In this document: piece by piece, positions 1 to 43,163 of the stretch
How the letters are laid out: every line of letters starts with the position of its first letter
Position numbering within the stretch: the stretch's first letter is position 1
Program-made: the position numbers and the translations under genes
Origin: Candidatus Nomurabacteria bacterium
GTDB lineage: Bacteria; Patescibacteriota; Saccharimonadia; Saccharimonadales; Saccharimonadaceae
Length of the DNA: 43,163 nucleotides
NCBI GenBank assembly: GCA_031262695.1
Contig: JAISHF010000005.1
Span: 1-43,163 of the forward strand
Direction: 5' to 3'
Notes under the pieces: model-generated
The model's input: only the letters and a program-made list of their open reading frames with translations
What the model was told of the DNA's origin: nothing
Database searches by the model: none

Positions 1-119
1 AACCAACTGAACCAACTGAACCAACTGAACCAACTGAACCAACTGAACCAACTGAACCAACTGAACCAACTGAACCAACTGAACCAACTGAACCAACTGA
101 ACCAACTGAACCAACTGAG
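1..119 (+). repeat. 9-bp tandem repeat encoding Pro-Thr-Glu
   Basis: The unit ACCAACTGA is repeated without variation for 13 in-frame copies and is cut by the window edge. Every unit is identical at the DNA level, so the tract is probably young and prone to length change by slippage, which would alter stalk length without breaking the frame. Confidence 0.97.
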
Positions 120-242
120 TTGCCAGTAACAGGATCAAGGGTTGGCGTGGCACTGGCGGCAAAAACAGCAGCGGTCGCATCTGGATTGTCGGCGGCAGTT
201 TTGACGTTAATTAAGCTAATTTTGGCTAGGATAAAGTCGTAA
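1..242 (+). CDS. LPxTG cell-wall-anchored surface protein, C-terminal fragment
   Basis: Only the 3' end of this gene is in the window. Reading from base 3, the frame gives 13 Pro-Thr-Glu units, then Glu-LPVTG, about 18 residues rich in Ala/Val/Leu, a second hydrophobic stretch, and a basic tail (ARIKS) before TAA at 240-242. LPxTG plus hydrophobic segment plus positive tail is the classical sortase sorting signal, so the mature protein is expected to be cleaved after Thr and linked to the cell wall. The Pro-Thr-Glu tract is a typical wall-spanning stalk. A sortase gene lies at 35100-35819. The N-terminal ligand-binding part is outside the window, so what it binds is unknown. Confidence 0.9.
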   Translation, partial: PTEPTEPTEPTEPTEPTEPTEPTEPTEPTEPTEPTEPTELPVTGSRVGVALAAKTAAVASGLSAAVLTLIKLILARIKS

Positions 243-247
243 AAAAT

Positions 248-266
248 CGCCCGAGCGGGCGGTTTT
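248..266 (+). terminator. Intrinsic terminator of the LPxTG gene
   Basis: The stem CGCCCG/CGGGCG lies six bases after the stop codon and is followed by GTTTT. The T run is shared with the encoded CCA end of the convergent tRNA-Gly. Confidence 0.8.
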
Positions 267-340
267 GGTGCGGGTATGGGTAGTCGAAACCCATTCTTAT
301 CCTTGGGAAGGATACATAATAGCCGTTATACGATACCCGC
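266..340 (-). tRNA. tRNA-Gly (anticodon CCC)
   Basis: The minus strand folds into a full cloverleaf. The acceptor is GCGGGTA/TACCCGC, the anticodon stem TATCC/GGATA encloses the loop TTCCCAA (anticodon CCC), and the T arm is TGGGT/ACCCA. The discriminator is A and CCA is genome-encoded at 268-266. It reads GGG codons. Confidence 0.93.
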
Positions 341-383
341 AAAATGTATGGCGTATAGGGGTGACTACACGCCTTACATATAT

Positions 384-389
384 ATTATA
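384..389 (-). promoter_or_regulatory. -10 box for tRNA-Gly
   Basis: TATAAT on the minus strand, about 45 nt upstream of the tRNA, next to the 3' end of tatD. The short leader between box and tRNA can form an imperfect hairpin (about 345-380). The -35 is weak (TTCAAT, 17 nt upstream). Confidence 0.5.
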
Positions 390-400
390 GCAGAGTTTGA

Positions 401-1396
401 TTAAATATTGAAGAGTTTTTGGGCATTTTTGGTGGTGATTTGGGCGATTTCTTGGGCTGTAAGTTGGCGGTCGGCGGCGATTTTCTCGGCAATAAGGGGC
501 AAAAAACTAGATTTGTTGCGGTCTTTGCGGTGAGGTGTAGGGGTGAGGTAGGGGGCGTCGGTTTCTAGGAGGAGGCGGTCTAGGGGGATGCTATTTAGGA
601 TGCTTTGGAGCTCAGGGTCTTTGTTGAAGGTATAGATGCCATTGACGCCGATATAAAAACCTAATTCTAGGGCTTTATCAAGGCTTGCTTGGCTGTCGGT
701 AAAGCTATGACAAACGCCGCGAATTTGTGAAAACTCGGCTAAAATGGCAAAAGCGTCGGCAAATACGCTAGATATAGCGTCTGTTTTGTTTGGCACGCTA
801 TATATAGCGTGTTCAGTGGTGCCACGAATATGAAGCGAAACAGGGAGATTTAGCTCAGCCGCCAAGGCAAGTTGGGCGCGAAAAAGGGCTTTTTGGGCGG
901 CGATTTCGGCTTGGGAGGGATTTTTGTGGTAATCTAACCCGATTTCGCCGATAGCCTTGACTTTTTGCGGGTTTGATTGGATAATCTGGCGTAACTTTGC
1001 AACTTGGCGACTAGGGTTGCAGAGACCGCTCACGCCGCCTACAGCGGCTGCGCTTCCGTTTAGTCCCTGCAACCCTAGTCGCACAAGTTGCTCTACGGCG
1101 ACTGTGCTTCCGTCTAGTTGCTGCGGCATAGGCTCTGAAACTATCGGGGATGTAGCAAACTCGGGATAGATGCCGAGAATAGCACAAGCGTTGTCGTGCT
1201 GGTTGGCGAGAGCGAGTACTTGCTCGGCACTATCTTCGTCGCCATCGTAGAGGGGATTTTTTAGCCCAACAAAAGTGCTAACAAGGAGCATCGTGCCGTC
1301 AAAATCGGGGTCGTAAATGTGGGTGTGGGTATCGGTGAAGCTGGAAGTATCGGTTAGGTTGGCGGCGCCAGTTGGGCTATTCGATATGGTGGTCAT
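401..1396 (-). CDS. tatD: TatD-family metal-dependent deoxyribonuclease/hydrolase with two inserts
   Basis: TatD proteins are TIM-barrel metal hydrolases with 3'-5' exonuclease activity on DNA/RNA. The metal-site motifs are visible: HTH after FTDT near the N-terminus, the Glu of IGEIGLDYH, His in SLHIRG, His in GVCHSF, and Asp in LLLETDAPYL. At 331 residues it is about 70 longer than usual. The excess sits in two blocks, one before KLRQII and one after TTEHAI, and both are encoded by palindromic DNA (999-1091 and 765-811). The start ATG overlaps the metG stop (TAATG), so it is translationally coupled as the last gene of the tyrS-tgt-metG-tatD run. Confidence 0.9.
   Translation of the reverse strand: MTTISNSPTGAANLTDTSSFTDTHTHIYDPDFDGTMLLVSTFVGLKNPLYDGDEDSAEQVLALANQHDNACAILGIYPEFATSPIVSEPMPQQLDGSTVAVEQLVRLGLQGLNGSAAAVGGVSGLCNPSRQVAKLRQIIQSNPQKVKAIGEIGLDYHKNPSQAEIAAQKALFRAQLALAAELNLPVSLHIRGTTEHAIYSVPNKTDAISSVFADAFAILAEFSQIRGVCHSFTDSQASLDKALELGFYIGVNGIYTFNKDPELQSILNSIPLDRLLLETDAPYLTPTPHRKDRNKSSFLPLIAEKIAADRQLTAQEIAQITTKNAQKLFNI
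765..811. repeat. Pair of near-identical palindromes inside tatD
   Basis: A near-palindrome at 765-780 (ACGCTA..TAGCGT) is followed 30 bp later by a perfect 18-bp palindrome at 794-811 (CACGCTATA/TATAGCGTG). Together they encode a segment of about 15 residues that is absent from ordinary TatD proteins at this point. Confidence 0.75.
999..1091. repeat. Long inverted repeat inserted in frame in tatD
   Basis: The arms at 999-1022 and 1067-1091 pair over 24 bp with one bulged base (1083). The inner 16 bp, GCGACTAGGGTTGCAG and its complement, are perfect. The 44-nt loop holds a smaller hairpin (GCCGC/GCGGC). The block translates without stops as part of an approximately 45-residue insert in TatD. 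Confidence 0.9.
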
Positions 1397-2925
1397 TATG
1401 GGGTAGTGGTTTCGGGTTTCGGGAAGAGGATTTCGCCGTTATAGACGGTTTTTTCGGGCTGGAAGATGGCGAGGATTTTTTGCGAGGTCGTTGGCAAGAA
1501 TGGAGCAAGGGCAGAGGCGAGCGTGGCGACACGACTTGACCAATTTTCTAAAAGATTTCGTAATTCTGGTAGGGTGTCGTCGGATTTGGCGAGTGTCCAA
1601 GGTTTGGCGGCGTCAATTTCGGCGTTAATATCGCGAAAATGATTAAATAATTCAGTTAGAGCGTCCGAAAAATCCAGATTTTGCATAAAATGGTGGTATT
1701 TGGCAAGGCTTTTGACAATATTTGGCAAGGAATCGTCTGATTTGTCAATACTCTGCTCGTTTTGCGTGCCGATAAGCCCAGCAAAATACTTGTTGTTCAT
1801 ATTAGCAAGGCGAGAAACGAGATTGCCGAGGGTGTTGGCGAGGTCGTTATAGGCGGCGTCGTATTTAGCCCAAGTGAAGTCGCCGTCGTCGCAGGTCGGG
1901 ATATATTTAAGGAAGTAAAAGCGGAAGGCATCAGTGCCATAGCGGGCGATAACTTCGGTAGGGCTAATCACATTGCCGAGGGACTTGCTCATTTTGGTGC
2001 CGTCAACATTAACAAAGCCGTGCGTCAAAAGCAGGCGAGGTAGCGGCAAGCCAAGCCCGAGCAAGATTGCCGGCCAAGTGATAGCGTGAAAACGCAAAAT
2101 GTCCTTGCCAATAATCTGGGTGCTGGCTGGCCAATGTCCTGTCGTGAGATAGTTGGAAAGTGCATCAATCCAGACATACATGGTTTGGTCGGGGTCGTTG
2201 GGGACGGGAATGCCCCACGAAACCTGTGATTTGGGGCGAGAGATGGAGACGTCTTCGGACTTTTCAAGCAAGTTTAAGATTTCGCTAGCGCGAAAATCAG
2301 GGAGGATTTTGAGGTATTGGTCGTCGCTTGGGTCGGCGGTGCCGACGCTACGTGCGGTAGTTTCGCCATTTAGGGCGTCTAGGGTGCTTAACGCACGACC
2401 GCGTTCAATTGCGGCTTTGATTTGCGGGATAAGAGCGGTGACTTTTAAGAAGTAGTTGTCTTCGGAGATTTCTTGGAGTGGCTGGTTATGGATTGGGCAG
2501 GTGAAGTTTTTTTCGCGGGCCTCGGTTTCGGTGATGAAACTTTCGCAGCCTTCGCAATACCAGCCGTGGTAGGGCTTTTTGTAAATTAGACCGTTTTCAG
2601 CGAGTTTTAGCCAGATTTCTTGGCAGTTTTTGATGTGGTTAGGGTTGGTAGTGCGGATGAAATAGTCATATTTAGCGTCTAAATCTTGCCAAAGAGCGCG
2701 AAAAAGCGCCGAGTTTTCGTCGCAGAGTTCTTGTGGGCTGATGCCTAATGCCTTTGCTTTGCTCGCGACTTTTTGACCGTGTTCGTCGGTGCCAGTTTGC
2801 AAAAAAGTGGTTTCGCCGCGGGATTTTTGGTAGCGATTGAGCACATCAGCCAGCAAAAAGTCCAGCGCGTGACCGACATGGGGGGCGCCGTTTAAGTACG
2901 CAATCGCCGTAGTAATATATTTCAT
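1396..2925 (-). CDS. metG: Methionyl-tRNA synthetase
   Basis: Class I aminoacyl-tRNA synthetase that charges tRNA-Met. The HIGH box appears as HVGH near residue 18 and KMSKS is exact (KMSKSLGN). The Cys cluster of the connective domain (CEGC, CP) is present. The 509-residue form lacks the C-terminal tRNA-binding dimer domain found in longer MetRS. I chose the ATG at 2925 because the protein then begins with the family's usual start (MKYITTAIAYLNG) and TATAAT lies exactly 6 nt upstream, implying a leaderless mRNA. An insert of about 25-30 residues before PDFRASEI is encoded by hairpin-rich DNA (2332-2397). Confidence 0.95.
   Translation of the reverse strand: MKYITTAIAYLNGAPHVGHALDFLLADVLNRYQKSRGETTFLQTGTDEHGQKVASKAKALGISPQELCDENSALFRALWQDLDAKYDYFIRTTNPNHIKNCQEIWLKLAENGLIYKKPYHGWYCEGCESFITETEAREKNFTCPIHNQPLQEISEDNYFLKVTALIPQIKAAIERGRALSTLDALNGETTARSVGTADPSDDQYLKILPDFRASEILNLLEKSEDVSISRPKSQVSWGIPVPNDPDQTMYVWIDALSNYLTTGHWPASTQIIGKDILRFHAITWPAILLGLGLPLPRLLLTHGFVNVDGTKMSKSLGNVISPTEVIARYGTDAFRFYFLKYIPTCDDGDFTWAKYDAAYNDLANTLGNLVSRLANMNNKYFAGLIGTQNEQSIDKSDDSLPNIVKSLAKYHHFMQNLDFSDALTELFNHFRDINAEIDAAKPWTLAKSDDTLPELRNLLENWSSRVATLASALAPFLPTTSQKILAIFQPEKTVYNGEILFPKPETTTP
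2332..2397. repeat. Hairpin-rich in-frame insert in metG
   Basis: A perfect hairpin GTCGGC-GGT-GCCGAC (2332-2346) is followed by a second inverted pair, CGTGCG at 2351-2356 and CGCACG at 2392-2397. The encoded residues fall where typical MetRS goes straight from helix to the PDF motif. Confidence 0.55.
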
Positions 2926-2931
2926 AGGGTC

Positions 2932-2937
2932 ATTATA
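2932..2937 (-). promoter_or_regulatory. -10 box of metG, leaderless start
   Basis: TATAAT on the minus strand with exactly 6 nt before the metG ATG, placing the transcription start on or next to the A of ATG. There is no Shine-Dalgarno. Confidence 0.65.
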
Positions 2938-4159
2938 GCATATTTTTAGCGTAATAGCGAGTGAGATAATCGCGTTTGAATGTTTGGAAGGTGTCATCTA
3001 GGAGCGATTCGCGGATTTGTTTGGTGAGGTTGACGACAAAATACTCATTATGGATGCTGGCGAGGACACCAGCAGTGAGTTCATGGGCGTGAAAGAGATG
3101 GGCGAGGTAGGCTTTGCTGTGGTGCTGGCAGGTATAGCAATTGCATTCGGGATCTATTGGCGAAAAATCATGGCGATATTTGGCGTTTTTGATGTTAATG
3201 CGGCCGTCGCGGGTGTAGAGAGCGCCGTTCCTTGCTTGTCGTGTTGGGGCGACGCAATCAAAAGTGTCGCAGCCGAATTCGGCACCGATAAAGAGGTCAC
3301 GGGGTTCGGCGCCCATACCGAGGAGGTGGCGGGGGCGGCGGCTCGGCAGAATCTGATTGACGAGTTGGAGCATTGTGTCCATACCGTCAGCGGTGAAGAC
3401 GCCGCCGATACCGAATCCGTCAAAAACTTGGCCGCTTACTTCCATTTCGGCTAAGGTTTTGGCGGATTTACGGCGGAGATCCAAGAATTTGCCACCTTGA
3501 ACGACACCAAACAAGGCTTGGTAAGGGGGTATTTTGGGTTGATTTGACAGGGGTGAGGCGGTAAAAACTTGACTTTTAGGCATAAGTGTGATATAATGGG
3601 AGTATAGGGCGGCTTGCTCACGCAGGCAACGCTCCGCCCAGGCGTGGGTTCGTTCCATGGCAATTTGCATATCTTCACGACTATTGGAGGCCGCGAGTTG
3701 GTCAAAGGCCATATGAATATCGGCGCCGATTTGCCACTGGGCTTGCATGGAAGATTCCGGAGTGATAGTGAGTTCGTGGCCGTCAAGATGCGAGCGAAAA
3801 GTAGCGCCGTTGTTGGTGATTTTGACTTCGGGGAGTGAAAAGATTTGGAAGCCGCCGCTATCGGTAAAGGTTGGCTTGGTGTGGCCAGTGAAATTATTCA
3901 GGCCGCTGGCTCTAGCGAGCAAGTCTGTGCCGGGTTGTAAAATGAGATGATAGGTGTTGGCGAGGGCGGCGTCACTGCCTAGTTCGTCTAGTTGCTGCCA
4001 AGTCAGGCCTTTGACATCGCCGAGTGTTGCGGCGGCGACAAAGGCAGGGGTGGGAATATCTCCGTGCGGGGTATGGATTGTGCCGACACGGGCAAGACCG
4101 ACTTGTTTTTCAATCGTAAAAGAAAACTCGGGGCGGTTGGCGTAAGAATTATTGGACAT
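2933..4159 (-). CDS. tgt: tRNA-guanine transglycosylase
   Basis: Exchanges G34 for a queuosine precursor in Asp, Asn, His and Tyr tRNAs. Seen: the nucleophile-region Asp in FTDSGGFQ, the VVQGG loop, the second catalytic Asp in DTFDCVAPTRQARNG, and the zinc site CNCYTC followed by a distal His. It is 408 residues against about 370-380 normally. The excess is one block of about 24 residues (LYSHYITLMPKSQVF and flank) between AERCLREQ and QALFGVVQGG. That block is the translated antisense of a promoter repeat (3569-3597). The start overlaps the end of tyrS by 11 nt. The partner Q-biosynthesis genes are not in the window. Confidence 0.95.
   Translation of the reverse strand: MSNNSYANRPEFSFTIEKQVGLARVGTIHTPHGDIPTPAFVAAATLGDVKGLTWQQLDELGSDAALANTYHLILQPGTDLLARASGLNNFTGHTKPTFTDSGGFQIFSLPEVKITNNGATFRSHLDGHELTITPESSMQAQWQIGADIHMAFDQLAASNSREDMQIAMERTHAWAERCLREQAALYSHYITLMPKSQVFTASPLSNQPKIPPYQALFGVVQGGKFLDLRRKSAKTLAEMEVSGQVFDGFGIGGVFTADGMDTMLQLVNQILPSRRPRHLLGMGAEPRDLFIGAEFGCDTFDCVAPTRQARNGALYTRDGRINIKNAKYRHDFSPIDPECNCYTCQHHSKAYLAHLFHAHELTAGVLASIHNEYFVVNLTKQIRESLLDDTFQTFKRDYLTRYYAKNML
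3563..3606 (+). repeat. Promoter-repeat copy inserted in frame in tgt
   Basis: TTGACT (3569-3574), a 17-nt spacer and TATAAT (3592-3597) lie on the strand opposite tgt. Across about 42 bp the sequence differs at only a few bases from the intergenic copy at 40665-40705, including the spacer (AGGCATAAGTGTGA). It is open in the tgt frame and accounts for the Tgt-specific insert. Confidence 0.85.
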
Positions 4160-5375
4160 TTTCTACCATAATGAAGGTGTTTTTGCCTTTTTTGAGGATG
4201 GAGATGTCGTTGTAGCGGCGTTCAGAGACAGCATTTGCGGCGACAAGGTCCTTGGCTTCGCGGTTGCTGATGCCAAGCGACAGTACTAAGATATCGGCGG
4301 CGGTCATTTGCTGGTCGTGCTGGACGGTGGGGATGTTCTCGGCGAGCCAAGCACGGAGTTCGGGCGGGAGGTCGTCGCTAAACATTTTGCTTTGTCCGAG
4401 CAGAAAATCAGTGGCCTGTTCGGCTAACTTGGCGTTTTCTTCGCCGTGGACGATACGGGTGACCTCATAGGCAAGTTTGCGGCCAGCGAGGCGGGCGGCG
4501 GGATTCGCAGCGTTTTCGGCGAGCAAGGCCTCAATCTCTGGCCTGTCTAGTTCGGTATAGAACTTTAAGAATTGCTCTAGGTTGGCATCAGAAGCGCCGC
4601 GCCAGAACTGGTAAAAATCAAAGATGGAGGTCTTGGCTGGGTTGAGCCAGACGGCATTGCCTTCGCTTTTGCCGAATTTGCGGCCTGAGACTTTGTCAAT
4701 TACAAGCGGGAGCGACCAGACGTAAGCCTTCTCGCCCTCTAATTTGTTGATTAGGTGAACACCACTGACACAGTTGCCGAATTGATCGGCGCCGCAGAGT
4801 TGGAGGTCAATGTTGCGAGTGCGAAAGAGGTGGAGAAAATCATAGCCTTGGATTAGTGAGTAGGAAAACTCGGCGTAGGAGATGCCAGAGCCGCCTGCGC
4901 CGATACGGTCTTTGACGAATTGGCGGTCGAGCAGTTGAGTCATAGAGAATTGCTTGCCGACTTCGCGCAGGAAATCAAGATAATTGACTGATTTGAACCA
5001 GTCAAGGTTGTCAACGAGGGCAAATTGACCGTTGTCAACGGCCTCATCGGTGATGTTGAGGACCTGGCGGAATTGCTGAGCGATAATTTGCTTATTGCGG
5101 GCGACTTCGTCTAGTGGTTTTAACTCACGCTCGGCCGTATCTTTTGGGTCGCCAATTTGGCCAGTGGCACCGCCGACCAGTAGGGTGGCAAGGTAGCCGT
5201 GTTTAACAAAACAGCGACACATCATCAGGGCGGCGAGGTTGCCGACTTGCAGGCTGTCGGCACTAGGATCGGCGCCAAAGTAAAATTTGTGCGGGGCGGT
5301 ATCAAGGTCGGCGGGATTAGCAAAGTTATTCTCGGCATAAAAGCCACGCCACAAAAGTTCTTCTGATAATGTCAT
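4149..5375 (-). CDS. tyrS: Tyrosyl-tRNA synthetase
   Basis: Class I synthetase charging tRNA-Tyr; 408 residues, normal family length, with a C-terminal S4-like RNA-binding domain (ILVLSLGISNREAKDLV..GKNTFIMV). The KMSKS equivalent is KFGKSEGN, and the Tyr-site signatures GGATGQIGDP and SYSLIQGYDFLHLF are intact. The HIGH-equivalent reads QVGN (in PSADSLQVGNL), so the first His is Gln and the second Asn. The start has AAGGAG at good spacing. It lies 18 nt downstream of the surface-protein gene and probably shares its transcript. Confidence 0.96.
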   Translation of the reverse strand: MTLSEELLWRGFYAENNFANPADLDTAPHKFYFGADPSADSLQVGNLAALMMCRCFVKHGYLATLLVGGATGQIGDPKDTAERELKPLDEVARNKQIIAQQFRQVLNITDEAVDNGQFALVDNLDWFKSVNYLDFLREVGKQFSMTQLLDRQFVKDRIGAGGSGISYAEFSYSLIQGYDFLHLFRTRNIDLQLCGADQFGNCVSGVHLINKLEGEKAYVWSLPLVIDKVSGRKFGKSEGNAVWLNPAKTSIFDFYQFWRGASDANLEQFLKFYTELDRPEIEALLAENAANPAARLAGRKLAYEVTRIVHGEENAKLAEQATDFLLGQSKMFSDDLPPELRAWLAENIPTVQHDQQMTAADILVLSLGISNREAKDLVAANAVSERRYNDISILKKGKNTFIMVENVQ

Positions 5376-5393
5376 AAATCTCCTTGTTAAATA

Positions 5394-6362
5394 TTATTCG
5401 GCGGCAAAACGACGGCTTTTGGCGATGCGGGTAGCGACAGCAATGCCGACGAGAATGATGATAGCACCAAGCCCGACAAAGAAGACGGCGACCATCCAAA
5501 CTGGGGCGACGAGGACGAGTTTGGTATGCTCAATAATCTCACCGTTAGGAAAAACTGATTGCTGGGTGACATAATAGAGGCCAAAACGAGGCTCAATGTA
5601 GTTTAGTTCAACGGAAACGGGCTCGGACTGCGGATAGAGGAAGATGTTGGTATCATTGGTGGCTGGGCTGCGATAAACCTCACGCCCAAAGAGCGATTTG
5701 ACGATTAGGGTATTCGCGGAAACGTAATCTGTGTTGCCAGAGTTGCGGATAGAGAGCGAGGTATTGAGACTGCCACCCTTGACCCACTGCGGGATGTCAA
5801 AAGCGACAACTTCGCCGCGTTCAATGGTGTCGCCGCTGACTTGGGCAAAAATGCGGAATTGCAGTTGCTTTTGGGCGACCATGGCGCTAGTGCCGTCGGC
5901 CATGGTTTTGATGTTGATGCCGGCATATTGGGCGCCGGCTGGCGCGCTGGCCGGAGTGTTGATGGCATAGTTGATAATAATCGTCTCGCCTGGGGCGATA
6001 TTGCGGTATTCGCTGCGGTCAACGCTAATCCAGCGGCGGATTTCGGTGAAGGCACCATCGTGCGAGAAGCGCTCGCCAGCATCGGCTGACGGTAAGAATA
6101 GGTCAGGGGTGACTTCAAGTGAGTAGGTAGTGCTGCCGCTGTTCTTGACGCTAAAACTACGGGTAATCTCTTGGCCGGGGGCTAAAATAAGGCGCTCGGC
6201 GGCATTGGGCAGGCAGATGCTGGTGCCCTCAACTAATGGTGTCTCGGCACAGCCGAGAGTGCCACTAGTTGAATCGTCAGCAAAAGCAGTGAGTGGCATA
6301 AGATTGGCGCTCAAAATTGACAAGGCGAGAGCCGCCGTGCCGAAAAAATGTAGTTTCTTCAT
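5394..6362 (-). CDS. Secreted DUF916/WxL-type surface protein with C-terminal membrane anchor
   Basis: 322 residues. The N-terminal signal peptide (MKKLHFFG, hydrophobic core, cleavage near AFADD) leads into two Ig-like beta domains: APGQEITRSFSVKNSGSTTYSLEV and a second NSGNTDYVS block. A single TM helix (VWMVAVFFVGLGAIIILVG) and a short basic tail close the protein. The order and motifs resemble DUF916-family proteins, which bind peptidoglycan or partner surface proteins. It would sit on the outer face of the membrane. GGGGG 4 nt before ATG serves as SD. It is first in the run leading to tyrS and is divergent from gap. Confidence 0.7.
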   Translation of the reverse strand: MKKLHFFGTAALALSILSANLMPLTAFADDSTSGTLGCAETPLVEGTSICLPNAAERLILAPGQEITRSFSVKNSGSTTYSLEVTPDLFLPSADAGERFSHDGAFTEIRRWISVDRSEYRNIAPGETIIINYAINTPASAPAGAQYAGINIKTMADGTSAMVAQKQLQFRIFAQVSGDTIERGEVVAFDIPQWVKGGSLNTSLSIRNSGNTDYVSANTLIVKSLFGREVYRSPATNDTNIFLYPQSEPVSVELNYIEPRFGLYYVTQQSVFPNGEIIEHTKLVLVAPVWMVAVFFVGLGAIIILVGIAVATRIAKSRRFAAE

Positions 6363-6382
6363 AATTCCCCCATATTTATTTT

Positions 6383-6411
6383 ATTATATACGCTTGATTT
6401 AGAAAAATCAA
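6383..6411 (-). promoter_or_regulatory. Promoter of the 5394-6362 surface-protein gene
   Basis: TTGATT, a 17-nt spacer and TATAAT on the minus strand. A perfect inverted repeat CTTGATTT-AGAA-AAATCAAG (6393-6412) covers the -35 and spacer and could be an operator shared with divergent gap. Confidence 0.65.
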
Positions 6412-6414
6412 GAC

Positions 6415-7459
<1,045 letters not shown>

Positions 7460-7460
<1 letters not shown>

Positions 7461-7918
7461 TGATTTTTGTCGCTGCTGATCATAATGGGTTTCGTTTAAG
7501 AGAGCAGATTTTGCTCTATTTACTCAGGCGAGGCGAGGAAGTTTATGATTTAGGAGCGCACGATTTAGACCCGAACGACGATTTTAATATTTATGCGTCC
7601 GAGGCAGTTAAAGAGATTAGGGAGCATAAGGGGGCGGTCGGGATTTTGGTTTGTGGCGGCGGTCAAGGTATGGCAATGACGGCGAATCGGTTTAGTGGTA
7701 TGCGGGCGGCGGTAGTTTGGGACTTAGAAGAGGCGGAAATGGCTCGCAATGACAATGACGCGAATATTTTGTGCTTGCCAGCACGTTATTTAGAGGAGCG
7801 ACGCGAGGAGTGGCAGGCAATAATTGACAAGTTTTTGGATACGCCGTTTGCGAAGGCGGCGCGCTATGTGCGGCGAAATAATGCACTAGACAAATTGGGT
7901 GAGGGGGCGAAAAAATGA
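7460..7918 (+). CDS. rpiB: Ribose-5-phosphate isomerase B (RpiB/LacAB family)
   Basis: Interconverts ribose-5-P and ribulose-5-P. AADHNGFRLRE at the N-terminus binds phosphate, CGGGQGMAMTANRFSGMRAA carries the catalytic Cys loop, and ARNDNDANILCL matches the RpiB ARxHNDANVL signature. 152 residues is typical. I set the start at the ATG overlapping the gap stop because the protein then begins directly with the conserved first strand. Its ATGA end overlaps the following gene by 4 nt. Confidence 0.9.
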
Positions 7919-8559
7919 GTGTGATTACACCGACGATTTTAGTGCGAAGCGTTGCTGAATTGGAAGAGGTGGCGAAAAAGATTGCACCGTTTGCAACGCG
8001 GGTGCAAATTGATATTACCGACGGCGAATTTGCAGCGCCGACGATCAAACTAGAAGATATTACGACGTTGCCGGCGAATTGGCTGGTGGATTTTCATATG
8101 ATGGTGAATCGGCCGAGCGAATATGTGGCGAAACTTACGGCCTTGAAGCCGAATTTGGTGATTTTTCATGCGGAGGCGGCGGAAGATTTATTGCCAAGCA
8201 TTGAGGCATTGAAAAAGGCAGAGATTAAAGTTGGCGTAGCGCTGCTGCCGCAGAGTTTTCCGGGTGATTTCGCAAGTTATTTGTCGGCAGCGGGGCATGC
8301 GTTAATTTTTGCGGGCGACTTGGGGCAAAATGGCGGTGAGGCGAACTTGTTGCAGGCAGAAAAGGTGGCACTAATCAAGGCGATTAAGCCGAGTTTGGAG
8401 ATTGGCTGGGATGGTGGCGCGAATCTAAAAAATGTGTTTACGCTCAATCGGGCCGGAGTGGATGTGATAAATGTTGGTGAGGCCTTGCGTAAGGCGGAGG
8501 ATGCGAGCGGTATGTATGAAGCATTAAAAACTGAGGCGAATCGGCAAGGGGTGATTTAG
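7915..8559 (+). CDS. Ribulose-phosphate 3-epimerase-like TIM barrel, metal ligand changed
   Basis: 214 residues, the size of Rpe. The family skeleton is clear: VQIDITDGEF matches the HxDxxDGxF metal site, DFHMM matches DxHLM, and IGWDGGAN with VDVINVGEAL matches the second acidic site and phosphate loop. The first metal-binding His is replaced by Gln and the N-terminal Ser by Thr. Position between rpiB and a sugar kinase supports a role on ribulose/xylulose-5-phosphate. The altered metal site leaves open a different aldose-phosphate substrate or reduced epimerase activity. Confidence 0.75.
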   Translation: MSVITPTILVRSVAELEEVAKKIAPFATRVQIDITDGEFAAPTIKLEDITTLPANWLVDFHMMVNRPSEYVAKLTALKPNLVIFHAEAAEDLLPSIEALKKAEIKVGVALLPQSFPGDFASYLSAAGHALIFAGDLGQNGGEANLLQAEKVALIKAIKPSLEIGWDGGANLKNVFTLNRAGVDVINVGEALRKAEDASGMYEALKTEANRQGVI

Positions 8560-9588
8560 GTGAGTGAATCGGGTGGCAAGATTTCTGGTGATGAGCAGGC
8601 GACTTTGGTGCGGCGGGAGCCGTGGCAGATGAAAATTGTTTGTCTAGGAGCGGCGATGCAGGATGTGTTTTTGCCGAATGCGGCAGTAAAAATGGCGGAT
8701 GGGACGGTGCGGCTGCCGATTAGAAGCGGCGAAAAAATGAATATTCCCGAGGCAGTAGTGACGTTGGGCGGTGGTGCGACGAATGCGGCAGCGACTTTTG
8801 CGAAATGTGGTTATAGCACGCTCTATTGGGGGTCGGTGGGGCTAGATAATGGCTCTGAGTTTGTCGGCGAAGTGCTGATTCGTGAGGGGATAGATATTGC
8901 TTATATGCACTATGATGAAAAAAAGCCGACGGGTTTGTCGGTGATTTTTTTGGACAAAAAAGGCGAGCGGACGATTCTTTCGGCTCGTGGTGCGGGGGCG
9001 GATTTTAATGCGCTGGACGTGGCGATGCTAGAAACTGAGCGGCCGGATTGGTTGTATATGGCGGGTGTGGGGGGTAATTTTCGGAAAATTCGCGAGGTGG
9101 TGGCGGGCTGTGCAGAGGCGAGGACGCAGATTTTTTGGAACCCGAGCGGGGCGGAATTGGCGCAGCCGAATGAGGTGAAGGCGATTTTGCCGAAAGTGAC
9201 GGCGGTGATGCTGAACCGCGAAGAGGCGGAAAAGGTTTGGGGCTCGCGCGAGTATGTGAAGATTTTTCGGGCGAGTTTGTGTCCGCCGATTTTGCTGATT
9301 ACGGACGGTCAGGCGGGGTCGGTGGTGCGGCAGATGTTGCCCTCGGGTAAACAAAAGGTGGTGCGGTCGCAGATTTATGAGGAGCAGGTGGTGGACCGAA
9401 CAGGGGCGGGCGATGCGTTTGGTAGTGGTTTTTTGGCGCATTTTGCCCTGCATAATGATTTGGAGGCGGCGATTAAGTTTGCTAGCGCGAATTCGGCGCG
9501 GGTGGTGCAACATATTGGGGGTCGGGAGGCGGTTTTGGGGTTAAGTGTGCGGCTGGGGGAGCTGCCGATGGTTTCGCGGACAATCTAA
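8560..9588 (+). CDS. PfkB-family carbohydrate kinase
   Basis: Ribokinase-fold kinase that phosphorylates a sugar or nucleoside with ATP. GGGATNAAATFAKCGY is the N-terminal substrate signature and DRTGAGDAFGSGFLAHF is the C-terminal signature with the catalytic Asp. The substrate cannot be read from sequence; ribokinase or a hexose-phosphate kinase fits the neighbours. The GTG at 8560 follows the previous stop directly and has AAGGGG 8 nt upstream. An alternative ATG at 8629 begins at MKIVCLGAAMQDV, the usual PfkB start, so the first 23 residues are uncertain. Confidence 0.85.
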   Translation: MSESGGKISGDEQATLVRREPWQMKIVCLGAAMQDVFLPNAAVKMADGTVRLPIRSGEKMNIPEAVVTLGGGATNAAATFAKCGYSTLYWGSVGLDNGSEFVGEVLIREGIDIAYMHYDEKKPTGLSVIFLDKKGERTILSARGAGADFNALDVAMLETERPDWLYMAGVGGNFRKIREVVAGCAEARTQIFWNPSGAELAQPNEVKAILPKVTAVMLNREEAEKVWGSREYVKIFRASLCPPILLITDGQAGSVVRQMLPSGKQKVVRSQIYEEQVVDRTGAGDAFGSGFLAHFALHNDLEAAIKFASANSARVVQHIGGREAVLGLSVRLGELPMVSRTI

Positions 9589-9605
9589 AGCCCCCTTATG
9601 CTTCC

Positions 9606-9634
9606 ATTATATCACACTTGTGCTTATTTGTCAA
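9606..9634 (-). promoter_or_regulatory. Orphan copy of the promoter repeat, antisense to pfkB
   Basis: TTGACA, a 17-nt spacer and TATAAT on the minus strand with the family spacer (AAGCACAAGTGTGA) and the downstream GGAAGCATAAG. No minus-strand gene follows, so a transcript from it would run antisense into the 3' end of the kinase gene. Confidence 0.7.
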
Positions 9635-9686
9635 GACTTTTTCGGAGCTTTTTTGCAAAACATTTTTATTTTCCGAAAAAGTCTTG
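9632..9686. repeat. 15-bp perfect inverted repeat between pfkB and pgi
   Basis: CAAGACTTTTTCGGA (9632-9646) pairs perfectly with 9672-9686 around a 25-nt T-rich loop. It probably ends plus-strand transcription. Its right arm is also part of the pgi terminator. Confidence 0.75.
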
Positions 9687-9706
9687 CTAGCTGCGCTAAG
9701 CAAGAC
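9676..9706 (-). terminator. Intrinsic terminator of pgi
   Basis: On the minus strand GTCTTGCT pairs with AGCAAGAC around a 10-nt loop, followed by TTTTT. The stem overlaps the pgi stop codon (9698-9696). Confidence 0.8.
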
Positions 9707-10856
9707 CTAGGAGTTTTTGGAGGTTGGATTTGTAGACTTCTACCCCTGGTTGGTTGAAGGGATTGAGGCCGAGGGCGAAAGCGCTCATGCTTGCGGCGAT
9801 AAAGCAGAAATAGAGGAAGGCACCGAAGTCGGCAGCGGTGCGGGAGGGGAGTTGGATTTCGGCAATCGGACGGACGGTGGCGTGGGCGGCGACGGTGGCA
9901 CGGAGAGCGGCGGCGTTGACAGTGGCAAGGTCTTTGCCTTCTAGGCCTTTGACACCTTGGATTTTGATGTTGCTGGCGGTCGGGGCGATTTCAAGGAAGG
10001 TCTCAAAGGCTTTGGGGTTGCCCTCTTGGATGAATTGACCGAGGGAGTGGAGGTCGGTGGAGTAGGTGAGGGAGGTTGGGAGTAGGCCGAGGTGGTTTTT
10101 GCCTTCGGACTCGCCAAAAAGTTGTTTCCACCATTCGGCGAGGAAGTGGAGTTCGGGCTCAAAAGTGGCGAGAGCCTCGGCAAGATAGCCTTGACTATGG
10201 AGGTGGATGCGGAAGGCGGCGTAATCAAGGGCCTTGCTAATATCGGCGGCGTAATTTTTGGCGCCATTTAGGAGTTCGGTGATATTGACGCCACCGACAG
10301 CGAGCGGCAGTAGGCCGACACTGGTGAGGACAGAGTAGCGACCGCCGACATTGTCGGGGATTTCAAGCCATGACCAGTGGTTGTCGCTCGCGAGCTGGAA
10401 GAGGGCGCCGCTGCGGCCAGTGGTGGCATAGACGCGCTGGCTGGCGTCGGTGCCGTATTTTTGATGGAGTTTTTGGTAAAAAACGTCAAAAGCGAGGTTG
10501 GTTTCAAGGGTGCCGCCAGATTTGCTGATGACATTGATGCAGAAGTCGCGGTCGCCGAGCTCGGCGAGTTTTTGCGACATTTCAAGGGGACTGAGGCTGG
10601 TGCCGGCAAAAATAACTTCGGTTTTGCTGGCACGAGGAATGGCGTCAAGCAAGGCTTTGGCGCCCAAAAAGCTGCCGCCGATGCCGATGACGACCAAAAC
10701 TTCGGCGTTTTTTTTGATTTGGGCGGCGTAATCTTCTAGACGTGGGTCGGGTGGCTGAATCGTTGTCCAGCCGTTCATTTGGGCGGCGGAAAGGGCGGCA
10801 AGGTGGGGTGCCCAGTCAATTTTAGGGACAGTTATGCTTGTTTTGAAATCTATCAT
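9696..10856 (-). CDS. pgi: Glucose-6-phosphate isomerase, short form
   Basis: Interconverts glucose-6-P and fructose-6-P. The two SIS domains are visible: VIGIGGSFLGAKALLD, ISKSGGTLETN, then DNVGGRYSVLTSVGLLPLA, and the C-terminal NPFNQPGVEVYKSN with the catalytic Lys region. At 386 residues it is well under the 445-550 usual for bacterial PGI, so surface loops are trimmed. TATACT stands exactly 6 nt before the ATG, implying a leaderless transcript divergent from 10903. Confidence 0.95.
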   Translation of the reverse strand: MIDFKTSITVPKIDWAPHLAALSAAQMNGWTTIQPPDPRLEDYAAQIKKNAEVLVVIGIGGSFLGAKALLDAIPRASKTEVIFAGTSLSPLEMSQKLAELGDRDFCINVISKSGGTLETNLAFDVFYQKLHQKYGTDASQRVYATTGRSGALFQLASDNHWSWLEIPDNVGGRYSVLTSVGLLPLAVGGVNITELLNGAKNYAADISKALDYAAFRIHLHSQGYLAEALATFEPELHFLAEWWKQLFGESEGKNHLGLLPTSLTYSTDLHSLGQFIQEGNPKAFETFLEIAPTASNIKIQGVKGLEGKDLATVNAAALRATVAAHATVRPIAEIQLPSRTAADFGAFLYFCFIAASMSAFALGLNPFNQPGVEVYKSNLQKLLGLA

Positions 10857-10862
10857 GGTATT

Positions 10863-10896
10863 AGTATAGCATATTATTTTGTGAGTGTGCTATAAT
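10863..10896. promoter_or_regulatory. Divergent leaderless promoter pair
   Basis: Minus-strand TATACT (10868-10863) serves pgi and plus-strand TATAAT (10891-10896) serves the 10903 gene. Both boxes sit exactly 6 nt from their ATG. The whole intergenic region is 46 bp. Confidence 0.7.
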
Positions 10897-10902
10897 ATTC
10901 TT

Positions 10903-11613
10903 ATGGTAAGTAGCGGTCTGCTGGTTAATTTGGTGATTGTGCTGTTTGCGGCGTGTATCCATGCGACTTTGCAACTGGGGTTGGGGTGCGTGGTTTTGCT
11001 TTATCATTATGGCAAAATGCAAAAAACGGTGCCGCGGCGAACGAATATGGTGGTGTCGTCGTTTATTGCAGGGGTCGGGACGATGAGTTTGCTGGTGCTC
11101 GCGGCGCTGGGGTTTGTGCTGGCGAATACTTTTGACCTGCACGAGGCGCGTGAGTTTTATTTGGCGGTGGCGGCGGCGGTGTTTTTGGTTGCGATTTTGA
11201 TTTGGACGGTTTATTATCGGCGAAAAAACACGACAGAATTATGGTTGCCACGGAATGTGGCGCAGTTTATTGCTGAGCGAGCGGCGGCGACACAGAATTC
11301 GTCAGAGGGTTTTTTGCTTGGGACGGTTTCAACTTTTGGCGAATTGCTATTTTTGCTGCCGGTGATGATTGTGGCGGCGGCGGCGTTGCTTAGTTTGCCG
11401 GAGGGCTGGGAGTTATTGGCCCTCGCAGGTTATGTAATAATTTCGCTTTTGCCGTTGATTTTGGTGAGGTGCTTTACGCATAAAATCGCGACTGTGGGCG
11501 AAATCCAGACTTTTCGGGCAAGGCATCAGCGATTTATCAAGGTGATGAGCGGGGTGTTGTTTGCGGTGTTTGCACTGTTTGTGGTGGCGTTTAAGGTCTG
11601 GGGGCGAATGTGA
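10903..11613 (+). CDS. Polytopic membrane protein of unknown function
   Basis: 236 residues with about six hydrophobic helices, the first starting at residue 5, separated by short basic loops (RRTN, YYRRKNTTE, RCFTHKI). No domain is recognised. The spacing of helices 2-5 recalls small transporters, but nothing specific supports that. The ATG lies 6 nt after TATAAT (leaderless). The stop overlaps the next start (GTGA within ATGTGA), so it is co-translated with the small protein that follows. Confidence 0.7.
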   Translation: MVSSGLLVNLVIVLFAACIHATLQLGLGCVVLLYHYGKMQKTVPRRTNMVVSSFIAGVGTMSLLVLAALGFVLANTFDLHEAREFYLAVAAAVFLVAILIWTVYYRRKNTTELWLPRNVAQFIAERAAATQNSSEGFLLGTVSTFGELLFLLPVMIVAAAALLSLPEGWELLALAGYVIISLLPLILVRCFTHKIATVGEIQTFRARHQRFIKVMSGVLFAVFALFVVAFKVWGRM

Positions 11614-11870
11614 AAAAGTTTACGGCAAAAGCGGGGCGAGCTGGGGAGAAGCAGACTTATTTTGACCGGCTAGTGGCGGTGATGGGGGCCTTTGGTCTGC
11701 CAGAGGCAGAAGAAGAGTTGTTGGTGCGGCGGGTAAATCGGGCGTGCGAGAAACTGGCACTCTCTAAGCATGCGACGCACGAGGAACTTTTGCGGGCGGC
11801 GGAGGTAGAAATTCGCAAATTTTCTGGTGAAATGGCTGATTTTTATAAAAATTATGATAAAATTATATAA
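11610..11870 (+). CDS. Small charged protein of unknown function
   Basis: 86 residues starting with GTG, overlapping the previous stop by 4 nt. It is mostly helical and charged (EAEEELLVRRVNRACEKLALSK..EELLRAAEVEIRKF), with no signal peptide or membrane segment. The tight coupling suggests it acts with the membrane protein 10903-11613, perhaps as a cytoplasmic partner; that is inference only. Confidence 0.6.
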   Translation: MKKFTAKAGRAGEKQTYFDRLVAVMGAFGLPEAEEELLVRRVNRACEKLALSKHATHEELLRAAEVEIRKFSGEMADFYKNYDKII

Positions 11871-11897
11871 AATGGTGGAAAGGAAAGCGGGGGCGAT

Positions 11898-13259
11898 ATG
11901 TTAGATAGATATGACGTGCTGGTGATTGGTGGCGGAATTGCGGGGTTGACGGCGGCAAAGACGGTGGCGACGGCGGGCAAAACGGTGGCAGTAATTGAGG
12001 AGAAGCGGCTGGGTGGGTCGTATTTATTTGACTATGATGTGCCGTCGGAGGTAGGGCTGAACGCAGTGAAGAGTGCGGCGGCATTGGAGTCAATCCAGAA
12101 ATTTGGGGCAAAAAAGCGGACGCTCAGTTTGAGTTTGGCGGGGTTGGCGCGAGAGCGGGTAGAGGTTGCAAAAAATGTAGATGATTATTGGGGCGAAGAA
12201 GCGATGCGACGAGCCAAAGTGGCGGTGATTGGGGCGAAGGCACGGTTTGTGGATGGCGAGGTGGAGATTACAAAGACGGGCAAGATGCGGCATGTGGCGG
12301 CGAGCCGGTATATTGTAGCGACGGGGGGCAAACTAAACACGAGCGGGATAAAGATTGACGCTAGCGCCAAGATTTGGGCGCCGAGCGAACTGTGGGCGGC
12401 GACACGATTGCCGAAGACGCTGATGATTATTGGTGCGGGGATGAGTGGCGTAGAAATGGCATATTATGCGGCGAAGATGGGGTCGCGCGTGGTGCTGATT
12501 GAGCGTGAATCGCGCCTATTGCCACATGAAGACGAAGAAGTTGGGCGGTTTTATGGTTTGCATTTTGCGAAAATGGGGCGAGTTAATGCGGTCTTGGGTG
12601 CAGAAGTAGCAGAAATTAGTGGCCGCGAGTTGTTGCTGAAGCGGGGCAATAGCAAGCAAGTATTGCCGATTACGGGGACGGCACAGGTGGTGCTGGCGAC
12701 TGGGCAACAGCCGAATATTGACGGCTTGGGGCTAGAGACGATGGGGGTGCGAGTTGGGCAGCATGGGGTTGTGGTGGACCAGTCGTTAATGACTGCAAAT
12801 CGGCGGATTTATGCGGTGGGGAATTGTGTAGATAATGTATCGGCGGATCTTGCGATGCTAATGGGCAAAACGGCGGCTTTGTCGATTGTAAGTCGTCATG
12901 CACCAATAATGTCAAGCGCGGCGTCGCCAAAAGTCTTAAATTTGGTGCCGGCTTATGCGCGAATTGGAGCAACTGAGGACGAACTGCGGCGGAAGAAGAT
13001 TGAATATAAGAAATCGGTCGTGTTGCTATCCGAGATACCGCGGGGGCGGATTGATAGTGCCGAAGGGTTTGTTTGTGTGCTGGCAGATACGAAATCGCGA
13101 GTTATTGGCGCAAAAATTATTGCGCCTGAGGCCGAGAGTATGATTTTGGCGCTGGCAGCGGCAGTCAAATATCAGATGACGGCGGACGAGTTGCTCCGCG
13201 TGCCAGTGCCGCTAGATTCGTGGAACGAGGCGGTGCGGCTGGCGCTTGCAAAAATCTAA
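11898..13259 (+). CDS. Lpd/mercuric-reductase-fold flavoprotein lacking the redox disulfide
   Basis: 453 residues with the full pyridine nucleotide-disulfide oxidoreductase layout: FAD motif VIGGGIAGLTAA at residues 9-20, NAD(P) motif IIGAGMSGVEMAYYAAKMG near 173-190, second FAD motif IYAVGNCVDN, and a C-terminal dimerisation domain. The CxxxxC box that follows GG is GGSYLFDYD here, so both cysteines are gone (Tyr42, Asp47). The C-terminal His-Pro dyad is replaced too (VPVPLDSWNEAV). It should still bind FAD and NAD(P)H but cannot do thiol-disulfide exchange. An NAD(P)H oxidase, quinone reductase or diaphorase-like role is possible. No lipoyl-complex genes are near. Confidence 0.85.
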   Translation: MLDRYDVLVIGGGIAGLTAAKTVATAGKTVAVIEEKRLGGSYLFDYDVPSEVGLNAVKSAAALESIQKFGAKKRTLSLSLAGLARERVEVAKNVDDYWGEEAMRRAKVAVIGAKARFVDGEVEITKTGKMRHVAASRYIVATGGKLNTSGIKIDASAKIWAPSELWAATRLPKTLMIIGAGMSGVEMAYYAAKMGSRVVLIERESRLLPHEDEEVGRFYGLHFAKMGRVNAVLGAEVAEISGRELLLKRGNSKQVLPITGTAQVVLATGQQPNIDGLGLETMGVRVGQHGVVVDQSLMTANRRIYAVGNCVDNVSADLAMLMGKTAALSIVSRHAPIMSSAASPKVLNLVPAYARIGATEDELRRKKIEYKKSVVLLSEIPRGRIDSAEGFVCVLADTKSRVIGAKIIAPEAESMILALAAAVKYQMTADELLRVPVPLDSWNEAVRLALAKI

Positions 13260-13264
13260 AAAAT

Positions 13265-13299
13265 GAAATTTCGGCAATATTTATTCTTGCCGAAATTTC
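13265..13299. terminator. Bidirectional terminator hairpin
   Basis: A 13-bp perfect stem GAAATTTCGGCAA with its complement and a 9-nt loop, between the flavoprotein gene and convergent tRNA-fMet. T-rich on both sides. Confidence 0.8.
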
Positions 13300-13310
13300 T
13301 TAAATAAATG

Positions 13311-13387
13311 TGGTTGCGGGGGTTGGATTTGAACCAACGACCTTTTGGTTATGAGCCAAACGAGCTACCGGGCTGCTCTACCCCGCG
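13311..13387 (-). tRNA. Initiator tRNA-fMet (anticodon CAT)
   Basis: Cloverleaf with acceptor CGCGGGG/CCCCGCA, so the first pair is C1 x A72, the bacterial initiator hallmark. The D stem is GAGC/GCTC with A11-U24, the anticodon stem TTTGG/CCAAA encloses CTCATAA, the T stem is GTTGG/CCAAC, and CCA is encoded. The three G-C pairs usual at 29-31/39-41 are reduced to two (U29-A41). Confidence 0.95.
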
Positions 13388-13437
13388 ATATGCCTTATAA
13401 GTATATATTATATGATATAATATGTCAAGTGAATGAG

Positions 13438-14229
13438 ATGATTTTAATTGACAAGCCGGCGGGGATGACGAGTTTTGGTGTGGTCGCAAGGGTGCGGCGG
13501 GTGTTGACTGCGCGTGAAAATTCCGAGCGGGCGGCTCGGGGTGAGGCTGCGGTGAAGCGGGTGAAGGTGGGGCATACGGGCACACTTGACCCCTTTGCAA
13601 CTGGTTTGTTGATTTTGCTGACGGGCAAAATGACGCGGGAGAGTGGGCGGTTTTTGAAGTTAGATAAGGTGTATCTTGCGACTTTGCGGCTAGGGGCGAC
13701 TTCTACGACGGGGGATCCGGAGGGGGAGATTACTTTAACTCCTGTCGACTTGGCTCCTGTTGCGAATTGTTGCCCCGAAGACACAACCGCAGGGCGCTTA
13801 GCGCCCCTCTTGGCAGAGCAAAGCTCTGCCAATTCACCCCGCAGTGCCTTCGGGGCAACGAATTCACACGGAGCCGAGCAGCTACGCCTTGTTTTGCGAG
13901 CATTTATTGGGAAGATTCGGCAGGTGCCGCCGATTTATTCGGCGATTAAGATTGGTGGGCGGAGAGCGTATGATTTGGCGCGGAAGGGGCTTGTGCCAGA
14001 GATGCCGGAGCGTGAGATAGAGATTTATAGCATAGAAGTGGTAAAATACGCTTATCCTGAGTTAATTTTGCGAGTGCATTGTAGCAGTGGCACTTACATT
14101 CGGACGCTGGCGGAGGATATCGGCAAAAAGTTGGGGGTGGGGGCGTATTTGACGGCACTCCGCAGAGAAAAAATTGGCGATTATAGCGTAGAAAATGCCA
14201 AAAAGTTGACCGATTTTGTGACTAATTAG
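13438..14229 (+). CDS. truB: tRNA pseudouridine-55 synthase
   Basis: Makes Psi55 in the T loop of tRNAs. I set the start at the second ATG so the protein opens with the family motif MILIDKPAGMTSF. The catalytic Asp is in KVGHTGTLDPFATGLL; RQVPPIYSAIKIGGRRAYDLAR and SSGTYIRTLAEDIG follow as expected. An insert of about 35-45 residues (starting LAPVANCC) between GDPEGEIT and LRLVLRAF is encoded by nested palindromes at 13764-13865. TATAAT at 13416-13421 gives a leader of only about 10 nt. The 3' end overlaps convergent rpmA by 4 nt. Confidence 0.95.
   Translation: MILIDKPAGMTSFGVVARVRRVLTARENSERAARGEAAVKRVKVGHTGTLDPFATGLLILLTGKMTRESGRFLKLDKVYLATLRLGATSTTGDPEGEITLTPVDLAPVANCCPEDTTAGRLAPLLAEQSSANSPRSAFGATNSHGAEQLRLVLRAFIGKIRQVPPIYSAIKIGGRRAYDLARKGLVPEMPEREIEIYSIEVVKYAYPELILRVHCSSGTYIRTLAEDIGKKLGVGAYLTALRREKIGDYSVENAKKLTDFVTN
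13764..13865. repeat. Nested palindromic element inserted in frame in truB
   Basis: The outer arms 13764-13780 and 13848-13865 pair over 17 bp with one bulge; the core is GTTGCCCCGAAG. Inside are two further perfect hairpins, GGGCGC-TTA-GCGCCC (13792-13806) and TGGCAGAGC-AAA-GCTCTGCCA (13811-13831). The fold is a three-arm structure and it stays open in the truB frame. Confidence 0.9.
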
Positions 14230-14501
14230 CTCTCAACATTAACGACAGTGCGGGTCTGCTTGGAGCCGGCAAAAGAGGTCTTTTTGGTGCGGGTGAATTT
14301 GACGACGCCGTCCTTCTTCGCATGGATTGTGAAGTTGCGCGAGAGGTAGGTGCCTTCGCCCGCGAGTTTGGTTGCGCCAGTCTGGCGGACGAGAACCTCG
14401 CCAGCCTTGACTTTTTGGCCGCCAAAGCGCTTGACGCCGAGTCGTTGCCCAGCATTATTGTGGATATTTTTTGCGGTTCCGCCGGCTTTGACATGTGACA
14501 T
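14226..14501 (-). CDS. rpmA: 50S ribosomal protein bL27
   Basis: 91 residues; the protein whose N-terminus reaches the peptidyl-transferase centre. HVKAGGTAKNIHNNAGQRLGVKRFGGQKV and ILVRQ-like VLVRQTGATKLAGEGTYL match bL27. There is no cleavable N-terminal extension of the Firmicutes type. AAGGA is 8 nt upstream of ATG. Its usual partner rplU is not beside it. It is 3 nt downstream of the methyltransferase gene and probably shares its transcript. Confidence 0.96.
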   Translation of the reverse strand: MSHVKAGGTAKNIHNNAGQRLGVKRFGGQKVKAGEVLVRQTGATKLAGEGTYLSRNFTIHAKKDGVVKFTRTKKTSFAGSKQTRTVVNVES

Positions 14502-14504
14502 TTG

Positions 14505-15728
14505 TTATTCCTTATTTTTTACCAATATAATTAAGTCCCGTGCGACAATCTGTTGCTCTCTGGCATACAGTAAATCGCGGGATTTACCCTCTACATTATA
14601 CTCTATGTGGCCGAGGAAGTCAAGGTTTAGCCTAGAAAATCCGCCGTTTTCTTGGCGCCAAGCGGGGATGGCGAGGCAGAGGCGGGTATCAGAGGTGATT
14701 TGAGGGGCGAGATTTGTGAGGAAGTTTTGCAATAATTCTTCGGCATTTTTGCGTAAAACTTGCAATTTGGCAAAAGAGGGCGGCGCGGAAAGGGGCGAGC
14801 CGAGGTAGATTTCGCTGGCGATGGCGTCAATCGGCGGTTGCCAGTGGTGGGTTTGGGCGTCGGCGACCTCTAACAGGGCTGGTGCGACGACTGATTTTTG
14901 CATCAGCCATTCTAAGTTGGCGCGAGTGTAGCCAACCATTTTAGGGGAGAGGTCGGTGCCGTAGATTTGGCAGCCAGAGAGGTAGGCTTCTTGGAGAATG
15001 ACACCGGTGCCACAGAAGGGGTCAAGGAGGCGGACTAGGTGTTGGCTGGTGGCGTTTTGGTTAGTGGCGTTCTGGTTGGTGGATTTTTGGCTCTGGGCGG
15101 TGCTGTTTTTGGGGCCGAGCGCGAGGTTGACCATGGTTTGGGCGAGTTTGGGCGGGAGCATCCCGACAAAAGCGTCGCGCTTGGGGCGGGCTTGGTCGCG
15201 GGCGGCGTAGGCGTCGGGGTTTTGCACCCCTGTCATTTGGGCGACAGTCAGGCGGTCGCCTTGAGTGATAACAAGTAATTCAATTTTATAGGGATTGCTG
15301 GATAGACCGTTGTGAAAACTCTGGGCAGTAGAGAGGTCGGGAGTGGTGTTTGGCACGAGGCGGACGGAGATTTCTTTGGCTTTGAGGGACTTTTTGACGA
15401 TAACGCCGAGGTTAAAGGCGTCTTTGGCGGTTATGCTTGCACTATAAGCACTAACACCGAGAGTGATTTTGTGGCGTTCTGGGGTATTCGTGAGTTCAGG
15501 GATGAGGGTTTTGGCGGCGTATTTTTTGAGGTCGGCTTGCAGTTTAGCGCGGTTAGTAGTAAATAGTATTGTGCCAAGTTTTTTGATGCTGCCGAGGCGA
15601 TTGATATTGAGGTCGGGGCCGTCAAACTCGGCCGTATCAGGGGTAAGCGGCTGGACGTGAGTGGCGCCAACCGCCCATAACTCTGCGAGACCAAACTCAG
15701 GCTGTCGCCCTAAAATTGCAATTTGCAT
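14505..15728 (-). CDS. SAM-dependent RNA methyltransferase, TRM11/UPF0020-like
   Basis: 407 residues. The C-terminal Rossmann domain has motif I LLDPFCGTGVILQEAYLSG and motif II-like YGTDLSPKMVGYTRANLEWL. The expected (N/D)PPY motif is replaced by SEIYLGSPL. The N-terminal half starts like archaeal-type TRM11 proteins (MQIAILGRQPEFGLAELWA) and is probably the RNA-binding part. A short Asn-rich tandem (TNQNATNQNA) sits between the halves, encoded by a 15-bp repeat. The likely product is methylated tRNA or rRNA guanosine. The ATG at 15728 is 6 nt from TATAAT (leaderless). Confidence 0.75.
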   Translation of the reverse strand: MQIAILGRQPEFGLAELWAVGATHVQPLTPDTAEFDGPDLNINRLGSIKKLGTILFTTNRAKLQADLKKYAAKTLIPELTNTPERHKITLGVSAYSASITAKDAFNLGVIVKKSLKAKEISVRLVPNTTPDLSTAQSFHNGLSSNPYKIELLVITQGDRLTVAQMTGVQNPDAYAARDQARPKRDAFVGMLPPKLAQTMVNLALGPKNSTAQSQKSTNQNATNQNATSQHLVRLLDPFCGTGVILQEAYLSGCQIYGTDLSPKMVGYTRANLEWLMQKSVVAPALLEVADAQTHHWQPPIDAIASEIYLGSPLSAPPSFAKLQVLRKNAEELLQNFLTNLAPQITSDTRLCLAIPAWRQENGGFSRLNLDFLGHIEYNVEGKSRDLLYAREQQIVARDLIILVKNKE

Positions 15729-15734
15729 AGATAT

Positions 15735-15740
15735 ATTATA
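15735..15740 (-). promoter_or_regulatory. -10 box of the methyltransferase gene, leaderless
   Basis: TATAAT on the minus strand exactly 6 nt before the ATG, directly downstream of the shared hairpin 15751-15780. Confidence 0.65.
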
Positions 15741-15750
15741 GCACAATTTG

Positions 15751-15780
15751 CCCCCATGACCACGATTGTGATTATGGGGG
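15751..15780 (-). terminator. Shared C5/G5 hairpin downstream of module 1 gene 1
   Basis: CCCCCAT..ATGGGGG stem around a GATT-containing loop, followed on the minus strand by CAAATT. Nearly the same hairpin occurs at 16689-16718 and 27467-27495. It separates the 15790-15999 gene from the next promoter. Confidence 0.7.
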
Positions 15781-15789
15781 GCGGGGAGG

Positions 15790-15999
15790 CTATTCTTCGT
15801 CGTTGGAGCTTATCTGTTTAGAAATGCTCAGAAAGAGACGCAAGAGGTGTGCGGCCGCGCAGACGTAATCCATAACAATACAGGCAATCAGTATGTTGTC
15901 GCCTGTATAGTCATATTTTTCCCACTGGTAGCACGAGAGCAAGAACCAAACCACGGCCAAGAAAAAGCAGTCAAAGTTATTTTGAAAATCTTTTTTCAT
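15790..15999 (-). CDS. Small membrane protein, module 1 gene 1
   Basis: 69 residues: a basic start MKKDFQNNF, one TM helix (CFFLAVVWFLLSCY), a short acidic loop (EKYDYTGDN), a second hydrophobic stretch (ILIACIVMDYVCAAAHLLRLFL) and an acidic tail SNDEE. No family recognised. I chose the ATG at 15999 because AGGAGG stands 6 nt upstream. It is transcribed from the promoter/leader repeat copy at 16089-16128 and ends at the shared hairpin. Its position corresponds to the Spo0A-C gene in module 2, but the proteins are unrelated. Confidence 0.65.
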   Translation of the reverse strand: MKKDFQNNFDCFFLAVVWFLLSCYQWEKYDYTGDNILIACIVMDYVCAAAHLLRLFLSISKQISSNDEE

Positions 16000-16128
16000 A
16001 AGGGGCCTCCTAATATTCACGCCCGTAGATACCTCAAAGAGGTGCTGGGGGGGGGCTTAATTGGTGCCCCACACCAGCTTATACTTACATTATATCATAC
16101 TTGTGCTTAAAAGTCAATAGTTTCGGTG
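16000..16128 (-). promoter_or_regulatory. Promoter/leader repeat, copy A
   Basis: Minus-strand TTGACT (16117-16112), 17 nt, TATAAT (16094-16089), then a leader of about 80 nt with a stem built on GCTGG..CCAGC, a C9 tract (G9 on plus, 16047-16055), a second hairpin ACCTC-TTT-GAGGT, and AGGAGG. CACCGAA lies just upstream of the -35 (16128-16122). Confidence 0.85.
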
Positions 16129-16201
16129 GTTTTTCTGCTGAGTACAAGTATTTAAGGGCGAAAGTCTGCAAAATATATTTATAATATGATAAAATATTTC
16201 A

Positions 16202-16591
16202 ATGAAACTAGCAAAGCAAGGCAAGATCACGCCAAACGGCGTAGTACTTGAAACGCACGAGAATTCCACCGTTGTATTCCTAACCGAGCGTGGTTTTGAT
16301 GTAGAGCTAATCAAGCCTGTTCGCACAAAAGGTGCCAAGAACGCCGACATTATCCTTGCGGGCATCGTCTGGGAAATCAAAGGTCTGTTCGGTAGTAGCA
16401 AGCGTTCCATTGCCGATCATCTCTATAAAGCCTCTCGCCAATCACCAAACATAATCTTAGACATGCGTCACTTTGGTCTGTCAAAAAGTTTCTCAATAAA
16501 AGAAATTTCCAAACAATTCAACATCCGCCGCAAGATTAAACGAATAAAAGCAATCTTTCAAGACGGCGAAACTATTGACTTTATGCGTTAG
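16202..16591 (+). CDS. Stand-alone CdiA-C-like (BECR-fold) nuclease, module 1
   Basis: 129 residues with no signal or membrane segment. The core ADIILAGIVWEIKGLFGSSKRSIADHL..KASRQSPNIILD follows the pattern of CdiA C-terminal tRNase toxin domains also found at the ends of phage head proteins (acidic residue, then WEIK, then a Lys and a QS-N-hydrophobic-D strand). Likely catalytic candidates are Asp49, Glu58 and Lys60. No immunity gene is evident. TAAAAT stands 6 nt before ATG (leaderless). Codon use is less GCG/GGC-biased than neighbours, consistent with transfer. It is a diverged paralogue of 40766-41152. Target and role (toxin, defence, effector) are unknown. Confidence 0.7.
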   Translation: MKLAKQGKITPNGVVLETHENSTVVFLTERGFDVELIKPVRTKGAKNADIILAGIVWEIKGLFGSSKRSIADHLYKASRQSPNIILDMRHFGLSKSFSIKEISKQFNIRRKIKRIKAIFQDGETIDFMR

Positions 16592-16603
16592 CTTTGCTAT
16601 AAT
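16575..16603 (+). promoter_or_regulatory. Consensus promoter overlapping the nuclease 1 stop codon
   Basis: TTGACT, a 17-nt spacer and TATAAT, with TTGACT inside the last codons. The preceding CGAAACTATTGACTTT matches the promoter repeat family. It fires into the hairpin at 16613-16651. Confidence 0.75.
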
Positions 16604-16612
16604 AGTGTTAAC

Positions 16613-16651
16613 GAGATCGTCGCTTGCCGCGAAGCGGCAAGCCGCGGTCTC
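16613..16651 (+). terminator. Long hairpin after nuclease 1 (terminator or hairpin RNA)
   Basis: An 18-bp stem with one mismatch and two G-U pairs, loop GAA, followed by TTTT. Since the promoter start point falls around 16610, the product would be little more than this hairpin (about 45 nt). Confidence 0.75.
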
Positions 16652-16688
16652 TTTTGAGGTTAAATCGAGTATTTTGCCAAACAATTTG

Positions 16689-16741
16689 CCCCCGTAACTA
16701 CGATTGTGATTACGGGGGTGCTGGTTAGGCTGCAAGACCTA
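16689..16741 (-). terminator. Shared hairpin pair in module 1
   Basis: CCCCCGTAA/TTACGGGGG (16689-16718) next to TAGGC-TGCAAG-ACCTA (16726-16741). The same two hairpins in the same order occur after the 27049-27432 gene. Confidence 0.65.
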
Positions 16742-16787
16742 AAAAGGTGCGGAAATTAACTATGAAGCACTAGAAGAACACAAGACG

Positions 16788-16819
16788 AAATGCCTCAGCG
16801 GTTAAGCCGAGGCATTTTT
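16788..16819. terminator. Hairpin terminator between nuclease 1 and module 1 gene 2
   Basis: AAATGCCTC..GAGGCATTTTT stem with T5 on the plus strand and a shorter T run on minus, between convergent genes. Confidence 0.75.
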
Positions 16820-16823
16820 GAGA

Positions 16824-17303
16824 TTAGGTGTCGCTATATTGGAGGAATTGTTTTGTGAGGGCAAGGACTTCGTCGGGGAAGGACTTGCAGTCGTCGGGCG
16901 AGGCGGTTGGTTTGACGAAGGCGTCTTTCTTGTTCGTTGAGAAAACGCAGAGTTGGTTTATCTGAATTATTACGACTAAAAAATACATGACTGCGACAGT
17001 AAGGTCGTGCTCATAGACGGCTTTCAAGGCGCCGAAAAGGAAAGCAGTGGCAGTTATGGTAATTAGAACGGCCAGAGTGATGACAAGAGCTTTATTTAGC
17101 TTTTTCCCCTCCGCGCGCTCCCAGCAGAGCGCCTCGCATTCTTCTTGAAGCTTGACACTTGGGAATGCTTGTATAAAGTTGAAGGCATTGAAGATTGCGG
17201 TGTTTGTGGCGTTGGAGCCGTATTTTCTAAGAAGTTCCGCATAAACGGTGGTGTTAAGCTCGAAGTCTATATCAGTTTGTTTGCCGTTTATTGTAAGGGT
17301 CAT
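16824..17303 (-). CDS. Membrane protein with soluble N-domain, module 1 gene 2
   Basis: 159 residues. The N-terminal part (LTINGKQTDIDFELNTTVYAELLRKYG) looks like a small beta/alpha domain of the kind seen in phage tail-assembly chaperones, but the match is weak. Two TM helices follow (ALVITLAVLITITATAFLFGAL and LTVAVMYFLVVIIQINQLCVF), then a cytoplasmic tail. I chose the ATG at 17303 because AGGTG lies 6 nt upstream. Expressed from promoter/leader copy B. In module 2 the corresponding slot holds another small membrane protein. It could be the protective partner of the nuclease, which is speculation from position only. Confidence 0.6.
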   Translation of the reverse strand: MTLTINGKQTDIDFELNTTVYAELLRKYGSNATNTAIFNAFNFIQAFPSVKLQEECEALCWERAEGKKLNKALVITLAVLITITATAFLFGALKAVYEHDLTVAVMYFLVVIIQINQLCVFSTNKKDAFVKPTASPDDCKSFPDEVLALTKQFLQYSDT

Positions 17304-17439
17304 AGTATTCACCTATCTTTCAAAATTCACGCCCACTAGATACCTCAAAGAGGTGCTGGGGGGGGGCTTATTAGTTGCCCCACACCAGCTTATACTTACA
17401 TTATATCATACCATAAGCAAAAAGTCAATAGTTTTGGCA
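17304..17439 (-). promoter_or_regulatory. Promoter/leader repeat, copy B
   Basis: TTGACT (17428-17423), 17 nt, TATAAT (17405-17400), the conserved leader with GCTGG/CCAGC stem, C9 tract (17366-17358) and ACCTC-TTT-GAGGT hairpin, then AGGTG. TGCCAAA stands at 17439-17433, 4 nt upstream of the -35. Confidence 0.88.
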
Positions 17440-17517
17440 GATTTTGTGGGGTTTATAGGGGTGAAAAAGTAGTGAAAAGTTAGTAAAATTGGGGGAGGGT
17501 GTGGTATAATAGGGGAG

Positions 17518-18588
17518 ATGAAACGAGGTAGAGTGATCTTGAGTGTAGTGACGGTGGGGCTGATTGGGGCGGTCGTTTATTTGGCGCGGGCGGATATTGT
17601 GGAGGCTTTTCGGCTGGCTACGCGAGCGAAGATTGGGTTTTTGTTGCTACTAGTGCCATTGCAGGCTTTGATGTATTTTGCGGCGGGGCAGGTGTATTTT
17701 TCGTATCTGAGCGCTAAGGGGCAGATTAAATATGTGAATATTGCACGACGGATGCGGCTGGCGCTAGAATTGAATTTTGTCAAAAACATCATTCCAGCGG
17801 GCGGCGTAGCAGGAGTGGGCTATATGGCGTGGCGACTGAAGTCGTGGGGGCTGAAGGCGGGGCCAGCGGCGTTGGCGCAGATGGTGCGGTATCTGGTGGT
17901 GCTACTGGCGAGCATTGTGCTGATTTTTATTGCGAGTGCACGGCTGATTTGGGATGGTGCGGGGTGGCTACCAGTGTTGCTAGGGGTGGGGCTGTCGGTG
18001 GGGGCGTTGTTGATTATTTTGGTGCTGTCGTGGATTTTGGGTAATCGCAAGCGGATTGACTGGGCAGGGCAAACAATTAGCAGATTTGTCAATTTTGTGG
18101 TGCGAATATTGACTTTCGGGCGGAAAAAGCGGCTATTAACAGAGGTAAAGGTGGACGAGTTCTTGGGTGATATGCATAAGGATTTCGTGGAGTTATTACG
18201 GAACAAAAAGGCGCTAGTGGCACCACTGTTGTGGGCGGCATTTTATGTCATTTGCGACACGGCGACCTTTTTTGTGGTGTTTTTGGCGTTAGGTGTGGGT
18301 GTGGACTTTGGGGCGGTGCTGATTGCACAGATTTTGGCAAGCGTGGTCGGGACAGTGGTGCAGACGCCGGGCAATGGTGCTGGGTTTTACGAGGCGACAA
18401 TGACGGGATTCTTTGCGCTTTTGGGGGTGCCAGTGGCGACGGCGTTGGCGGCGGCGTTGATGACGCGGATTGCGGTGCTACTGGGGACGATTATCTTTGG
18501 CTGGGCATTTTACCAGCACGCTTTGACGACAGGCGGCGACGGCAAAAAGGACGGTAAAGGGGTAAAAATGCCGAAGAGGGCGGTATGA
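17518..18588 (+). CDS. Flippase-like/LPG-synthase-TM membrane protein (UPF0104/AglD type)
   Basis: 356 residues with about eight TM helices and a basic C-terminal tail. The family signature is visible around LELNFVKNIIPAGGVAGVGYMAWRL and in the C-terminal VVQTPGNGAGFYEATMTGFFALLGV, where QxPGxxGxxE is the conserved motif. Members move lipids or lipid-linked glycans across the membrane, or form the TM half of lysyl-phosphatidylglycerol synthase; there is no catalytic LPG domain here. TATAAT is 7 nt before ATG. The stop overlaps the next start as ATGA. Confidence 0.8.
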   Translation: MKRGRVILSVVTVGLIGAVVYLARADIVEAFRLATRAKIGFLLLLVPLQALMYFAAGQVYFSYLSAKGQIKYVNIARRMRLALELNFVKNIIPAGGVAGVGYMAWRLKSWGLKAGPAALAQMVRYLVVLLASIVLIFIASARLIWDGAGWLPVLLGVGLSVGALLIILVLSWILGNRKRIDWAGQTISRFVNFVVRILTFGRKKRLLTEVKVDEFLGDMHKDFVELLRNKKALVAPLLWAAFYVICDTATFFVVFLALGVGVDFGAVLIAQILASVVGTVVQTPGNGAGFYEATMTGFFALLGVPVATALAAALMTRIAVLLGTIIFGWAFYQHALTTGGDGKKDGKGVKMPKRAV

Positions 18589-18662
18589 GGAGCTGGCGAG
18601 GGGGGTTTACGGAGGCGGTGCTGAGGGGTTGGCGAGCAACTTTTGCGGGGGTGGTTGAGTGA
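18585..18662 (+). CDS. 25-codon mini-ORF bridging two genes
   Basis: ATG overlaps the preceding stop (ATGA) and its TGA overlaps the xseA ATG (TGATG). It exactly fills the 73-bp gap and would give a 25-residue Arg/Trp/Gly peptide (MRSWRGGFTEAV..). Its likely function is to carry ribosomes across to xseA; a functional peptide is possible. The absence of stops over 25 codons alone is weak evidence. Confidence 0.45.
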   Translation: MRSWRGGFTEAVLRGWRATFAGVVE

Positions 18663-19879
18663 TGAGTGTGGTCGGTTTTCCGCCAGAGTTTTCGGTGGGG
18701 GATTTTGTGGCGTCGCTTAATCAGACGCTCAATTCGGTTTATCCGGCGGTAGTGGTGGTTGGCGAGGTGGCAGAATTTAATATTTCACAGGGGAAATTCG
18801 CGTTTTTTAAGTTAAAAGATGAAAAAGCGACGATTAGTTGCTTTATGATGGCGTTTAAGATGACTTCACCTCTGGAAAACGGGATGAAAATTCGGGTGCT
18901 GGCACAGCTAAGAGTGCGGGATGTAAGCGGGGCTTTGAGCCTTAATGTGGCAAAATATCAGCCGGTCGGTGAAGGAAGCATCAAAAAGGCATTAGAACTC
19001 TTGAAAATGAAATTGCAAAAAGAGGGGCTGTTTGATGCGGCGAAAAAACGCAAAATGCCAGAGGTGGTGCGGAAGATTGCGGTGATTTCTAGCATGGATG
19101 CGGCGGGCTATCGTGATTTTATTAAGATTCTGGGCGAGCGTGCGGGGGGTTTGGAGATTGAGGTGGCTAACACGGCGGTTCAGGGTATAAACGCGCCAGA
19201 GGGCATTATACGGGCCTTACAGCGCATTAACGAGTGTGCGGAGGCGGATATTATTGCGATTGTGCGGGGTGGCGGCAGCAAAGATGACTTAAGCGCCTTT
19301 AATGATGAGGCATTGGCGCGGGCGATTCGGGCCTCGCGGATACCGGTGTTGGTTGGGGTGGGGCATGAGGTGGATGAGAGTATCGCTGATTTGGTGGCGG
19401 ATGTGCGGGCCAGCACGCCGACGCATGCGGCACAACTGTTAACGCCACGGGACAAGCGACAGATTGTGCAGGATTTGCACAATTTGCGGGCAAAAATGGC
19501 AAGTATTATGCTACAAAATGTGCGGGTTAGTCAAGAGCAGGTGCGGGCAGGACGGGGGCGGATTGAGAGTGTGATGATGCAGAACATGCGGGCTTATCAG
19601 GAGCGGATTGGGGCGGTATTGGGGCGAGTGGAAGGCATTATGTTGCAAAATATACAGGGGTATGCGGTGAGTATGCGGACGATTTTGGAGCAAAAAATGC
19701 AAGAAATCACGCGAGAAGTGGGGCGGGCGGGGGCGGTTTTGGCGGAGTTGAACCCTGAAAAGGTGCTGGCACGGGGCTATGCGATTATCGGTGGTAAAAT
19801 AAAAGTTGGTGAGGTCTTGAAAATCACGACGAGTGGGAGTATAATAATATCAGAAGTGAAAGAGGTAAATAAGCGATGA
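18662..19879 (+). CDS. xseA: Exodeoxyribonuclease VII large subunit
   Basis: 405 residues. The N-terminal OB-fold (VVVVGEVAEFNISQGKFAFFKLKDEKATISCFMM) binds ssDNA. The catalytic core follows (VRKIAVISSMDAAGYRDFIKIL, ADIIAIVRGGGSKDDLSAFNDEALARAI, IPVLVGVGHEVDESIADLVADVRASTPTHAAQLL), and then a long helical region with three diverged QEQV/RxxRIESVMMQN-type heptad blocks, which binds the small subunit. The ATG at 18662 is preferred over GTG 18659 because of the TGATG junction. Its stop overlaps xseB by 4 nt. Confidence 0.96.
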   Translation: MSVVGFPPEFSVGDFVASLNQTLNSVYPAVVVVGEVAEFNISQGKFAFFKLKDEKATISCFMMAFKMTSPLENGMKIRVLAQLRVRDVSGALSLNVAKYQPVGEGSIKKALELLKMKLQKEGLFDAAKKRKMPEVVRKIAVISSMDAAGYRDFIKILGERAGGLEIEVANTAVQGINAPEGIIRALQRINECAEADIIAIVRGGGSKDDLSAFNDEALARAIRASRIPVLVGVGHEVDESIADLVADVRASTPTHAAQLLTPRDKRQIVQDLHNLRAKMASIMLQNVRVSQEQVRAGRGRIESVMMQNMRAYQERIGAVLGRVEGIMLQNIQGYAVSMRTILEQKMQEITREVGRAGAVLAELNPEKVLARGYAIIGGKIKVGEVLKITTSGSIIISEVKEVNKR

Positions 19880-20085
19880 GTGGTAAGGCGTCGGGGAGCG
19901 GAATAACAGAGAAGATTAAGCGGCTAAATGAGCTGATGGCGTGGTTTGATAGTAGTGAGTTTTCGCTGGAGGCGGCGGTTGATAAATATGCCGAGGCGAC
20001 AAAACTGGCGGCCGAGGTAGAAAAGGCGTTAGCAGAACTGAAAAATAAGATTAGTGAGATAGATAATGTGGGAGGTGAGGAATAA
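19876..20085 (+). CDS. xseB: Exodeoxyribonuclease VII small subunit
   Basis: 69 residues, the usual size. IKRLNELMAWFDSSEFSLEAAVDKYAEATKLAAEVEKALAELKNKI is the XseB helical hairpin. Several copies coat the XseA coiled coil. ATGA overlap with xseA; TAATG overlap with the following gene. Confidence 0.92.
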   Translation: MSGKASGSGITEKIKRLNELMAWFDSSEFSLEAAVDKYAEATKLAAEVEKALAELKNKISEIDNVGGEE

Positions 20086-20777
20086 TGTTGCAAAAGTGGA
20101 TGCAAGGCGGTAAGTTGATTTTTGTCGGGTTGATTGTGGTGTTGGTGGCGGTTTTGGTGTTTATGGCATCAAGTTTGACGAGCGCACGAAGCGAGGCGAA
20201 TGAGTTGCGGGCTAGCACAGAGGCACAAGTGGCGGCGCGCGAGGCGGATATTCGCAAAGATGAGCGGAGTTTGGCGGATGCGGAGTGGGAAGAGCGTGAA
20301 AAATATTGTAATGCAGGCGGTCGGGGCAACAATTTTGTCGGGCCAGATGATTATGGGCGGTTTGGGTTTTACCACCCTTGCACTTGGGCGATTTATGTGC
20401 CATATCCAGCGCGGCAAGGTGGGCAGTTTGAGGCGATTTTCCACCCGCGCAAGGTGGTGATGGGGTCGGGCGAGATTTATGCGCTGCGATTCTCAATTGT
20501 GACGCAATCTTATGATAGTGTGCTACAAGCGCGACAGAGTTCAGTGCAGAGTGGGCTGATTACGCAGTCAACCTTTACCAATATTATAAACCAAGGAATG
20601 TCAAATGAATATAAGATTACGGGGACGCGTTTTGACGGTCAGATGGTGCCAGGGGTGCAAGGTGGGTCAGAGGTGATTTTTAAGGTGCGCGACAAGACGG
20701 CGATTGTGCGGACAGATTCCAGCCTGTTTAAGGATGATTTTGAGCGATTAGTGAAGTCTATTGTTTATACACCGTAG
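20085..20777 (+). CDS. Membrane-anchored extracytoplasmic protein
   Basis: 230 residues. One N-terminal TM helix (LIFVGLIVVLVAVLVFMASSL) is followed by a charged coiled coil (residues 28-75), then a beta-rich domain (YGRFGFYHPCTWAIYVPYP..GEIYALRFSIVTQSYDS) that vaguely recalls PsbP-like lipoproteins. Two Cys (YCN and HPC) could form a disulfide outside the cell. It is coupled to xseB by TAATG, yet is unlikely to work in repair; co-transcription may be incidental. A weak hairpin, TAGGC/GCCTA, overlaps its end. Confidence 0.65.
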   Translation: MLQKWMQGGKLIFVGLIVVLVAVLVFMASSLTSARSEANELRASTEAQVAAREADIRKDERSLADAEWEEREKYCNAGGRGNNFVGPDDYGRFGFYHPCTWAIYVPYPARQGGQFEAIFHPRKVVMGSGEIYALRFSIVTQSYDSVLQARQSSVQSGLITQSTFTNIINQGMSNEYKITGTRFDGQMVPGVQGGSEVIFKVRDKTAIVRTDSSLFKDDFERLVKSIVYTP

Positions 20778-20818
20778 GCAAAATAGCCTAAGCACTATGC
20801 GACAGGGCTGGGGCGTGA

Positions 20819-20824
20819 TATGAT
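20819..20824 (+). promoter_or_regulatory. -10 box for the kinase-like gene, leaderless
   Basis: TATGAT exactly 6 nt before the ATG at 20831. Confidence 0.55.
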
Positions 20825-20830
20825 AATAGT

Positions 20831-21493
20831 ATGGATGGAGGTAAGACGGCTTTGGCTGTGGGCCTGTTGGGGGATTTGGCTGATGGGCTGGAGTTGCCAT
20901 TGGCGTTTATTCGGGCGATAGAAACCCTAAAAAAGGAGCGGGATTTTGGCAAGGAGCTCTCAGACGATGACCGCAGGGTGCTATGGGCGGCAGAGCAAGG
21001 ATTAAGGCAGGTTGAGGCGGTGCGACTAGTGGTGGGGGCGGATAGTTTGACGCCTGAGCCGGTGGCAGTTCGGGGGGTGGTTGAGGAAGTACAGGTAGAA
21101 TTCGGGCAATTTTGGCGACTTGTGGGCGAGGAGCCTCGCCCTAAAATGCCACGTGAGCAGTTGCTAGTGGATGTGAATCGGCAGGTATTGAGGTGTTTTT
21201 TGATGACATTACTTACAGAAAGTTTGCAGTTTACGATTATGGGGCAGGTTTTTGCAAAGAGGGTGCGGGGCAAAATTATGGTTGGAGTGCGGGATTTTGG
21301 GCCGGCTTTGCCACGGGGAGTTAATCTGACAAGTGGGCAAACCCTGCCGCTTCGGCCAAAGTCGCGAGTAGCGTTTGGGGTGATAAATGAGTTGGTGCGA
21401 GTGATGCAAACGAGTTTGCAGGCGACTAGACATCGTGATGGAGTATCGTTTTTTGTGCTGTTGCCAGAGAGCCGACAAGCGAGGCTGTGGTGA
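20831..21493 (+). CDS. Degenerate histidine-kinase-like protein
   Basis: 220 residues, soluble, no sensor domain. The N-terminal ADGLELPLAFIRAIETLKK has the shape of the HisKA box (HELRTPLxxIxxAxE), with Asp where the phospho-accepting His should be. A HATPase-like half follows: LVDVNRQVLRCFLMTLLTESLQF (N-box region), MVGVRDFGPALP (G1 box) and VAFGVINELVRVMQTSLQ..GVSFFVLLP (G2 region). The Asn of the N-box and the Gly-rich lids are eroded. It is followed at once by a receiver-like gene, so it is probably a relic or a non-catalytic partner of that protein. Confidence 0.55.
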   Translation: MDGGKTALAVGLLGDLADGLELPLAFIRAIETLKKERDFGKELSDDDRRVLWAAEQGLRQVEAVRLVVGADSLTPEPVAVRGVVEEVQVEFGQFWRLVGEEPRPKMPREQLLVDVNRQVLRCFLMTLLTESLQFTIMGQVFAKRVRGKIMVGVRDFGPALPRGVNLTSGQTLPLRPKSRVAFGVINELVRVMQTSLQATRHRDGVSFFVLLPESRQARLW

Positions 21494-21849
21494 TTTTGGT
21501 AGTGACGGCAGATTGGTTTCGCGAATGGGCGCTGACGGAGAATTTGCATGGGGTTGATATTCAGGTTTGCCGTGATGCTTATGGGGCAATGGATTTTATA
21601 GATGATGCAGAGGTGGTTTTTTTGGACTTGGGTCTGCCGGCGGCCAATGGGGTTGCGATATTAAACGAGCTAGCGAGCGGGGCGAGCAGAACGCCGATTA
21701 TTTTGTTAGCGGACGATTTACCAGAGGTGGATTTAGCGGTGCATAATATCGTGCAGGTGCTAGGGGTGCGCGACTTGGCACCGCAAAAAGTTCGGGCGGC
21801 GTTGCGAGAGGCGGAGAATTGGAAGAAGGTGAAAACGGAGATGGCATAA
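21487..21849 (+). CDS. Single-domain receiver-like protein
   Basis: About 120 residues. VVFLDLGLPAANGVAILNEL carries the phospho-accepting Asp and the LPxxNG loop of response-regulator receivers, and RTPIILLADD matches the beta-4 Thr/Ser strand. The paired acidic residues after the first strand are reduced (ILVVTADW) and the conserved Lys of beta 5 is not seen, so phosphorylation may be impaired. There is no output domain. It starts with GTG overlapping the kinase-like gene's stop, and its own stop overlaps recO (TAATG). Confidence 0.6.
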   Translation: MVILVVTADWFREWALTENLHGVDIQVCRDAYGAMDFIDDAEVVFLDLGLPAANGVAILNELASGASRTPIILLADDLPEVDLAVHNIVQVLGVRDLAPQKVRAALREAENWKKVKTEMA

Positions 21850-22529
21850 TGCAGGGGCTGAAAGAATATAAGGGATTAGCAATTGTGCTGTCGCGGACAA
21901 ATTATGGCGAGGCAGACCGAATTGTGCGATTTTTGACGCCTGTTGGGGTGATTTCGGCGGTGGCGAGGGGGGTGCGGCGAGAAAAATCTAAACTGAGAGG
22001 TGGAGCGGAACCATTTGCGTTAAATGAAGTGAGCATAATTGCAGGAAAAAGCGAGCTGGGGATTCTCAGGAGTGCGCGGGCGGTGCATTTGTATGAGAAA
22101 ATTATTTATGATTTTGCCGCAATGGAGGTGGCGGCGGAAGTGATAAAAATGATTCAGAAATTAACGCGCGATCACGACGACCCGAATAATTTTGCGATTT
22201 TAGAGGCGGTTTTGACGGAATTGGAGCGGACGCAGAATTATCAGGCGGTGTTATTATGGGCGTATTTGCGGTTGACGGCAAGTGTGGGCGTGCAATTAAA
22301 TTTGGCGACGGATGTTTTGGGCGAGCCGCTCGCGGTAGAGGTGGAGTATGATTATGATGCGCACGAGCATGCGTTTCGGGCAGTGGCGGAGGGGGTTTTT
22401 GATGCACGGCATATTAAACTTTTGCGGCTGGTGATGGTGGTGGATTTGGCGGTGTTTTTGCGAGTGGAAAATGTAGCGGAACTACTGCCAGTCTGTATGG
22501 ATTACGCTCGGGCGCAGCTACAGCAGTAG
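21849..22529 (+). CDS. recO: DNA repair protein RecO
   Basis: 226 residues. The OB-fold start LKEYKGLAIVLSRTNYGEADRIVRFLTPVGVISAVARGVRREKSKLRGG is characteristic, followed by the helical domain (LYEKIIYDFAAMEVAAEVIKMIQKL). RecO loads RecA in gap repair with RecR. The Cys4 zinc finger of many RecO proteins is absent. The start was moved to the ATG overlapping the preceding TAA (21849). It ends at the hairpin 22541-22569. Confidence 0.9.
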   Translation: MQGLKEYKGLAIVLSRTNYGEADRIVRFLTPVGVISAVARGVRREKSKLRGGAEPFALNEVSIIAGKSELGILRSARAVHLYEKIIYDFAAMEVAAEVIKMIQKLTRDHDDPNNFAILEAVLTELERTQNYQAVLLWAYLRLTASVGVQLNLATDVLGEPLAVEVEYDYDAHEHAFRAVAEGVFDARHIKLLRLVMVVDLAVFLRVENVAELLPVCMDYARAQLQQ

Positions 22530-22540
22530 CATGCTGTATG

Positions 22541-22569
22541 ACAAATGTAATACAATGTATTGCATTTGT
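22541..22569. terminator. Bidirectional terminator between recO and priA
   Basis: ACAAATG.AATACA / TATT.CATTTGT stem with an ATG loop, T- and A-rich flanks, between convergent genes. Confidence 0.7.
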
Positions 22570-22589
22570 ATATATAATGTATATACAAG

Positions 22590-24155
22590 TTAAAGGAGCG
22601 ACGGCGGGTCAAGTTCAAAACGGACCTCGGGCGGGAGAGTCTTGACGACTTCTAGTAAGCGGGCGCGGTGCTGACTTTTGAGGATGATTTGCCAGCGATA
22701 GGTGTCGGCGCCGCGTTCGTAGAAGGCGGGGGTAGGCTGCGAAATTAAGACGTCGGGGAACATTTTGAGGATTTGGGTGCGAATTTCGCGGGCTTTTTTG
22801 ATGGCGGTGGATTCGGTTTTTTGGACGGTGGTGATTTTGAGCAAGAAACAAAAGGGCGGAAAATGGGCTTTTTTGCGGTTTGCTAGCAGGTAATCGTAGG
22901 CGGCAAGGTAGTTGGCAGTGGTGCCGAATTTGATGACGGCGTTATCGGGTTGGTAAGTTTGGATGAAAATTCGCGAGAGTTTTTCGTTGCGACCGACGCG
23001 ACCGACAACTTGGCAAAGCAACTGAAAAACACGTTCTTCGGCTGCAAAATCGGGCATCGCGAGCCCATTATCGGCCTGGACGATGCCGACCAGAGTAAGG
23101 TTAGGGAAGTCAAAACCTTTGGCGATGCTTTGTGTGCCGATAATGATGTCAATTTCGCCGTTTTTGACTTTTTCGTATTGTATAGGCATAGATTCGGCGG
23201 CGGCGGTGTCGCTATCAAAGCGGGCAATGCGAGCGTCTGGGAAAAGTTTTGTTAACTCGCTTTCAATCATTTTGGTGCCGATACCCTTATGGATGATGTT
23301 GGGCGAGTGGCAAGTTGGGCAAGAAGTGGCGAGATTTTCAGCGTGTCCGCAGGTATGACAGAGGAGGCTGTGGCGGTCTAGATGGAGGGTCATTGGCAAA
23401 AAACAAATCGGGCAGAGGGCTTGCCAGCTGCATTTTTGGCATAGGGTCATACTTGCCGAGCCGCGGCGATTGTGGAAAATCAGGGTTTGCTCGTGGTTAG
23501 CGAGGTTAGTTTTGATGGCGGCAAGGAGGGAATCAGAGAAAAAGCGATGCGTCGTGAGTTCGGCGGAATTGGCAAGATTGATGAGCGCGATTTTGGGTTC
23601 GCTAGCAGTGGCACGGGCTTTTTGGTCTAAATGGACGACGGCATTTTTGGAATTCGCGAGATAAAAATCTTGAAGGTTGGGCGTGGCGGAGCCGAGTAAG
23701 GTGCGGGGTGAAATGGCACTAGCAAGGCGGAGGGCGGAATATTTGGGGTTTTGGTCTTGGTGATAACTGTTGTCGTGGCACTCGTCAATGATGACGAGGC
23801 CGAGTTTGGCGACGGGTGCAAAAAGTGCCGAGCGAGCGCCGACGATAATTTGTGGCGTGGGTTTTTCTAGTATAGTAGTAAAAAGTTGGCGGCGTTTGGC
23901 GGGCGTAAGCTTGGAGTGGATTAAGATAGCGCCCTTGATGTATTTTTGGATTTCGCTGATTAGTTGAGCTGAAAGAGCGATTTCAGGGACGAGCAAAATG
24001 GCAGAGTTGCCAAGTTGTAGTTGTTCTAAAAGTAGGTGCAAATAAATATTAGTTTTGCCACTGCCAGTGACACCTCGGAGAAGGACGGTCTTATTGGGGT
24101 TTTCGCGAATTGCTTGGAGGGCTTGCTGCTGAGATTTATTTAGTGGGGGCGTCAT
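22590..24155 (-). CDS. priA: PriA helicase part (C-terminal cistron of a split priA)
   Basis: 521 residues. Walker A GVTGSGKT, motif II DECHD, and the helicase domain with a Cys8 zinc region (CQKCSWQALCPIC, CHTCGHAENLATSCPTC) and QVVGRVGR motif. It restarts stalled replication forks. It begins right at the Q-like motif (LNKSQQQALQAI), so the N-terminal DNA-binding domain is encoded by the separate upstream gene 24152-24466 and no obvious winged-helix domain remains. The ATG overlaps that gene's TGA (ATGA). Confidence 0.93.
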   Translation of the reverse strand: MTPPLNKSQQQALQAIRENPNKTVLLRGVTGSGKTNIYLHLLLEQLQLGNSAILLVPEIALSAQLISEIQKYIKGAILIHSKLTPAKRRQLFTTILEKPTPQIIVGARSALFAPVAKLGLVIIDECHDNSYHQDQNPKYSALRLASAISPRTLLGSATPNLQDFYLANSKNAVVHLDQKARATASEPKIALINLANSAELTTHRFFSDSLLAAIKTNLANHEQTLIFHNRRGSASMTLCQKCSWQALCPICFLPMTLHLDRHSLLCHTCGHAENLATSCPTCHSPNIIHKGIGTKMIESELTKLFPDARIARFDSDTAAAESMPIQYEKVKNGEIDIIIGTQSIAKGFDFPNLTLVGIVQADNGLAMPDFAAEERVFQLLCQVVGRVGRNEKLSRIFIQTYQPDNAVIKFGTTANYLAAYDYLLANRKKAHFPPFCFLLKITTVQKTESTAIKKAREIRTQILKMFPDVLISQPTPAFYERGADTYRWQIILKSQHRARLLEVVKTLPPEVRFELDPPSLL

Positions 24156-24466
24156 TTTTTGCCCCCGATTCCATTAGGCAAAATGGTTTGCCAGACGACG
24201 GGCATTTCGGTTGCGTAATATTGGTGGAGAAAATTGGCGGCTTGGAGGAGGTGGGGCGGCAGAGAGTTTTGAAAGCAGACTTTCAAAACTTCCTTAGTCT
24301 TGAATTTGGGTGGTTCAACTTTGCGGATGACGACGCCGAGGGCTTTTTGCTTGCCGAGGGGGATTTCTACTAGTGTGCCGATAGCGAGTTTTTGTTCTGA
24401 GCTGTAAGTTAAGACGCTCTCGCCTGCACGAAAGACTTTATTTGGGGCTACTTCATAGTAAGGCAT
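24152..24466 (-). CDS. priA: PriA 3'-DNA-binding domain (N-terminal cistron of a split priA)
   Basis: 104 residues. MPYYEVAPNKVF..LTYSSEQKLAIGTLVEIPLGKQKALGVVIRKV is the PriA 3'-end-binding beta domain, and HLLQAANFLHQYYATEMPVVWQTILPNG its C-terminal helices. The frame ends GGKK-TGA, where AAAAAATGA also supplies the ATG of the helicase cistron in the -1 frame. The A6 lies in the loop of a GGGGGC/GCCCCC hairpin. Either two proteins assemble, or ribosomes sometimes slip to make the fusion. The ATG overlaps the topA stop (TAATG). Confidence 0.85.
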   Translation of the reverse strand: MPYYEVAPNKVFRAGESVLTYSSEQKLAIGTLVEIPLGKQKALGVVIRKVEPPKFKTKEVLKVCFQNSLPPHLLQAANFLHQYYATEMPVVWQTILPNGIGGKK

Positions 24467-26811
24467 TAGACGGCTGACGCCGAGCTTGTCGTGCGTGGTT
24501 TTTTAGTGCGCGATGAACTCTTGGCGCTCCGTTTAGTGCCACTTTTAGTGCTGCGGCGGAAGGATTTTTTGGCAGGCTTATTTTTCAATAATTCTTCGGC
24601 TTCGGCACGAGTAAGTTTTTTGGGGTCGGTGTCCTTGGGAATTTTCGTGAAATTGCGTTTGCCTGGCCCTTTGACATAAGGCCCATAGGCGCCATTGATA
24701 ATTTGGATGTCGCCCCAGTCGGCGAGAATGCTGGCCTTTTTCTCGGCAACTAATTCTTTGGCGCGGTCTAAGGTGATGGTGTAAGGGTCGTCTTTTTTAA
24801 TTGTGATGTTTAGTTTGCCGACTTTGAGATAAGGGCCAAATGGGCCAGCGGCGGCTAAAACTTCGTCGTCGTCAATTTTGCCAAGGGTGCGGGGGAGCGA
24901 CGGTAGTGCAAACGCCTTAATTGCTTCGCCTAGTTCTACGGTTTTGGTGTCTTTGCCCTTGGGAAGCGGCATAAAACGGGGCTTGTCGCCGCCTTTTTCG
25001 CTTTCGCCAAGTTGGAGGAAGCCACCTTTGCGGCCGATTTTGGCATAAATATTAAGTTTAGTCTTGGGATCAACCCCTAGCAGTCGCGCGCCGTTAAAAC
25101 GCTCAATGTCGTCGGCGCTAGCGACGAGTTTGTGGAATGGTGTGTAAAAATCTTGTAAAACTTGCAGGTAAGTCTTGCCGCCATCGGCGATTTGGTCTAA
25201 TTCGCCTTCAATCTTGGCAGTCCAGCCGTAATCGTCTACTTGTTCAAAATGCTTGACGAGAAAATCGGTGAGGATTTCGCCGATTGGCTCTGGCAAGAGC
25301 TTGCCTTTGTCGGCGCCAGATTTTTCGGTTTCGGATTTTTCGGTGATTTCACCACTAGCAAATTCAATAACCTTGACTTCGCGCGGCTTGCCTTCGCCTT
25401 CGCCTTTTTTGACATATTCGCGGCTCTGGATGGTAGTCAAGATCGTGGCGTAGGTGCTTGGGCGGCCGATGCCGAGTTCTTCTAGTTTTTTGACGAGCGA
25501 ACCTTCGGTGTAGCGGGCGGGTGGGTTGTCAAAAGTTTGGCGGGCGGTGAGCGAGTGTAGTTTTAGCGGCGTGTCAACGGCGAGTTCTGGCAGACTATTG
25601 ACTTTGCCGCCGTCGTATAACTTTAAGAATCCGTCAAAAAGCACGGTTTCGCCAGTAGCTTCTAGCTCGGCCGTGCCATCAGAGATTGTATAGGTGGTTT
25701 TGGCGAGTTCGGCGTCGGCCATTTGCGAGCTTAGTGTGCGGCGGCGGATTAAGTTATAAAGTTTCTTTTCAAAATCGTTTTTGCCGGCCGCGACATTTTC
25801 AATATGAGTCGGGCGAATTGCCTCGTGAGCCTCTTGAGCGCCCTTGGATTTGGTGTGGAATTGGCGGACTTTACTATATTTTTCGCCGAATTCTTGCAAA
25901 ATGTAATCTTTAATAGCGTGGATGCTGGCACCTGATAAATTGGTGGAGTCGGTGCGGTGGTAGGTAATAAGACCGGCTTGGTAGAGGGCTTGGGCGGCGT
26001 TCATGGTGGTGCGAGCAGAGTAGCCGAGCTTGCTACTCGCCTCAATTTGTAGGGCGGCAGTAGTAAACGGTGCGGCGGGCGAGCGCTTGGCGGTGGATTT
26101 TTTGGCGTCTTGGACTCGCCAAATCGCACCTTTTGCAGCACGTTCGGCGACGCCAGCGATAAAATCGCGAGCCTGTTCTTCGGCTAGTTTGTCTTTGCGG
26201 GTGGCGGGGATTTCGCTCTCGTTATGCGTGAAAACGCCGCTGATTTTATAGGCGGACTTGGTGGCGAATTGCTCAATTTCGCGTTCGCGCTCTACAACAA
26301 GGCGGACGGCGGGGCTTTGGACGCGGCCGGCGCTCTTGCCGCCCGGTACCTTTCGCCAGATGACGGGGCTTAATTCAAAGCCAACGAGGCGGTCTAGGAC
26401 TTGGCGAGCGCGTTGACTCTGGACCATATTTTGGTCTACGGTGCGAGGATTGGCGACGGCGTCTTTGAGGGCGCCCTCGGTGATTTCGTGGAAAGTGATG
26501 CGTTTGGTGTTTTGAGGTAGCCCTAGGACTTCTTGTAGATGCCAAGCAATCGCCTCGCCCTCGCGGTCTTCATCGGTTGCGAGAAGGACCTCACTGGCCT
26601 GCTTGACAGCGGTTTTGAGTTCGGCAATGACCTTTTTTTTGTCGGGAGCAATGGCGTAATCAACGGCAAAATCCTCGTTTGGCCGCACAGCGCTATTGCC
26701 ATCGGCAATTTGGCGAATATGCCCAACGCTAGACAGCACCTTATAGTCCTTGCCCAAGTATTTTTCAATAGTCTTGGCTTTGGCCGGACTCTCAACAATC
26801 AACAGCTTCAT
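24466..26811 (-). CDS. topA: DNA topoisomerase I
   Basis: 781 residues. The Toprim domain starts at MKLLIVESPAKAKTIEKYLG with DREGEAIAWHL. The active-site Tyr is in GLITYHRTDSTNLS, and GKSAGRVQSPAVRLVVERE is the cavity-lining helix. C-terminal repeats (GPFGPYLKVGK, GAYGPYVKGPGKRNF) replace the Cys4 zinc fingers, followed by a Lys/Ser/Arg-rich tail. A low-complexity stretch (EKSETEKSGADKG) sits in the middle. Leaderless promoter; it heads the topA-priA run. Confidence 0.97.
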   Translation of the reverse strand: MKLLIVESPAKAKTIEKYLGKDYKVLSSVGHIRQIADGNSAVRPNEDFAVDYAIAPDKKKVIAELKTAVKQASEVLLATDEDREGEAIAWHLQEVLGLPQNTKRITFHEITEGALKDAVANPRTVDQNMVQSQRARQVLDRLVGFELSPVIWRKVPGGKSAGRVQSPAVRLVVEREREIEQFATKSAYKISGVFTHNESEIPATRKDKLAEEQARDFIAGVAERAAKGAIWRVQDAKKSTAKRSPAAPFTTAALQIEASSKLGYSARTTMNAAQALYQAGLITYHRTDSTNLSGASIHAIKDYILQEFGEKYSKVRQFHTKSKGAQEAHEAIRPTHIENVAAGKNDFEKKLYNLIRRRTLSSQMADAELAKTTYTISDGTAELEATGETVLFDGFLKLYDGGKVNSLPELAVDTPLKLHSLTARQTFDNPPARYTEGSLVKKLEELGIGRPSTYATILTTIQSREYVKKGEGEGKPREVKVIEFASGEITEKSETEKSGADKGKLLPEPIGEILTDFLVKHFEQVDDYGWTAKIEGELDQIADGGKTYLQVLQDFYTPFHKLVASADDIERFNGARLLGVDPKTKLNIYAKIGRKGGFLQLGESEKGGDKPRFMPLPKGKDTKTVELGEAIKAFALPSLPRTLGKIDDDEVLAAAGPFGPYLKVGKLNITIKKDDPYTITLDRAKELVAEKKASILADWGDIQIINGAYGPYVKGPGKRNFTKIPKDTDPKKLTRAEAEELLKNKPAKKSFRRSTKSGTKRSAKSSSRTKKPRTTSSASAV

Positions 26812-26817
26812 TTTATT

Positions 26818-26846
26818 ATCATATCACAATCGGGGAATTTTGCAAA
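26818..26846 (-). promoter_or_regulatory. Promoter of topA, leaderless
   Basis: TTTGCA, 17 nt, TATGAT (26823-26818) on the minus strand, exactly 6 nt before the topA ATG. Confidence 0.6.
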
Positions 26847-26904
26847 GGTTGGCGAAAACGGGGCGATTTTTTGACTTTGTTACCTCTGTAAATCCCACAA
26901 AATA

Positions 26905-27048
26905 TGCCAAAACTATTGACTTTTAAGCACAAGTGTGATATAATGGAGATGTTATGGAGGTAATAACCGCCATACGAACCAATAACAGTTAGTTAAAACC
27001 CAGTTTAGGGTAATTTTTGCTGCCCAAAAGGGCGAAAAGGAGATTCTT
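26905..27048 (+). promoter_or_regulatory. Promoter repeat copy E with a different leader
   Basis: TGCCAAA (26905-26911), TTGACT (26916-26921), 17-nt spacer and TATAAT (26939-26944) match copies B-D almost base for base. The 100-nt leader is unrelated to theirs. It has a five-codon ORF (ATG at 26950), an AACCC..GGGTAA element, a GCCC-AAAA-GGGC hairpin, and AAGGAG before the ATG at 27049. Confidence 0.8.
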
Positions 27049-27432
27049 ATGAAAAAATTTCTGTCCTCTTTCTTTGATATCAGCACTTCTGCTTTCTGCA
27101 AACGGCATTCCCGCAAGTTCCTGCAAGCAGTTCTTCGGTCAACTGTGATCTGCTCTGCAAAAGACTTCTTTACTCTTCTCGCTTTTTACCTCCTCTGGTT
27201 CGCAGAGGGTGTTGGGCGTCTTTGCCTGCCTTTCGTTGTGCTGTTTTCGCCTGTGTTTATCTGTCTTGTCCCGTTTTCTGAATTACTTCTCGGCCTGCAA
27301 ATATTCACTCCTGCTTTTCTGATTCTCGTTCTAATTGCGGCTTTGTCGCTCACGATTTTTAACCGTAGCGGCAACGCTAATCTGAGAAAAGAATTACGTT
27401 GGCATCTCAAAAAAGAGCTTGTCATTAACTAA
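27049..27432 (+). CDS. Small membrane protein behind the shared promoter
   Basis: 127 residues: a basic N-terminus with several Cys (CKRHSRKFLQAV), two or three TM helices (FFTLLAFYLLWFAEGVG, LCLPFVVLFSPVFICLVPF, FTPAFLILVLIAALSLTIF) and a basic tail (RKELRWHLKKELVIN). No family recognised. Codon use (CTTCTC, CTCTGG) is unlike the GCG/GGC-rich neighbours, which suggests acquisition. It has the same promoter core as the two modules and ends at the same hairpin pair as module 1, so it looks like a solitary member of that set. Confidence 0.6.
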   Translation: MKKFLSSFFDISTSAFCKRHSRKFLQAVLRSTVICSAKDFFTLLAFYLLWFAEGVGRLCLPFVVLFSPVFICLVPFSELLLGLQIFTPAFLILVLIAALSLTIFNRSGNANLRKELRWHLKKELVIN

Positions 27433-27443
27433 CCAGCACCTTA

Positions 27444-27495
27444 TAGGCCTTGCGGCCTAGCTAAGCCCCCCATAATCGCAATAGTGGTTATGGGG
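27444..27495 (+). terminator. Shared hairpin pair downstream of 27049-27432
   Basis: TAGGCC..GGCCTA (27444-27459) and CCCCATAA..TTATGGGG (27467-27495), the same two stems as at 16689-16741. The following CAAATT leads directly into the ABC-transporter promoter. Confidence 0.7.
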
Positions 27496-27519
27496 GCAAA
27501 TTCGTGGTATAATTATAGT

Positions 27520-29262
27520 ATGCAAAAGGGGCGAGAGGGCACGCGGGAGGCGTGGCGGCTGATTTGGGGGACTTATGGGCGGCTGAAAGGCTGGTGGGCG
27601 GCGATGGCGTTTGCGGCGACGGTTGGGGTTTCTAATACGATTTTGATGCCGATCTTTTCGAGTTTAGCGCTAGGGGCGATGGCGGTGGGCGATTTTGCGC
27701 AGGCGTGGCGGTGGGTGTTGGCGTTTGCGGCGGCGTCGCTGGCATATAGTATCGCTTATTCGGTGGGTTGGTTTTTGGCGGCGCGAGCGGAGCATAAGGG
27801 GTTTCGTAGGCTCGTAAATAATTATTTTCGCAAGTTGGTGCGGGCGGACATTGAGTATTTTGCGGATAGTAAAACGGGGTATTTGGTAGCGCAGGCGCGG
27901 GGTTTTGGCGATGCAACGTTGAATTTGGTGCGAATTATGCGACGAAATTTGCTGCGGACGGTGATTGCGATTGTGGTGCCGATTGTGGTGATTTTGACGC
28001 AAAATCTACTGATTGGTGTGGCAATTGCGTTGCTTAGTTTGAGCATGGTGTTTTATACGCGGTGGGCGGCGAAAAAAGTGCAGCCGGCGCGCACCGAGGC
28101 GCGCGAGGTGTTGCGTGAGAACACGGGGATTATTTCGGATATTATTACGAATATTGTGGCGATTCGGGCGTCGGCGCGCGAAGAGGCGATGGCGGAACGG
28201 ATGGAGCGGCGTTGGGATTTGGAGATAAAGAAGTTTTTGCAACGACATTATGTAGGGATTCGCCTGACGACGGGGCGAAATTTGATTGGGTTTGTGTTTT
28301 TCGCGACTTCGGCGAGTCTGGTGGTTTGGCAGGGGTCGCTCGGGGCGATTTCGTTTACGCTGGCGATTCTGATTGTGCAGTACTTGATGACGATTGCGGT
28401 GGCGTGCTCTAATTTGAACGATGATATTGATGATATGTCAGAGGAGATTAACAAAATCCAGCCGGCGGCGGAGTTTATGCTGCGTGAGAATAAGATTAAT
28501 GATAAGGTTGGGGCGGTGGTTTTGGGCAAGGTGCGGGGTGAAATTGAGCTGCAAAAAGTGGCGATGAACTATGAAGGAAGTGCGGTGTTTAGCGATTTGT
28601 CGCTAAAAATTGCGGCGGGCGAGAAGTTGGGCGTGGTTGGCGTGAGTGGGGCAGGCAAGACGACACTAGTGAAGTTGATGATGCGATTTGACGATGTTGA
28701 TAGTGGTGCGGTGTTAATTGACGGCGTGGACGTGCGAGAGATTAAGCAGGATTCGTTGCATTTGAATACGGCCTATGTGCCGCAAGAGCCGCTCTTGATG
28801 CATGATACGATTGAGGCGAATATTCGGCTGAGTAAGCCTGACGCGATAGAGGCGGAGGTGGCAAAAGCGGTCAAAGCGGCGCATTTGACGGAATTTGTCA
28901 AAACTTTACCTTCGGGATTACAGACGATAGTTGGCGAGCGGGGCGTGAAGTTATCGGGCGGACAAAAACAGCGGGTGGCGATTGCGCGGGCGGTGTTGCA
29001 AGGTGCGCCGATTATGATTTTGGACGAGGCGACCTCGGCGTTAGACAGTGAGAGTGAGGCGATTATTAAGGATTCGTTTAAGGAGATTTTTCGCGGCAAA
29101 ACGGCGGTAGTGGTGGCACATAGGTTGTCAACGTTGCGGGATATGGACCGAATTATTGTGGTGGCGGGTGGCAAAATCGTAGAAGAAGGCTCACATTTGA
29201 GCCTAGTGCGTCAAGATGGCATTTATGCTAAAATGTGGCGTCAGCAAAGTGAGTTTGAATAA
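27520..29262 (+). CDS. ABC exporter, fused membrane and ATPase domains
   Basis: 580 residues. Six TM helices occupy roughly residues 20-310, with intracellular coupling loops. The nucleotide-binding domain has Walker A GVSGAGKTT, Q-loop YVPQEPLL, signature LSGGQKQRVAIARA, Walker B IMILDEATSALD and H-loop VVAHRLST. This half-transporter architecture is that of MsbA/multidrug/peptide exporters, acting as a homodimer or with a partner not seen here. I chose the ATG at 27520, 6 nt after TATAAT (leaderless), and dropped a 12-residue extension that would start inside the upstream hairpin. Confidence 0.92.
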   Translation: MQKGREGTREAWRLIWGTYGRLKGWWAAMAFAATVGVSNTILMPIFSSLALGAMAVGDFAQAWRWVLAFAAASLAYSIAYSVGWFLAARAEHKGFRRLVNNYFRKLVRADIEYFADSKTGYLVAQARGFGDATLNLVRIMRRNLLRTVIAIVVPIVVILTQNLLIGVAIALLSLSMVFYTRWAAKKVQPARTEAREVLRENTGIISDIITNIVAIRASAREEAMAERMERRWDLEIKKFLQRHYVGIRLTTGRNLIGFVFFATSASLVVWQGSLGAISFTLAILIVQYLMTIAVACSNLNDDIDDMSEEINKIQPAAEFMLRENKINDKVGAVVLGKVRGEIELQKVAMNYEGSAVFSDLSLKIAAGEKLGVVGVSGAGKTTLVKLMMRFDDVDSGAVLIDGVDVREIKQDSLHLNTAYVPQEPLLMHDTIEANIRLSKPDAIEAEVAKAVKAAHLTEFVKTLPSGLQTIVGERGVKLSGGQKQRVAIARAVLQGAPIMILDEATSALDSESEAIIKDSFKEIFRGKTAVVVAHRLSTLRDMDRIIVVAGGKIVEEGSHLSLVRQDGIYAKMWRQQSEFE

Positions 29263-29270
29263 AATAATCT

Positions 29271-29346
29271 TGGAGCCACGATCGAGGCTTGAACTCGAGA
29301 CCTCATCCTTACCATGGATGCGCTCTACCAACTGAGCTATCGCGGC
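29271..29346 (-). tRNA. tRNA-Thr (anticodon GGT)
   Basis: Acceptor GCCGCGA/TCGTGGC with one G-U pair, D stem GCTC/GAGC, anticodon stem CATCC/GGATG around ATGGTAA, T stem CTCGA-type pairing, discriminator T, CCA encoded at 29273-29271. It ends 8 nt from the convergent ABC gene. Confidence 0.94.
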
Positions 29347-29411
29347 AGATTTAGGGTGAGCGGGTCTGCTCGTTCCCTGATAATATATTAGCATACTGGA
29401 CGGGAAAAGTC

Positions 29412-29440
29412 TAGACTTTCGGGGGCAAGTGTGATATAAT
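29412..29440 (+). promoter_or_regulatory. Promoter of rpmG-tig
   Basis: TAGACT, 17-nt spacer ending GCAAGTGTGA, TATAAT. The 3' half of the spacer is the same as in the promoter repeat family. Confidence 0.75.
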
Positions 29441-29470
29441 GAGGGGAGAAAAGGATAGTTAAGGTTATTT

Positions 29471-29680
29471 ATGGCAAATAAGAATAATACAAAGCGCAAA
29501 TTGGTTGGACTCGTTAGCGAGGAGAGTGGTAATCGCACTTATTACACCAAGAAAAATACGATGAACACGCCTGATAAACTGACGCTTAAGAAATACGATC
29601 CGATTTTGCGAAAGCATGTCAAATACACCGAGACCAAGAAAAACCTCGGCCGCAACGAAGTTAAAGAGAAGAAAAACTAA
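29471..29680 (+). CDS. rpmG: 50S ribosomal protein bL33
   Basis: 69 residues. [50 protein letters not shown] aligns with bL33. The four zinc Cys of the Cys+ type are all replaced (SEES, DPIL), so it is the zinc-independent form. It carries an extra basic tail of about 15 residues. Its TAA overlaps the tig ATG. Confidence 0.9.
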
Positions 29681-30897
29681 TGAAGTCGGAAGTTAAGCAG
29701 TTAGATGGCGGGCGGGTTGAGGTCAAAATCGTACTGGACAAGGCAGAAATTGCCGAGGCGCACAAAGAGGCGGTAGAGATTCTGGCAAAAAGTGTCAAAG
29801 TCAAGGGGTTTCGGGCAGGCAAAGCGCCACTTTATGCGGCTGAGCGGCAGCTGAACCCGAATGCGTTGATGCAAAAAGCGGCCGACATTATGGTAAAAAA
29901 GACGCTTTTTCCAGCAGTTTATGGGCAAAAAATCGCTTTGTCGTCGCAGCCAGAGGTTGAAATTACGAAGTTTGTGCCAGCGGAGACTTTTGAATACAAG
30001 GCAACGGCTGATTTGATGCCGGATGTAAAACTAGGCGACTATAAGAACTTGAAGGTGAAGCGCGAAAAGATTGAGAAGATTGACGAGAAAGAAATTGATG
30101 AGTTCGTGAAGTCAATGGCGGGTCGTAATCGCGACTGGAAGGTGGTGGAGCGGGCTGCAAAAAATGGTGACCGTGCGGTGATTGACTTTCTTGGCACCGA
30201 GAATGGTGAGCCGTTTGCTGGCGGTGAAGGCAAAGAATATCCGCTAGAACTAGGCTCAAATACTTTTGTGCCGGGTTTTGAGGAGCAAATAGTGGGACAT
30301 AAGGCTGGCGACAAATTCGTGATTGATATTACTTTCCCTAAGCAGTATCACCCGCAGATGGCTGGCAAGCAGGTGCAGTTTGAGGTCAAAATCCATAAAA
30401 TTGAAGAGGCGGGCGAGGTGAAAGTGGATGATGTCTTGGCGGAGAAGATGGGTTTCAAGAGCCTTGACGAGTTTAAGGCGGAAGTTCGCAAGAACCGTGA
30501 GCGTGTGGCCGAGAGTGAGAACGAGGACAAGTTTTTGGATGCCTTAGTGCAAGAATTGGTTAAAAAGAGCAAGATTATGGTGCCACAGGGCGTTATTGAT
30601 CGGATTGCACACGAGTTACAGCATCAGAGTCCAGAGGCGGCAGAAGATCTATTGCAAGCTCAGGCAAAAAGTCGGGCTGAGATGTTGGCGGTCTTGAACG
30701 CCCTGGCGGATGAAATACAGATTACCGTGACAGATGAGGAGCTTGCTGCACAGCTTGATGCGCTAAAAGTGCAGAACATGAGCAGGCCAGAACTAGTGCG
30801 ACAGCTAAGCGAAAATCTGGGCGTGCAAGAGGATATTCGTGCGCGGATGCGACTTGACAAGGTGGCAGCAGAGCTCCGCAAGATGTATTCTAAGTGA
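29680..30897 (+). CDS. tig: Trigger factor
   Basis: 405 residues. Ribosome-bound chaperone and peptidyl-prolyl isomerase. The N-domain carries the ribosome-docking signature VKGFRAGKAP. The FKBP-like PPIase domain (GDRAVIDFLGTENGEPFAGGEGKEYPLELGSNTFVPGFEEQIVGHKAGD) follows, then the helical C-domain. Coupled to rpmG by TAATG, so its output follows ribosome production. Confidence 0.96.
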   Translation: MKSEVKQLDGGRVEVKIVLDKAEIAEAHKEAVEILAKSVKVKGFRAGKAPLYAAERQLNPNALMQKAADIMVKKTLFPAVYGQKIALSSQPEVEITKFVPAETFEYKATADLMPDVKLGDYKNLKVKREKIEKIDEKEIDEFVKSMAGRNRDWKVVERAAKNGDRAVIDFLGTENGEPFAGGEGKEYPLELGSNTFVPGFEEQIVGHKAGDKFVIDITFPKQYHPQMAGKQVQFEVKIHKIEEAGEVKVDDVLAEKMGFKSLDEFKAEVRKNRERVAESENEDKFLDALVQELVKKSKIMVPQGVIDRIAHELQHQSPEAAEDLLQAQAKSRAEMLAVLNALADEIQITVTDEELAAQLDALKVQNMSRPELVRQLSENLGVQEDIRARMRLDKVAAELRKMYSK

Positions 30898-30970
30898 GAA
30901 TAGCAGTTTGCAAAAAACTGCTGAGAGTATCAAGCTCTTATTGAGCGAGCAAATTTGTTGATAAAATGTG

Positions 30971-31003
30971 AAAAATGCCCAAGATTTACTCTTGGGCATT
31001 TTT
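30971..31003 (+). terminator. Terminator of rpmG-tig
   Basis: AAAAATGCCCAAGA / TCTTGGGCATTTTT stem followed by T's. Smaller hairpins (AGCAGTTT/AAACTGCT near 30905, and GGTTTTCTTTT/AAAAGAAAACC near 31035) flank it; the latter probably ends the convergent rpsI operon. Confidence 0.85.
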
Positions 31004-31055
31004 CTTAACTAAGTTTTCTTAGGTGGTTTTCTTTTTCAAAAGAAAACCGAAAGTT

Positions 31056-31448
31056 TTAGCGCTTGCTGAACTGCTCGCGTTTGCGGGCGGAGCGGAGGCC
31101 GTACTTCTTGCGTTCTTTTTCGCGGCTGTCGCGCTTCATTAGGCCGGCCTTTTTGAGGACTGGGCGGAGATCGGCGGCGTCGGTGACGATTGCCTTAGCG
31201 ATGGCCATACGAATAGCATCTAGCTGGCCACTAACGCCACCACCAGCGACCTTGATAGTAATGTCAAGATCTTTTTTGCCAGATATGGCTAGCACTTGTT
31301 CTAACTCACCAAGCATTGCTTTGTTGTCGTTGAAATAGTCAGCGGCTGGCTTGTCGTTAATAGTGATTTTGCCCTTGCCCTTAAAGATACGGGCGGTAGC
31401 AACGGCGCTTTTGCGGCGGCCGAGGCCGTAAGTATATCGTTCTGCCAT
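31056..31448 (-). CDS. rpsI: 30S ribosomal protein uS9
   Basis: 130 residues, normal. It starts YTYGLGRRKSAVATARI and ends in the conserved basic tail (KKYGLRSARKREQFSKR) that reaches the P-site tRNA. It is the last gene of the infA-to-rpsI operon, 1 nt after rplM, with AGAGGT as SD. Confidence 0.97.
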   Translation of the reverse strand: MAERYTYGLGRRKSAVATARIFKGKGKITINDKPAADYFNDNKAMLGELEQVLAISGKKDLDITIKVAGGGVSGQLDAIRMAIAKAIVTDAADLRPVLKKAGLMKRDSREKERKKYGLRSARKREQFSKR

Positions 31449-31449
31449 A

Positions 31450-31890
31450 TTATTTTACCTCTACTTTCTTTGGTGTCTGTGCAGTATGCGTATGCTCGGC
31501 TCCTCTAAATACTTTAAGTCGGGCTAGACGAGCACCCTGTAATTTGTTTTTAGGCAACATACCTGCAATCGCCTCGGTAATGACGCGTTCTGGCTCGGTG
31601 CGCATTAGTTCTTGTAAGTTTTTGGTCTTCATATTGCCGATATAACCGCTGTGGCGATGGTAAAGTTTGTCAGTAAGTTTGTTGCCAGTAATGCCAACCT
31701 TAGCGGCGTTAGTGATGATGACGAAGTCGCCATTGTCAACGTGTGGGGTGACAGTAATCTTCTTCTTGCCGGCGAGTAAGTTGGCGGCAATAGTCGCGAT
31801 GCGTCCGAGGTTATTCTCGCTAGCATCAATCACGAACCATTCGCGCTTAATATCGGCGGTTTTTTGTGAAAATGTCTTAAAAAGTTTCAT
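31450..31890 (-). CDS. rplM: 50S ribosomal protein uL13
   Basis: 146 residues. KREWFVIDASENNLGRIATIAANLLAGKKK and YHRHSGYIGNMKTKNLQELM are the uL13 signatures. SD AAGGAGG. It starts on the stop of rplQ (TAATG). rplM-rpsI directly following rplQ is a common Gram-positive order. Confidence 0.97.
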   Translation of the reverse strand: MKLFKTFSQKTADIKREWFVIDASENNLGRIATIAANLLAGKKKITVTPHVDNGDFVIITNAAKVGITGNKLTDKLYHRHSGYIGNMKTKNLQELMRTEPERVITEAIAGMLPKNKLQGARLARLKVFRGAEHTHTAQTPKKVEVK

Positions 31891-32270
31891 TATTTGGCCT
31901 CCTTGTATGCCGCAATATCGTCAACAAAGGCAATGCGTGCCATTTCGGCGTTGTCGCCACGGCGGTAGCCCTCACGGGTAATGCGGAGGTAGCCGCTATT
32001 GCGCTTAATGTCTTTAACGACACTATCTATTAAGCAGTTTGCCATCTGAATATTGCCAACACGGGCAATCAGTAGGCGACGGGAATTTAAGTCGCCTTTT
32101 TTAGCAAGTGTAACCAATTTTTCAAAACTGCGGCGTAATTCTTTGGCTTTTGGTAGGGTAGTTTTGATTTCGCCGTGCTGGATCAACGAGCACGTCAGGC
32201 TCTTGACGAGTGCTTGCCGCTGATCTGTCTCCCGCCCAAATTTTCGGCCTTTATATCCGTGCCTATGCAT
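31890..32270 (-). CDS. rplQ: 50S ribosomal protein bL17
   Basis: 126 residues. MHRHGYKGRKFGRETDQRQALVKSLTCSLIQHGEIKTTLPKAKELR is bL17. It lies 1 nt downstream of rpoA, as in most bacteria. Confidence 0.97.
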   Translation of the reverse strand: MHRHGYKGRKFGRETDQRQALVKSLTCSLIQHGEIKTTLPKAKELRRSFEKLVTLAKKGDLNSRRLLIARVGNIQMANCLIDSVVKDIKRNSGYLRITREGYRRGDNAEMARIAFVDDIAAYKEAK

Positions 32271-32271
32271 C

Positions 32272-33192
32272 TTATTTCTCCAATTCCTTAATTTTATTTG
32301 TCACTTCTTCAAGCGCTTTGGCGCCAAAGCCGGGGATTTCGCGCATATCGGCATCTGAAAGTTGCAAGAGATCGGCGACGGTCAAAAGATTGTTGTTGAT
32401 GAGGGCATTAGTAGTGCGGACAGAGAAGCCAAGGTCTTCAACTGGGGTGGCGAGGAAGCCAGCCTCAATTGCAGCCTCGGTGCCTGGTGCAGCGGTGCCT
32501 TCAACTTTGGTGCTGCCAGCGAGCGCTGTGTATTGGTTGACTAAGATAGCGGCAGCTTCTTCAAAGGCTTCGCGCGGGCTAATGGTGCCGTCAGTGTCAA
32601 TAGTCATCTCTAGCTGCTGCATGCTCATATCGTGGCCGATGCGGGCATCGGCTACATGATAGCGGACGCGGAGGACTGGCGTGTAGATAGCGTCAATTGC
32701 AATTTGTTCAGTGGATTTGCGCTTTTCGGCGGTTTCAAAGACTGGCTCATAGCCGCGGCCAGCATCAACGGTGATTTCCATAACGATGGTCTTTTTTGGA
32801 TCGTCGATTGTGGCAATAATTTGCTCAGGGTTGGCAAGACTGACACCAGTAGGCAATTTGAAGCTGCCGCCCGTGATTACGCCCCCCGTTTGCTTCAAGG
32901 TGATACGAGCTTGCTCGTCATCGACCATTTTGAAGTGGAGCTTTTTCAAGTTTAAGATGATATCAACAACATCTTCTTTGACGCCGTCAATGGCGGCAAA
33001 TTCGTGTGATGCACCATCAATTTTAACGCTGGTGACGGCAGCACCGTGAATACTAGAAAGCAGCACGCGTCGTAAGCTGTTGCCGAGCGTATTGCCGTAG
33101 CCCTGATGGAGTGGCTTAATGGTGAAAGTGGAGCTAGTTGCTGAATGATCGACCACCTCGCTCATTATTGGATTGTAAATTGTATTTGACAT
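32272..33192 (-). CDS. rpoA: RNA polymerase alpha subunit
   Basis: 306 residues. The N-terminal dimerisation domain (LHQGYGNTLGNSLRRVLLSSIHGAAVTSVKIDG) scaffolds the core enzyme. The C-terminal domain (LLTVADLLQLSDADMREIPGFGAKALEEVTNKI) contacts UP elements and activators. The ATG at 33192 is chosen because GGGGG stands 6-7 nt upstream; a longer frame from 33228 would overlap rpsD. Confidence 0.97.
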   Translation of the reverse strand: MSNTIYNPIMSEVVDHSATSSTFTIKPLHQGYGNTLGNSLRRVLLSSIHGAAVTSVKIDGASHEFAAIDGVKEDVVDIILNLKKLHFKMVDDEQARITLKQTGGVITGGSFKLPTGVSLANPEQIIATIDDPKKTIVMEITVDAGRGYEPVFETAEKRKSTEQIAIDAIYTPVLRVRYHVADARIGHDMSMQQLEMTIDTDGTISPREAFEEAAAILVNQYTALAGSTKVEGTAAPGTEAAIEAGFLATPVEDLGFSVRTTNALINNNLLTVADLLQLSDADMREIPGFGAKALEEVTNKIKELEK

Positions 33193-33208
33193 TTTGTCCC
33201 CCTTTTCT

Positions 33209-33805
33209 TTACCTTGAATAATATTCAATAATTAGTTGTTCATGAATGTCGTCTTGAACGTCCGTGCGGACAGGCAAGGCGGCAACAGTGAATTTGAAAT
33301 CTTTTGGCTTGACTTCGAGCCAGCCAGCCTGGTTGGTAGTGGCAGCCATAAAGATATTGGATTTTTTGCTTTTGGCGCGAGCCTCGACAACATCGCCAGC
33401 TTTAAGCGTAAGCGATGGAATCGTGACCTTCTTGCCATTAAGCGTGAAGTGACCGTGCGTGACCATCTGGCGAGCGGCGCGGCGAGTATTGGCAAAGCCA
33501 GCACGATAGACAGCATTGTCAATACGGGACTCCAGTAGGGCAAGCAGGTTTTCGCCAGCAATGCCTGGGCGCCCCATGGCCTTGGCGGCAATTTTTGCAA
33601 ATTGCTTTTCCATTAGACCATAGAGGTGGCGAACTTTTTGTTTTTCGCGTAATTGCTTGTTGTAAAGGCTTGGCTTAGCACCTGGGCGGCTAGAATGTTG
33701 GCCTGGGGTGCTTTGGCGCTTGGCCATAATTTTGACGGCCTTTTCCGAAAGGGCGAAACCCTCGCGGCGGCTTTGTTTAACGATAGGTACTCGATCTCGT
33801 GCCAT
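33209..33805 (-). CDS. rpsD: 30S ribosomal protein uS4
   Basis: 198 residues. The S4 RNA-binding domain is at LESRIDNAVYRAGFANTRRAARQMVTHGHFTLNGKKV. The N-terminal Cys of zinc-binding S4 are absent (MARDRVPIVKQSRREGFALSEK). Start overlaps the rpsK stop by one base. Confidence 0.97.
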   Translation of the reverse strand: MARDRVPIVKQSRREGFALSEKAVKIMAKRQSTPGQHSSRPGAKPSLYNKQLREKQKVRHLYGLMEKQFAKIAAKAMGRPGIAGENLLALLESRIDNAVYRAGFANTRRAARQMVTHGHFTLNGKKVTIPSLTLKAGDVVEARAKSKKSNIFMAATTNQAGWLEVKPKDFKFTVAALPVRTDVQDDIHEQLIIEYYSR

Positions 33806-34260
33806 TATACTTTCCTCTCTCCCTTGCGGCGAACGCCACCGTGGGCTACTGCTGTTTGGTCGGTGATACTGTTAATGATGATGCCGAACGATAGGGCGGC
33901 GCGAATCGCGGCATCACGACCAAGGCCAATACCCTTAACAAAAACGTCAAGGCTGGTCAGGCCATAGTTGGCGCGGGCTTTTTCGATGGCTTTTTCGCCA
34001 GCGATTTGCGAGGCGTAAGCTGTGCCTTTTTTAGAGCCGCGGAAGCCGTTGGCGCCAGCGCTAGAAGCGGTAAGGACGCCGCCATTGGCGTCAGTGACGG
34101 TAATGATTGTATTGTTAAAGGTTGAATAGATGTGTAGTTGACCGTGTGAAACGACGCGCTTGTTCTTTTTAGACTTCTTTGACACGACAGCCTCTGGGGC
34201 GTCGGTGCTTGGGGTGGTTGCTTTTACTTCTTCCATAACTTCTTTCTTATCTTCTGCCAT
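33805..34260 (-). CDS. rpsK: 30S ribosomal protein uS11
   Basis: 151 residues from the third of three consecutive ATGs, which gives a 6-nt gap to AGGAG. An acidic N-terminal extension of about 35 residues precedes the S11 core (VVSHGQLHIYSTFNNTIITVTDANGGVLTASSAGANGFRGSKKGTAYAS). The usual C-terminal HNGCRPPKKRRV reads HGGVRRKGERKV here, so the Cys and Pro-Pro are lost. Confidence 0.95.
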   Translation of the reverse strand: MAEDKKEVMEEVKATTPSTDAPEAVVSKKSKKNKRVVSHGQLHIYSTFNNTIITVTDANGGVLTASSAGANGFRGSKKGTAYASQIAGEKAIEKARANYGLTSLDVFVKGIGLGRDAAIRAALSFGIIINSITDQTAVAHGGVRRKGERKV

Positions 34261-34269
34261 CATCATCTC

Positions 34270-34656
34270 CTAAGTCTTACTTGCTGCCTTTGGTTGAGCG
34301 CCACCCACAGCGATAGCGCGACCCTTGCGGGTGCGAGCGTTAGTGCGAGTGCGTTGACCCCGAACAGGGAGACCGGCCTTATGGCGTAAGCCACGGTAAG
34401 CATTGATGTCTTTAAGGCGTTTGATGTTGCCTTGCACGATTCGTTGTAGATTGCCCTCAACCGTAAGGTTGGTGGCGACGTAGTCGTTGATTTGTTGCTC
34501 TTCGGCGTCAGTTAGGTCTTTAACGCGCTTCAGGGCGTCGATTTTAAGGCTGGCAAGGATTTTTTTAGCAGTATTGATGCCAATGCCATAAACTGAAGTA
34601 AGTCCAATATAGACTTGCTTGTCATTTGGGAGTGTAATATTTGCGATGCGTGCCAT
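34270..34656 (-). CDS. rpsM: 30S ribosomal protein uS13
   Basis: 128 residues. MARIANITLPNDKQVYIGLTSVYGIGINTAKKIL and YRGLRHKAGLPVRGQRTRTNARTRKG are diagnostic. It starts 3 nt after rpmJ. Confidence 0.97.
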   Translation of the reverse strand: MARIANITLPNDKQVYIGLTSVYGIGINTAKKILASLKIDALKRVKDLTDAEEQQINDYVATNLTVEGNLQRIVQGNIKRLKDINAYRGLRHKAGLPVRGQRTRTNARTRKGRAIAVGGAQPKAASKT

Positions 34657-34659
34657 AAA

Positions 34660-34776
34660 TTAACCCTGCCTCTGCTTATTCTTTGGTTTTAATTTATTGA
34701 TGACACGAAGAATACCCTTACGACGAACAATAATGTCGTCTGGGCTGATTTTTTTGACACTTGACCTAACCTTCAT
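34660..34776 (-). CDS. rpmJ: 50S ribosomal protein bL36
   Basis: 38 residues beginning [14 protein letters not shown] and ending KPKNKQRQG. The CxxC...C...H zinc site of standard bL36 is replaced (ISPDD for MCEKC, NKLKP for CENPK), so this is the zinc-free form. Found between rpsM and infA, its canonical slot. GGGGAGAGA upstream acts as SD. Confidence 0.93.
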
Positions 34777-34795
34777 TCTCTCCCCGTTTAGTTAT

Positions 34796-35017
34796 TTAAT
34801 TATATCGGTAGCTGATTCTGCCCTTATCTAGATCATAAGGAGTCAACTCAACCTCTACCGCATCGCCTGCAACTAATCGGATGAAGTTTTTCCTCATGCG
34901 ACCAGAAACATGCGCAATAATCGTATGGCCATTCTCAAGGACGACCTCAAATTGCGCACTTGGTAAAACCTTGACGATTTTACCAGTCAATTTTATTACT
35001 TCCTTCTGACTAGCCAT
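34796..35017 (-). CDS. infA: Translation initiation factor IF-1
   Basis: 73 residues, a single OB fold: TGKIVKVLPSAQFEVVLENGHTIIAHVSGRMRKNFIRLVAGDAVEVELTPYDLDKGRISYRY. Binds the 30S A site during initiation. It heads the alpha operon here with its own promoter (35032-35060). Confidence 0.97.
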   Translation of the reverse strand: MASQKEVIKLTGKIVKVLPSAQFEVVLENGHTIIAHVSGRMRKNFIRLVAGDAVEVELTPYDLDKGRISYRYN

Positions 35018-35031
35018 AAATTACCACTTAC

Positions 35032-35060
35032 ATTGTAGCATAGATTTTAAGAGATTGCAA
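35032..35060 (-). promoter_or_regulatory. Promoter of the infA-rpmJ-rpsM-rpsK-rpsD-rpoA-rplQ-rplM-rpsI operon
   Basis: TTGCAA, 17-nt spacer and TACAAT on the minus strand, between the sortase gene and infA. Confidence 0.7.
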
Positions 35061-35099
35061 GAGGTTTTTGTGATTTTGTGTGAAAAAGTCGGGATTTTA

Positions 35100-35819
35100 T
35101 TAAATTGGCGTAGCACGAACGAGGACACGTTCGTTCATGGTGTCTTGATCTAAGTTCCATGAACCGATACAGGTCATGAGATAGAGGATGTTTGAATCGC
35201 TGGATTTTGGTTGTGCGAGGTTATTGTGGACCCAGTCGTTTGCGTCGCCCAGCGAGAGGCGCGCAACACTTGCAACTTGGTAATTATAGAGCGTGCCGTC
35301 GCCACGCTCTAAGGTGATGGTGTTGCTAGCCTTGAGCTCGTGGAGACGATTGAAGGGGGCGGGGTTTCTTATGCTGCTGTGGCCACTAATAAAGGTAATG
35401 CCATTTTGCCAAGGTGTGGCTGAGCCATTATACCAACCAGCGGCGTAAATACTGCGTGGGGTGCTGATGTAGGTGCTGCCGTTATTTTTTTTAGTGCCAA
35501 CGGCGGTGAGTTTCATGTTGTCAATCTCAATTGCGGGGATGCTAATCTTGCAGAGATCTGTGGCGAGAGCGTCCTTGCAAAAGTTAATAACTTCTGCGGT
35601 GGTGATTGGGTCGGTGGAGACTTCTTCCTCGGGTAGAATTATTGGGGCTTGTGGCGTGTCGGCGAGGAGTTTTTGCTCGTTGATGACAACGCGAATGATA
35701 AATGCGCCGATAATTACCAGAACTAACCCACCAATGATGAGTTTGATATAAGAGGGTTTATTGGCGGGCTCTGGCAATTCTCGTGGCATGCTTTTCTTTT
35801 TGGTTTTGATGGTCGTCAT
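35100..35819 (-). CDS. Sortase (class D/E/F-like transpeptidase)
   Basis: 239 residues: a cytoplasmic basic start, one TM helix (LIIGGLVLVIIGAFIIRVVI, residues 27-46), a stalk, then the sortase beta barrel. The catalytic triad is visible: His147 in TFISGHSS, Cys217 in LYLMTCIG, Arg231 in NERVLVRA. It would cleave LPxTG and attach proteins such as the one at 1-242 to the wall. It lies between secY and infA, where most bacteria have adk-map, and overlaps the secY end by 62 nt (or 32 nt if it starts at the ATG at 35789). Confidence 0.9.
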   Translation of the reverse strand: MTTIKTKKKSMPRELPEPANKPSYIKLIIGGLVLVIIGAFIIRVVINEQKLLADTPQAPIILPEEEVSTDPITTAEVINFCKDALATDLCKISIPAIEIDNMKLTAVGTKKNNGSTYISTPRSIYAAGWYNGSATPWQNGITFISGHSSIRNPAPFNRLHELKASNTITLERGDGTLYNYQVASVARLSLGDANDWVHNNLAQPKSSDSNILYLMTCIGSWNLDQDTMNERVLVRATPI

Positions 35820-37203
35820 AGGTGACCATCAAGGCGCGGCTAGAAAGCGAGCGGATATTTTCTAGGGCGACTGTGGCGACGATGAGTAAGCTAGTGCCAG
35901 AGGTGGCAAGCCCTGTGCCGCTAGCGCCAGTAATAAGGTAGATACTAAAGTCAAGAACAAACGGAATCATAGCAATAAAACCAAGCGAGAGTGAACCAAA
36001 GAGGTTGAGTCGCGTAAGAAGACCTTTGAGGTAGGAGGAGGTCTTTTTACCGGGCTGGATGCCGTCAAGGAAGCCACCTTGCTGCTGGAGATTTTTGGCG
36101 ATTTCGTCGGCGTCAAAAACAATGGTGGAGTAGAAGTAGGTGAAGGCGACGACGAGAAGGAAGAAAACACCTGGGTAAATCCATTTTTGGCTCATTGTGG
36201 TGGCGACAGAGGCGAAATCGGGGGTGGAAAACCAGACGACAAGACGGGCGCCGAGTTCGGCGTTCCAGCCGCTGGAGACCATAAGCTGACCAATAAATGA
36301 CGGTAGCGAAAGGAAGGCGAGAGCGAAGATGACTGGAATTACGCCCGCGGCAATGAGTTTGAGCGGCAAGATACTACGCACGCCGCCATAAACACTGTTG
36401 CCGCGAACGCGTTTGGCGTAGTTAATTACTAAAATACGCTGTGCCTCGTTGATTTTGACTATAATATATAAGACGACAATCGTAATGATGGCGAGGCCGA
36501 GAGTGAGGAGTAGTCCGAAACCGTTAATCGGTAGGGTAAACCAGCCAAAAACATTGAGTGAACCGCCGCTAGTGATAGAATACCAGAGCGTGTTGAGCAT
36601 AGACGGAAGTTGGCTGATGATGCCGGCGAAGATAATCATTGAGATGCCGTTGCCAATGCCTTGCTCAGTGATGAGCTCGCCGATCCACATTAAGATGACT
36701 GAGCCAGCGACGATTGCGAGGATGGCAACTGCCCAGTTGGCAGTAGTAATAGAGGAAAGATCGGTGACGCTCTCGGCGATAACGCCCTTTTGGACGACGA
36801 AGAGAGTAGCGACAGCCTGAATCACAGCAAAAGGCACGGAAAGGATGCGGGTCCATTGGTTAATTTTGCGGCGACCGGTTTCGCCATCTTGTTGGAGTTG
36901 TTCAAAACGGGGGATCGCCTTGGTGAATAATTGCACGATAATTGAAGCGGAGATATAAGGGCCGATACCGACAAGGAGAATTGACATATTGGCAAGGGCG
37001 CCACCAGAGATAAGTCCCATAAAATTGCCGAGGTCAGTGGAGTTGATTTGATTCTCAATCGCTTGACGTAAGGTCATGGCATCAGCGAAAGGGATTGGCA
37101 CTTGGGCGATCATACGGAAGGCGGCAATAGCGAGCAAAACCAACCCAATGCTCCTCAGCATGGTCTTGTTGCGGAATGCCAGTGCTAATACCTTTAAGTC
37201 CAT
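35758..37203 (-). CDS. secY: Protein translocase subunit SecY
   Basis: 481 residues with ten TM helices. Plug-region and family motifs include IPFADAMTLR, MSILLVGIGPYISASIIVQL, INEAQRILVINYAKRV, and PLKLIAAGVIPVIFALAFLSLP. It forms the membrane channel used by the signal-peptide proteins in this window. It has no SD; TATATA stands 6 nt before ATG and TTGTCG is 17 nt further upstream, so it looks leaderless. It is detached from rplO, its usual neighbour. Confidence 0.97.
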   Translation of the reverse strand: MDLKVLALAFRNKTMLRSIGLVLLAIAAFRMIAQVPIPFADAMTLRQAIENQINSTDLGNFMGLISGGALANMSILLVGIGPYISASIIVQLFTKAIPRFEQLQQDGETGRRKINQWTRILSVPFAVIQAVATLFVVQKGVIAESVTDLSSITTANWAVAILAIVAGSVILMWIGELITEQGIGNGISMIIFAGIISQLPSMLNTLWYSITSGGSLNVFGWFTLPINGFGLLLTLGLAIITIVVLYIIVKINEAQRILVINYAKRVRGNSVYGGVRSILPLKLIAAGVIPVIFALAFLSLPSFIGQLMVSSGWNAELGARLVVWFSTPDFASVATTMSQKWIYPGVFFLLVVAFTYFYSTIVFDADEIAKNLQQQGGFLDGIQPGKKTSSYLKGLLTRLNLFGSLSLGFIAMIPFVLDFSIYLITGASGTGLATSGTSLLIVATVALENIRSLSSRALMVTYDDHQNQKEKHATRIARARQ

Positions 37204-37235
37204 ATAATATATATATCATACAAAAGGGATGACGA

Positions 37236-37304
37236 CAATAGTAAATGGGCTACTTTTGTGGCAGAACTGCCCTTATTGCTATAAAAGTAGCCCATTTACT
37301 ATTG
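37236..37304. repeat. 22-bp perfect inverted repeat upstream of secY
   Basis: CAATAGTAAATGGGCTAC continuing through TTTT (37236-37257) pairs perfectly with 37283-37304 around a 25-nt loop. It lies between the rplL terminator and the secY promoter; the left arm contributes bases of the -35. Confidence 0.92.
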
Positions 37305-37335
37305 AAAAATGCCCTAAATTTATTTTAGGGCATTT
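37305..37335 (-). terminator. Terminator of rplJ-rplL
   Basis: AAAATGCCCTAAA / TTTAGGGCATTTT stem with T run, about 35 nt after rplL. Confidence 0.85.
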
Positions 37336-37369
37336 TCCATATATAATTAACATCCGGCCAAATGCTGAT

Positions 37370-37750
37370 TTAGGCAAGTTCGACGGTGGCACCAGCCTCT
37401 TCAAGAGTTTTCTTGAGGGCTTCGGCTTCGTCTTTCTTGACTTTTTCTTTGACGGTTGCTGGCGCACCATCAACCATTGCTTTTGCTTCGCCAAGACCGA
37501 GGCCAGTGGCTTCTTTGACCGCCTTGATGACGGCGATTTTTTGCGCACCGGCGTCTTTCAAGACGACGTTAAATTCCGACTTTTCGTCGGCAGCGGCGGC
37601 ACCAGCGTCGGCTGGGGCGGCGGCTACGGCCACAGCGGCGGCTGCGGCTGGTTCAATACCATACTCATCTTTGAGGATGTTTTTGAGTTCGTTGACCTCC
37701 AAAACAGTCAATTTGACCATTTCTTCGGCGAGTTTTTTGACATCTGCCAT
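37370..37750 (-). CDS. rplL: 50S ribosomal protein bL12 (L7/L12)
   Basis: 126 residues: the N-terminal dimerisation helix pair, an Ala/Pro hinge ([19 protein letters not shown]), and the factor-binding C-domain ([46 protein letters not shown]). The Shine-Dalgarno AGGAAAGG is 28 nt from the ATG, but a 20-nt hairpin between them brings the effective distance to 8 nt. Confidence 0.97.
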
Positions 37751-37758
37751 ATATACTT

Positions 37759-37778
37759 CGGAAAACCAAGGTTTTCCG
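37759..37778 (-). promoter_or_regulatory. Hairpin between SD and AUG of rplL
   Basis: A perfect 9-bp stem CGGAAAACC/GGTTTTCCG with a 2-nt TT loop (or 8 bp with a tetraloop). SD abuts it upstream, and 8 nt separate it from ATG. Confidence 0.85.
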
Positions 37779-37844
37779 CCTTTCCTTTAAGTTAGGTCTT
37801 TGCAGTCAAAGTGAATTTGACCGCAAAAACGATTGATTGATAAA

Positions 37845-38366
37845 TTAGTTGGTTGCTTTTGCTTCAAGGCCGTCCAGTAAATTGTGCAAATTGCCCGAAA
37901 GAGCATTGACTGTGTCGTTGACGCCAGACAAAAGTTGGCTGACAACTTGGCCGATAAGCACATTTTTGCTTGGGAGCGCTGCGAGGGCGACAACTTCGCT
38001 CTCGGCAAGGACTTTGCCTTCGCCGCTGATGCCGCCACGCATTTTAAGGGTGGCGCCAGTTTTGGCGAATTTTTCAAGCACGCTCGCTGGTAGTACCTCG
38101 TCGGTGTCGGAGAACGCATAGAGGAGTTGTCCAGAAAGCTCTGGGTTAGAATCCTTGTATGCGGCGACATCTTGGAGGGCGACCTTGACCAAGCGGTTTT
38201 TGGCGACGGAGATTTTGACACCTTCGGCGCTGGCCGCTCGGCGGAGGGCTTGTAGATCCTTGACGCTCATGCCATCATAGGCGGCAAAAACCGTCATTTT
38301 GGCGGTTGTAAGCGAATTTTTGAGTTCAGCAACCAATTCAGTTTTTTTATCACGACTAATTGCCAT
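37845..38366 (-). CDS. rplJ: 50S ribosomal protein uL10
   Basis: 173 residues. MAISRDKKTELVAELKNSLTTAKMTVFAAYDGMSVKDLQALRRAA and SVAKNRLVKVAL are uL10. It anchors bL12 dimers to the stalk through its C-terminal helix. Its 5' leader carries the autoregulatory L10 leader (38500-38550), and it has the same SD-hairpin-AUG arrangement as rplL. Confidence 0.96.
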   Translation of the reverse strand: MAISRDKKTELVAELKNSLTTAKMTVFAAYDGMSVKDLQALRRAASAEGVKISVAKNRLVKVALQDVAAYKDSNPELSGQLLYAFSDTDEVLPASVLEKFAKTGATLKMRGGISGEGKVLAESEVVALAALPSKNVLIGQVVSQLLSGVNDTVNALSGNLHNLLDGLEAKATN

Positions 38367-38374
38367 GTAAATTT

Positions 38375-38394
38375 CAGAAAACCGGGGTTTTCTG
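38375..38394 (-). promoter_or_regulatory. Hairpin between SD and AUG of rplJ
   Basis: CAGAAAACC/GGTTTTCTG stem, 20 nt in total, directly after AGAAAGG and 8 nt before ATG. One base pair differs from the rplL hairpin by a compensatory change (G-C to A-T). Confidence 0.85.
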
Positions 38395-38499
38395 CCTTTC
38401 TTTGGTTAAGTTTTTGCCTAAAATGGGCAAAAATAGTTGATAAATTGGTTAAAAATTGGCCGGATTGTTAAAAATCATTGCCAATTATCAGAGTAGATA

Positions 38500-38550
38500 A
38501 CCTCGGTGGCGAATTAAGCAAGCGTAAAGCCCGCGGCCACTGTCTTTGGC
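38500..38550 (-). ncRNA. L10 leader (autoregulatory rplJL 5' UTR element)
   Basis: The minus strand has AAAGACAGTGGC and, after a variable arm, GCCACCGAGGT. The GACAG and CCGAGGU strands with a closing stem are the known uL10-L12 binding kink-turn element. It lies between the promoter (38561-38589) and rplJ. Confidence 0.85.
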
Positions 38551-38560
38551 AACTAATTAC

Positions 38561-38589
38561 ATTATATCATACTCGGACGCAAATTGCAA
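38561..38589 (-). promoter_or_regulatory. Promoter of rplJ-rplL
   Basis: TTGCAA, 17-nt spacer ending GAGTATGA, TATAAT on the minus strand. Confidence 0.75.
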
Positions 38590-38593
38590 GTTT

Positions 38594-39019
38594 TTATTGT
38601 TTTTTGGGCGTTTCGGCGAGCTTTTGGGCGAGGTTTTTATGGGAGAAGATGATTGCAAAAATAACGCCGCAAAGCACAATCGCAAAGAGGAGGATACTGG
38701 CGACGACGACTAAGGTGATGATAGTGTTGGTTTTTTGGTCGGTTTTGGCATAATATTCCACAAATTGGGCTTCTAGCGCCTCGGGGGCGGTTTTGGATTT
38801 TTGCTCGGCAAGATCGGTTTCTACCTTGTCTAGGCGTTCAACTAGACCGCTGATTTGATTTTCACGGGTAGTGGTTTTTTGCTCTAAGGTGGTAATTTGG
38901 TTAGAAACTCGGCTGAGAGTGCGACTTTGATTGAAAATGAAAATGCCACCGATTAGCAGCACGACAAAAGCCGCGGCAACAGCGACGAGGTGTAGAAATT
39001 TTGGCGTGGGCTTGTCCAT
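38594..39019 (-). CDS. Two-helix membrane protein with extracytoplasmic coiled coil
   Basis: 141 residues. The first TM helix is at residues 9-30 (LHLVAVAAAFVVLLIGGIFIF), then a coiled coil of about 45 residues (SRVSNQITTLEQ..LVERLDKVETDLAEQ), a second TM (TIITLVVVASILLFAIVLCGVIFAI) and a basic cytoplasmic tail. No family recognised. It splits rplA from rplJ, which are usually adjacent. Leaderless: TATAAT is 6 nt before ATG. Confidence 0.65.
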   Translation of the reverse strand: MDKPTPKFLHLVAVAAAFVVLLIGGIFIFNQSRTLSRVSNQITTLEQKTTTRENQISGLVERLDKVETDLAEQKSKTAPEALEAQFVEYYAKTDQKTNTIITLVVVASILLFAIVLCGVIFAIIFSHKNLAQKLAETPKKQ

Positions 39020-39025
39020 ACTTAC

Positions 39026-39054
39026 ATTATATCACACTCGGTGCAAAAAGTCAA
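39026..39054 (-). promoter_or_regulatory. Promoter of the 38594-39019 gene, leaderless
   Basis: TTGACT, 17-nt spacer ending GAGTGTGA, TATAAT on minus; 6 nt to ATG. The core matches the promoter repeat family but has no module-type leader. Confidence 0.75.
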
Positions 39055-39092
39055 GCCCCTTAGGTGCAGGGCTGGCTTTTACGGGGGTGAGA

Positions 39093-39992
39093 TTAGTTGA
39101 TAGAGTTTTCAACTTTCAGGCCGGCGCCCATAGTGGTAGAAATGGTGACGCTTTTGACGAAAACACCTTTGATACTGGCTGGCTTTTGCGATTTTAGGCT
39201 CTCTAAGAAGGCGTTATAGTTGTCAAGGAGTTTGTCGGCGCCGAAACTGACTTTGCCGATGGCAAGGTGGACGATTGACTGCTTGTCAACGCGGTATTCC
39301 GAGCGGCCAGCCTTAGTCTCCTTGATGGCTTTGAGGACATCACCGGCAACAGTGCCGCTCTTTGGGTTTGGCATCAAGCCCTTGGGCCCGAGGGTGCGGG
39401 CGAATTTGCTGAGTTTTGGCATGCCGGCAGGATTGGTCACGAGGACGTCAAAGTTGATAATACCTTTGGTGAGATTATTGGTAATTTCGCTTTCGCCAGC
39501 GATGTCAGCACCTGCACTGATAGCTTCTTTGGCTTGATCGTCAGGGACAAAAGCAGCAACGACGATTTTGCGGCCAGTGCCATGTGGTAGACTGACAGTG
39601 GCACGGATATTTTGGTCGGCTTGCCTAGGGTCAACGGACAAATTGGCATGAACCTCTACGCTAGCGTCAAATTTGACATAGGAGTTCTTGATGGCGAGCT
39701 CAAACGCCTCTTTTGGTGCATAAACTTTGGTCAGATCAAGGTTTTTGACGGCGTTGCGGTAGTTTTTGCCGCGGCGTTCAATCTTAGGGCGGGGAACTGG
39801 CTTGACACCGGCTGGTTTTTCTTCGGTCTCTTTGGCTTCGGCGACTTTGGCTTTACGCTCGGCCTCGGCTGCAACTTCTTCAATGACTTTCTTGCTGCGT
39901 TTGCCTGATTTGGCAAAAGTTTCGGTGGTTTCCACGACTTCTTCGGTTGGAGTCTCAATTATCTCGGTTGTCTTAGCGATTTCTTCGCTCAT
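39093..39992 (-). CDS. rplA: 50S ribosomal protein uL1 with acidic N-terminal extension
   Basis: 299 residues against about 230 normally. The first 70 are a Glu/Thr/Lys-rich extension (TTEIIETPTEEVVETTETF..). The L1 core follows from RGKNYRNAVKNLDLTKVYAPKEAFELA, with FVPDDQAKEAISAGAD, TNPAGMPKLSKFARTLGPKGLMPNPKSGTV and KGVFVKSVTISTTMGAGLKV. rplK, its usual partner upstream, is absent from this locus. SD AAAGGA. Confidence 0.95.
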   Translation of the reverse strand: MSEEIAKTTEIIETPTEEVVETTETFAKSGKRSKKVIEEVAAEAERKAKVAEAKETEEKPAGVKPVPRPKIERRGKNYRNAVKNLDLTKVYAPKEAFELAIKNSYVKFDASVEVHANLSVDPRQADQNIRATVSLPHGTGRKIVVAAFVPDDQAKEAISAGADIAGESEITNNLTKGIINFDVLVTNPAGMPKLSKFARTLGPKGLMPNPKSGTVAGDVLKAIKETKAGRSEYRVDKQSIVHLAIGKVSFGADKLLDNYNAFLESLKSQKPASIKGVFVKSVTISTTMGAGLKVENSIN

Positions 39993-40048
39993 TTTATCCT
40001 TTCGTGGTACAAACGCTTTGCAGCTCCCACATTAACTTATATATTTAT

Positions 40049-40077
40049 ATTATAGCACACGGGGTTGCAAAATGCAA
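40049..40077 (-). promoter_or_regulatory. Promoter of rplA
   Basis: TTGCAT, 17 nt, TATAAT on the minus strand. Confidence 0.65.
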
Positions 40078-40080
40078 GAA

Positions 40081-40108
40081 TAAAGGGCCAGATAAATCTG
40101 ACCCTTTA
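40081..40108 (-). terminator. Terminator of the Spo0A-C gene
   Basis: TAAAGGG.CAGAT / ATCTG.CCCTTTA stem with one mismatch, 6 nt after the stop codon. Confidence 0.75.
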
Positions 40109-40113
40109 TAGTT

Positions 40114-40563
40114 TTAGGCGGATTTTGTCGCGGGCTGGATATATTTATGCTCCATCTGGATTTTATCGGCAATTGTGGCAATAAACTCGCTGTTGGTCGG
40201 TTTGTCCTTCTCAAATGAGATGGTGTAGCCGAAGACATCTTCCCAGAATGCGTGGCTGCCGCGTACATAGGACACCTCTACGGCGTGGCGAATGGCGCGC
40301 TCAACACGGCTCCCCGTGGTCTTGAACTCATTCGCGATGGTGGGATAAAGTTTTTTCGTGATTGAGTCCAATATCTCGTCGTCTTCAACGGCAAGAACGA
40401 TAGCTCGGCGAGCATAGCGGTAACCCTTAATGTGTGCAGGAATGCCGAGTTCACGGAAAATTTCGCCTACGCGGAGTTCAGTTGTCGGGTCGGGGTTCAC
40501 GGATTCAACAGTGAAGTTTGTAGTAGCGACCGCTGTAATGGTTTCAGTAGTTTTCTCAGACAT
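40114..40563 (-). CDS. Stand-alone Spo0A C-terminal DNA-binding domain protein
   Basis: 149 residues. Residues 32-140 align end to end with the Spo0A effector domain: ELGIPAHIKGYRYARRAI, DSITKKLYPTIANEF, the recognition-helix block TTGSRVERAIRHAVEV, then FGYTISF and KPTNSEFIATIADKIQMEHK. By eye roughly half the positions are identical to Bacillus subtilis Spo0A. The receiver domain is replaced by a 30-residue Thr-rich tail, so control by phosphorylation in cis is impossible. AGGAGG stands 8 nt before ATG. It is transcribed from promoter/leader copy C, which has a Spo0A-box-like TGCCGAA. No sporulation genes are in the window. Transfer from a Firmicute is plausible. Confidence 0.93.
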   Translation of the reverse strand: MSEKTTETITAVATTNFTVESVNPDPTTELRVGEIFRELGIPAHIKGYRYARRAIVLAVEDDEILDSITKKLYPTIANEFKTTGSRVERAIRHAVEVSYVRGSHAFWEDVFGYTISFEKDKPTNSEFIATIADKIQMEHKYIQPATKSA

Positions 40564-40711
40564 AAGTGGTTCCTCCTAAAAAATTTACGCACCCTGTTTA
40601 CCAAGTTCCCGATGCACAAGCAAAGGGGCTGGGGGGGGGTGATTATTTGCCCACACCCAGCTTATACTTCCATTATATCACACTTATGCCTAAAAGTCAA
40701 TAGTTTCGGCA
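40564..40711 (-). promoter_or_regulatory. Promoter/leader repeat, copy C
   Basis: TGCCGAA (40711-40705), TTGACT (40700-40695), 17-nt spacer, TATAAT (40677-40672), then a leader with CTGGGTGTGGG / C9-CCAG stem (C9 at 40639-40631). The ACCTC/GAGGT hairpin is missing. Ends in AGGAGG. Confidence 0.88.
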
Positions 40712-40728
40712 GATTTTGTGCAAAAAGC

Positions 40729-40758
40729 TTGTCTTAGTAGCGGTGGATGTGTTATATT
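40729..40758 (+). promoter_or_regulatory. Promoter of nuclease 2
   Basis: TTGTCT, 18-nt spacer, TATATT, 7 nt before ATG. It is divergent from copy C, with only 17 bp between the Spo0A-box-like site and this -35. Confidence 0.6.
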
Positions 40759-40765
40759 AAAAGGC

Positions 40766-41152
40766 ATGGATAAGATTCGCATTCCAGATGGCTACAAGCC
40801 AGAGTTGCATGAAATTGAAGTGGCGAAAATATTGGTGGGGCGTTTTGATTGTGAGATTGAGTTTTTGCGGCCATCTAATTCTTATAAAGTTTCTACGCCT
40901 GACATTGAGATGAGAGGTCAGCTTTGGGAGATTAAAAGCCCGCTTGGTTGCGCTAAGCATACTATTCAAGAGCAATTTAAGCGTTCGTCTAAACAGTCTT
41001 GCAATATTATTATAGATGGCCAGCGAAGCAAGCGGTCAGATGAGGATCTCGTAAAAGATATACAAAAAGAGATAAAATTGCATAAAACAAAACGCAGGGT
41101 GCTGTTTATTACGAAAGATAAAAAAGTGCTTGACATGGGTAAACGAGGTTGA
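40766..41152 (+). CDS. Stand-alone CdiA-C-like (BECR-fold) nuclease, module 2
   Basis: 128 residues from the ATG at 40766 (a longer frame would start inside the promoter). The core TPDIEMRGQLWEIKSPLGCAKHTIQEQFKRSSKQSCNIIID fits the CdiA C-terminal RNase pattern better than the module 1 copy. Candidate catalytic residues are Asp46, Glu55, Lys57 and Lys64. The C-terminal KRRVLFITKDKKVLDM strand closes the fold. No secretion signal or fused delivery domain. The two copies share D-I-x5-WEIK and the QS-N-I-I-x-D strand but differ elsewhere, so they are old paralogues or separate acquisitions. A consensus promoter overlaps its last codons. Confidence 0.72.
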   Translation: MDKIRIPDGYKPELHEIEVAKILVGRFDCEIEFLRPSNSYKVSTPDIEMRGQLWEIKSPLGCAKHTIQEQFKRSSKQSCNIIIDGQRSKRSDEDLVKDIQKEIKLHKTKRRVLFITKDKKVLDMGKRG

Positions 41153-41158
41153 TATAAT
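41130..41158 (+). promoter_or_regulatory. Consensus promoter overlapping the nuclease 2 stop codon
   Basis: TTGACA, exactly 17 nt, TATAAT: both boxes are perfect. TTGACA is read as codons of the nuclease. Confidence 0.85.
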
Positions 41159-41164
41159 ACAGAT

Positions 41165-41248
41165 GTAGAAAGACCAGGCAGCCCTGATTGGGCAGTCGGA
41201 GGAGTATTCTACAAAATAATACAAAAGCCTCCGTTTTGGAGGTTTTTT
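41165..41248 (+). ncRNA. Candidate small structured RNA downstream of nuclease 2
   Basis: About 84 nt from the predicted start to a terminator (CCTCC-GTTTT-GGAGG then T6, 41228-41248). TGTAGAA (41164-41170) pairs with TTCTACA (41207-41213) to close a domain that contains GAC..GTC and GCCC-TGATT-GGGC. No ORF. Not recognised as SRP, 6S, tmRNA or RNase P. Confidence 0.65.
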
Positions 41249-41277
41249 GGTTTGCATGGCAGAAATGCAAGCGCGAA

Positions 41278-41312
41278 CCCCACGCACGGCTTGGGTGAGC
41301 CGTGGGCGGGGT
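41278..41312 (-). terminator. GC-rich hairpin after module 2 gene 2
   Basis: CCCCACGCACGGCT pairs with AGCCGTGGGCGGGG (two mismatches), loop TGGGTG-type. Only a short T run follows on minus, so termination may be partial. A smaller TTGCAT/ATGCAA hairpin (41252-41270) lies next to it. Confidence 0.6.
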
Positions 41313-41327
41313 GGTTGAGAAGGCAGA

Positions 41328-41771
41328 TTAAACCTCATAAGAAAGTATTTTTGAGTGCTTGATTTGGCCAGCTTTATTGTAGTAGACTCTCACGATAATG
41401 TTCAGGCTCTCACCTTCAGATGATTTAGTATAGAGTTCAGCGTTATCTATCCAGTAGATTGCACCATCATCTTTGGCTTCAACTTGAACGTTGTGTTGCG
41501 ACGGATGAATTATCGGCAAAAGGGTAGTCACGTTACCGATGCGTGTGGGCATTAAGGTTGTGTAGCTAGGCCGATAGCTTTTGCTGCGGATGTATGCTTG
41601 TTTTTTGACGTCTTTGTGCCGGTAGGCAAGCGCGCGGTACAATGCTTGGATTGGCATAGCGAGCAGAATGCCGACGAGTATCAGCAACAAGACGATACAG
41701 GCGAGTGTGATAACGCCAACGACACCCGCAAGGATACCGCTGTGAAAGAACATCTCGAAGAACCATGACAT
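41328..41771 (-). CDS. Membrane-anchored protein, module 2 gene 2
   Basis: 147 residues. One or two N-terminal TM segments (FFHSGILAGVVGVITLACIVLLLILVGILLAM) are followed by a basic linker (YRHKDVKKQAYIRSKSY) and a small beta-rich soluble domain (VQVEAKDDGAIYWIDNAELYT..LNIIVRVYYNKAGQIKHSKILSY). No family recognised. AAAGGAGG is 8 nt before ATG. Expressed from promoter/leader copy D. It sits in the same slot as 16824-17303 of module 1, but the two proteins show no clear similarity. Confidence 0.62.
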   Translation of the reverse strand: MSWFFEMFFHSGILAGVVGVITLACIVLLLILVGILLAMPIQALYRALAYRHKDVKKQAYIRSKSYRPSYTTLMPTRIGNVTTLLPIIHPSQHNVQVEAKDDGAIYWIDNAELYTKSSEGESLNIIVRVYYNKAGQIKHSKILSYEV

Positions 41772-41914
41772 AGTGAAATCCTCCTTTTATAAAAAGTGCA
41801 CGCCCACTTGCATAATTACCTCGTAGAGGTGCTGGGGGGGGGTGATTATTTGTCCACACCCAGCTTATATTTCCATTATATCACACTCGTGCTTAAAAGT
41901 CAATAGTTTTGGCA
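41772..41914 (-). promoter_or_regulatory. Promoter/leader repeat, copy D
   Basis: TGCCAAA (41914-41908), TTGACT (41903-41898), 17-nt spacer, TATAAT (41880-41875), a leader with GCTGGG/CCCAGC stem, C9 tract (41842-41834), ACCTC-TAC-GAGGT hairpin, GTGGGCGTG box shared with copies A and B, and AAAGGAGG. Confidence 0.88.
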
Positions 41915-42144
41915 GATTTTATGCAAAATATGTTGTTTTGCTGCATTTCCACGATTTTTTATAAACTTTTCTACCTCTATCCCCTCTTGGGGTCAGGATA
42001 AACATAACCGTTGACACTTATGCTTAGTTTAATTTGACATTATGATATTGTGTGTTTGTGGGGTCGGTGCGAGCATTTCGTGGAGAGGTGGAGACTTCAG
42101 GAAACGGCTAGTATAGGTAGTCATAAAGTCTAGAAAGGAGGCTA

Positions 42145-42237
42145 ATGAAACTCTTAAATGCAAAAGTTTTGTGTTTTCGGTTTATCATTACGGCTCAGTT
42201 CTGGCGGAAACGCCGAAAAAACACTAACCGCAAATAG
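42145..42237 (+). CDS. Possible 30-codon peptide in the region upstream of 23S rRNA
   Basis: ATG preceded by AAAGGAGG gives MKLLNAKVLCFRFIITAQF then a very basic tail (WRKRRKNTNRK). A hydrophobic start and basic end are seen in type I toxins and leader peptides. Its last codons lie in the stem of a hairpin that terminates a convergent RNA. No clear plus-strand promoter was found (two TTGACA boxes at 42011 and 42034 lack a good -10), so it may not be expressed. Confidence 0.35.
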   Translation: MKLLNAKVLCFRFIITAQFWRKRRKNTNRK

Positions 42238-42289
42238 CGGTTAGTGTCCCACAAGTAGATAGCCATCACCTATACTGGTGGCTCTCTAT
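42215..42289 (-). ncRNA. Candidate small RNA antisense to the 30-codon ORF
   Basis: Minus-strand TTGTTT (42324-42319), 17 nt and TATAAT (42301-42296) would start an RNA near 42289. It has a hairpin AGCCA..TGGCT, then an 11-bp perfect terminator stem ACACTAACCGC/GCGGTTAGTGT (42247-42221) followed by T6. The last 20 nt or so are antisense to the end of the ORF at 42145-42237. Confidence 0.55.
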
Positions 42290-42354
42290 AAGATTATTAT
42301 ATCAAAGCCATAACCGAAAAACAAGGCTTGATTTAAAAAAGTGGCGAAAAGGTC

Positions 42355-42383
42355 TTGCAATGGGTGAATTTGTGTGCTATACT
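42355..42383 (+). promoter_or_regulatory. Promoter of the 23S rRNA gene
   Basis: TTGCAA, 17-nt spacer, TATACT. The start near 42390 begins GACACTC, which can pair with GTGTC at 42471-42475 to close a leader domain of about 85 nt. Confidence 0.7.
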
Positions 42384-42560
42384 CATTCCAGACACTCAAG
42401 TTTGCGGAGACAAACCTCTGGGTTTTATGAGTTCGCGAAGTTCACGCGATGGCAGTTATAAAAAGTATCGGTGTCTGTTTGGCGGCTCATTTTTAAGAAA
42501 TTTTACAATTTAGATTAGAAATTAAGACGGAGACTAGTTTAACTAGTCACGTCAATGCAT

Positions 42561-43163
42561 ATGAAAAGATACAAAAGCGCATTAATAGTGGATGCCTTGA
42601 TGTGTATTACCGATGAAGGACGTAGTAGTCTGCGATAAGCTTTGGGGAGCCGACAACGGGCTTTGATCCAGAGATTTCCGAATGGGGAAACCCAATGCGA
42701 GTTATGTCGCATTATCACACTCTGAACACATAGGAGTGGCGAATGGGAACCAGCCGAACTGAATCATCTTAGTAGGTTGAGGAAAAGAGAATAAACAATG
42801 ATTCTCGGAGTAGTGGCGAGCGAAACGGGAGAAACCTAAACTTTTTGAGTTCTTATATTTATATAAGTATGGCTTTACGGCCAATGCTTGAAAGGGGTTG
42901 CGAAATTACATAATTTTTATGTTAAGCGTTTCAATTTGGAATGTTTAGCATAAAAACCAACAGCGTAAACTGAGTGGATAAAGTGCATAGTTGTTAGCTG
43001 AAGGGCCTGGAATGGCTCGCGATACAGCGTGAAAGTCGTGTAAGCGAAAACAACTTTTGCAATTATATATGTTTTTTCAAGTAGGACGGGGCACGAGAAA
43101 CCCTGTTTGAATCCGGCAGGACCACCTGCCAAGGTTAAATATGATACACAATCGATAGCGAAC
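42561..43163 (+). rRNA. 23S ribosomal RNA, 5' part
   Basis: The 5' domain is recognisable: AGTGGATGCC, CGATGAAGGACGT, TCTGCGATAAGC, GATTTCCGAATGGGGAAACC, GTAGTGGCGAGCGAAACGGG and AATCCGGCAGGACCACCTGC match bacterial 23S in order. No intron is seen in this first 600 nt. The start is placed by analogy with E. coli and may be off by several bases. The gene runs past the window end. Confidence 0.93.

Follow-up and report, generated by a model that had tools for sequence, protein, structure and literature searches.

A dispersed promoter repeat lies in frame and antisense within the tgt gene of a Saccharibacteria genome

Results

A copy of the promoter repeat lies in frame within tgt

We observed that the tRNA guanosine(34) transglycosylase gene (tgt) of a Saccharibacteria genome contains, in frame and in antisense, a near-identical copy of a short promoter repeat that is dispersed through the same genome and absent from tgt in its relatives. 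The block is very probably a lineage-specific insertion of that repeat, kept because it preserves the reading frame and sits in a tolerant loop, with the residues that it encodes being a tolerated by-product.

The stretch of DNA analyzed (the window; 43,163 nt) is contig C2 of a 652-kb genome assembled in five contigs and 97.5% complete (G000). The contig starts with a perfect tandem array of a 9-nt unit, AACCAACTG (positions 1-118). tgt occupies 2933-4159 on the minus strand, stop codon included, as an open frame of 408 amino acids. It is flanked by a metG-like gene, so named from a reading of its translation, and by tyrS, which also adjoins tgt in two genomes of the same genus (G001 and G003). 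The product scored as Q_tRNA_tgt (TIGR00430) in a profile search (384 bits; cut-off, 307). D100, D301, C339, C341, C344 and H370, which we take to be the active-site and zinc positions after work on the Zymomonas enzyme, were invariant in an alignment of 23 of the 82 Tgt rows. Relative to G003, tgt was constrained (dN 0.203, dS 1.91; 630 aligned bases), and purifying selection acts on the gene.

The repeat copy matched at 3563-3606 on the plus strand, antisense to tgt, and codes for approximately residues 185-199. A promoter-motif scan placed a −35-like hexamer, TTGACT, at 3569-3574 and a −10-like hexamer, TATAAT, at 3592-3597, with a 17-nt spacer, an upstream TG (extended −10) and a G following. 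The initial annotation had placed a consensus plus-strand promoter inside this minus-strand gene, and the predicted sigma-70-type promoter at 3569-3598 (+) was indeed the strongest promoter-like site within 2900-6700 (11 of 12 positions, TG-extended). Its 30-mer has an identical twin at 40671-40700 on the minus strand, and identity between 3569-3606 and 40663-40700 was 97% over 38 nt. At three or fewer mismatches, the 30-mer had 31 copies in G000, compared to none for the reversed control, and chance was rejected as the origin of the match. The frame is open across the copy. An in-frame copy of the promoter repeat, as originally described, is thus borne out. A 102-nt query (3525-3626) gave 42 matches in G000 at E ≤ 10, itself included; the best non-self match, C3:14063-14109, was 91% identical over 47 nt and corresponds to window positions 3563-3609. 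The tgt stretch beside the insert (3427-3496) matched only itself when used as a search query.

Repeat copies mostly precede same-strand genes

With the commoner spacer as query, we found 33 copies in G000 and 9, 7 and 9 copies in G001, G002 and G003 of the same genus. At two or fewer mismatches, 6 of 61 family genomes had copies: 29 in G000, 8 in G001 and one or two in each of the four others. The promoter class is therefore mainly genus-level and most abundant in G000. Aligned G000 copies carried ~2 bits per column across most of the core, much of the spacer included, and outside roughly −16 to +36 their likeness was no higher than background. Some copies shared up to ~100 nt, past the promoter core. 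G000 contained 84 consensus promoters of the form TTGACN16-20TATAAT (control, 1), of which ~32 by hand count had the spacer of the repeat.

We placed 33 copies (30 loci plus another three in the window) relative to neighboring genes by simple frame picking rather than with a gene finder. A same-strand gene started within 300 nt downstream in 24 of these, and an opposite-strand gene came next in 6. The remaining three were scored inside a frame, tgt being the only long, conserved one; the other two lie over opposite-strand frames of 73 and 84 amino acids, which we regard as spurious. In G001 and G003 together, 16 of 18 copies preceded a same-strand gene and none was scored as facing an opposite-strand gene; the two "inside" copies are near the start end of what are probably over-extended frames. 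Because most copies stand ahead of same-strand genes, the repeat looks like a promoter, though some G000 copies are at places without evident promoter use. The genes downstream were unrelated, as judged by reading their translations and not by an all-against-all comparison. A search for orthologous promoter copies between G000 and G001 or G003 gave one weak downstream pair (30% over 92 amino acids).

Within the window, the closest core copy, with the exact 30-mer (40663-40700, minus), holds the promoter position of a same-strand gene that starts ~107 nt downstream. The copy at 26916-26945 (plus) is also ahead of a same-strand gene. Further copies lie on the minus strand at 16088-16117 and 41866-41903, with divergent ones at 39018-39054 and 9588-9640. 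Homology of the last to tgt 3563-3615 extends through the leader, and the copy faces the 3′ end of an opposite-strand, kinase-like gene (8560-9588). Copies between convergent genes that face the 3′ end of the neighbor were likewise seen at loci L037, L045 and L058; the copies in L045 and L058 are immediately followed by a hairpin-like sequence.

A related promoter at 17400-17428 (minus) has a different spacer centre, GCTTATG, which also occurs in consensus promoters at C1:9639, C1:16894, C1:154234 and C5:81256 of G000. This word is approximately the reverse complement of GCATAAG in the main repeat, and the pair is perhaps a regulator site usable in either orientation. Four leaders on the minus strand (15980-16089, 17291-17400, 40563-40672 and 41766-41875) share a conserved 5′ untranslated stretch in which a C9 run pairs with a G-rich segment, followed by a short second hairpin. 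These four leaders had no Rfam match, and their folding z ranged from −2.0 to +0.7. A similar C9 leader is present in G001 (L116).

The insert is specific to one lineage and lies in a predicted loop

The segment from RTHAWAERCL to ALFGVVQGG is 54 residues long in the window Tgt and 34 in G003, a net insert of 20 residues or 60 nt. Alignment to G003 tgt set outer bounds of 3545-3615, within which the exact ends are ambiguous; neither a target-site duplication nor a precise end could be defined. The initial annotation equated a Tgt-specific block of about 24 residues with a translation of the repeat. Its antisense origin in the repeat held, but the repeat supplies only ~15 of the ~20 net extra residues. 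The other 5-6, on the upstream side of the promoter, match no other copy, so the insert consists of more than a clean copy of the repeat. On the leader side, the minus strand of tgt reads AAGCCGCCC, ending at 3615, and the leaders of other copies read AAGCCCCC; this likeness prevents the leader-side end from being fixed. The same likeness may be micro-homology used during insertion.

The promoter repeat was found in tgt in 0 of the 81 other Tgt rows, the next best having 11 mismatches over 30 positions. G000 and G003 pair on the Tgt tree with support of 100/97. Within the genus, the empty site comes from one close relative, G003 (71% complete); the G001 loop holds a different insert of its own, and G002 gave no Tgt match. 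The block is absent from its sister G003 and from all 81 other rows and is near-identical to a dispersed repeat, which indicates that this lineage acquired it as DNA. This agrees with the earlier proposal that the repeat has moved as DNA: the block is shared by no relative and does match intergenic repeats. The comparison of relatives that had been suggested gave a clear presence/absence pattern but not perfectly clean boundaries, with extra unmatched sequence on one side and the leader likeness on the other. An ancestral block lost in every other lineage was considered and rejected. With one of 33 copies in a long gene, the evidence for movement rests on a single alignable empty site, and some of the intergenic copies could instead be promoters kept alike by selection.

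An AlphaFold2 model of the window Tgt, built from the 23-row alignment, had a mean pLDDT of 86. It showed a helix at 161-192, a loop at 196-208 with pLDDT below 50 and a strand at 215-220. In a TIM barrel, helix-to-strand loops are on the side remote from the active site. The model thus places the insert in the loop that follows an alpha helix and leads into the next beta strand of the barrel, on the face predicted to be opposite the active site. At this position the loop is short in 4e2v, the best PDB match (E 2.8e-86). The insert stretch (3525-3626) folded no better than shuffled sequences (z +0.14) and is not palindromic.

The same loop has received hairpin inserts in other Saccharibacteria

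We built a Tgt tree without the loop from 80 of the 82 rows, omitting L112 and L088, which duplicate L002 and L005. A loop insert was assigned to 18 of these 80 distinct rows, or 17 of 79 besides the window, where most inserts were long hairpins. By our own classification, these are the window insert, a small hairpin in G001 and families A (8), B (5), C (2) and D (1). Explaining where inserts are present or absent took 11 changes on the tree, of which well-supported branches force at least 9, so gain and loss at the loop have been recurrent; considered by itself, family A needed 7 changes and family B 5. The tested family inserts folded as strong hairpins, with z of −6.5 (L068), −8.9 (L084), −4.5 (L096), −5.6 (L073) and −5.0 (L064); z was −4.35 for the small hairpin of G001.

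Two inserts, L084 and L068, served as whole-genome queries, which covered families A and B. The family B query had 19, 4, 6, 7 and 4 matches in five B-insert genomes and none in three genomes without the insert. For family A, there were 12, 3, 10, 5, 2, 8 and 10 matches in seven A/C-insert genomes and none in three without. Families A and B are dispersed repeats. Among the A and B loci counted (60 of the 90 matches), 29 of 30 B loci and 15 of 30 A loci fell within open frames 200 or more amino acids long and were read through in frame. Two sites in QueA were clear in-frame hairpin insertions.

QueA, encoded just upstream of tgt in these genomes, showed recurrent in-frame hairpin insertion at two sites, one following RGKxHxGD and the other following IPDDTxxAI (L096:5158-5237 and 5637-5731; L073:1325-1384 and 1786-1884; L084:5094-5162 and 5635-5721). 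More generally, ruminant-gut Saccharibacteria (L063-L096 for the tgt loops; L129-L188) carried several families of long, GC-rich hairpins that are read in frame as part of Tgt, QueA and other proteins. The outer arms of these hairpins varied by genome, with complementarity kept.

Because the loop has also taken up hairpin elements in other lineages, the common factor appears to be the tolerance of the loop and not the element. The tgt DNA at the loop may be a preferred target.

Discussion

Our data suggest that a promoter repeat, consisting of the promoter with its spacer and a short leader, spreads in this genome by being copied as DNA. An ectopic copy would have entered the Tgt loop by template switching or by short single-strand annealing at micro-homology. 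It would have been retained because its net length is divisible by three, its orientation and frame are free of stops, and the loop probably tolerates insertion. On this view, the enzyme tolerates the added residues, which would be a by-product of the insertion. Pointing against the operon, the promoter could also give rise to a non-coding antisense RNA, an outcome that we think incidental. Searches for the Y1 transposase PF01797, the one transposase family covered, gave no match in G000 and found it in 2 of 18 genomes. For this reason we infer ectopic copying over transposition, and RAYT-driven movement is unlikely for most of these genomes.

A dedicated mobile element of the MITE or REP-like kind, moved by a transposase acting in trans, would account for copies dispersed on both strands, and hairpin repeats of relatives do occupy the same loop. 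The window insert, however, has no hairpin (z 0.14), and given the distribution of the Y1 transposase (absent from G000, present in 2 of 18 genomes) we consider such an element improbable. Ordinary growth of a variable loop by small indels, with the promoter likeness arising by convergence, draws on the range of 29 to 74 residues in the RTH..QGG segment among the 82 rows. It does not explain an exact 30-base match with matching flanks, none in the control and at least 11 of 30 mismatches in other rows; we give it practically no credence, and the exact match to a second copy in the genome refutes de novo convergence. The assembly is a five-contig draft, and multi-copy repeats are the usual source of false joins, so a read-joining error could in principle have put the promoter copy into tgt. 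A repeat-based false join swaps flanks, but here both flanks are tgt within one open frame, and tyrS adjoins as in G001 and G003. We regard an artefact as highly improbable.

The promoter might instead have been retained as an antisense switch, its RNA or polymerase collision tuning tgt and tyrS and perhaps coordinating them with queA. The product of queA follows Tgt in the queuosine pathway, and the closest copy over 47 nt (C3:14063-14109) is the predicted promoter of queA, a gene named by reading its translation. queA lies near tgt in many relatives; in the window, G001 and G003, tyrS is there instead. The strength of the predicted TG-extended promoter, unmatched in its region, also fits a switch, as does the contrast between 6 of 33 G000 copies facing opposite-strand genes and none scored among 18 in G001 and G003. 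First rank of the queA copy among ~40 short copies in the genome is nevertheless a weak signal and may be due to chance. Moreover, none of the 81 other rows has an antisense promoter copy in tgt, and downstream plus-strand terminator-like sites were at chance level, so that no defined antisense RNA can be drawn. On balance, a selected switch seems unlikely. A broader possibility, which we think quite unlikely, is that the Saccharibacteria Tgt loop is a standing entry site that turns unrelated dispersed repeats (mostly hairpins; here a working promoter) into protein, with the present entrant firing antisense and coupling tgt to the queA promoter class. We favor a tolerated insertion of the promoter repeat without a selected function.

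Promoter copying is usually inferred from intergenic sequence with flanks that are hard to align. A copy within a conserved gene provides an alignable empty site, and other explanations than the transfer of a bare promoter as DNA then become hard to uphold. Here a regulatory repeat has been turned into protein. Within a single phylum, one loop has accepted repeats of several kinds, a natural experiment on the origin of new protein segments from non-coding repeats.

Mobile promoters, or promoter propagation, were reportedly described by Matus-Garcia et al. in 2012 and van Passel et al. in 2014, as cited in PMC8049555. The present repeat resembles mobile promoters in that one genome has 31-33 near-identical short promoters, most of them (24 of 33) before same-strand genes that appear unrelated. 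Likeness is confined mostly to the promoter, the flanks are mostly unshared, and the repeat has no gene of its own. It differs in that one copy is antisense and in frame in a conserved enzyme gene, where it codes for part of the protein. We found no report of mobile promoters or palindromic elements in Saccharibacteria in a literature search of open-licence papers.

As described in PMC10969869 and PMC3733652, Rickettsia palindromic elements and the protein-coding palindromes of Wolbachia offer a second parallel. Like the Rickettsia elements, the window repeat is a dispersed repeat in frame at a tolerant site in the gene of a working protein. Unlike them, it is non-palindromic (z 0.14) and otherwise intergenic, and compared to their many in-gene copies only 1 of 33 sits well within a long gene. 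The hairpin repeats in the Tgt loop of ruminant-gut Saccharibacteria fit these elements much better than the window repeat does. Correia elements and other promoter-bearing MITEs, as outlined in PMC10969869, share with the window repeat a dispersed repeat bearing a sigma-70-like promoter. In contrast to Correia elements as described there, the window repeat is ~45-50 nt and mostly promoter, has no terminal inverted repeats (no hairpin in 3525-3626 beyond shuffled sequences) and came with no target duplication that we could find. It is also unlike REP sequences with a Y1 (RAYT) transposase, since PF01797 was unmatched in G000. Judged from its sequence, the window insert most resembles a mobile-promoter-like variant that landed in a gene.

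Follow-up and report, generated by a model that had tools for sequence, protein, structure and literature searches.

The analysed window, a stretch of 43,163 nucleotides from Candidatus Nomurabacteria bacterium, holds two modules, each made up of a PD-(D/E)XK nuclease gene and an RNA gene 3' of it. The nuclease stop codon is embedded in a sigma-70-type promoter sequence, from which a separate hairpin RNA of ~40–55 nt (roughly 45 typical) would be transcribed. The same arrangement is seen at most nuclease loci drawn from related genomes, and the RNAs have conserved structures. Taken together, these features make it probable, in our judgement, that each module is a two-gene nuclease–RNA system akin to type III toxin–antitoxin (TA) systems, in which the RNA would neutralise a tRNase-like toxin.

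Layout of the two modules

The window is contig C2 of a genome of 652,476 bases in five contigs. Module 1 spans positions 16202–16655 and module 2 spans 40766–41249. All the elements that the initial annotation had described at the two loci (genes, repeats, promoters over the nuclease stops, and hairpins) are present where it placed them:

16202–16591, + strand: module 1 nuclease, 129 aa, PD-(D/E)XK, Pfam CdiA_C (PF18451, E 5.8e-10); has the family invariants D, E-x-K and Q
16575–16603, + strand: RNA 1 promoter (sequence); TTGACT at 16575–16580 in the last nuclease codons, 17-nt spacer, TATAAT at 16598–16603 after the TAG stop (16589–16591)
16613–16655, + strand: predicted small RNA 1; hairpin 16613–16651 plus U-run, −30 kcal/mol, z −5.4
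40766–41152, + strand: module 2 nuclease, 128 aa, PD-(D/E)XK, Pfam CdiA_C (PF18451, E 6.7e-10); AlphaFold2 pLDDT 93; Foldseek match 4g6v, E 2.7e-5, TM 0.69
41130–41158, + strand: RNA 2 promoter (sequence); TTGACA at 41130, 17 nt, TATAAT at 41153 directly after the TGA stop (41150–41152)
41164–41213, + strand: predicted small RNA 2, structured hairpin of family B, z −3.0; 17 family members aligned, both-side changes in 12 of 14 pairs
41225–41249, + strand: separate intrinsic terminator 3' of RNA 2 (fold and sequence)
16020–16124, − strand: promoter/leader repeat copy A1, outside the nuclease–RNA unit
17330–17437, − strand: promoter/leader repeat copy A2, outside the nuclease–RNA unit
40595–40707, − strand: promoter/leader repeat copy B1, outside the nuclease–RNA unit
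41800–41911, − strand: promoter/leader repeat copy B2, outside the nuclease–RNA unit
15790–16002, − strand: slot 1 gene of locus 1, 70-aa membrane protein, neighbour only
16824–17312, − strand: slot 2 gene of locus 1, 162-aa membrane protein, neighbour only
40114–40563, − strand: slot 1 gene of locus 2, Spo0A_C domain protein (PF08769, E 4e-39), neighbour only
41328–41771, − strand: slot 2 gene of locus 2, 147-aa membrane protein, neighbour only

The layout of the RNA 1 promoter is also found at homologous nuclease stops, and small RNA 1 is of the same type as the RNA of locus L079 in genome G023. At the contig end (window positions 1–109) lies a tandem 9-base repeat, AACCAACTG.

Family and predicted fold of the nuclease

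The two window nucleases score 39.7 and 39.5 bits against PF18451, compared to a curated cut-off of 26.6. Residues D46, E55, K57 and Q77, the catalytic residues of PD-(D/E)XK enzymes, are invariant in 49 diverse members of the family. The AlphaFold2 model of the module 2 nuclease (mean pLDDT 93) has a sole significant Foldseek match, 4g6v, and ToxN is absent from the significant matches. Profile comparison also found 4g6v (E 1.6e-6), which is 18% identical to the nuclease. This structure is CdiA-CT of Burkholderia pseudomallei 1026b, a PD-(D/E)XK tRNase that cuts tRNA-Ala in the acceptor stem (PMC9086364). The nuclease is a small cytosolic PD-(D/E)XK enzyme with the CdiA_C tRNase fold; going by this fold relative, it may act as a tRNase, with a tRNA as its target.

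The likeness to CdiA-CT II of B. pseudomallei 1026b in complex with CdiI (PDB 4g6v) lies in the nuclease fold and the Pfam family. There, the domain sits at the tip of a large, secreted protein and has a protein immunity partner, whereas here it is a free-standing protein of 128 aa with an RNA partner. No CdiA carrier, CdiB or CdiI accompanies the nucleases, which stand free at 128–129 aa among unrelated neighbours, and hence the modules do not qualify as contact-dependent inhibition (CdiBAI) loci. Searches with PADLOC and NCBIfam gave nothing convincing that would mark the nuclease as a known defence protein or NCBI protein family. A PHROGs search returned a C-terminal match within a head-maturation-protease family.

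A promoter and a hairpin at the nuclease stop codon

The 652 kb genome encodes 12 CdiA_C (PF18451) proteins. At all 12 genes, the last codons contain a −35 box, the −10 box is found at the stop or immediately beyond it, and a short hairpin comes next. We then compared 176 nuclease loci, drawn from related genomes and including those of the window's own genome, with control sites. A promoter with at least 9 of 12 matches is present at the nuclease stop in 154 of the 176 loci, compared to 47 of 331 control ORF ends. Under a strict test requiring both promoter and hairpin, the figures are 149/176 for the nuclease loci versus 32/257 for control gene ends. Loci of the same family newly drawn by a later search show the same arrangement. 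Relative to the stop, the starts of the −35 elements group at −14, −11 and −20, positions that share one codon phase. The −35 is spelled out by the codons of a conserved [VIL][DE] motif in the nuclease protein. The −10 that comes after the nuclease stop is non-coding yet conserved. Most hairpins begin 8–9 nt after the −10, and hence the predicted transcript would contain hardly anything besides hairpin and U-run.

When the remaining loci were read by eye, about three nucleases were without a visible RNA (L113, L148 and L208). L148 is close to a contig end, and L208, which has no adjacent RNA, has one of its relatives' type 1.1 kb downstream (L208/L237). At about a dozen loci the RNA gene runs opposite to the nuclease gene and has a promoter of its own, and some of these RNA families are shared with forward loci. 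Loss of the −35 motif from the nuclease end at such reversed loci is weak (TTGA in 129/153 forward versus 9/13 reversed loci, P = 0.24; −35 quality, P = 0.011).

Because several nucleases are found near tRNAs, we considered tRNA genes as the target of the promoter. This idea was rejected, as ARAGORN places tRNAs at a minority of loci and their position is not fixed. Among the neighbours examined, no recurrent protein immunity gene was seen beside the nucleases.

Families and structure of the hairpin RNAs

The RNAs fall into several families, which differ between nuclease clades. In family D1 (22 sequences), changes on both sides of the stem are seen in 12 of 15 pairs, with 38 double-change cells versus a shuffled mean of 15 (0/500). 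Family A (23 sequences) gives a similar picture: 12 of 13 pairs, and 39 double-change cells versus a shuffled mean of 11 (0/500). Slid controls for these two families yielded at most 16 double-change cells. In family B (17 sequences), which includes the RNA of module 2, both-side changes were found in 12 of 14 pairs. Compensatory changes are present in the inner stem too. G-U pairs are frequent, as expected for hairpins of RNA rather than DNA. Within families the cores are conserved and variation is confined to the paired stems, leaving no variable stretch that resembles a guide. A search of Rfam 15 with 20 loci, at E values up to 1, returned only tRNAs and chance-level matches, and hence no known RNA family.

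Similarity between nucleases correlates with similarity between their RNAs (rho 0.31, permutation maximum 0.08), and a correlation persists among pairs less than 40% identical (0.19). One caveat is that simple linkage would give a correlation as well. While most loci have a single RNA unit, tandem pairs occur at L037 (G000 C1:18365), L098, L218, L273 and L274; in these, the cores are identical or nearly so and the outer stems are different but paired.

An apical loop of the form [CT]G[GTA]A[ATG] is seen in 53 of 148 RNAs, compared to 26 of 740 shuffled sequences. We mention, only as a lead, that such loops could serve as tRNA-mimic decoys. The distant CdiA_C genes of L283 and L285, which come from another family of the same phylum, abut at their ends a promoter-like site in convergent orientation, together with a hairpin-like stretch of greater length; GGG.AGACCC is common to the two stretches. 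These may perhaps represent an ancestral form of the RNA partner.

Persistence of the RNA without the nuclease

A covariance model of family D1 (R1) detected 84 RNAs in 63 of 394 genomes. Among 70 R1 loci examined, the nuclease was intact at 29, truncated or frameshifted at 15 and absent at 26, with at least five of the non-intact cases being cut by contig ends; 11 further matches, at loci already known to be intact, lie outside the 70. For family A (model R2), nucleases were intact at 20 loci, broken at 6 and absent at 4. At L209, a deletion has removed the catalytic lysine and the C-terminal half of the nuclease, but its last codons have been spared, as have the promoter and RNA; the nuclease of L253 has an in-frame deletion. 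Intact nucleases are rarely found without an RNA. Such a pattern would be expected if cells that still have the nuclease are harmed by losing the RNA, and it favours an RNA antitoxin, as support rather than proof. Part of the asymmetry may reflect slow decay, since orphan RNAs score slightly below those beside intact nucleases (median 54 versus 59 bits among scores above 40, P = 0.015) and since the RNA presents a 45-nt target, compared to a gene of 390 nt (about nine times larger).

These data bear on a different role for the RNA, namely that of a cofactor, activator or guide required for cutting, as in RNA-guided or RNA-activated defence enzymes. The tight one-to-one association and the clade-specific RNA families are compatible with such dependence, as is the multicopy, patchy presence typical of defence genes. 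However, there is no guide-like stretch in the RNAs, only their paired stems vary, and RNAs without a nuclease are far commoner than nucleases without an RNA. We regard an RNA-dependent nuclease as unlikely.

It is also conceivable that the hairpin is a cis-acting or 3'-UTR element, serving as terminator or stability element, and that the promoter is incidental to conserved C-terminal codons. The −35 is indeed encoded by a conserved protein motif, and the outer stem and U-run of the hairpin resemble an intrinsic terminator. But conserved codons do not account for a conserved −10 beyond the stop, and a 3'-UTR element would hardly be found reversed with a promoter of its own, alone without the nuclease, or with compensatory changes in its inner stem. 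This explanation seems to us quite improbable.

Distribution of the nuclease

Of 394 genomes from the same family, 176 have CdiA_C genes, with a patchy and often multicopy distribution. Beyond this family, two others of the order yielded one genome each with such genes (L046 and L048, which also have an RNA), and the genes are hardly present in the rest of the phylum. Copies within one genome are highly diverged, arguing against recent transposition. The two flanking genes of module 1 adjoin directly in G003 and G004, about 130 and 56 bp apart, and the whole 15.75–17.5 kb block is missing; this block has thus been gained here or lost there.

Such absence between the same flanking genes, together with the many scattered copies, could point to a mobile or homing element, whose nuclease aids its own spread and whose hairpin labels either the element itself or the site it targets, in the manner of REP hairpins and their transposases. 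Against this, the hairpin is one-sided and has its own promoter, no common target or end sequence was seen, the copies within a genome are too diverged to have transposed recently, and the nearest solved relative is a tRNase. We give this possibility very little weight.

Carriage of the system by viruses or plasmids was rejected. No relative of the nuclease was found on a plasmid or viral contig, and the only phage matches are proteins of the structural module in two Streptococcus phages, which have a similar domain at the C-terminal end. In one of them (L326, Streptococcus phage Javan85, 424–1857), the protein is encoded between the portal and capsid genes, and its C-terminal domain is ~30% identical to the nuclease. 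The domain is placed as if it were delivered with the virion.

Leader repeats and neighbouring genes

The initial annotation saw the two loci as twin copies of a defined, possibly undescribed accessory system, in which exchangeable cargo genes in two slots flank the nuclease behind promoter/leader repeats. The layout is indeed repeated at both loci. The four repeats, each of ~100 nt, are 74–92% identical, and the promoter core has five matches in the window versus none expected by shuffling. In the genome, however, the core occurs ~40 times and the leader about seven times, and a leader on both sides of the nuclease is a feature of the two window loci alone (2/12), not a general rule. A third nuclease locus (C4:80859) has the promoter core alone on both sides, and the ~100-nt leader is absent beside nucleases elsewhere. 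No homologue of the slot proteins was found beside any nuclease in ~290 related loci, and the two slot 2 proteins are unrelated to each other. The sole outside match of the slot proteins is a Spo0A_C paralogue at C1:71.4 kb, which has the same leader, is followed by a sigma-factor-like gene and has no nuclease near it. A sigma-factor-like gene and a gene for a coiled-coil protein have the leader in front of them as well. Because the slot genes with leaders are found at only 2 of 12 nuclease loci and are absent beside the others, and because the leader precedes unrelated regulators, we place both outside the system.

An accessory system of nuclease and leader-driven slot genes is thus the least probable of the readings considered here: although the layout recurs at two loci and promoter cores flank a third nuclease, 9 of the 12 nuclease loci do not have it, homologues of the slot genes are missing from other nuclease loci, and the leader occurs without a nuclease. 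What stands of the original proposal is a recurrent, apparently undescribed pairing of nuclease and hairpin RNA, which holds together in relatives; the flanking genes and repeats occur independently of it, and the exchangeable slots fall away.

The leader has features of its own. Further copies are found in G000 at C1:4255, C1:70828 and C1:71399. It contains a run of 8–9 C and a GCUGG...CCAGC hairpin. The genes 3' of it encode small membrane proteins, two proteins with Spo0A_C, a sigma-factor-like protein and a coiled-coil protein. The leader may be a cis-regulatory RNA common to the members of one regulon; five copies folded together showed no covariation. A hairpin repeat of the GCCCCCATGACCACGATTGTGATTATGGGGG type lies close to the 3' sides of the two locus 1 slot genes (15743–15780 and 16681–16718) and once elsewhere in the window (27459–27496). 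Together with the leader, it gives the locus 1 slot genes a cassette-like look.

DISCUSSION

A role for the hairpin RNA as neutraliser of the nuclease is plausible, given the sequence and structural patterns described above. In the type III-like mechanism that we favour, the short RNA would be produced from its own strong promoter and kept in excess, and would bind and block the cognate nuclease. Phage takeover, stress or loss of the locus are examples of events that might lower the RNA supply; the nuclease would then be freed to cut tRNA or other nucleic acid, with toxic effect. Many diverged nuclease–RNA pairs reside in one tiny genome, and each probably has its own specificity.

The type III TA systems ToxIN, CptIN and TenpIN similarly combine a protein nuclease toxin with a cognate structured RNA of ~35–50 nt encoded next to it; here the RNA gene is recognized by conserved structure and association, and its transcription is predicted. 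RNA units are sometimes in tandem (here at few loci, most being single), and the RNA is probably in excess of the protein. The protein here has the PD-(D/E)XK CdiA_C fold, compared to ToxN there, and the RNA is downstream or convergent with its own promoter, whereas in type III systems it precedes the toxin gene in a shared operon, a leaky terminator lying between the two. The RNAs described here match no Rfam family.

The nearest precedent in logic is AbiF/RCd22 (abiF RNA motif, RF03085), in which a conserved small RNA lies beside a protein gene whose product, in AbiF, is toxic. This system is type III-like, and direct neutralisation of the protein by the RNA was later shown (PMC12373285). 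The AbiF protein, however, belongs to the Abi_2 family, its RNA lies upstream, and the RNA motif is another one. A further RNA antitoxin outside the ToxN family is that of avcID, which acts on a deaminase toxin (PMC10511110); this toxin, a deoxycytidylate deaminase, is unrelated to the nuclease. Our literature searches, which most subscription journals were beyond the reach of, found no description of the pairing reported here.

A broader proposal, which we put forward tentatively and hold to be possible rather than likely, is that these loci represent a new class of RNA–protein conflict system in ultrasmall bacteria. CdiA_C nucleases would be run by RNA genes with stop-codon promoters, and orphan RNAs would provide immunity against other copies or incoming nucleases, much like orphan immunity genes; or else the nucleases would be RNA-activated.

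The layout is extremely compact, the final codons of one gene doubling as promoter sequence for another. If our interpretation is right, the short list of protein toxins held by RNA antitoxins would grow by a toxin of unrelated fold, with several new families of RNA alongside. The short, covarying RNA–protein pairs would also be available for pairwise comparison of specificity. Finally, control by RNA would explain the unusual expansion of these nucleases in strongly reduced genomes, where it reaches 12 copies in 652 kb.

Follow-up and report, generated by a model that had tools for sequence, protein, structure and literature searches.

A narrowly distributed family of structured mRNA leaders in Saccharibacteria with a C9 strand proposed to pair with three partners

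Four genes in the analyzed stretch of DNA (the window, 43,163 nucleotides, which is contig C2 of the 652,476-base genome G000) and at least five more genes in the same genome begin with the same folded RNA, which represents a new family of mRNA leaders with a narrow distribution within Saccharibacteria. We consider it reasonably probable that these leaders are cis-acting elements in which a strand of nine C residues (C9) has three partners and in which a 5′-terminal pseudoknot sets the stability or the ribosome access of the mRNA. A homopolymer that resembles a slippage site is thereby better read as three fused pairing elements. To our knowledge, regulatory RNA is hardly known in the candidate phyla radiation; the leader is a compact RNA family open to testing, offers a handle on gene control in such epibionts, and marks a small gene set including sporulation regulators in a lineage having a genome of 0.65 Mb.

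Results

Leader copies in the window and their distribution

Original prediction had it that four copies of a promoter and leader repeat exist at positions 16000, 17304, 40564, and 41772. All four are confirmed, on the minus strand and directly before the start codons at 15999, 17303, 40563, and 41771, and all four share promoter and leader in the same order of promoter, leader, and start codon (Table 1). Exactly nine C residues are present in each copy, as had been claimed, and these four tracts are the only C9/G9 of the window, for which 0.93 would be expected.

Table 1. Positions of the leader copies, their parts, and associated features. Positions refer to the window unless a contig is named.
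Feature	Position	Strand	Details
Copy 1, complete	15997..16121	(-)	promoter, leader, SD, ATG
Copy 1, promoter	16089..16117	(-)	-35 TTGACT 16112-16117, -10 TATAAT 16089-16094
Copy 1, P1	16044..16078	(-)	GCUGG 16074-16078, UGU, GGGG 16067-16070, loop, C9 16047-16055, AGC; from fold and covariation
Copy 1, C9 tract	16047..16055	(-)	C1-3 assigned to pseudoknot, C4-7 to inner stem, C8-9 to outer stem
Copy 1, P2 hairpin	16031..16043	(-)	ACCUC-UUU-GAGGU; from fold
Copy 1, pseudoknot tail	16020..16024	(-)	GGGCG
Copy 1, SD	16006-16011	(-)	AGGAGG
Gene behind copy 1	15790-15999	(-)	69-aa membrane-like protein
Copy 2, complete	17301..17432	(-)	promoter, leader, ATG 17303 of 159-aa protein
Copy 2, leader parts	P1 17355-17389; C9 17358-17366; tail 17330-17334	(-)	tail GGGCG
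Copy 3, complete	40561..40704	(-)	promoter, leader, ATG 40563 of Spo0A_C protein
Copy 3, leader parts	P1 40628-40661; C9 40631-40639; tail 40590-40594	(-)	tail GGGUG
Gene behind copy 3	40114..40563	(-)	Spo0A effector-domain protein; PF08769, E 4e-39
Copy 4, complete	41769..41907	(-)	promoter, leader, ATG 41771 of 147-aa protein
Copy 4, leader parts	P1 41831-41864; C9 41834-41842; tail 41801-41805	(-)	tail GGGCG
Box TGCCGAAACTATTGAC	40696..40711	(-)	overlaps copy 3 -35
Box TGCCGAAACTATTGAC	41899-41914		
Box TGCCGAAACTATTGAC	17424-17439		
Box TGCCGAAACTATTGAC	26905-26920	(+)	without leader
Copies in genome G000	C2 (four); C1:4229, 70784, 71358; C3:63264; C4:82080		

A DNA search together with three covariance models yields nine leader copies in this Saccharibacteria genome. 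Altogether 16 covariance-model members are found in two genera (nine in G000, four in G001, and one each in G002, G003, and G063), and a pattern search for promoter plus tail adds about four divergent members in G002 and G003, which are Candidatus Saccharibacteria gut MAGs from the termite Termes hospes (PMC7024585). The covariance search detects no member at E <= 0.02 in some 390 further genomes of the order, its strict filters being such that weak members may be missed, and no Rfam family matches the leaders, even with E relaxed to 5. When 84,980 genomes are scanned by pattern, only the two termite-gut Saccharibacteria and chance matches in other phyla are returned; in a scan of viral contigs, one of 36 matches has a -10-like box and none has the leader. 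Among the top results of a literature search on Saccharibacteria with riboswitches or pseudoknots, nothing joins them.

Covarying stems P1 and P2

The leader is composed of stem P1a (GCUGG/CCAGC), a UGU bulge, an inner stem P1b (GGG/CCC), a variable hairpin P2, and a conserved tail, after which an AU-rich linker, the SD, and the gene follow. It is situated between a promoter and the SD of a gene with the same orientation, its first stem starting roughly 12-17 bases past the first base of the -10, i.e., a few bases after the expected start of transcription. All members except the most divergent adopt the P1 fold, followed by the second hairpin; for G002:C2:3702 no clear P1 can be drawn, and G001:C2:21063 seems to be devoid of P2.

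In the covariance-aligned set both sides have changed at all five pairs of P1a, 98.7% of the cells are paired, none of 500 shuffles attains a structure score as high, and controls with slid partners score far lower. A MAFFT alignment of 14 members that was not fitted to structure leaves the picture of P1a unchanged. The sequence of the P2 hairpin differs in nearly every member (GCCAC-GCGA-GUGGC, CCUUUG/CAAAGG, and GCCAUUU/AAAUGGC, for example), and single-sequence folds of whole leaders are only modestly better than those of shuffles. Base pairs of the leader RNA are thus kept by compensatory changes, and the suggestion that the repeat is a riboregulator is supported as far as a structured RNA is concerned, with covariation being found in further copies, for P1a as well as for the pseudoknot described below. 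A helix between CCUC after P1 and GGGCGU of the tail, proposed by RNAalifold, was dropped after P2 had been found to covary.

One might argue that recent copying of a promoter and leader cassette, without any function of the RNA, accounts for the repeat, as promoter and leader are common to the copies and copies 1 and 2, as well as 3 and 4, are close neighbors. However, P1a and P2 have diverged with compensation, very different sequences, including those from another genus, keep architecture and tail, and the promoter occurs without the leader and vice versa. Mere duplication is disfavored by this covariation, and we regard it as extremely improbable.

The C9 tract as a strand with three partners

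The invariance claimed for the tract holds for this genome, in which all eight C-tract leaders have C9 in the assembled consensus, but not for its relatives, in which the tract is C10 (G003 and G063), CCCUCCCCUCC (G001), or missing altogether (several divergent members). The best explanation of the C tract is that three C runs have merged, each with its own G-run partner. The last C residues would close P1a with GCUGG(G), the middle ones would close P1b with the GGG that follows UGU, and C1-3 would pair with GGGY of the tail as a loop-tail (H-type) pseudoknot, the nine residues mostly representing three for the tail plus six for the two 5′ G runs. Of the pairing in a stem near the 5′ end that was proposed originally, one part stands, as part of the tract is in the 5′ stem, whereas the first three C residues most likely pair with GGG about 20-45 nt downstream.

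All members with a C tract have GGG(C/U) after P2, usually inside GGGYGHGNANNUU. In about half of them the C residues outnumber those of the two 5′ G runs by exactly three, and in none by fewer than three; the counts of the 5′ G runs trade off at constant sum, being 2+4, 3+3, or 4+2 with C9 and 3+4 with C10. In members devoid of C9, the tract is broken where the model places the junctions of its parts, the strand being GCCC-U-CCCC-U-CCAGC in G001:C5, CGCCC-A-CC-CCUCGU in G001:C2:34770, and CAUUUC-A-GCCC-U-CGGC in G000:C4:82080. In the latter leader, GAAAUG replaces GGGYG in the tail and a six-base helix CAUUUC/GAAAUG is preserved by compensation. In the members recognized by promoter and tail only, CGCCU or CGCUC in the loop is the partner of GGGCG, CGCCG that of UGGCG, and CGUCU that of AGGCG, and in most of them this partner adjoins the 3′ strand of the closing stem.

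In a set of 20 members, the pseudoknot has 78 of its 80 core cells paired, compared with a mean of 70.7 for permuted tails (p about 4e-5), and a permutation on unique pairs with the most divergent member left out gives p 0.003; relatedness is not taken into account in these permutations, and four of the registers were assigned manually once the tail search had been done. The covariation of the pseudoknot represents few independent events, and an A.C mismatch is present in two members. A best-complement test of single C9-less leaders against shuffles is of low power, with only G002:C2:3702 standing out (p 0.013). Where GCCC is located beside the tract, inner stem and pseudoknot compete for the first C residues with similar support, and the two can swap partners along the C run. 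A symmetrical UGU/CCC internal loop was considered as the cause of the nine C residues and rejected, since G000:C1:70828 has C9 yet no UGU, and C9-less members identify the extra C residues of the tract as the pseudoknot strand.

Slippage and coding potential of the tract

Long homopolymers are mutable in general, and the lineage has many poly-G/C tracts, located in promoter spacers and at ORF starts, both of which facts would suit the earlier suspicion that C9 slips in replication and that expression is switched by changes in its length. However, among the 16 C/G tracts of at least eight residues in the genome, the eight in leaders are all nine long, whereas the others measure 8, 8, 9, 9, 9, 9, 10, and 12 (the two 8-long tracts being deduced from counts, and a MAG consensus giving one length per tract). 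Situated downstream of the -10 and upstream of the SD in an untranslated leader, the tract is outside promoter spacer and reading frame, neither of which is altered by the gain or loss of one C; the fold absorbs such a change as well, and divergent members manage without a homopolymer. Phase variation at the leaders is therefore not supported and appears highly unlikely.

The suspicion of slippage fits the organism better than the four sites of the window. The spacer between -35 and -10 is a classical site of transcriptional phase variation, and in G000 such spacer tracts are encountered at C3:29445 (TTGACAGCA-C9-GTGAGGTATAAT), C5:44872 (G12), and C5:135687 (G9). Poly-C/G also occupies the place of a promoter spacer at G063:C14:2324 and C15:17210, the spacer tracts of G000 and G063 being 9 to 14 long. 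In G002, about twenty tracts of G9-G11 are located just inside ORF starts (loci L093-L126, e.g., L105, L116, L119, and L126); the ORFs are related small-protein genes (MSHNKKSGGG..., MTS..LGGG...; ATGTCGCACAATAAAAAGTC-G11 and relatives), often out of frame as assembled, and apparently constitute a large contingency-gene family in this termite-gut Saccharibacterium. A run of C60 at a contig end of G063 (L143, C31:25230-25289) is probably an assembly artefact.

A leader peptide starting at GUG in GUGUGG, with CCC CCC CCA read as Pro-Pro-Pro, could stall ribosomes and cause attenuation. An ATG/GTG/TTG frame is open into the tract in 12 of 13 tract-bearing members and the Pro-Pro-Pro frame is still open in both C10 members, GTGTG offering two frames. 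Shuffled leaders, however, lead one to expect 10.2 open frames in 13, so that such upstream frames are no commoner than in shuffles, and for this reason the peptide was rejected. In addition, the start is too near the 5′ end for a preceding SD, a stop precedes the tract in one C9 member, the codons after the tract change freely by substitution, and the prolines are absent in divergent members. Attenuation by such a peptide has next to no probability in our judgment.

A separable promoter with a Spo0A-like box

The promoter TTGACT-17-TATAAT (ACTATTGACTTTT-N11-TGATATAATG) is present with no mismatch at the four copies, whereas no match is expected in shuffles; a fifth exact match at 26912 (+) is not followed by a C9 leader. 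The box TGCCRAAANTNTTGAC, which overlaps the -35, is similar to the Spo0A box, the 0A box being TGNCGAA. Seven such boxes exist in G000 (six at promoters and one inside a coding region) and two in G063, both of which are at most 800 bases upstream of its Spo0A_C gene, with one being the promoter of that gene. A third genome has a single such box, and the remaining fifteen of those tested have none, including G001, which is devoid of Spo0A_C. The box is also missing from G035, which possesses Spo0A_C.

Promoter and leader are separable, as the same promoter is encountered with no leader behind it, and the leader behind other promoters. Since the box is found with and without the leader, the repeat consists of two modules often travelling together, and the promoter was ruled out as a part of the RNA family. 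Several leader genes are probably under the control of the Spo0A-like protein whose gene follows copy 3; this Spo0A_C protein may bind to the box, and the promoter with TGCCRAAACTATTGAC is a candidate target. Carrying a Spo0A-box-like element across its -35, the promoter would represent a second, separable layer of control. At 26905-27049 (+) of the window, the same promoter and Spo0A-like box precede a different structured leader and a gene for a 127-aa membrane-like protein.

Two free-standing ORFs with a CdiA_C domain (PF18451, E about 6e-10) are located at 16202-16591 (+) and 40718-41152 (+) of the window, each divergent from one leader copy. At the extreme end of each, a sigma-70-like promoter is present (16575-16660 and 41130-41232, both (+)), and the short stretch after it ends in a terminator-like hairpin, so that a small RNA might be paired with each nuclease-like gene.

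Genes behind the leader

The downstream genes differ, coding for regulators, a helicase of the ResIII type, an SPFH-like protein (a label read from the sequence and not from a domain scan), a lipoprotein-like protein, and small membrane or unknown proteins, and there is no common function among them that would name a ligand. Spo0A effector-domain proteins are encoded behind the leader twice, TIGR02875 being matched by the window copy over the C-terminal part only, and a SigK/E-like sigma factor behind the leader is followed by SpoIIID (PF12116, E 2.7e-30). Three of the nine copies in this genome precede sporulation-type regulators, and this bacterium is not expected to sporulate. In locus L009 (G000:C1:69500-73500), SpoIIID, the SigK/E-like sigma factor, and a Spo0A effector domain form a regulator cluster (268-648, 582-1214, and 1375-1843 (-)), in which both the sigma gene and the Spo0A gene are preceded by a C9 leader. 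Gut phages carry spoIIID, genes for sporulation sigma factors, and spo0A in the same truncated form (PMC10294663).

Discussion

Most likely, the leader is a 5′-terminal riboregulatory or stabilizing element of a small regulon, several promoters of which have a Spo0A-like box. In the cell, the pseudoknot would form and cap the 5′ end, and such a cap would determine how stable the mRNAs are or how readily ribosomes reach them, perhaps under the influence of a factor; a ligand or a protein might open or close the pseudoknot. The 5′-terminal position of the fold is constant in all clear members, and the distance from tail to SD ranges from about 13 to over 60 nt; as this distance varies, the pseudoknot cannot generally act by blocking the SD. 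A 5′-terminal pseudoknot followed by an AU-rich linker would fit best with a control of mRNA life or ribosome loading. RNase J is the usual bacterial 5′ to 3′ exonuclease, and since the genome encodes it (E 2.5e-133), protection of the 5′ end has a target.

If the same pseudoknot were an aptamer sensing a metabolite or an ion, the leader would be a riboswitch. An H-type pseudoknot with an inserted hairpin has a topology like that of small riboswitches, and the unpaired UGU and the bases GHGNA of the tail are conserved. On the other hand, the genes behind the leader are unrelated, its distribution is confined to one or two genera, its tail-to-SD distance is variable, and no covariance model of a known riboswitch class (preQ1, SAM, and others) matches, also at E <= 5, which leaves ligand sensing unlikely, albeit the least unlikely of the alternatives considered here. 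In preQ1-II, the 3′ strand of the pseudoknot is preceded by an inserted hairpin, and preQ1-II, preQ1-I, and SAM-II riboswitches resemble the C9 leader in that a 5′ leader contains an H-type loop-tail pseudoknot. In contrast to them, the C9 leader has no Rfam counterpart and no queuosine or SAM genes behind it, its tail is not the SD, and its C tract has three partners.

Among 5′-terminal stem-loops that stabilize mRNAs, those of the ompA and aprE type are similar in that only a few bases separate the structure from the 5′ end and unrelated genes follow, whereas the C9 leader is a pseudoknot with a conserved tail and covarying stems that is common to a gene set in one lineage. In Helicobacter pylori RepG/tlpB, a leader with a G repeat provides a homopolymer taking part in RNA pairing. 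The C9 leader is alike in having a homopolymer in a 5′ leader engaged in RNA pairing, but its C tract finds its partners in cis, and our comparison covers this cis pairing alone. Poly-G/C contingency loci of Campylobacter and Bordetella (e.g., PMC8355987 and PMC1891110) similarly have a C/G tract of 9-11 near the gene start. In contrast, the leader tract is uniform in length and lies in a structured untranslated leader, and the homopolymer is not kept in divergent members.

Combining both layers, one might speculate that a new class of riboregulator, with its pseudoknot on a three-partner C9 strand, and a Spo0A-type box jointly control a developmental regulon that has been acquired (Spo0A effector, SigK/E-like sigma factor, SpoIIID, and small membrane proteins), and that an epibiotic gut Saccharibacterium uses it to direct its own life cycle or the sporulation of its host, an idea that we consider quite unlikely as a whole.

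Long structured leaders of other architecture, with the same kind of promoter upstream, are also found at G001:C8:11317, G002:C1:20442, and G000:C1:10439, two of them sharing GAGUCGAUCCGGAUCGA, and the lineage seems to be rich in leader RNAs.

What the first reader, a model, noticed from the sequence alone, without database searches (positions are those of the whole stretch)
41130..41248. Perfect promoter inside the nuclease stop region drives a small structured RNA
TTGACA-N17-TATAAT ends 6 nt after the nuclease stop and leads to an approximately 84-nt RNA with a closing TGTAGAA/TTCTACA stem and a strong terminator. It lies just outside a toxin-like gene, so it could be an RNA antitoxin, a regulator of the nuclease, or a substrate.
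Basis: partly seen in the sequence, partly recalled or inferred. Interest (0 to 1): 0.72.

Follow-up and report, generated by a model that had tools for sequence, protein, structure and literature searches.

The report
Toxin-like nuclease with RNA antidote gene
Next to a small toxin-like RNA-cutting enzyme gene in a tiny parasitic-type bacterium sits a gene for a short folded RNA, and the same pairing recurs about a hundred times in related genomes, which suggests a large unrecognised group of toxins kept in check by RNAs.

Summary
A 12-of-12 consensus promoter (41130-41158), whose -35 box lies inside the last codons of a CdiA_C (PF18451) nuclease gene, leads to a folded RNA of about 84 nt (41164-41248). 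The RNA is a real family: 47 aligned relatives keep 95% of pairs, and 14 of 16 pairs change on both sides. The nuclease is a PD-(D/E)XK protein whose best structural match is a CDI tRNase toxin domain (4g6v, Z 13.5). In 151 genomes of the window's family (relatives labelled Saccharibacteria), 46 carry such genes; the window's 0.65-Mb genome has 12. Of 107 usable genes, 89 have the promoter at the stop codon (controls 14 of 123), followed by one of several distinct hairpin RNAs. RNA similarity tracks nuclease similarity; sequence further downstream does not. In one nuclease group the RNA is inverted. No neighbouring protein recurs. MAGs labelled Bacillota carry the same pairs, 13 of 15 genes. 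Best reading: a toxin-RNA antitoxin system that works like type III but has another toxin fold and another gene order. Neutralisation itself is inferred, not shown. I found no description in print within the papers searched.

The parts
40729..40758 (+). probable promoter of the nuclease gene (TTGTCT-18-TATATT, 9 of 12); only 7 nt to the ATG, so the mRNA may be leaderless
   Evidence: sequence
40766..41152 (+). CdiA_C (PF18451) nuclease-like gene, 128 aa; E16, D46, E55-x-K57 and Q77 conserved in the family
41130..41158 (+). promoter of the RNA, 12 of 12 consensus; -35 inside the codons for L-D-M of the nuclease, -10 directly after its stop
   Evidence: codon bias
41164..41248 (+). structured RNA (class A) with terminator, about 84 nt
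41164..41213 (+). conserved core: covarying outer stem, CC/GG pair, inner hairpin, and near-invariant internal loops GACC and AGGAGUA
41224..41248 (+). intrinsic terminator GCCTCC/GGAGG followed by T6
   Evidence: sequence; fold
16202..16591 (+). second CdiA_C nuclease gene of the window, 129 aa
16575..16603 (+). promoter of its RNA, 11 of 12 consensus, -35 inside the gene's last codons
16608..16655 (+). self-terminating hairpin RNA of the second module, of another RNA class

Best explanation
A two-part toxin-antitoxin unit. Part one is a stand-alone PD-(D/E)XK nuclease of the CdiA_C family, probably a tRNase, made from a weak and perhaps leaderless promoter. Part two is a short structured RNA made from a stronger promoter embedded in the nuclease's last codons. 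The RNA folds into a hairpin with class-specific internal loops that the cognate nuclease binds, so that the nuclease is held inactive while the RNA is in excess. If RNA supply stops (gene loss, phage takeover, stress), free nuclease would cut tRNA and stop growth. Shown here: the pairing, the promoters, RNA structure by covariation, linked similarity of RNA and nuclease, and the fold assignment. Inferred: nuclease activity, its target, RNA binding, inhibition and the trigger.
For: RNA structure: 47 relatives, 95.0% of cells paired, 14 of 16 pairs with changes on both sides, 0 of 500 shuffles reach the covariation score; two other RNA classes also covary. Pairing: promoter score of 9 or more at the stop in 89 of 107 nuclease genes against 14 of 123 other ORFs. 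The -35 is kept at codon level: xTT codon 75 of 81 against 840 of 2775 elsewhere; GAC 49 of 56 against 219 of 608. RNAs fold better than other 3' flanks: median z -2.9 (n 95) against -0.17 (n 117). RNA similarity follows nuclease identity (r 0.55; best of 999 permutations 0.07), sequence further downstream does not. RNA promoter outscores nuclease promoter in 88 of 101. Same RNA class inverted in one nuclease clade, so it is a separate gene. No recurring neighbour protein: at most 3 of 110 loci. Toxin fold: Pfam CdiA_C over its cut-off, 4g6v at Foldseek E 2.2e-5 and Z 13.5; that protein is a tRNA-Ala nuclease (PMC9086364, passages read). RNAs without a nuclease occur.
Against: No toxicity, transcript or binding data. 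The nuclease activity is by homology only, and other toxins of this fold are DNases (PMC9086364, passages). No pseudoknot, the hallmark of known type III antitoxins, was found in the consensus folds. Eleven of 31 class A RNAs in the family have no PF18451 hit beside them, which also fits an RNA with its own job. Eleven of 106 genes had no promoter by my score on either strand, though some of those still carry a recognisable RNA.
Confidence: 0.62

Rival explanations
1. The RNA is a cofactor or sensor: nuclease and RNA form an active or triggerable ribonucleoprotein, for instance a phage-defence effector that senses something through the RNA, rather than a plain inhibitor.
For: Strict pairing and linked similarity fit any obligate RNP. 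Conserved internal loops.
Against: Orphan RNAs without nuclease are easier to explain for an antitoxin. In the other classes the hairpin ends in the U-tract, leaving no single-stranded guide. PADLOC has no match.
Confidence: 0.15
2. A weapon with RNA immunity: the nuclease is exported into host or rival cells and the RNA protects the producer, taking the place of the CDI immunity protein.
For: The fold is that of injected CDI toxin domains, and the same domain ends phage head proteins. Large, diverse repertoire per genome, as in polymorphic toxins.
Against: The proteins are single domains of about 130 aa with no fused export or delivery domain, and no recurring neighbour gene.
Confidence: 0.08
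3. A cis or antisense regulator: the RNA controls nuclease mRNA by base pairing (type I) or is a 3' UTR/terminator element.
For: It lies directly behind the gene; in several classes the hairpin is also the terminator.
Against: No own-mRNA complementarity: 6 of 87 in the best 5%, mean rank 0.46. It has its own promoter, and is inverted in one clade.
Confidence: 0.1
4. Housekeeping or unrelated small RNA that happens to sit behind these genes.
For: Eleven of 31 class A RNAs in the family are not beside a PF18451 hit.
Against: The nuclease genes lie in many unrelated places, each with its RNA, and the RNA class follows the nuclease clade. Bacillota-labelled genomes show the same pair in 13 of 15 genes.
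Confidence: 0.05

Closest known systems
Type III toxin-antitoxin systems ToxIN, CptIN, TenpIN
   Same: Small nuclease toxin next to a short structured non-coding RNA, in several families (PMC5086642, abstract and section 2 read).
   Different: There the RNA repeats lie upstream of the toxin, share its promoter, are separated from it by a terminator and form pseudoknots. Here the RNA lies downstream with its own promoter inside the toxin's last codons, or inverted, usually as one unit, and the toxin is PD-(D/E)XK.
AvcID
   Same: Called type III although the toxin (a deoxycytidylate deaminase) is not ToxN-like; RNA AvcI inhibits AvcD directly (PMC10511110, passages read).
   Different: Another toxin chemistry; no relation of the RNAs tested.
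CDI toxin domain CdiA-CT / CdiI of the PD-(D/E)XK type (4g6v)
   Same: Same toxin fold: Z 13.5 over 117 residues, Foldseek E 2.2e-5; PF18451.
   Different: There the domain ends a huge exported protein and is neutralised by a protein, CdiI. Here it stands alone, and the only recurring neighbour found is an RNA.
Phage head proteins ending in a CdiA_C-like domain (PHROG 13257)
   Same: All six nucleases tested match the C-terminal part of this family.
   Different: Here there is no head-protein part. Whether RNAs sit near the phage versions was not tested.

Membership tests
Type III toxin-antitoxin system | toxin neutralised by direct binding of a non-coding RNA | not testable with these tools
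   needs biochemistry; linked similarity only
Type III toxin-antitoxin system | structured small RNA encoded beside the toxin gene | tested here: met
Type III toxin-antitoxin system | toxin of the ToxN/CptN/TenpN (type II-like) fold | tested here: not met
   the whole chain is positively assigned to another fold: PF18451 over cut-off, 4g6v over residues 2-126 at Z 13.5, described as PD-(D/E)XK in PMC9086364
Type III toxin-antitoxin system | RNA gene upstream, shared promoter, terminator between RNA and toxin | tested here: not met
   RNA downstream with its own promoter, or inverted
Type III toxin-antitoxin system | tandem repeats of the antitoxin unit | tested here: not met
   single unit as a rule; two units seen in L063 and, degenerate, in L015
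Type III toxin-antitoxin system | antitoxin RNA forms a pseudoknot | tested here: inconclusive
   consensus folds are nested hairpins, but the programs used cannot predict pseudoknots
CdiA_C (PF18451) nuclease domain | Pfam score over the gathering cut-off and conserved catalytic residues | tested here: met
   39.1 bits against 26.6; D46, E55, K57 invariant in 29
CDI system | toxin domain at the end of a large exported CdiA protein | tested here: not met
   stand-alone genes of about 125-150 aa
CDI system | immunity protein gene next to the toxin | tested here: not met
   no neighbour ORF family in more than 3 of 110 loci; flanks of a few hundred nt only
Type I toxin-antitoxin system | RNA complementary to the toxin mRNA | tested here: not met
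   6 of 87 in the best 5%, mean rank 0.46, for positions -30 to +60
Rfam families | score over gathering threshold | tested here: not met
   window and 20 loci of several RNA classes: only tRNA and rRNA

The most novel reading that the evidence does not exclude
These nucleases are weapons or defence effectors of Saccharibacteria held off by a repertoire of orthogonal RNA immunity genes: up to a dozen toxin/RNA pairs of different RNA classes in a 0.65-Mb genome, the RNA taking the role that a protein (CdiI) has in CDI. Nuclease and RNA loops diversify together as matched keys and locks.
Probability: 0.15. Interest if true: 0.93.

Novelty: new variant of a known kind. Interest (0 to 1): 0.8.

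Why it matters
It would be an RNA-neutralised toxin group with a PD-(D/E)XK nuclease, heavily expanded in a group of reduced, host-dependent bacteria for which my searches found little written on toxin-antitoxin systems. It would show that one toxin fold is held by a protein in CDI and by RNA here. The many covarying RNA classes, each with its own nuclease clade, would be a natural set for studying how proteins and RNAs change specificity together. It is directly testable in ordinary E. coli laboratory strains.

Tried and rejected
Known RNA family: no Rfam match over threshold; the weak hits come mostly from the terminator hairpin. Antisense regulation: no signal. Protein antitoxin: no recurring neighbour. 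RNA-guided nuclease: most classes have no single-stranded part for a guide. Plasmid collection: no protein match to the window or L180 nuclease at 1e-3; phage collection: none to the L180 nuclease; viral contigs: no relative by protein and two pattern hits without the outer stem. PADLOC: none. Nuclease remnants beside orphan RNAs: essentially none in up to 900 nt upstream, one 14-residue match in L018. Automatic single-linkage clustering of the RNAs merged nearly all (86 of 95) into one cluster, probably through U-tracts, and was not used; the RNA classes A to G are my own grouping by eye. Alignment A6 was made with guessed coordinates and discarded. A7 holds one misaligned row (L122) and was still counted. 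The absence of other folds in the structure lists is not taken as evidence.

Rows dropped before counts: one search listed 117 nuclease hits, of which I used 111 (the other six were below the curated cut-off). Four of the 111 had no stop or too little downstream sequence, one more; one search used 85 and one search used 101.

Full report
What was checked. TTGACA-17-TATAAT lies at 41130-41158, the nuclease stop codon at 41150-41152, the closing stem at 41164-41170/41207-41213, and the terminator ends near 41248. The exact pattern occurs twice in the window; shuffles give 0.16 matches on average even when one mismatch is allowed. The fold of 41160-41250 is better than all 200 shuffles (z -4.07).

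The RNA is a family. A BLAST of the region against the window's genome (652 kb, 5 contigs) finds three copies: the window, C4:81067-81186, also directly behind a CdiA_C gene, and C1:69620-69694, alone. A covariance model of these three found 17 matches in 11 of 151 genomes of the family. A model of the 17 found 31 matches in 17 of 151. By my comparison of positions, 20 of the 31 lie just behind a PF18451 hit and 11 do not. On 47 aligned relatives 95.0% of cells are paired, 14 of 16 pairs change on both sides, and none of 500 shuffles reaches the covariation score; sliding the structure by one to three columns drops pairing to about 31-41%. The alignment was fitted to the model's structure, which favours it. 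The core is an outer stem of free sequence, an internal loop with GACC on one side and AGGAGUA on the other, and an inner hairpin. Rfam has no match.

The nuclease. The gene 40766-41152 matches PF18451 CdiA_C at 39.1 bits, cut-off 26.6. E16, D46, E55, K57 and Q77 are invariant or nearly so in 29 relatives. A model from 12 sequences has mean pLDDT 89.5. Its best solved match is 4g6v chain A, a CDI toxin domain: Foldseek E 2.2e-5, TM 0.70, and VIA-align Z 13.5, 117 residues, 2.9 A, with the next entry at 8.0. A profile search of PDB sequences also gives it alone below 1e-3. A review calls it a PD-(D/E)XK toxin that cuts tRNA-Ala at the acceptor stem (PMC9086364, passages read). So a tRNase is likely but not shown; other toxins of that fold are DNases (same passages).

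The pairing is general. PF18451 occurs in 46 of 151 genomes of the family and 0 of 14 control genomes; the window's own genome has 12 genes. I used 111 of the 117 hits, fetching their surroundings where not already held. The last codons of these genes contain a -35 box, and a -10 box follows the stop. A score of 9 or more of 12 is reached by 89 of 107 nuclease genes with enough flank, against 14 of 123 other ORFs from the same stretches. In 81 genes with V/I/L-D/E near the end, the V/I/L codon ends in TT in 75, against 840 of 2775 such codons elsewhere in these genes; Asp is GAC in 49 of 56 against 219 of 608. This is selection on the DNA, not only on the protein. The RNA promoter outscores the best promoter before the nuclease start in 88 of 101 loci (4 equal, 9 lower), as expected if the RNA must be in excess. 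The start codons in that test are assumed.

Several RNA classes. Behind the -10 come hairpins of about 45-60 nt of at least six types by my own grouping; class A is the window's. The RNAs fold better than other 3' flanks: median z -2.9 for 95 against -0.17 for 117. Covariation also holds for class E (7 of 8 pairs changed on both sides in 16 rows) and class D (7 of 15 in 9 rows). RNA similarity rises with nuclease identity: correlation 0.55, with 0.07 the highest of 999 permutations over 85 loci. The stretch further downstream shows no such rise. RNA and nuclease therefore travel and change together.

The RNA is a gene of its own. In one nuclease clade (L068 twice, L074, L077, L083, L086) the RNA lies on the opposite strand behind the gene with its own promoter; its core GCAGUGUUGGAU...ACAC in L083 and L086 is that of forward copies such as L087. 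The reverse search used a wider stretch than the forward one, so these six rest on the shared RNA core more than on the promoter score. RNAs also occur without a nuclease nearby. There is no sign of antisense pairing to the nuclease mRNA (6 of 87 in the best 5%).

Breadth. In 332 genomes drawn from the phylum, 12 have PF18451; the two from other families of the same order (L154, L155) show the same layout. One scan of 84,980 species with a class A pattern gave 46 stretches, and the viral scan 2. I accept 18 of these 48: 17 with six or more outer-stem pairs plus L209, whose stem is interrupted; the other 30 have four or fewer and are probably chance. Of the 18, 4 are records labelled Saccharibacteria or Nomurabacteria, and 14 are in MAGs labelled Oscillospiraceae, Clostridiales, Clostridiales Family XIII or Synergistaceae; 11 of the 18 have the nuclease directly upstream. 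The genomes of 13 of these 14 loci were searched whole: 7 of 13 have PF18451, one of them 7 copies, and 13 of 15 genes, counting a split one once, carry a class A RNA. The family is otherwise rare there, 3 of 148 genomes of one order, so transfer between phyla is likely; binning errors cannot be excluded. That the window is a Saccharibacterium follows from contigs of family members that equal named records in length.

Reading. A stand-alone nuclease of a toxin fold, one dedicated RNA per nuclease, a stronger promoter for the RNA, no other recurring neighbour in 110 loci and RNAs left without toxin all point to an RNA antitoxin. It works like a type III system but fails that group's description in toxin fold, gene order and repeats (PMC5086642, abstract and section 2). 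AvcID is a precedent for a type III label with another toxin (PMC10511110, passages). Binding, inhibition, target and trigger are inferred.

Print. Searches for Saccharibacteria with CdiA, type III toxin-antitoxin with CdiA and candidate phyla radiation with small RNAs and toxin gave 0 papers each. Saccharibacteria with toxin-antitoxin gave 13, of which I saw 12 titles and abstract beginnings, none on this. Broader searches were seen as listings only. The library is open-access papers without bioRxiv, so an existing description cannot be excluded.

Noticed in passing
3569-3598(+), 9605-9634(-), 16088-16117(-), 26916-26945(+), 40671-40700(-), 41874-41903(-): A 30-nt promoter sequence TTGACTTTTAAGCACAAGTGTGATATAATG, spacer included, occurs six times with up to 3 mismatches (0 expected). 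Shared spacers suggest a common regulator or duplicated promoter.
   Followed up: partly
16202-16655: A second nuclease-RNA unit in the same window, with an RNA of another class.
   Followed up: yes
L005 2131-2230: A solo class A RNA with a -10 box and terminator but no nuclease within 900 nt upstream, in the window's own genome.
   Followed up: partly
L015 1501-1610: A second, degenerate class A unit follows the first, as in tandem antitoxin arrays; L063 shows two class D units in a row.
   Followed up: no
L157, L160: Distant PF18451 genes from another part of the phylum have a possible promoter and hairpin on the opposite strand behind the gene, with similar letters by eye; possibly a further RNA class.
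   Followed up: no
L083 and L086 upstream of the nuclease: The ORF before the nuclease looks like the end of a type I restriction-modification methylase subunit (recalled, not searched), so some units may sit in defence islands.
   Followed up: no
window 40766-41152 against PHROG 13257: CdiA_C-like domains end phage head maturation proteases; whether phages carry matching RNAs is open.
   Followed up: no
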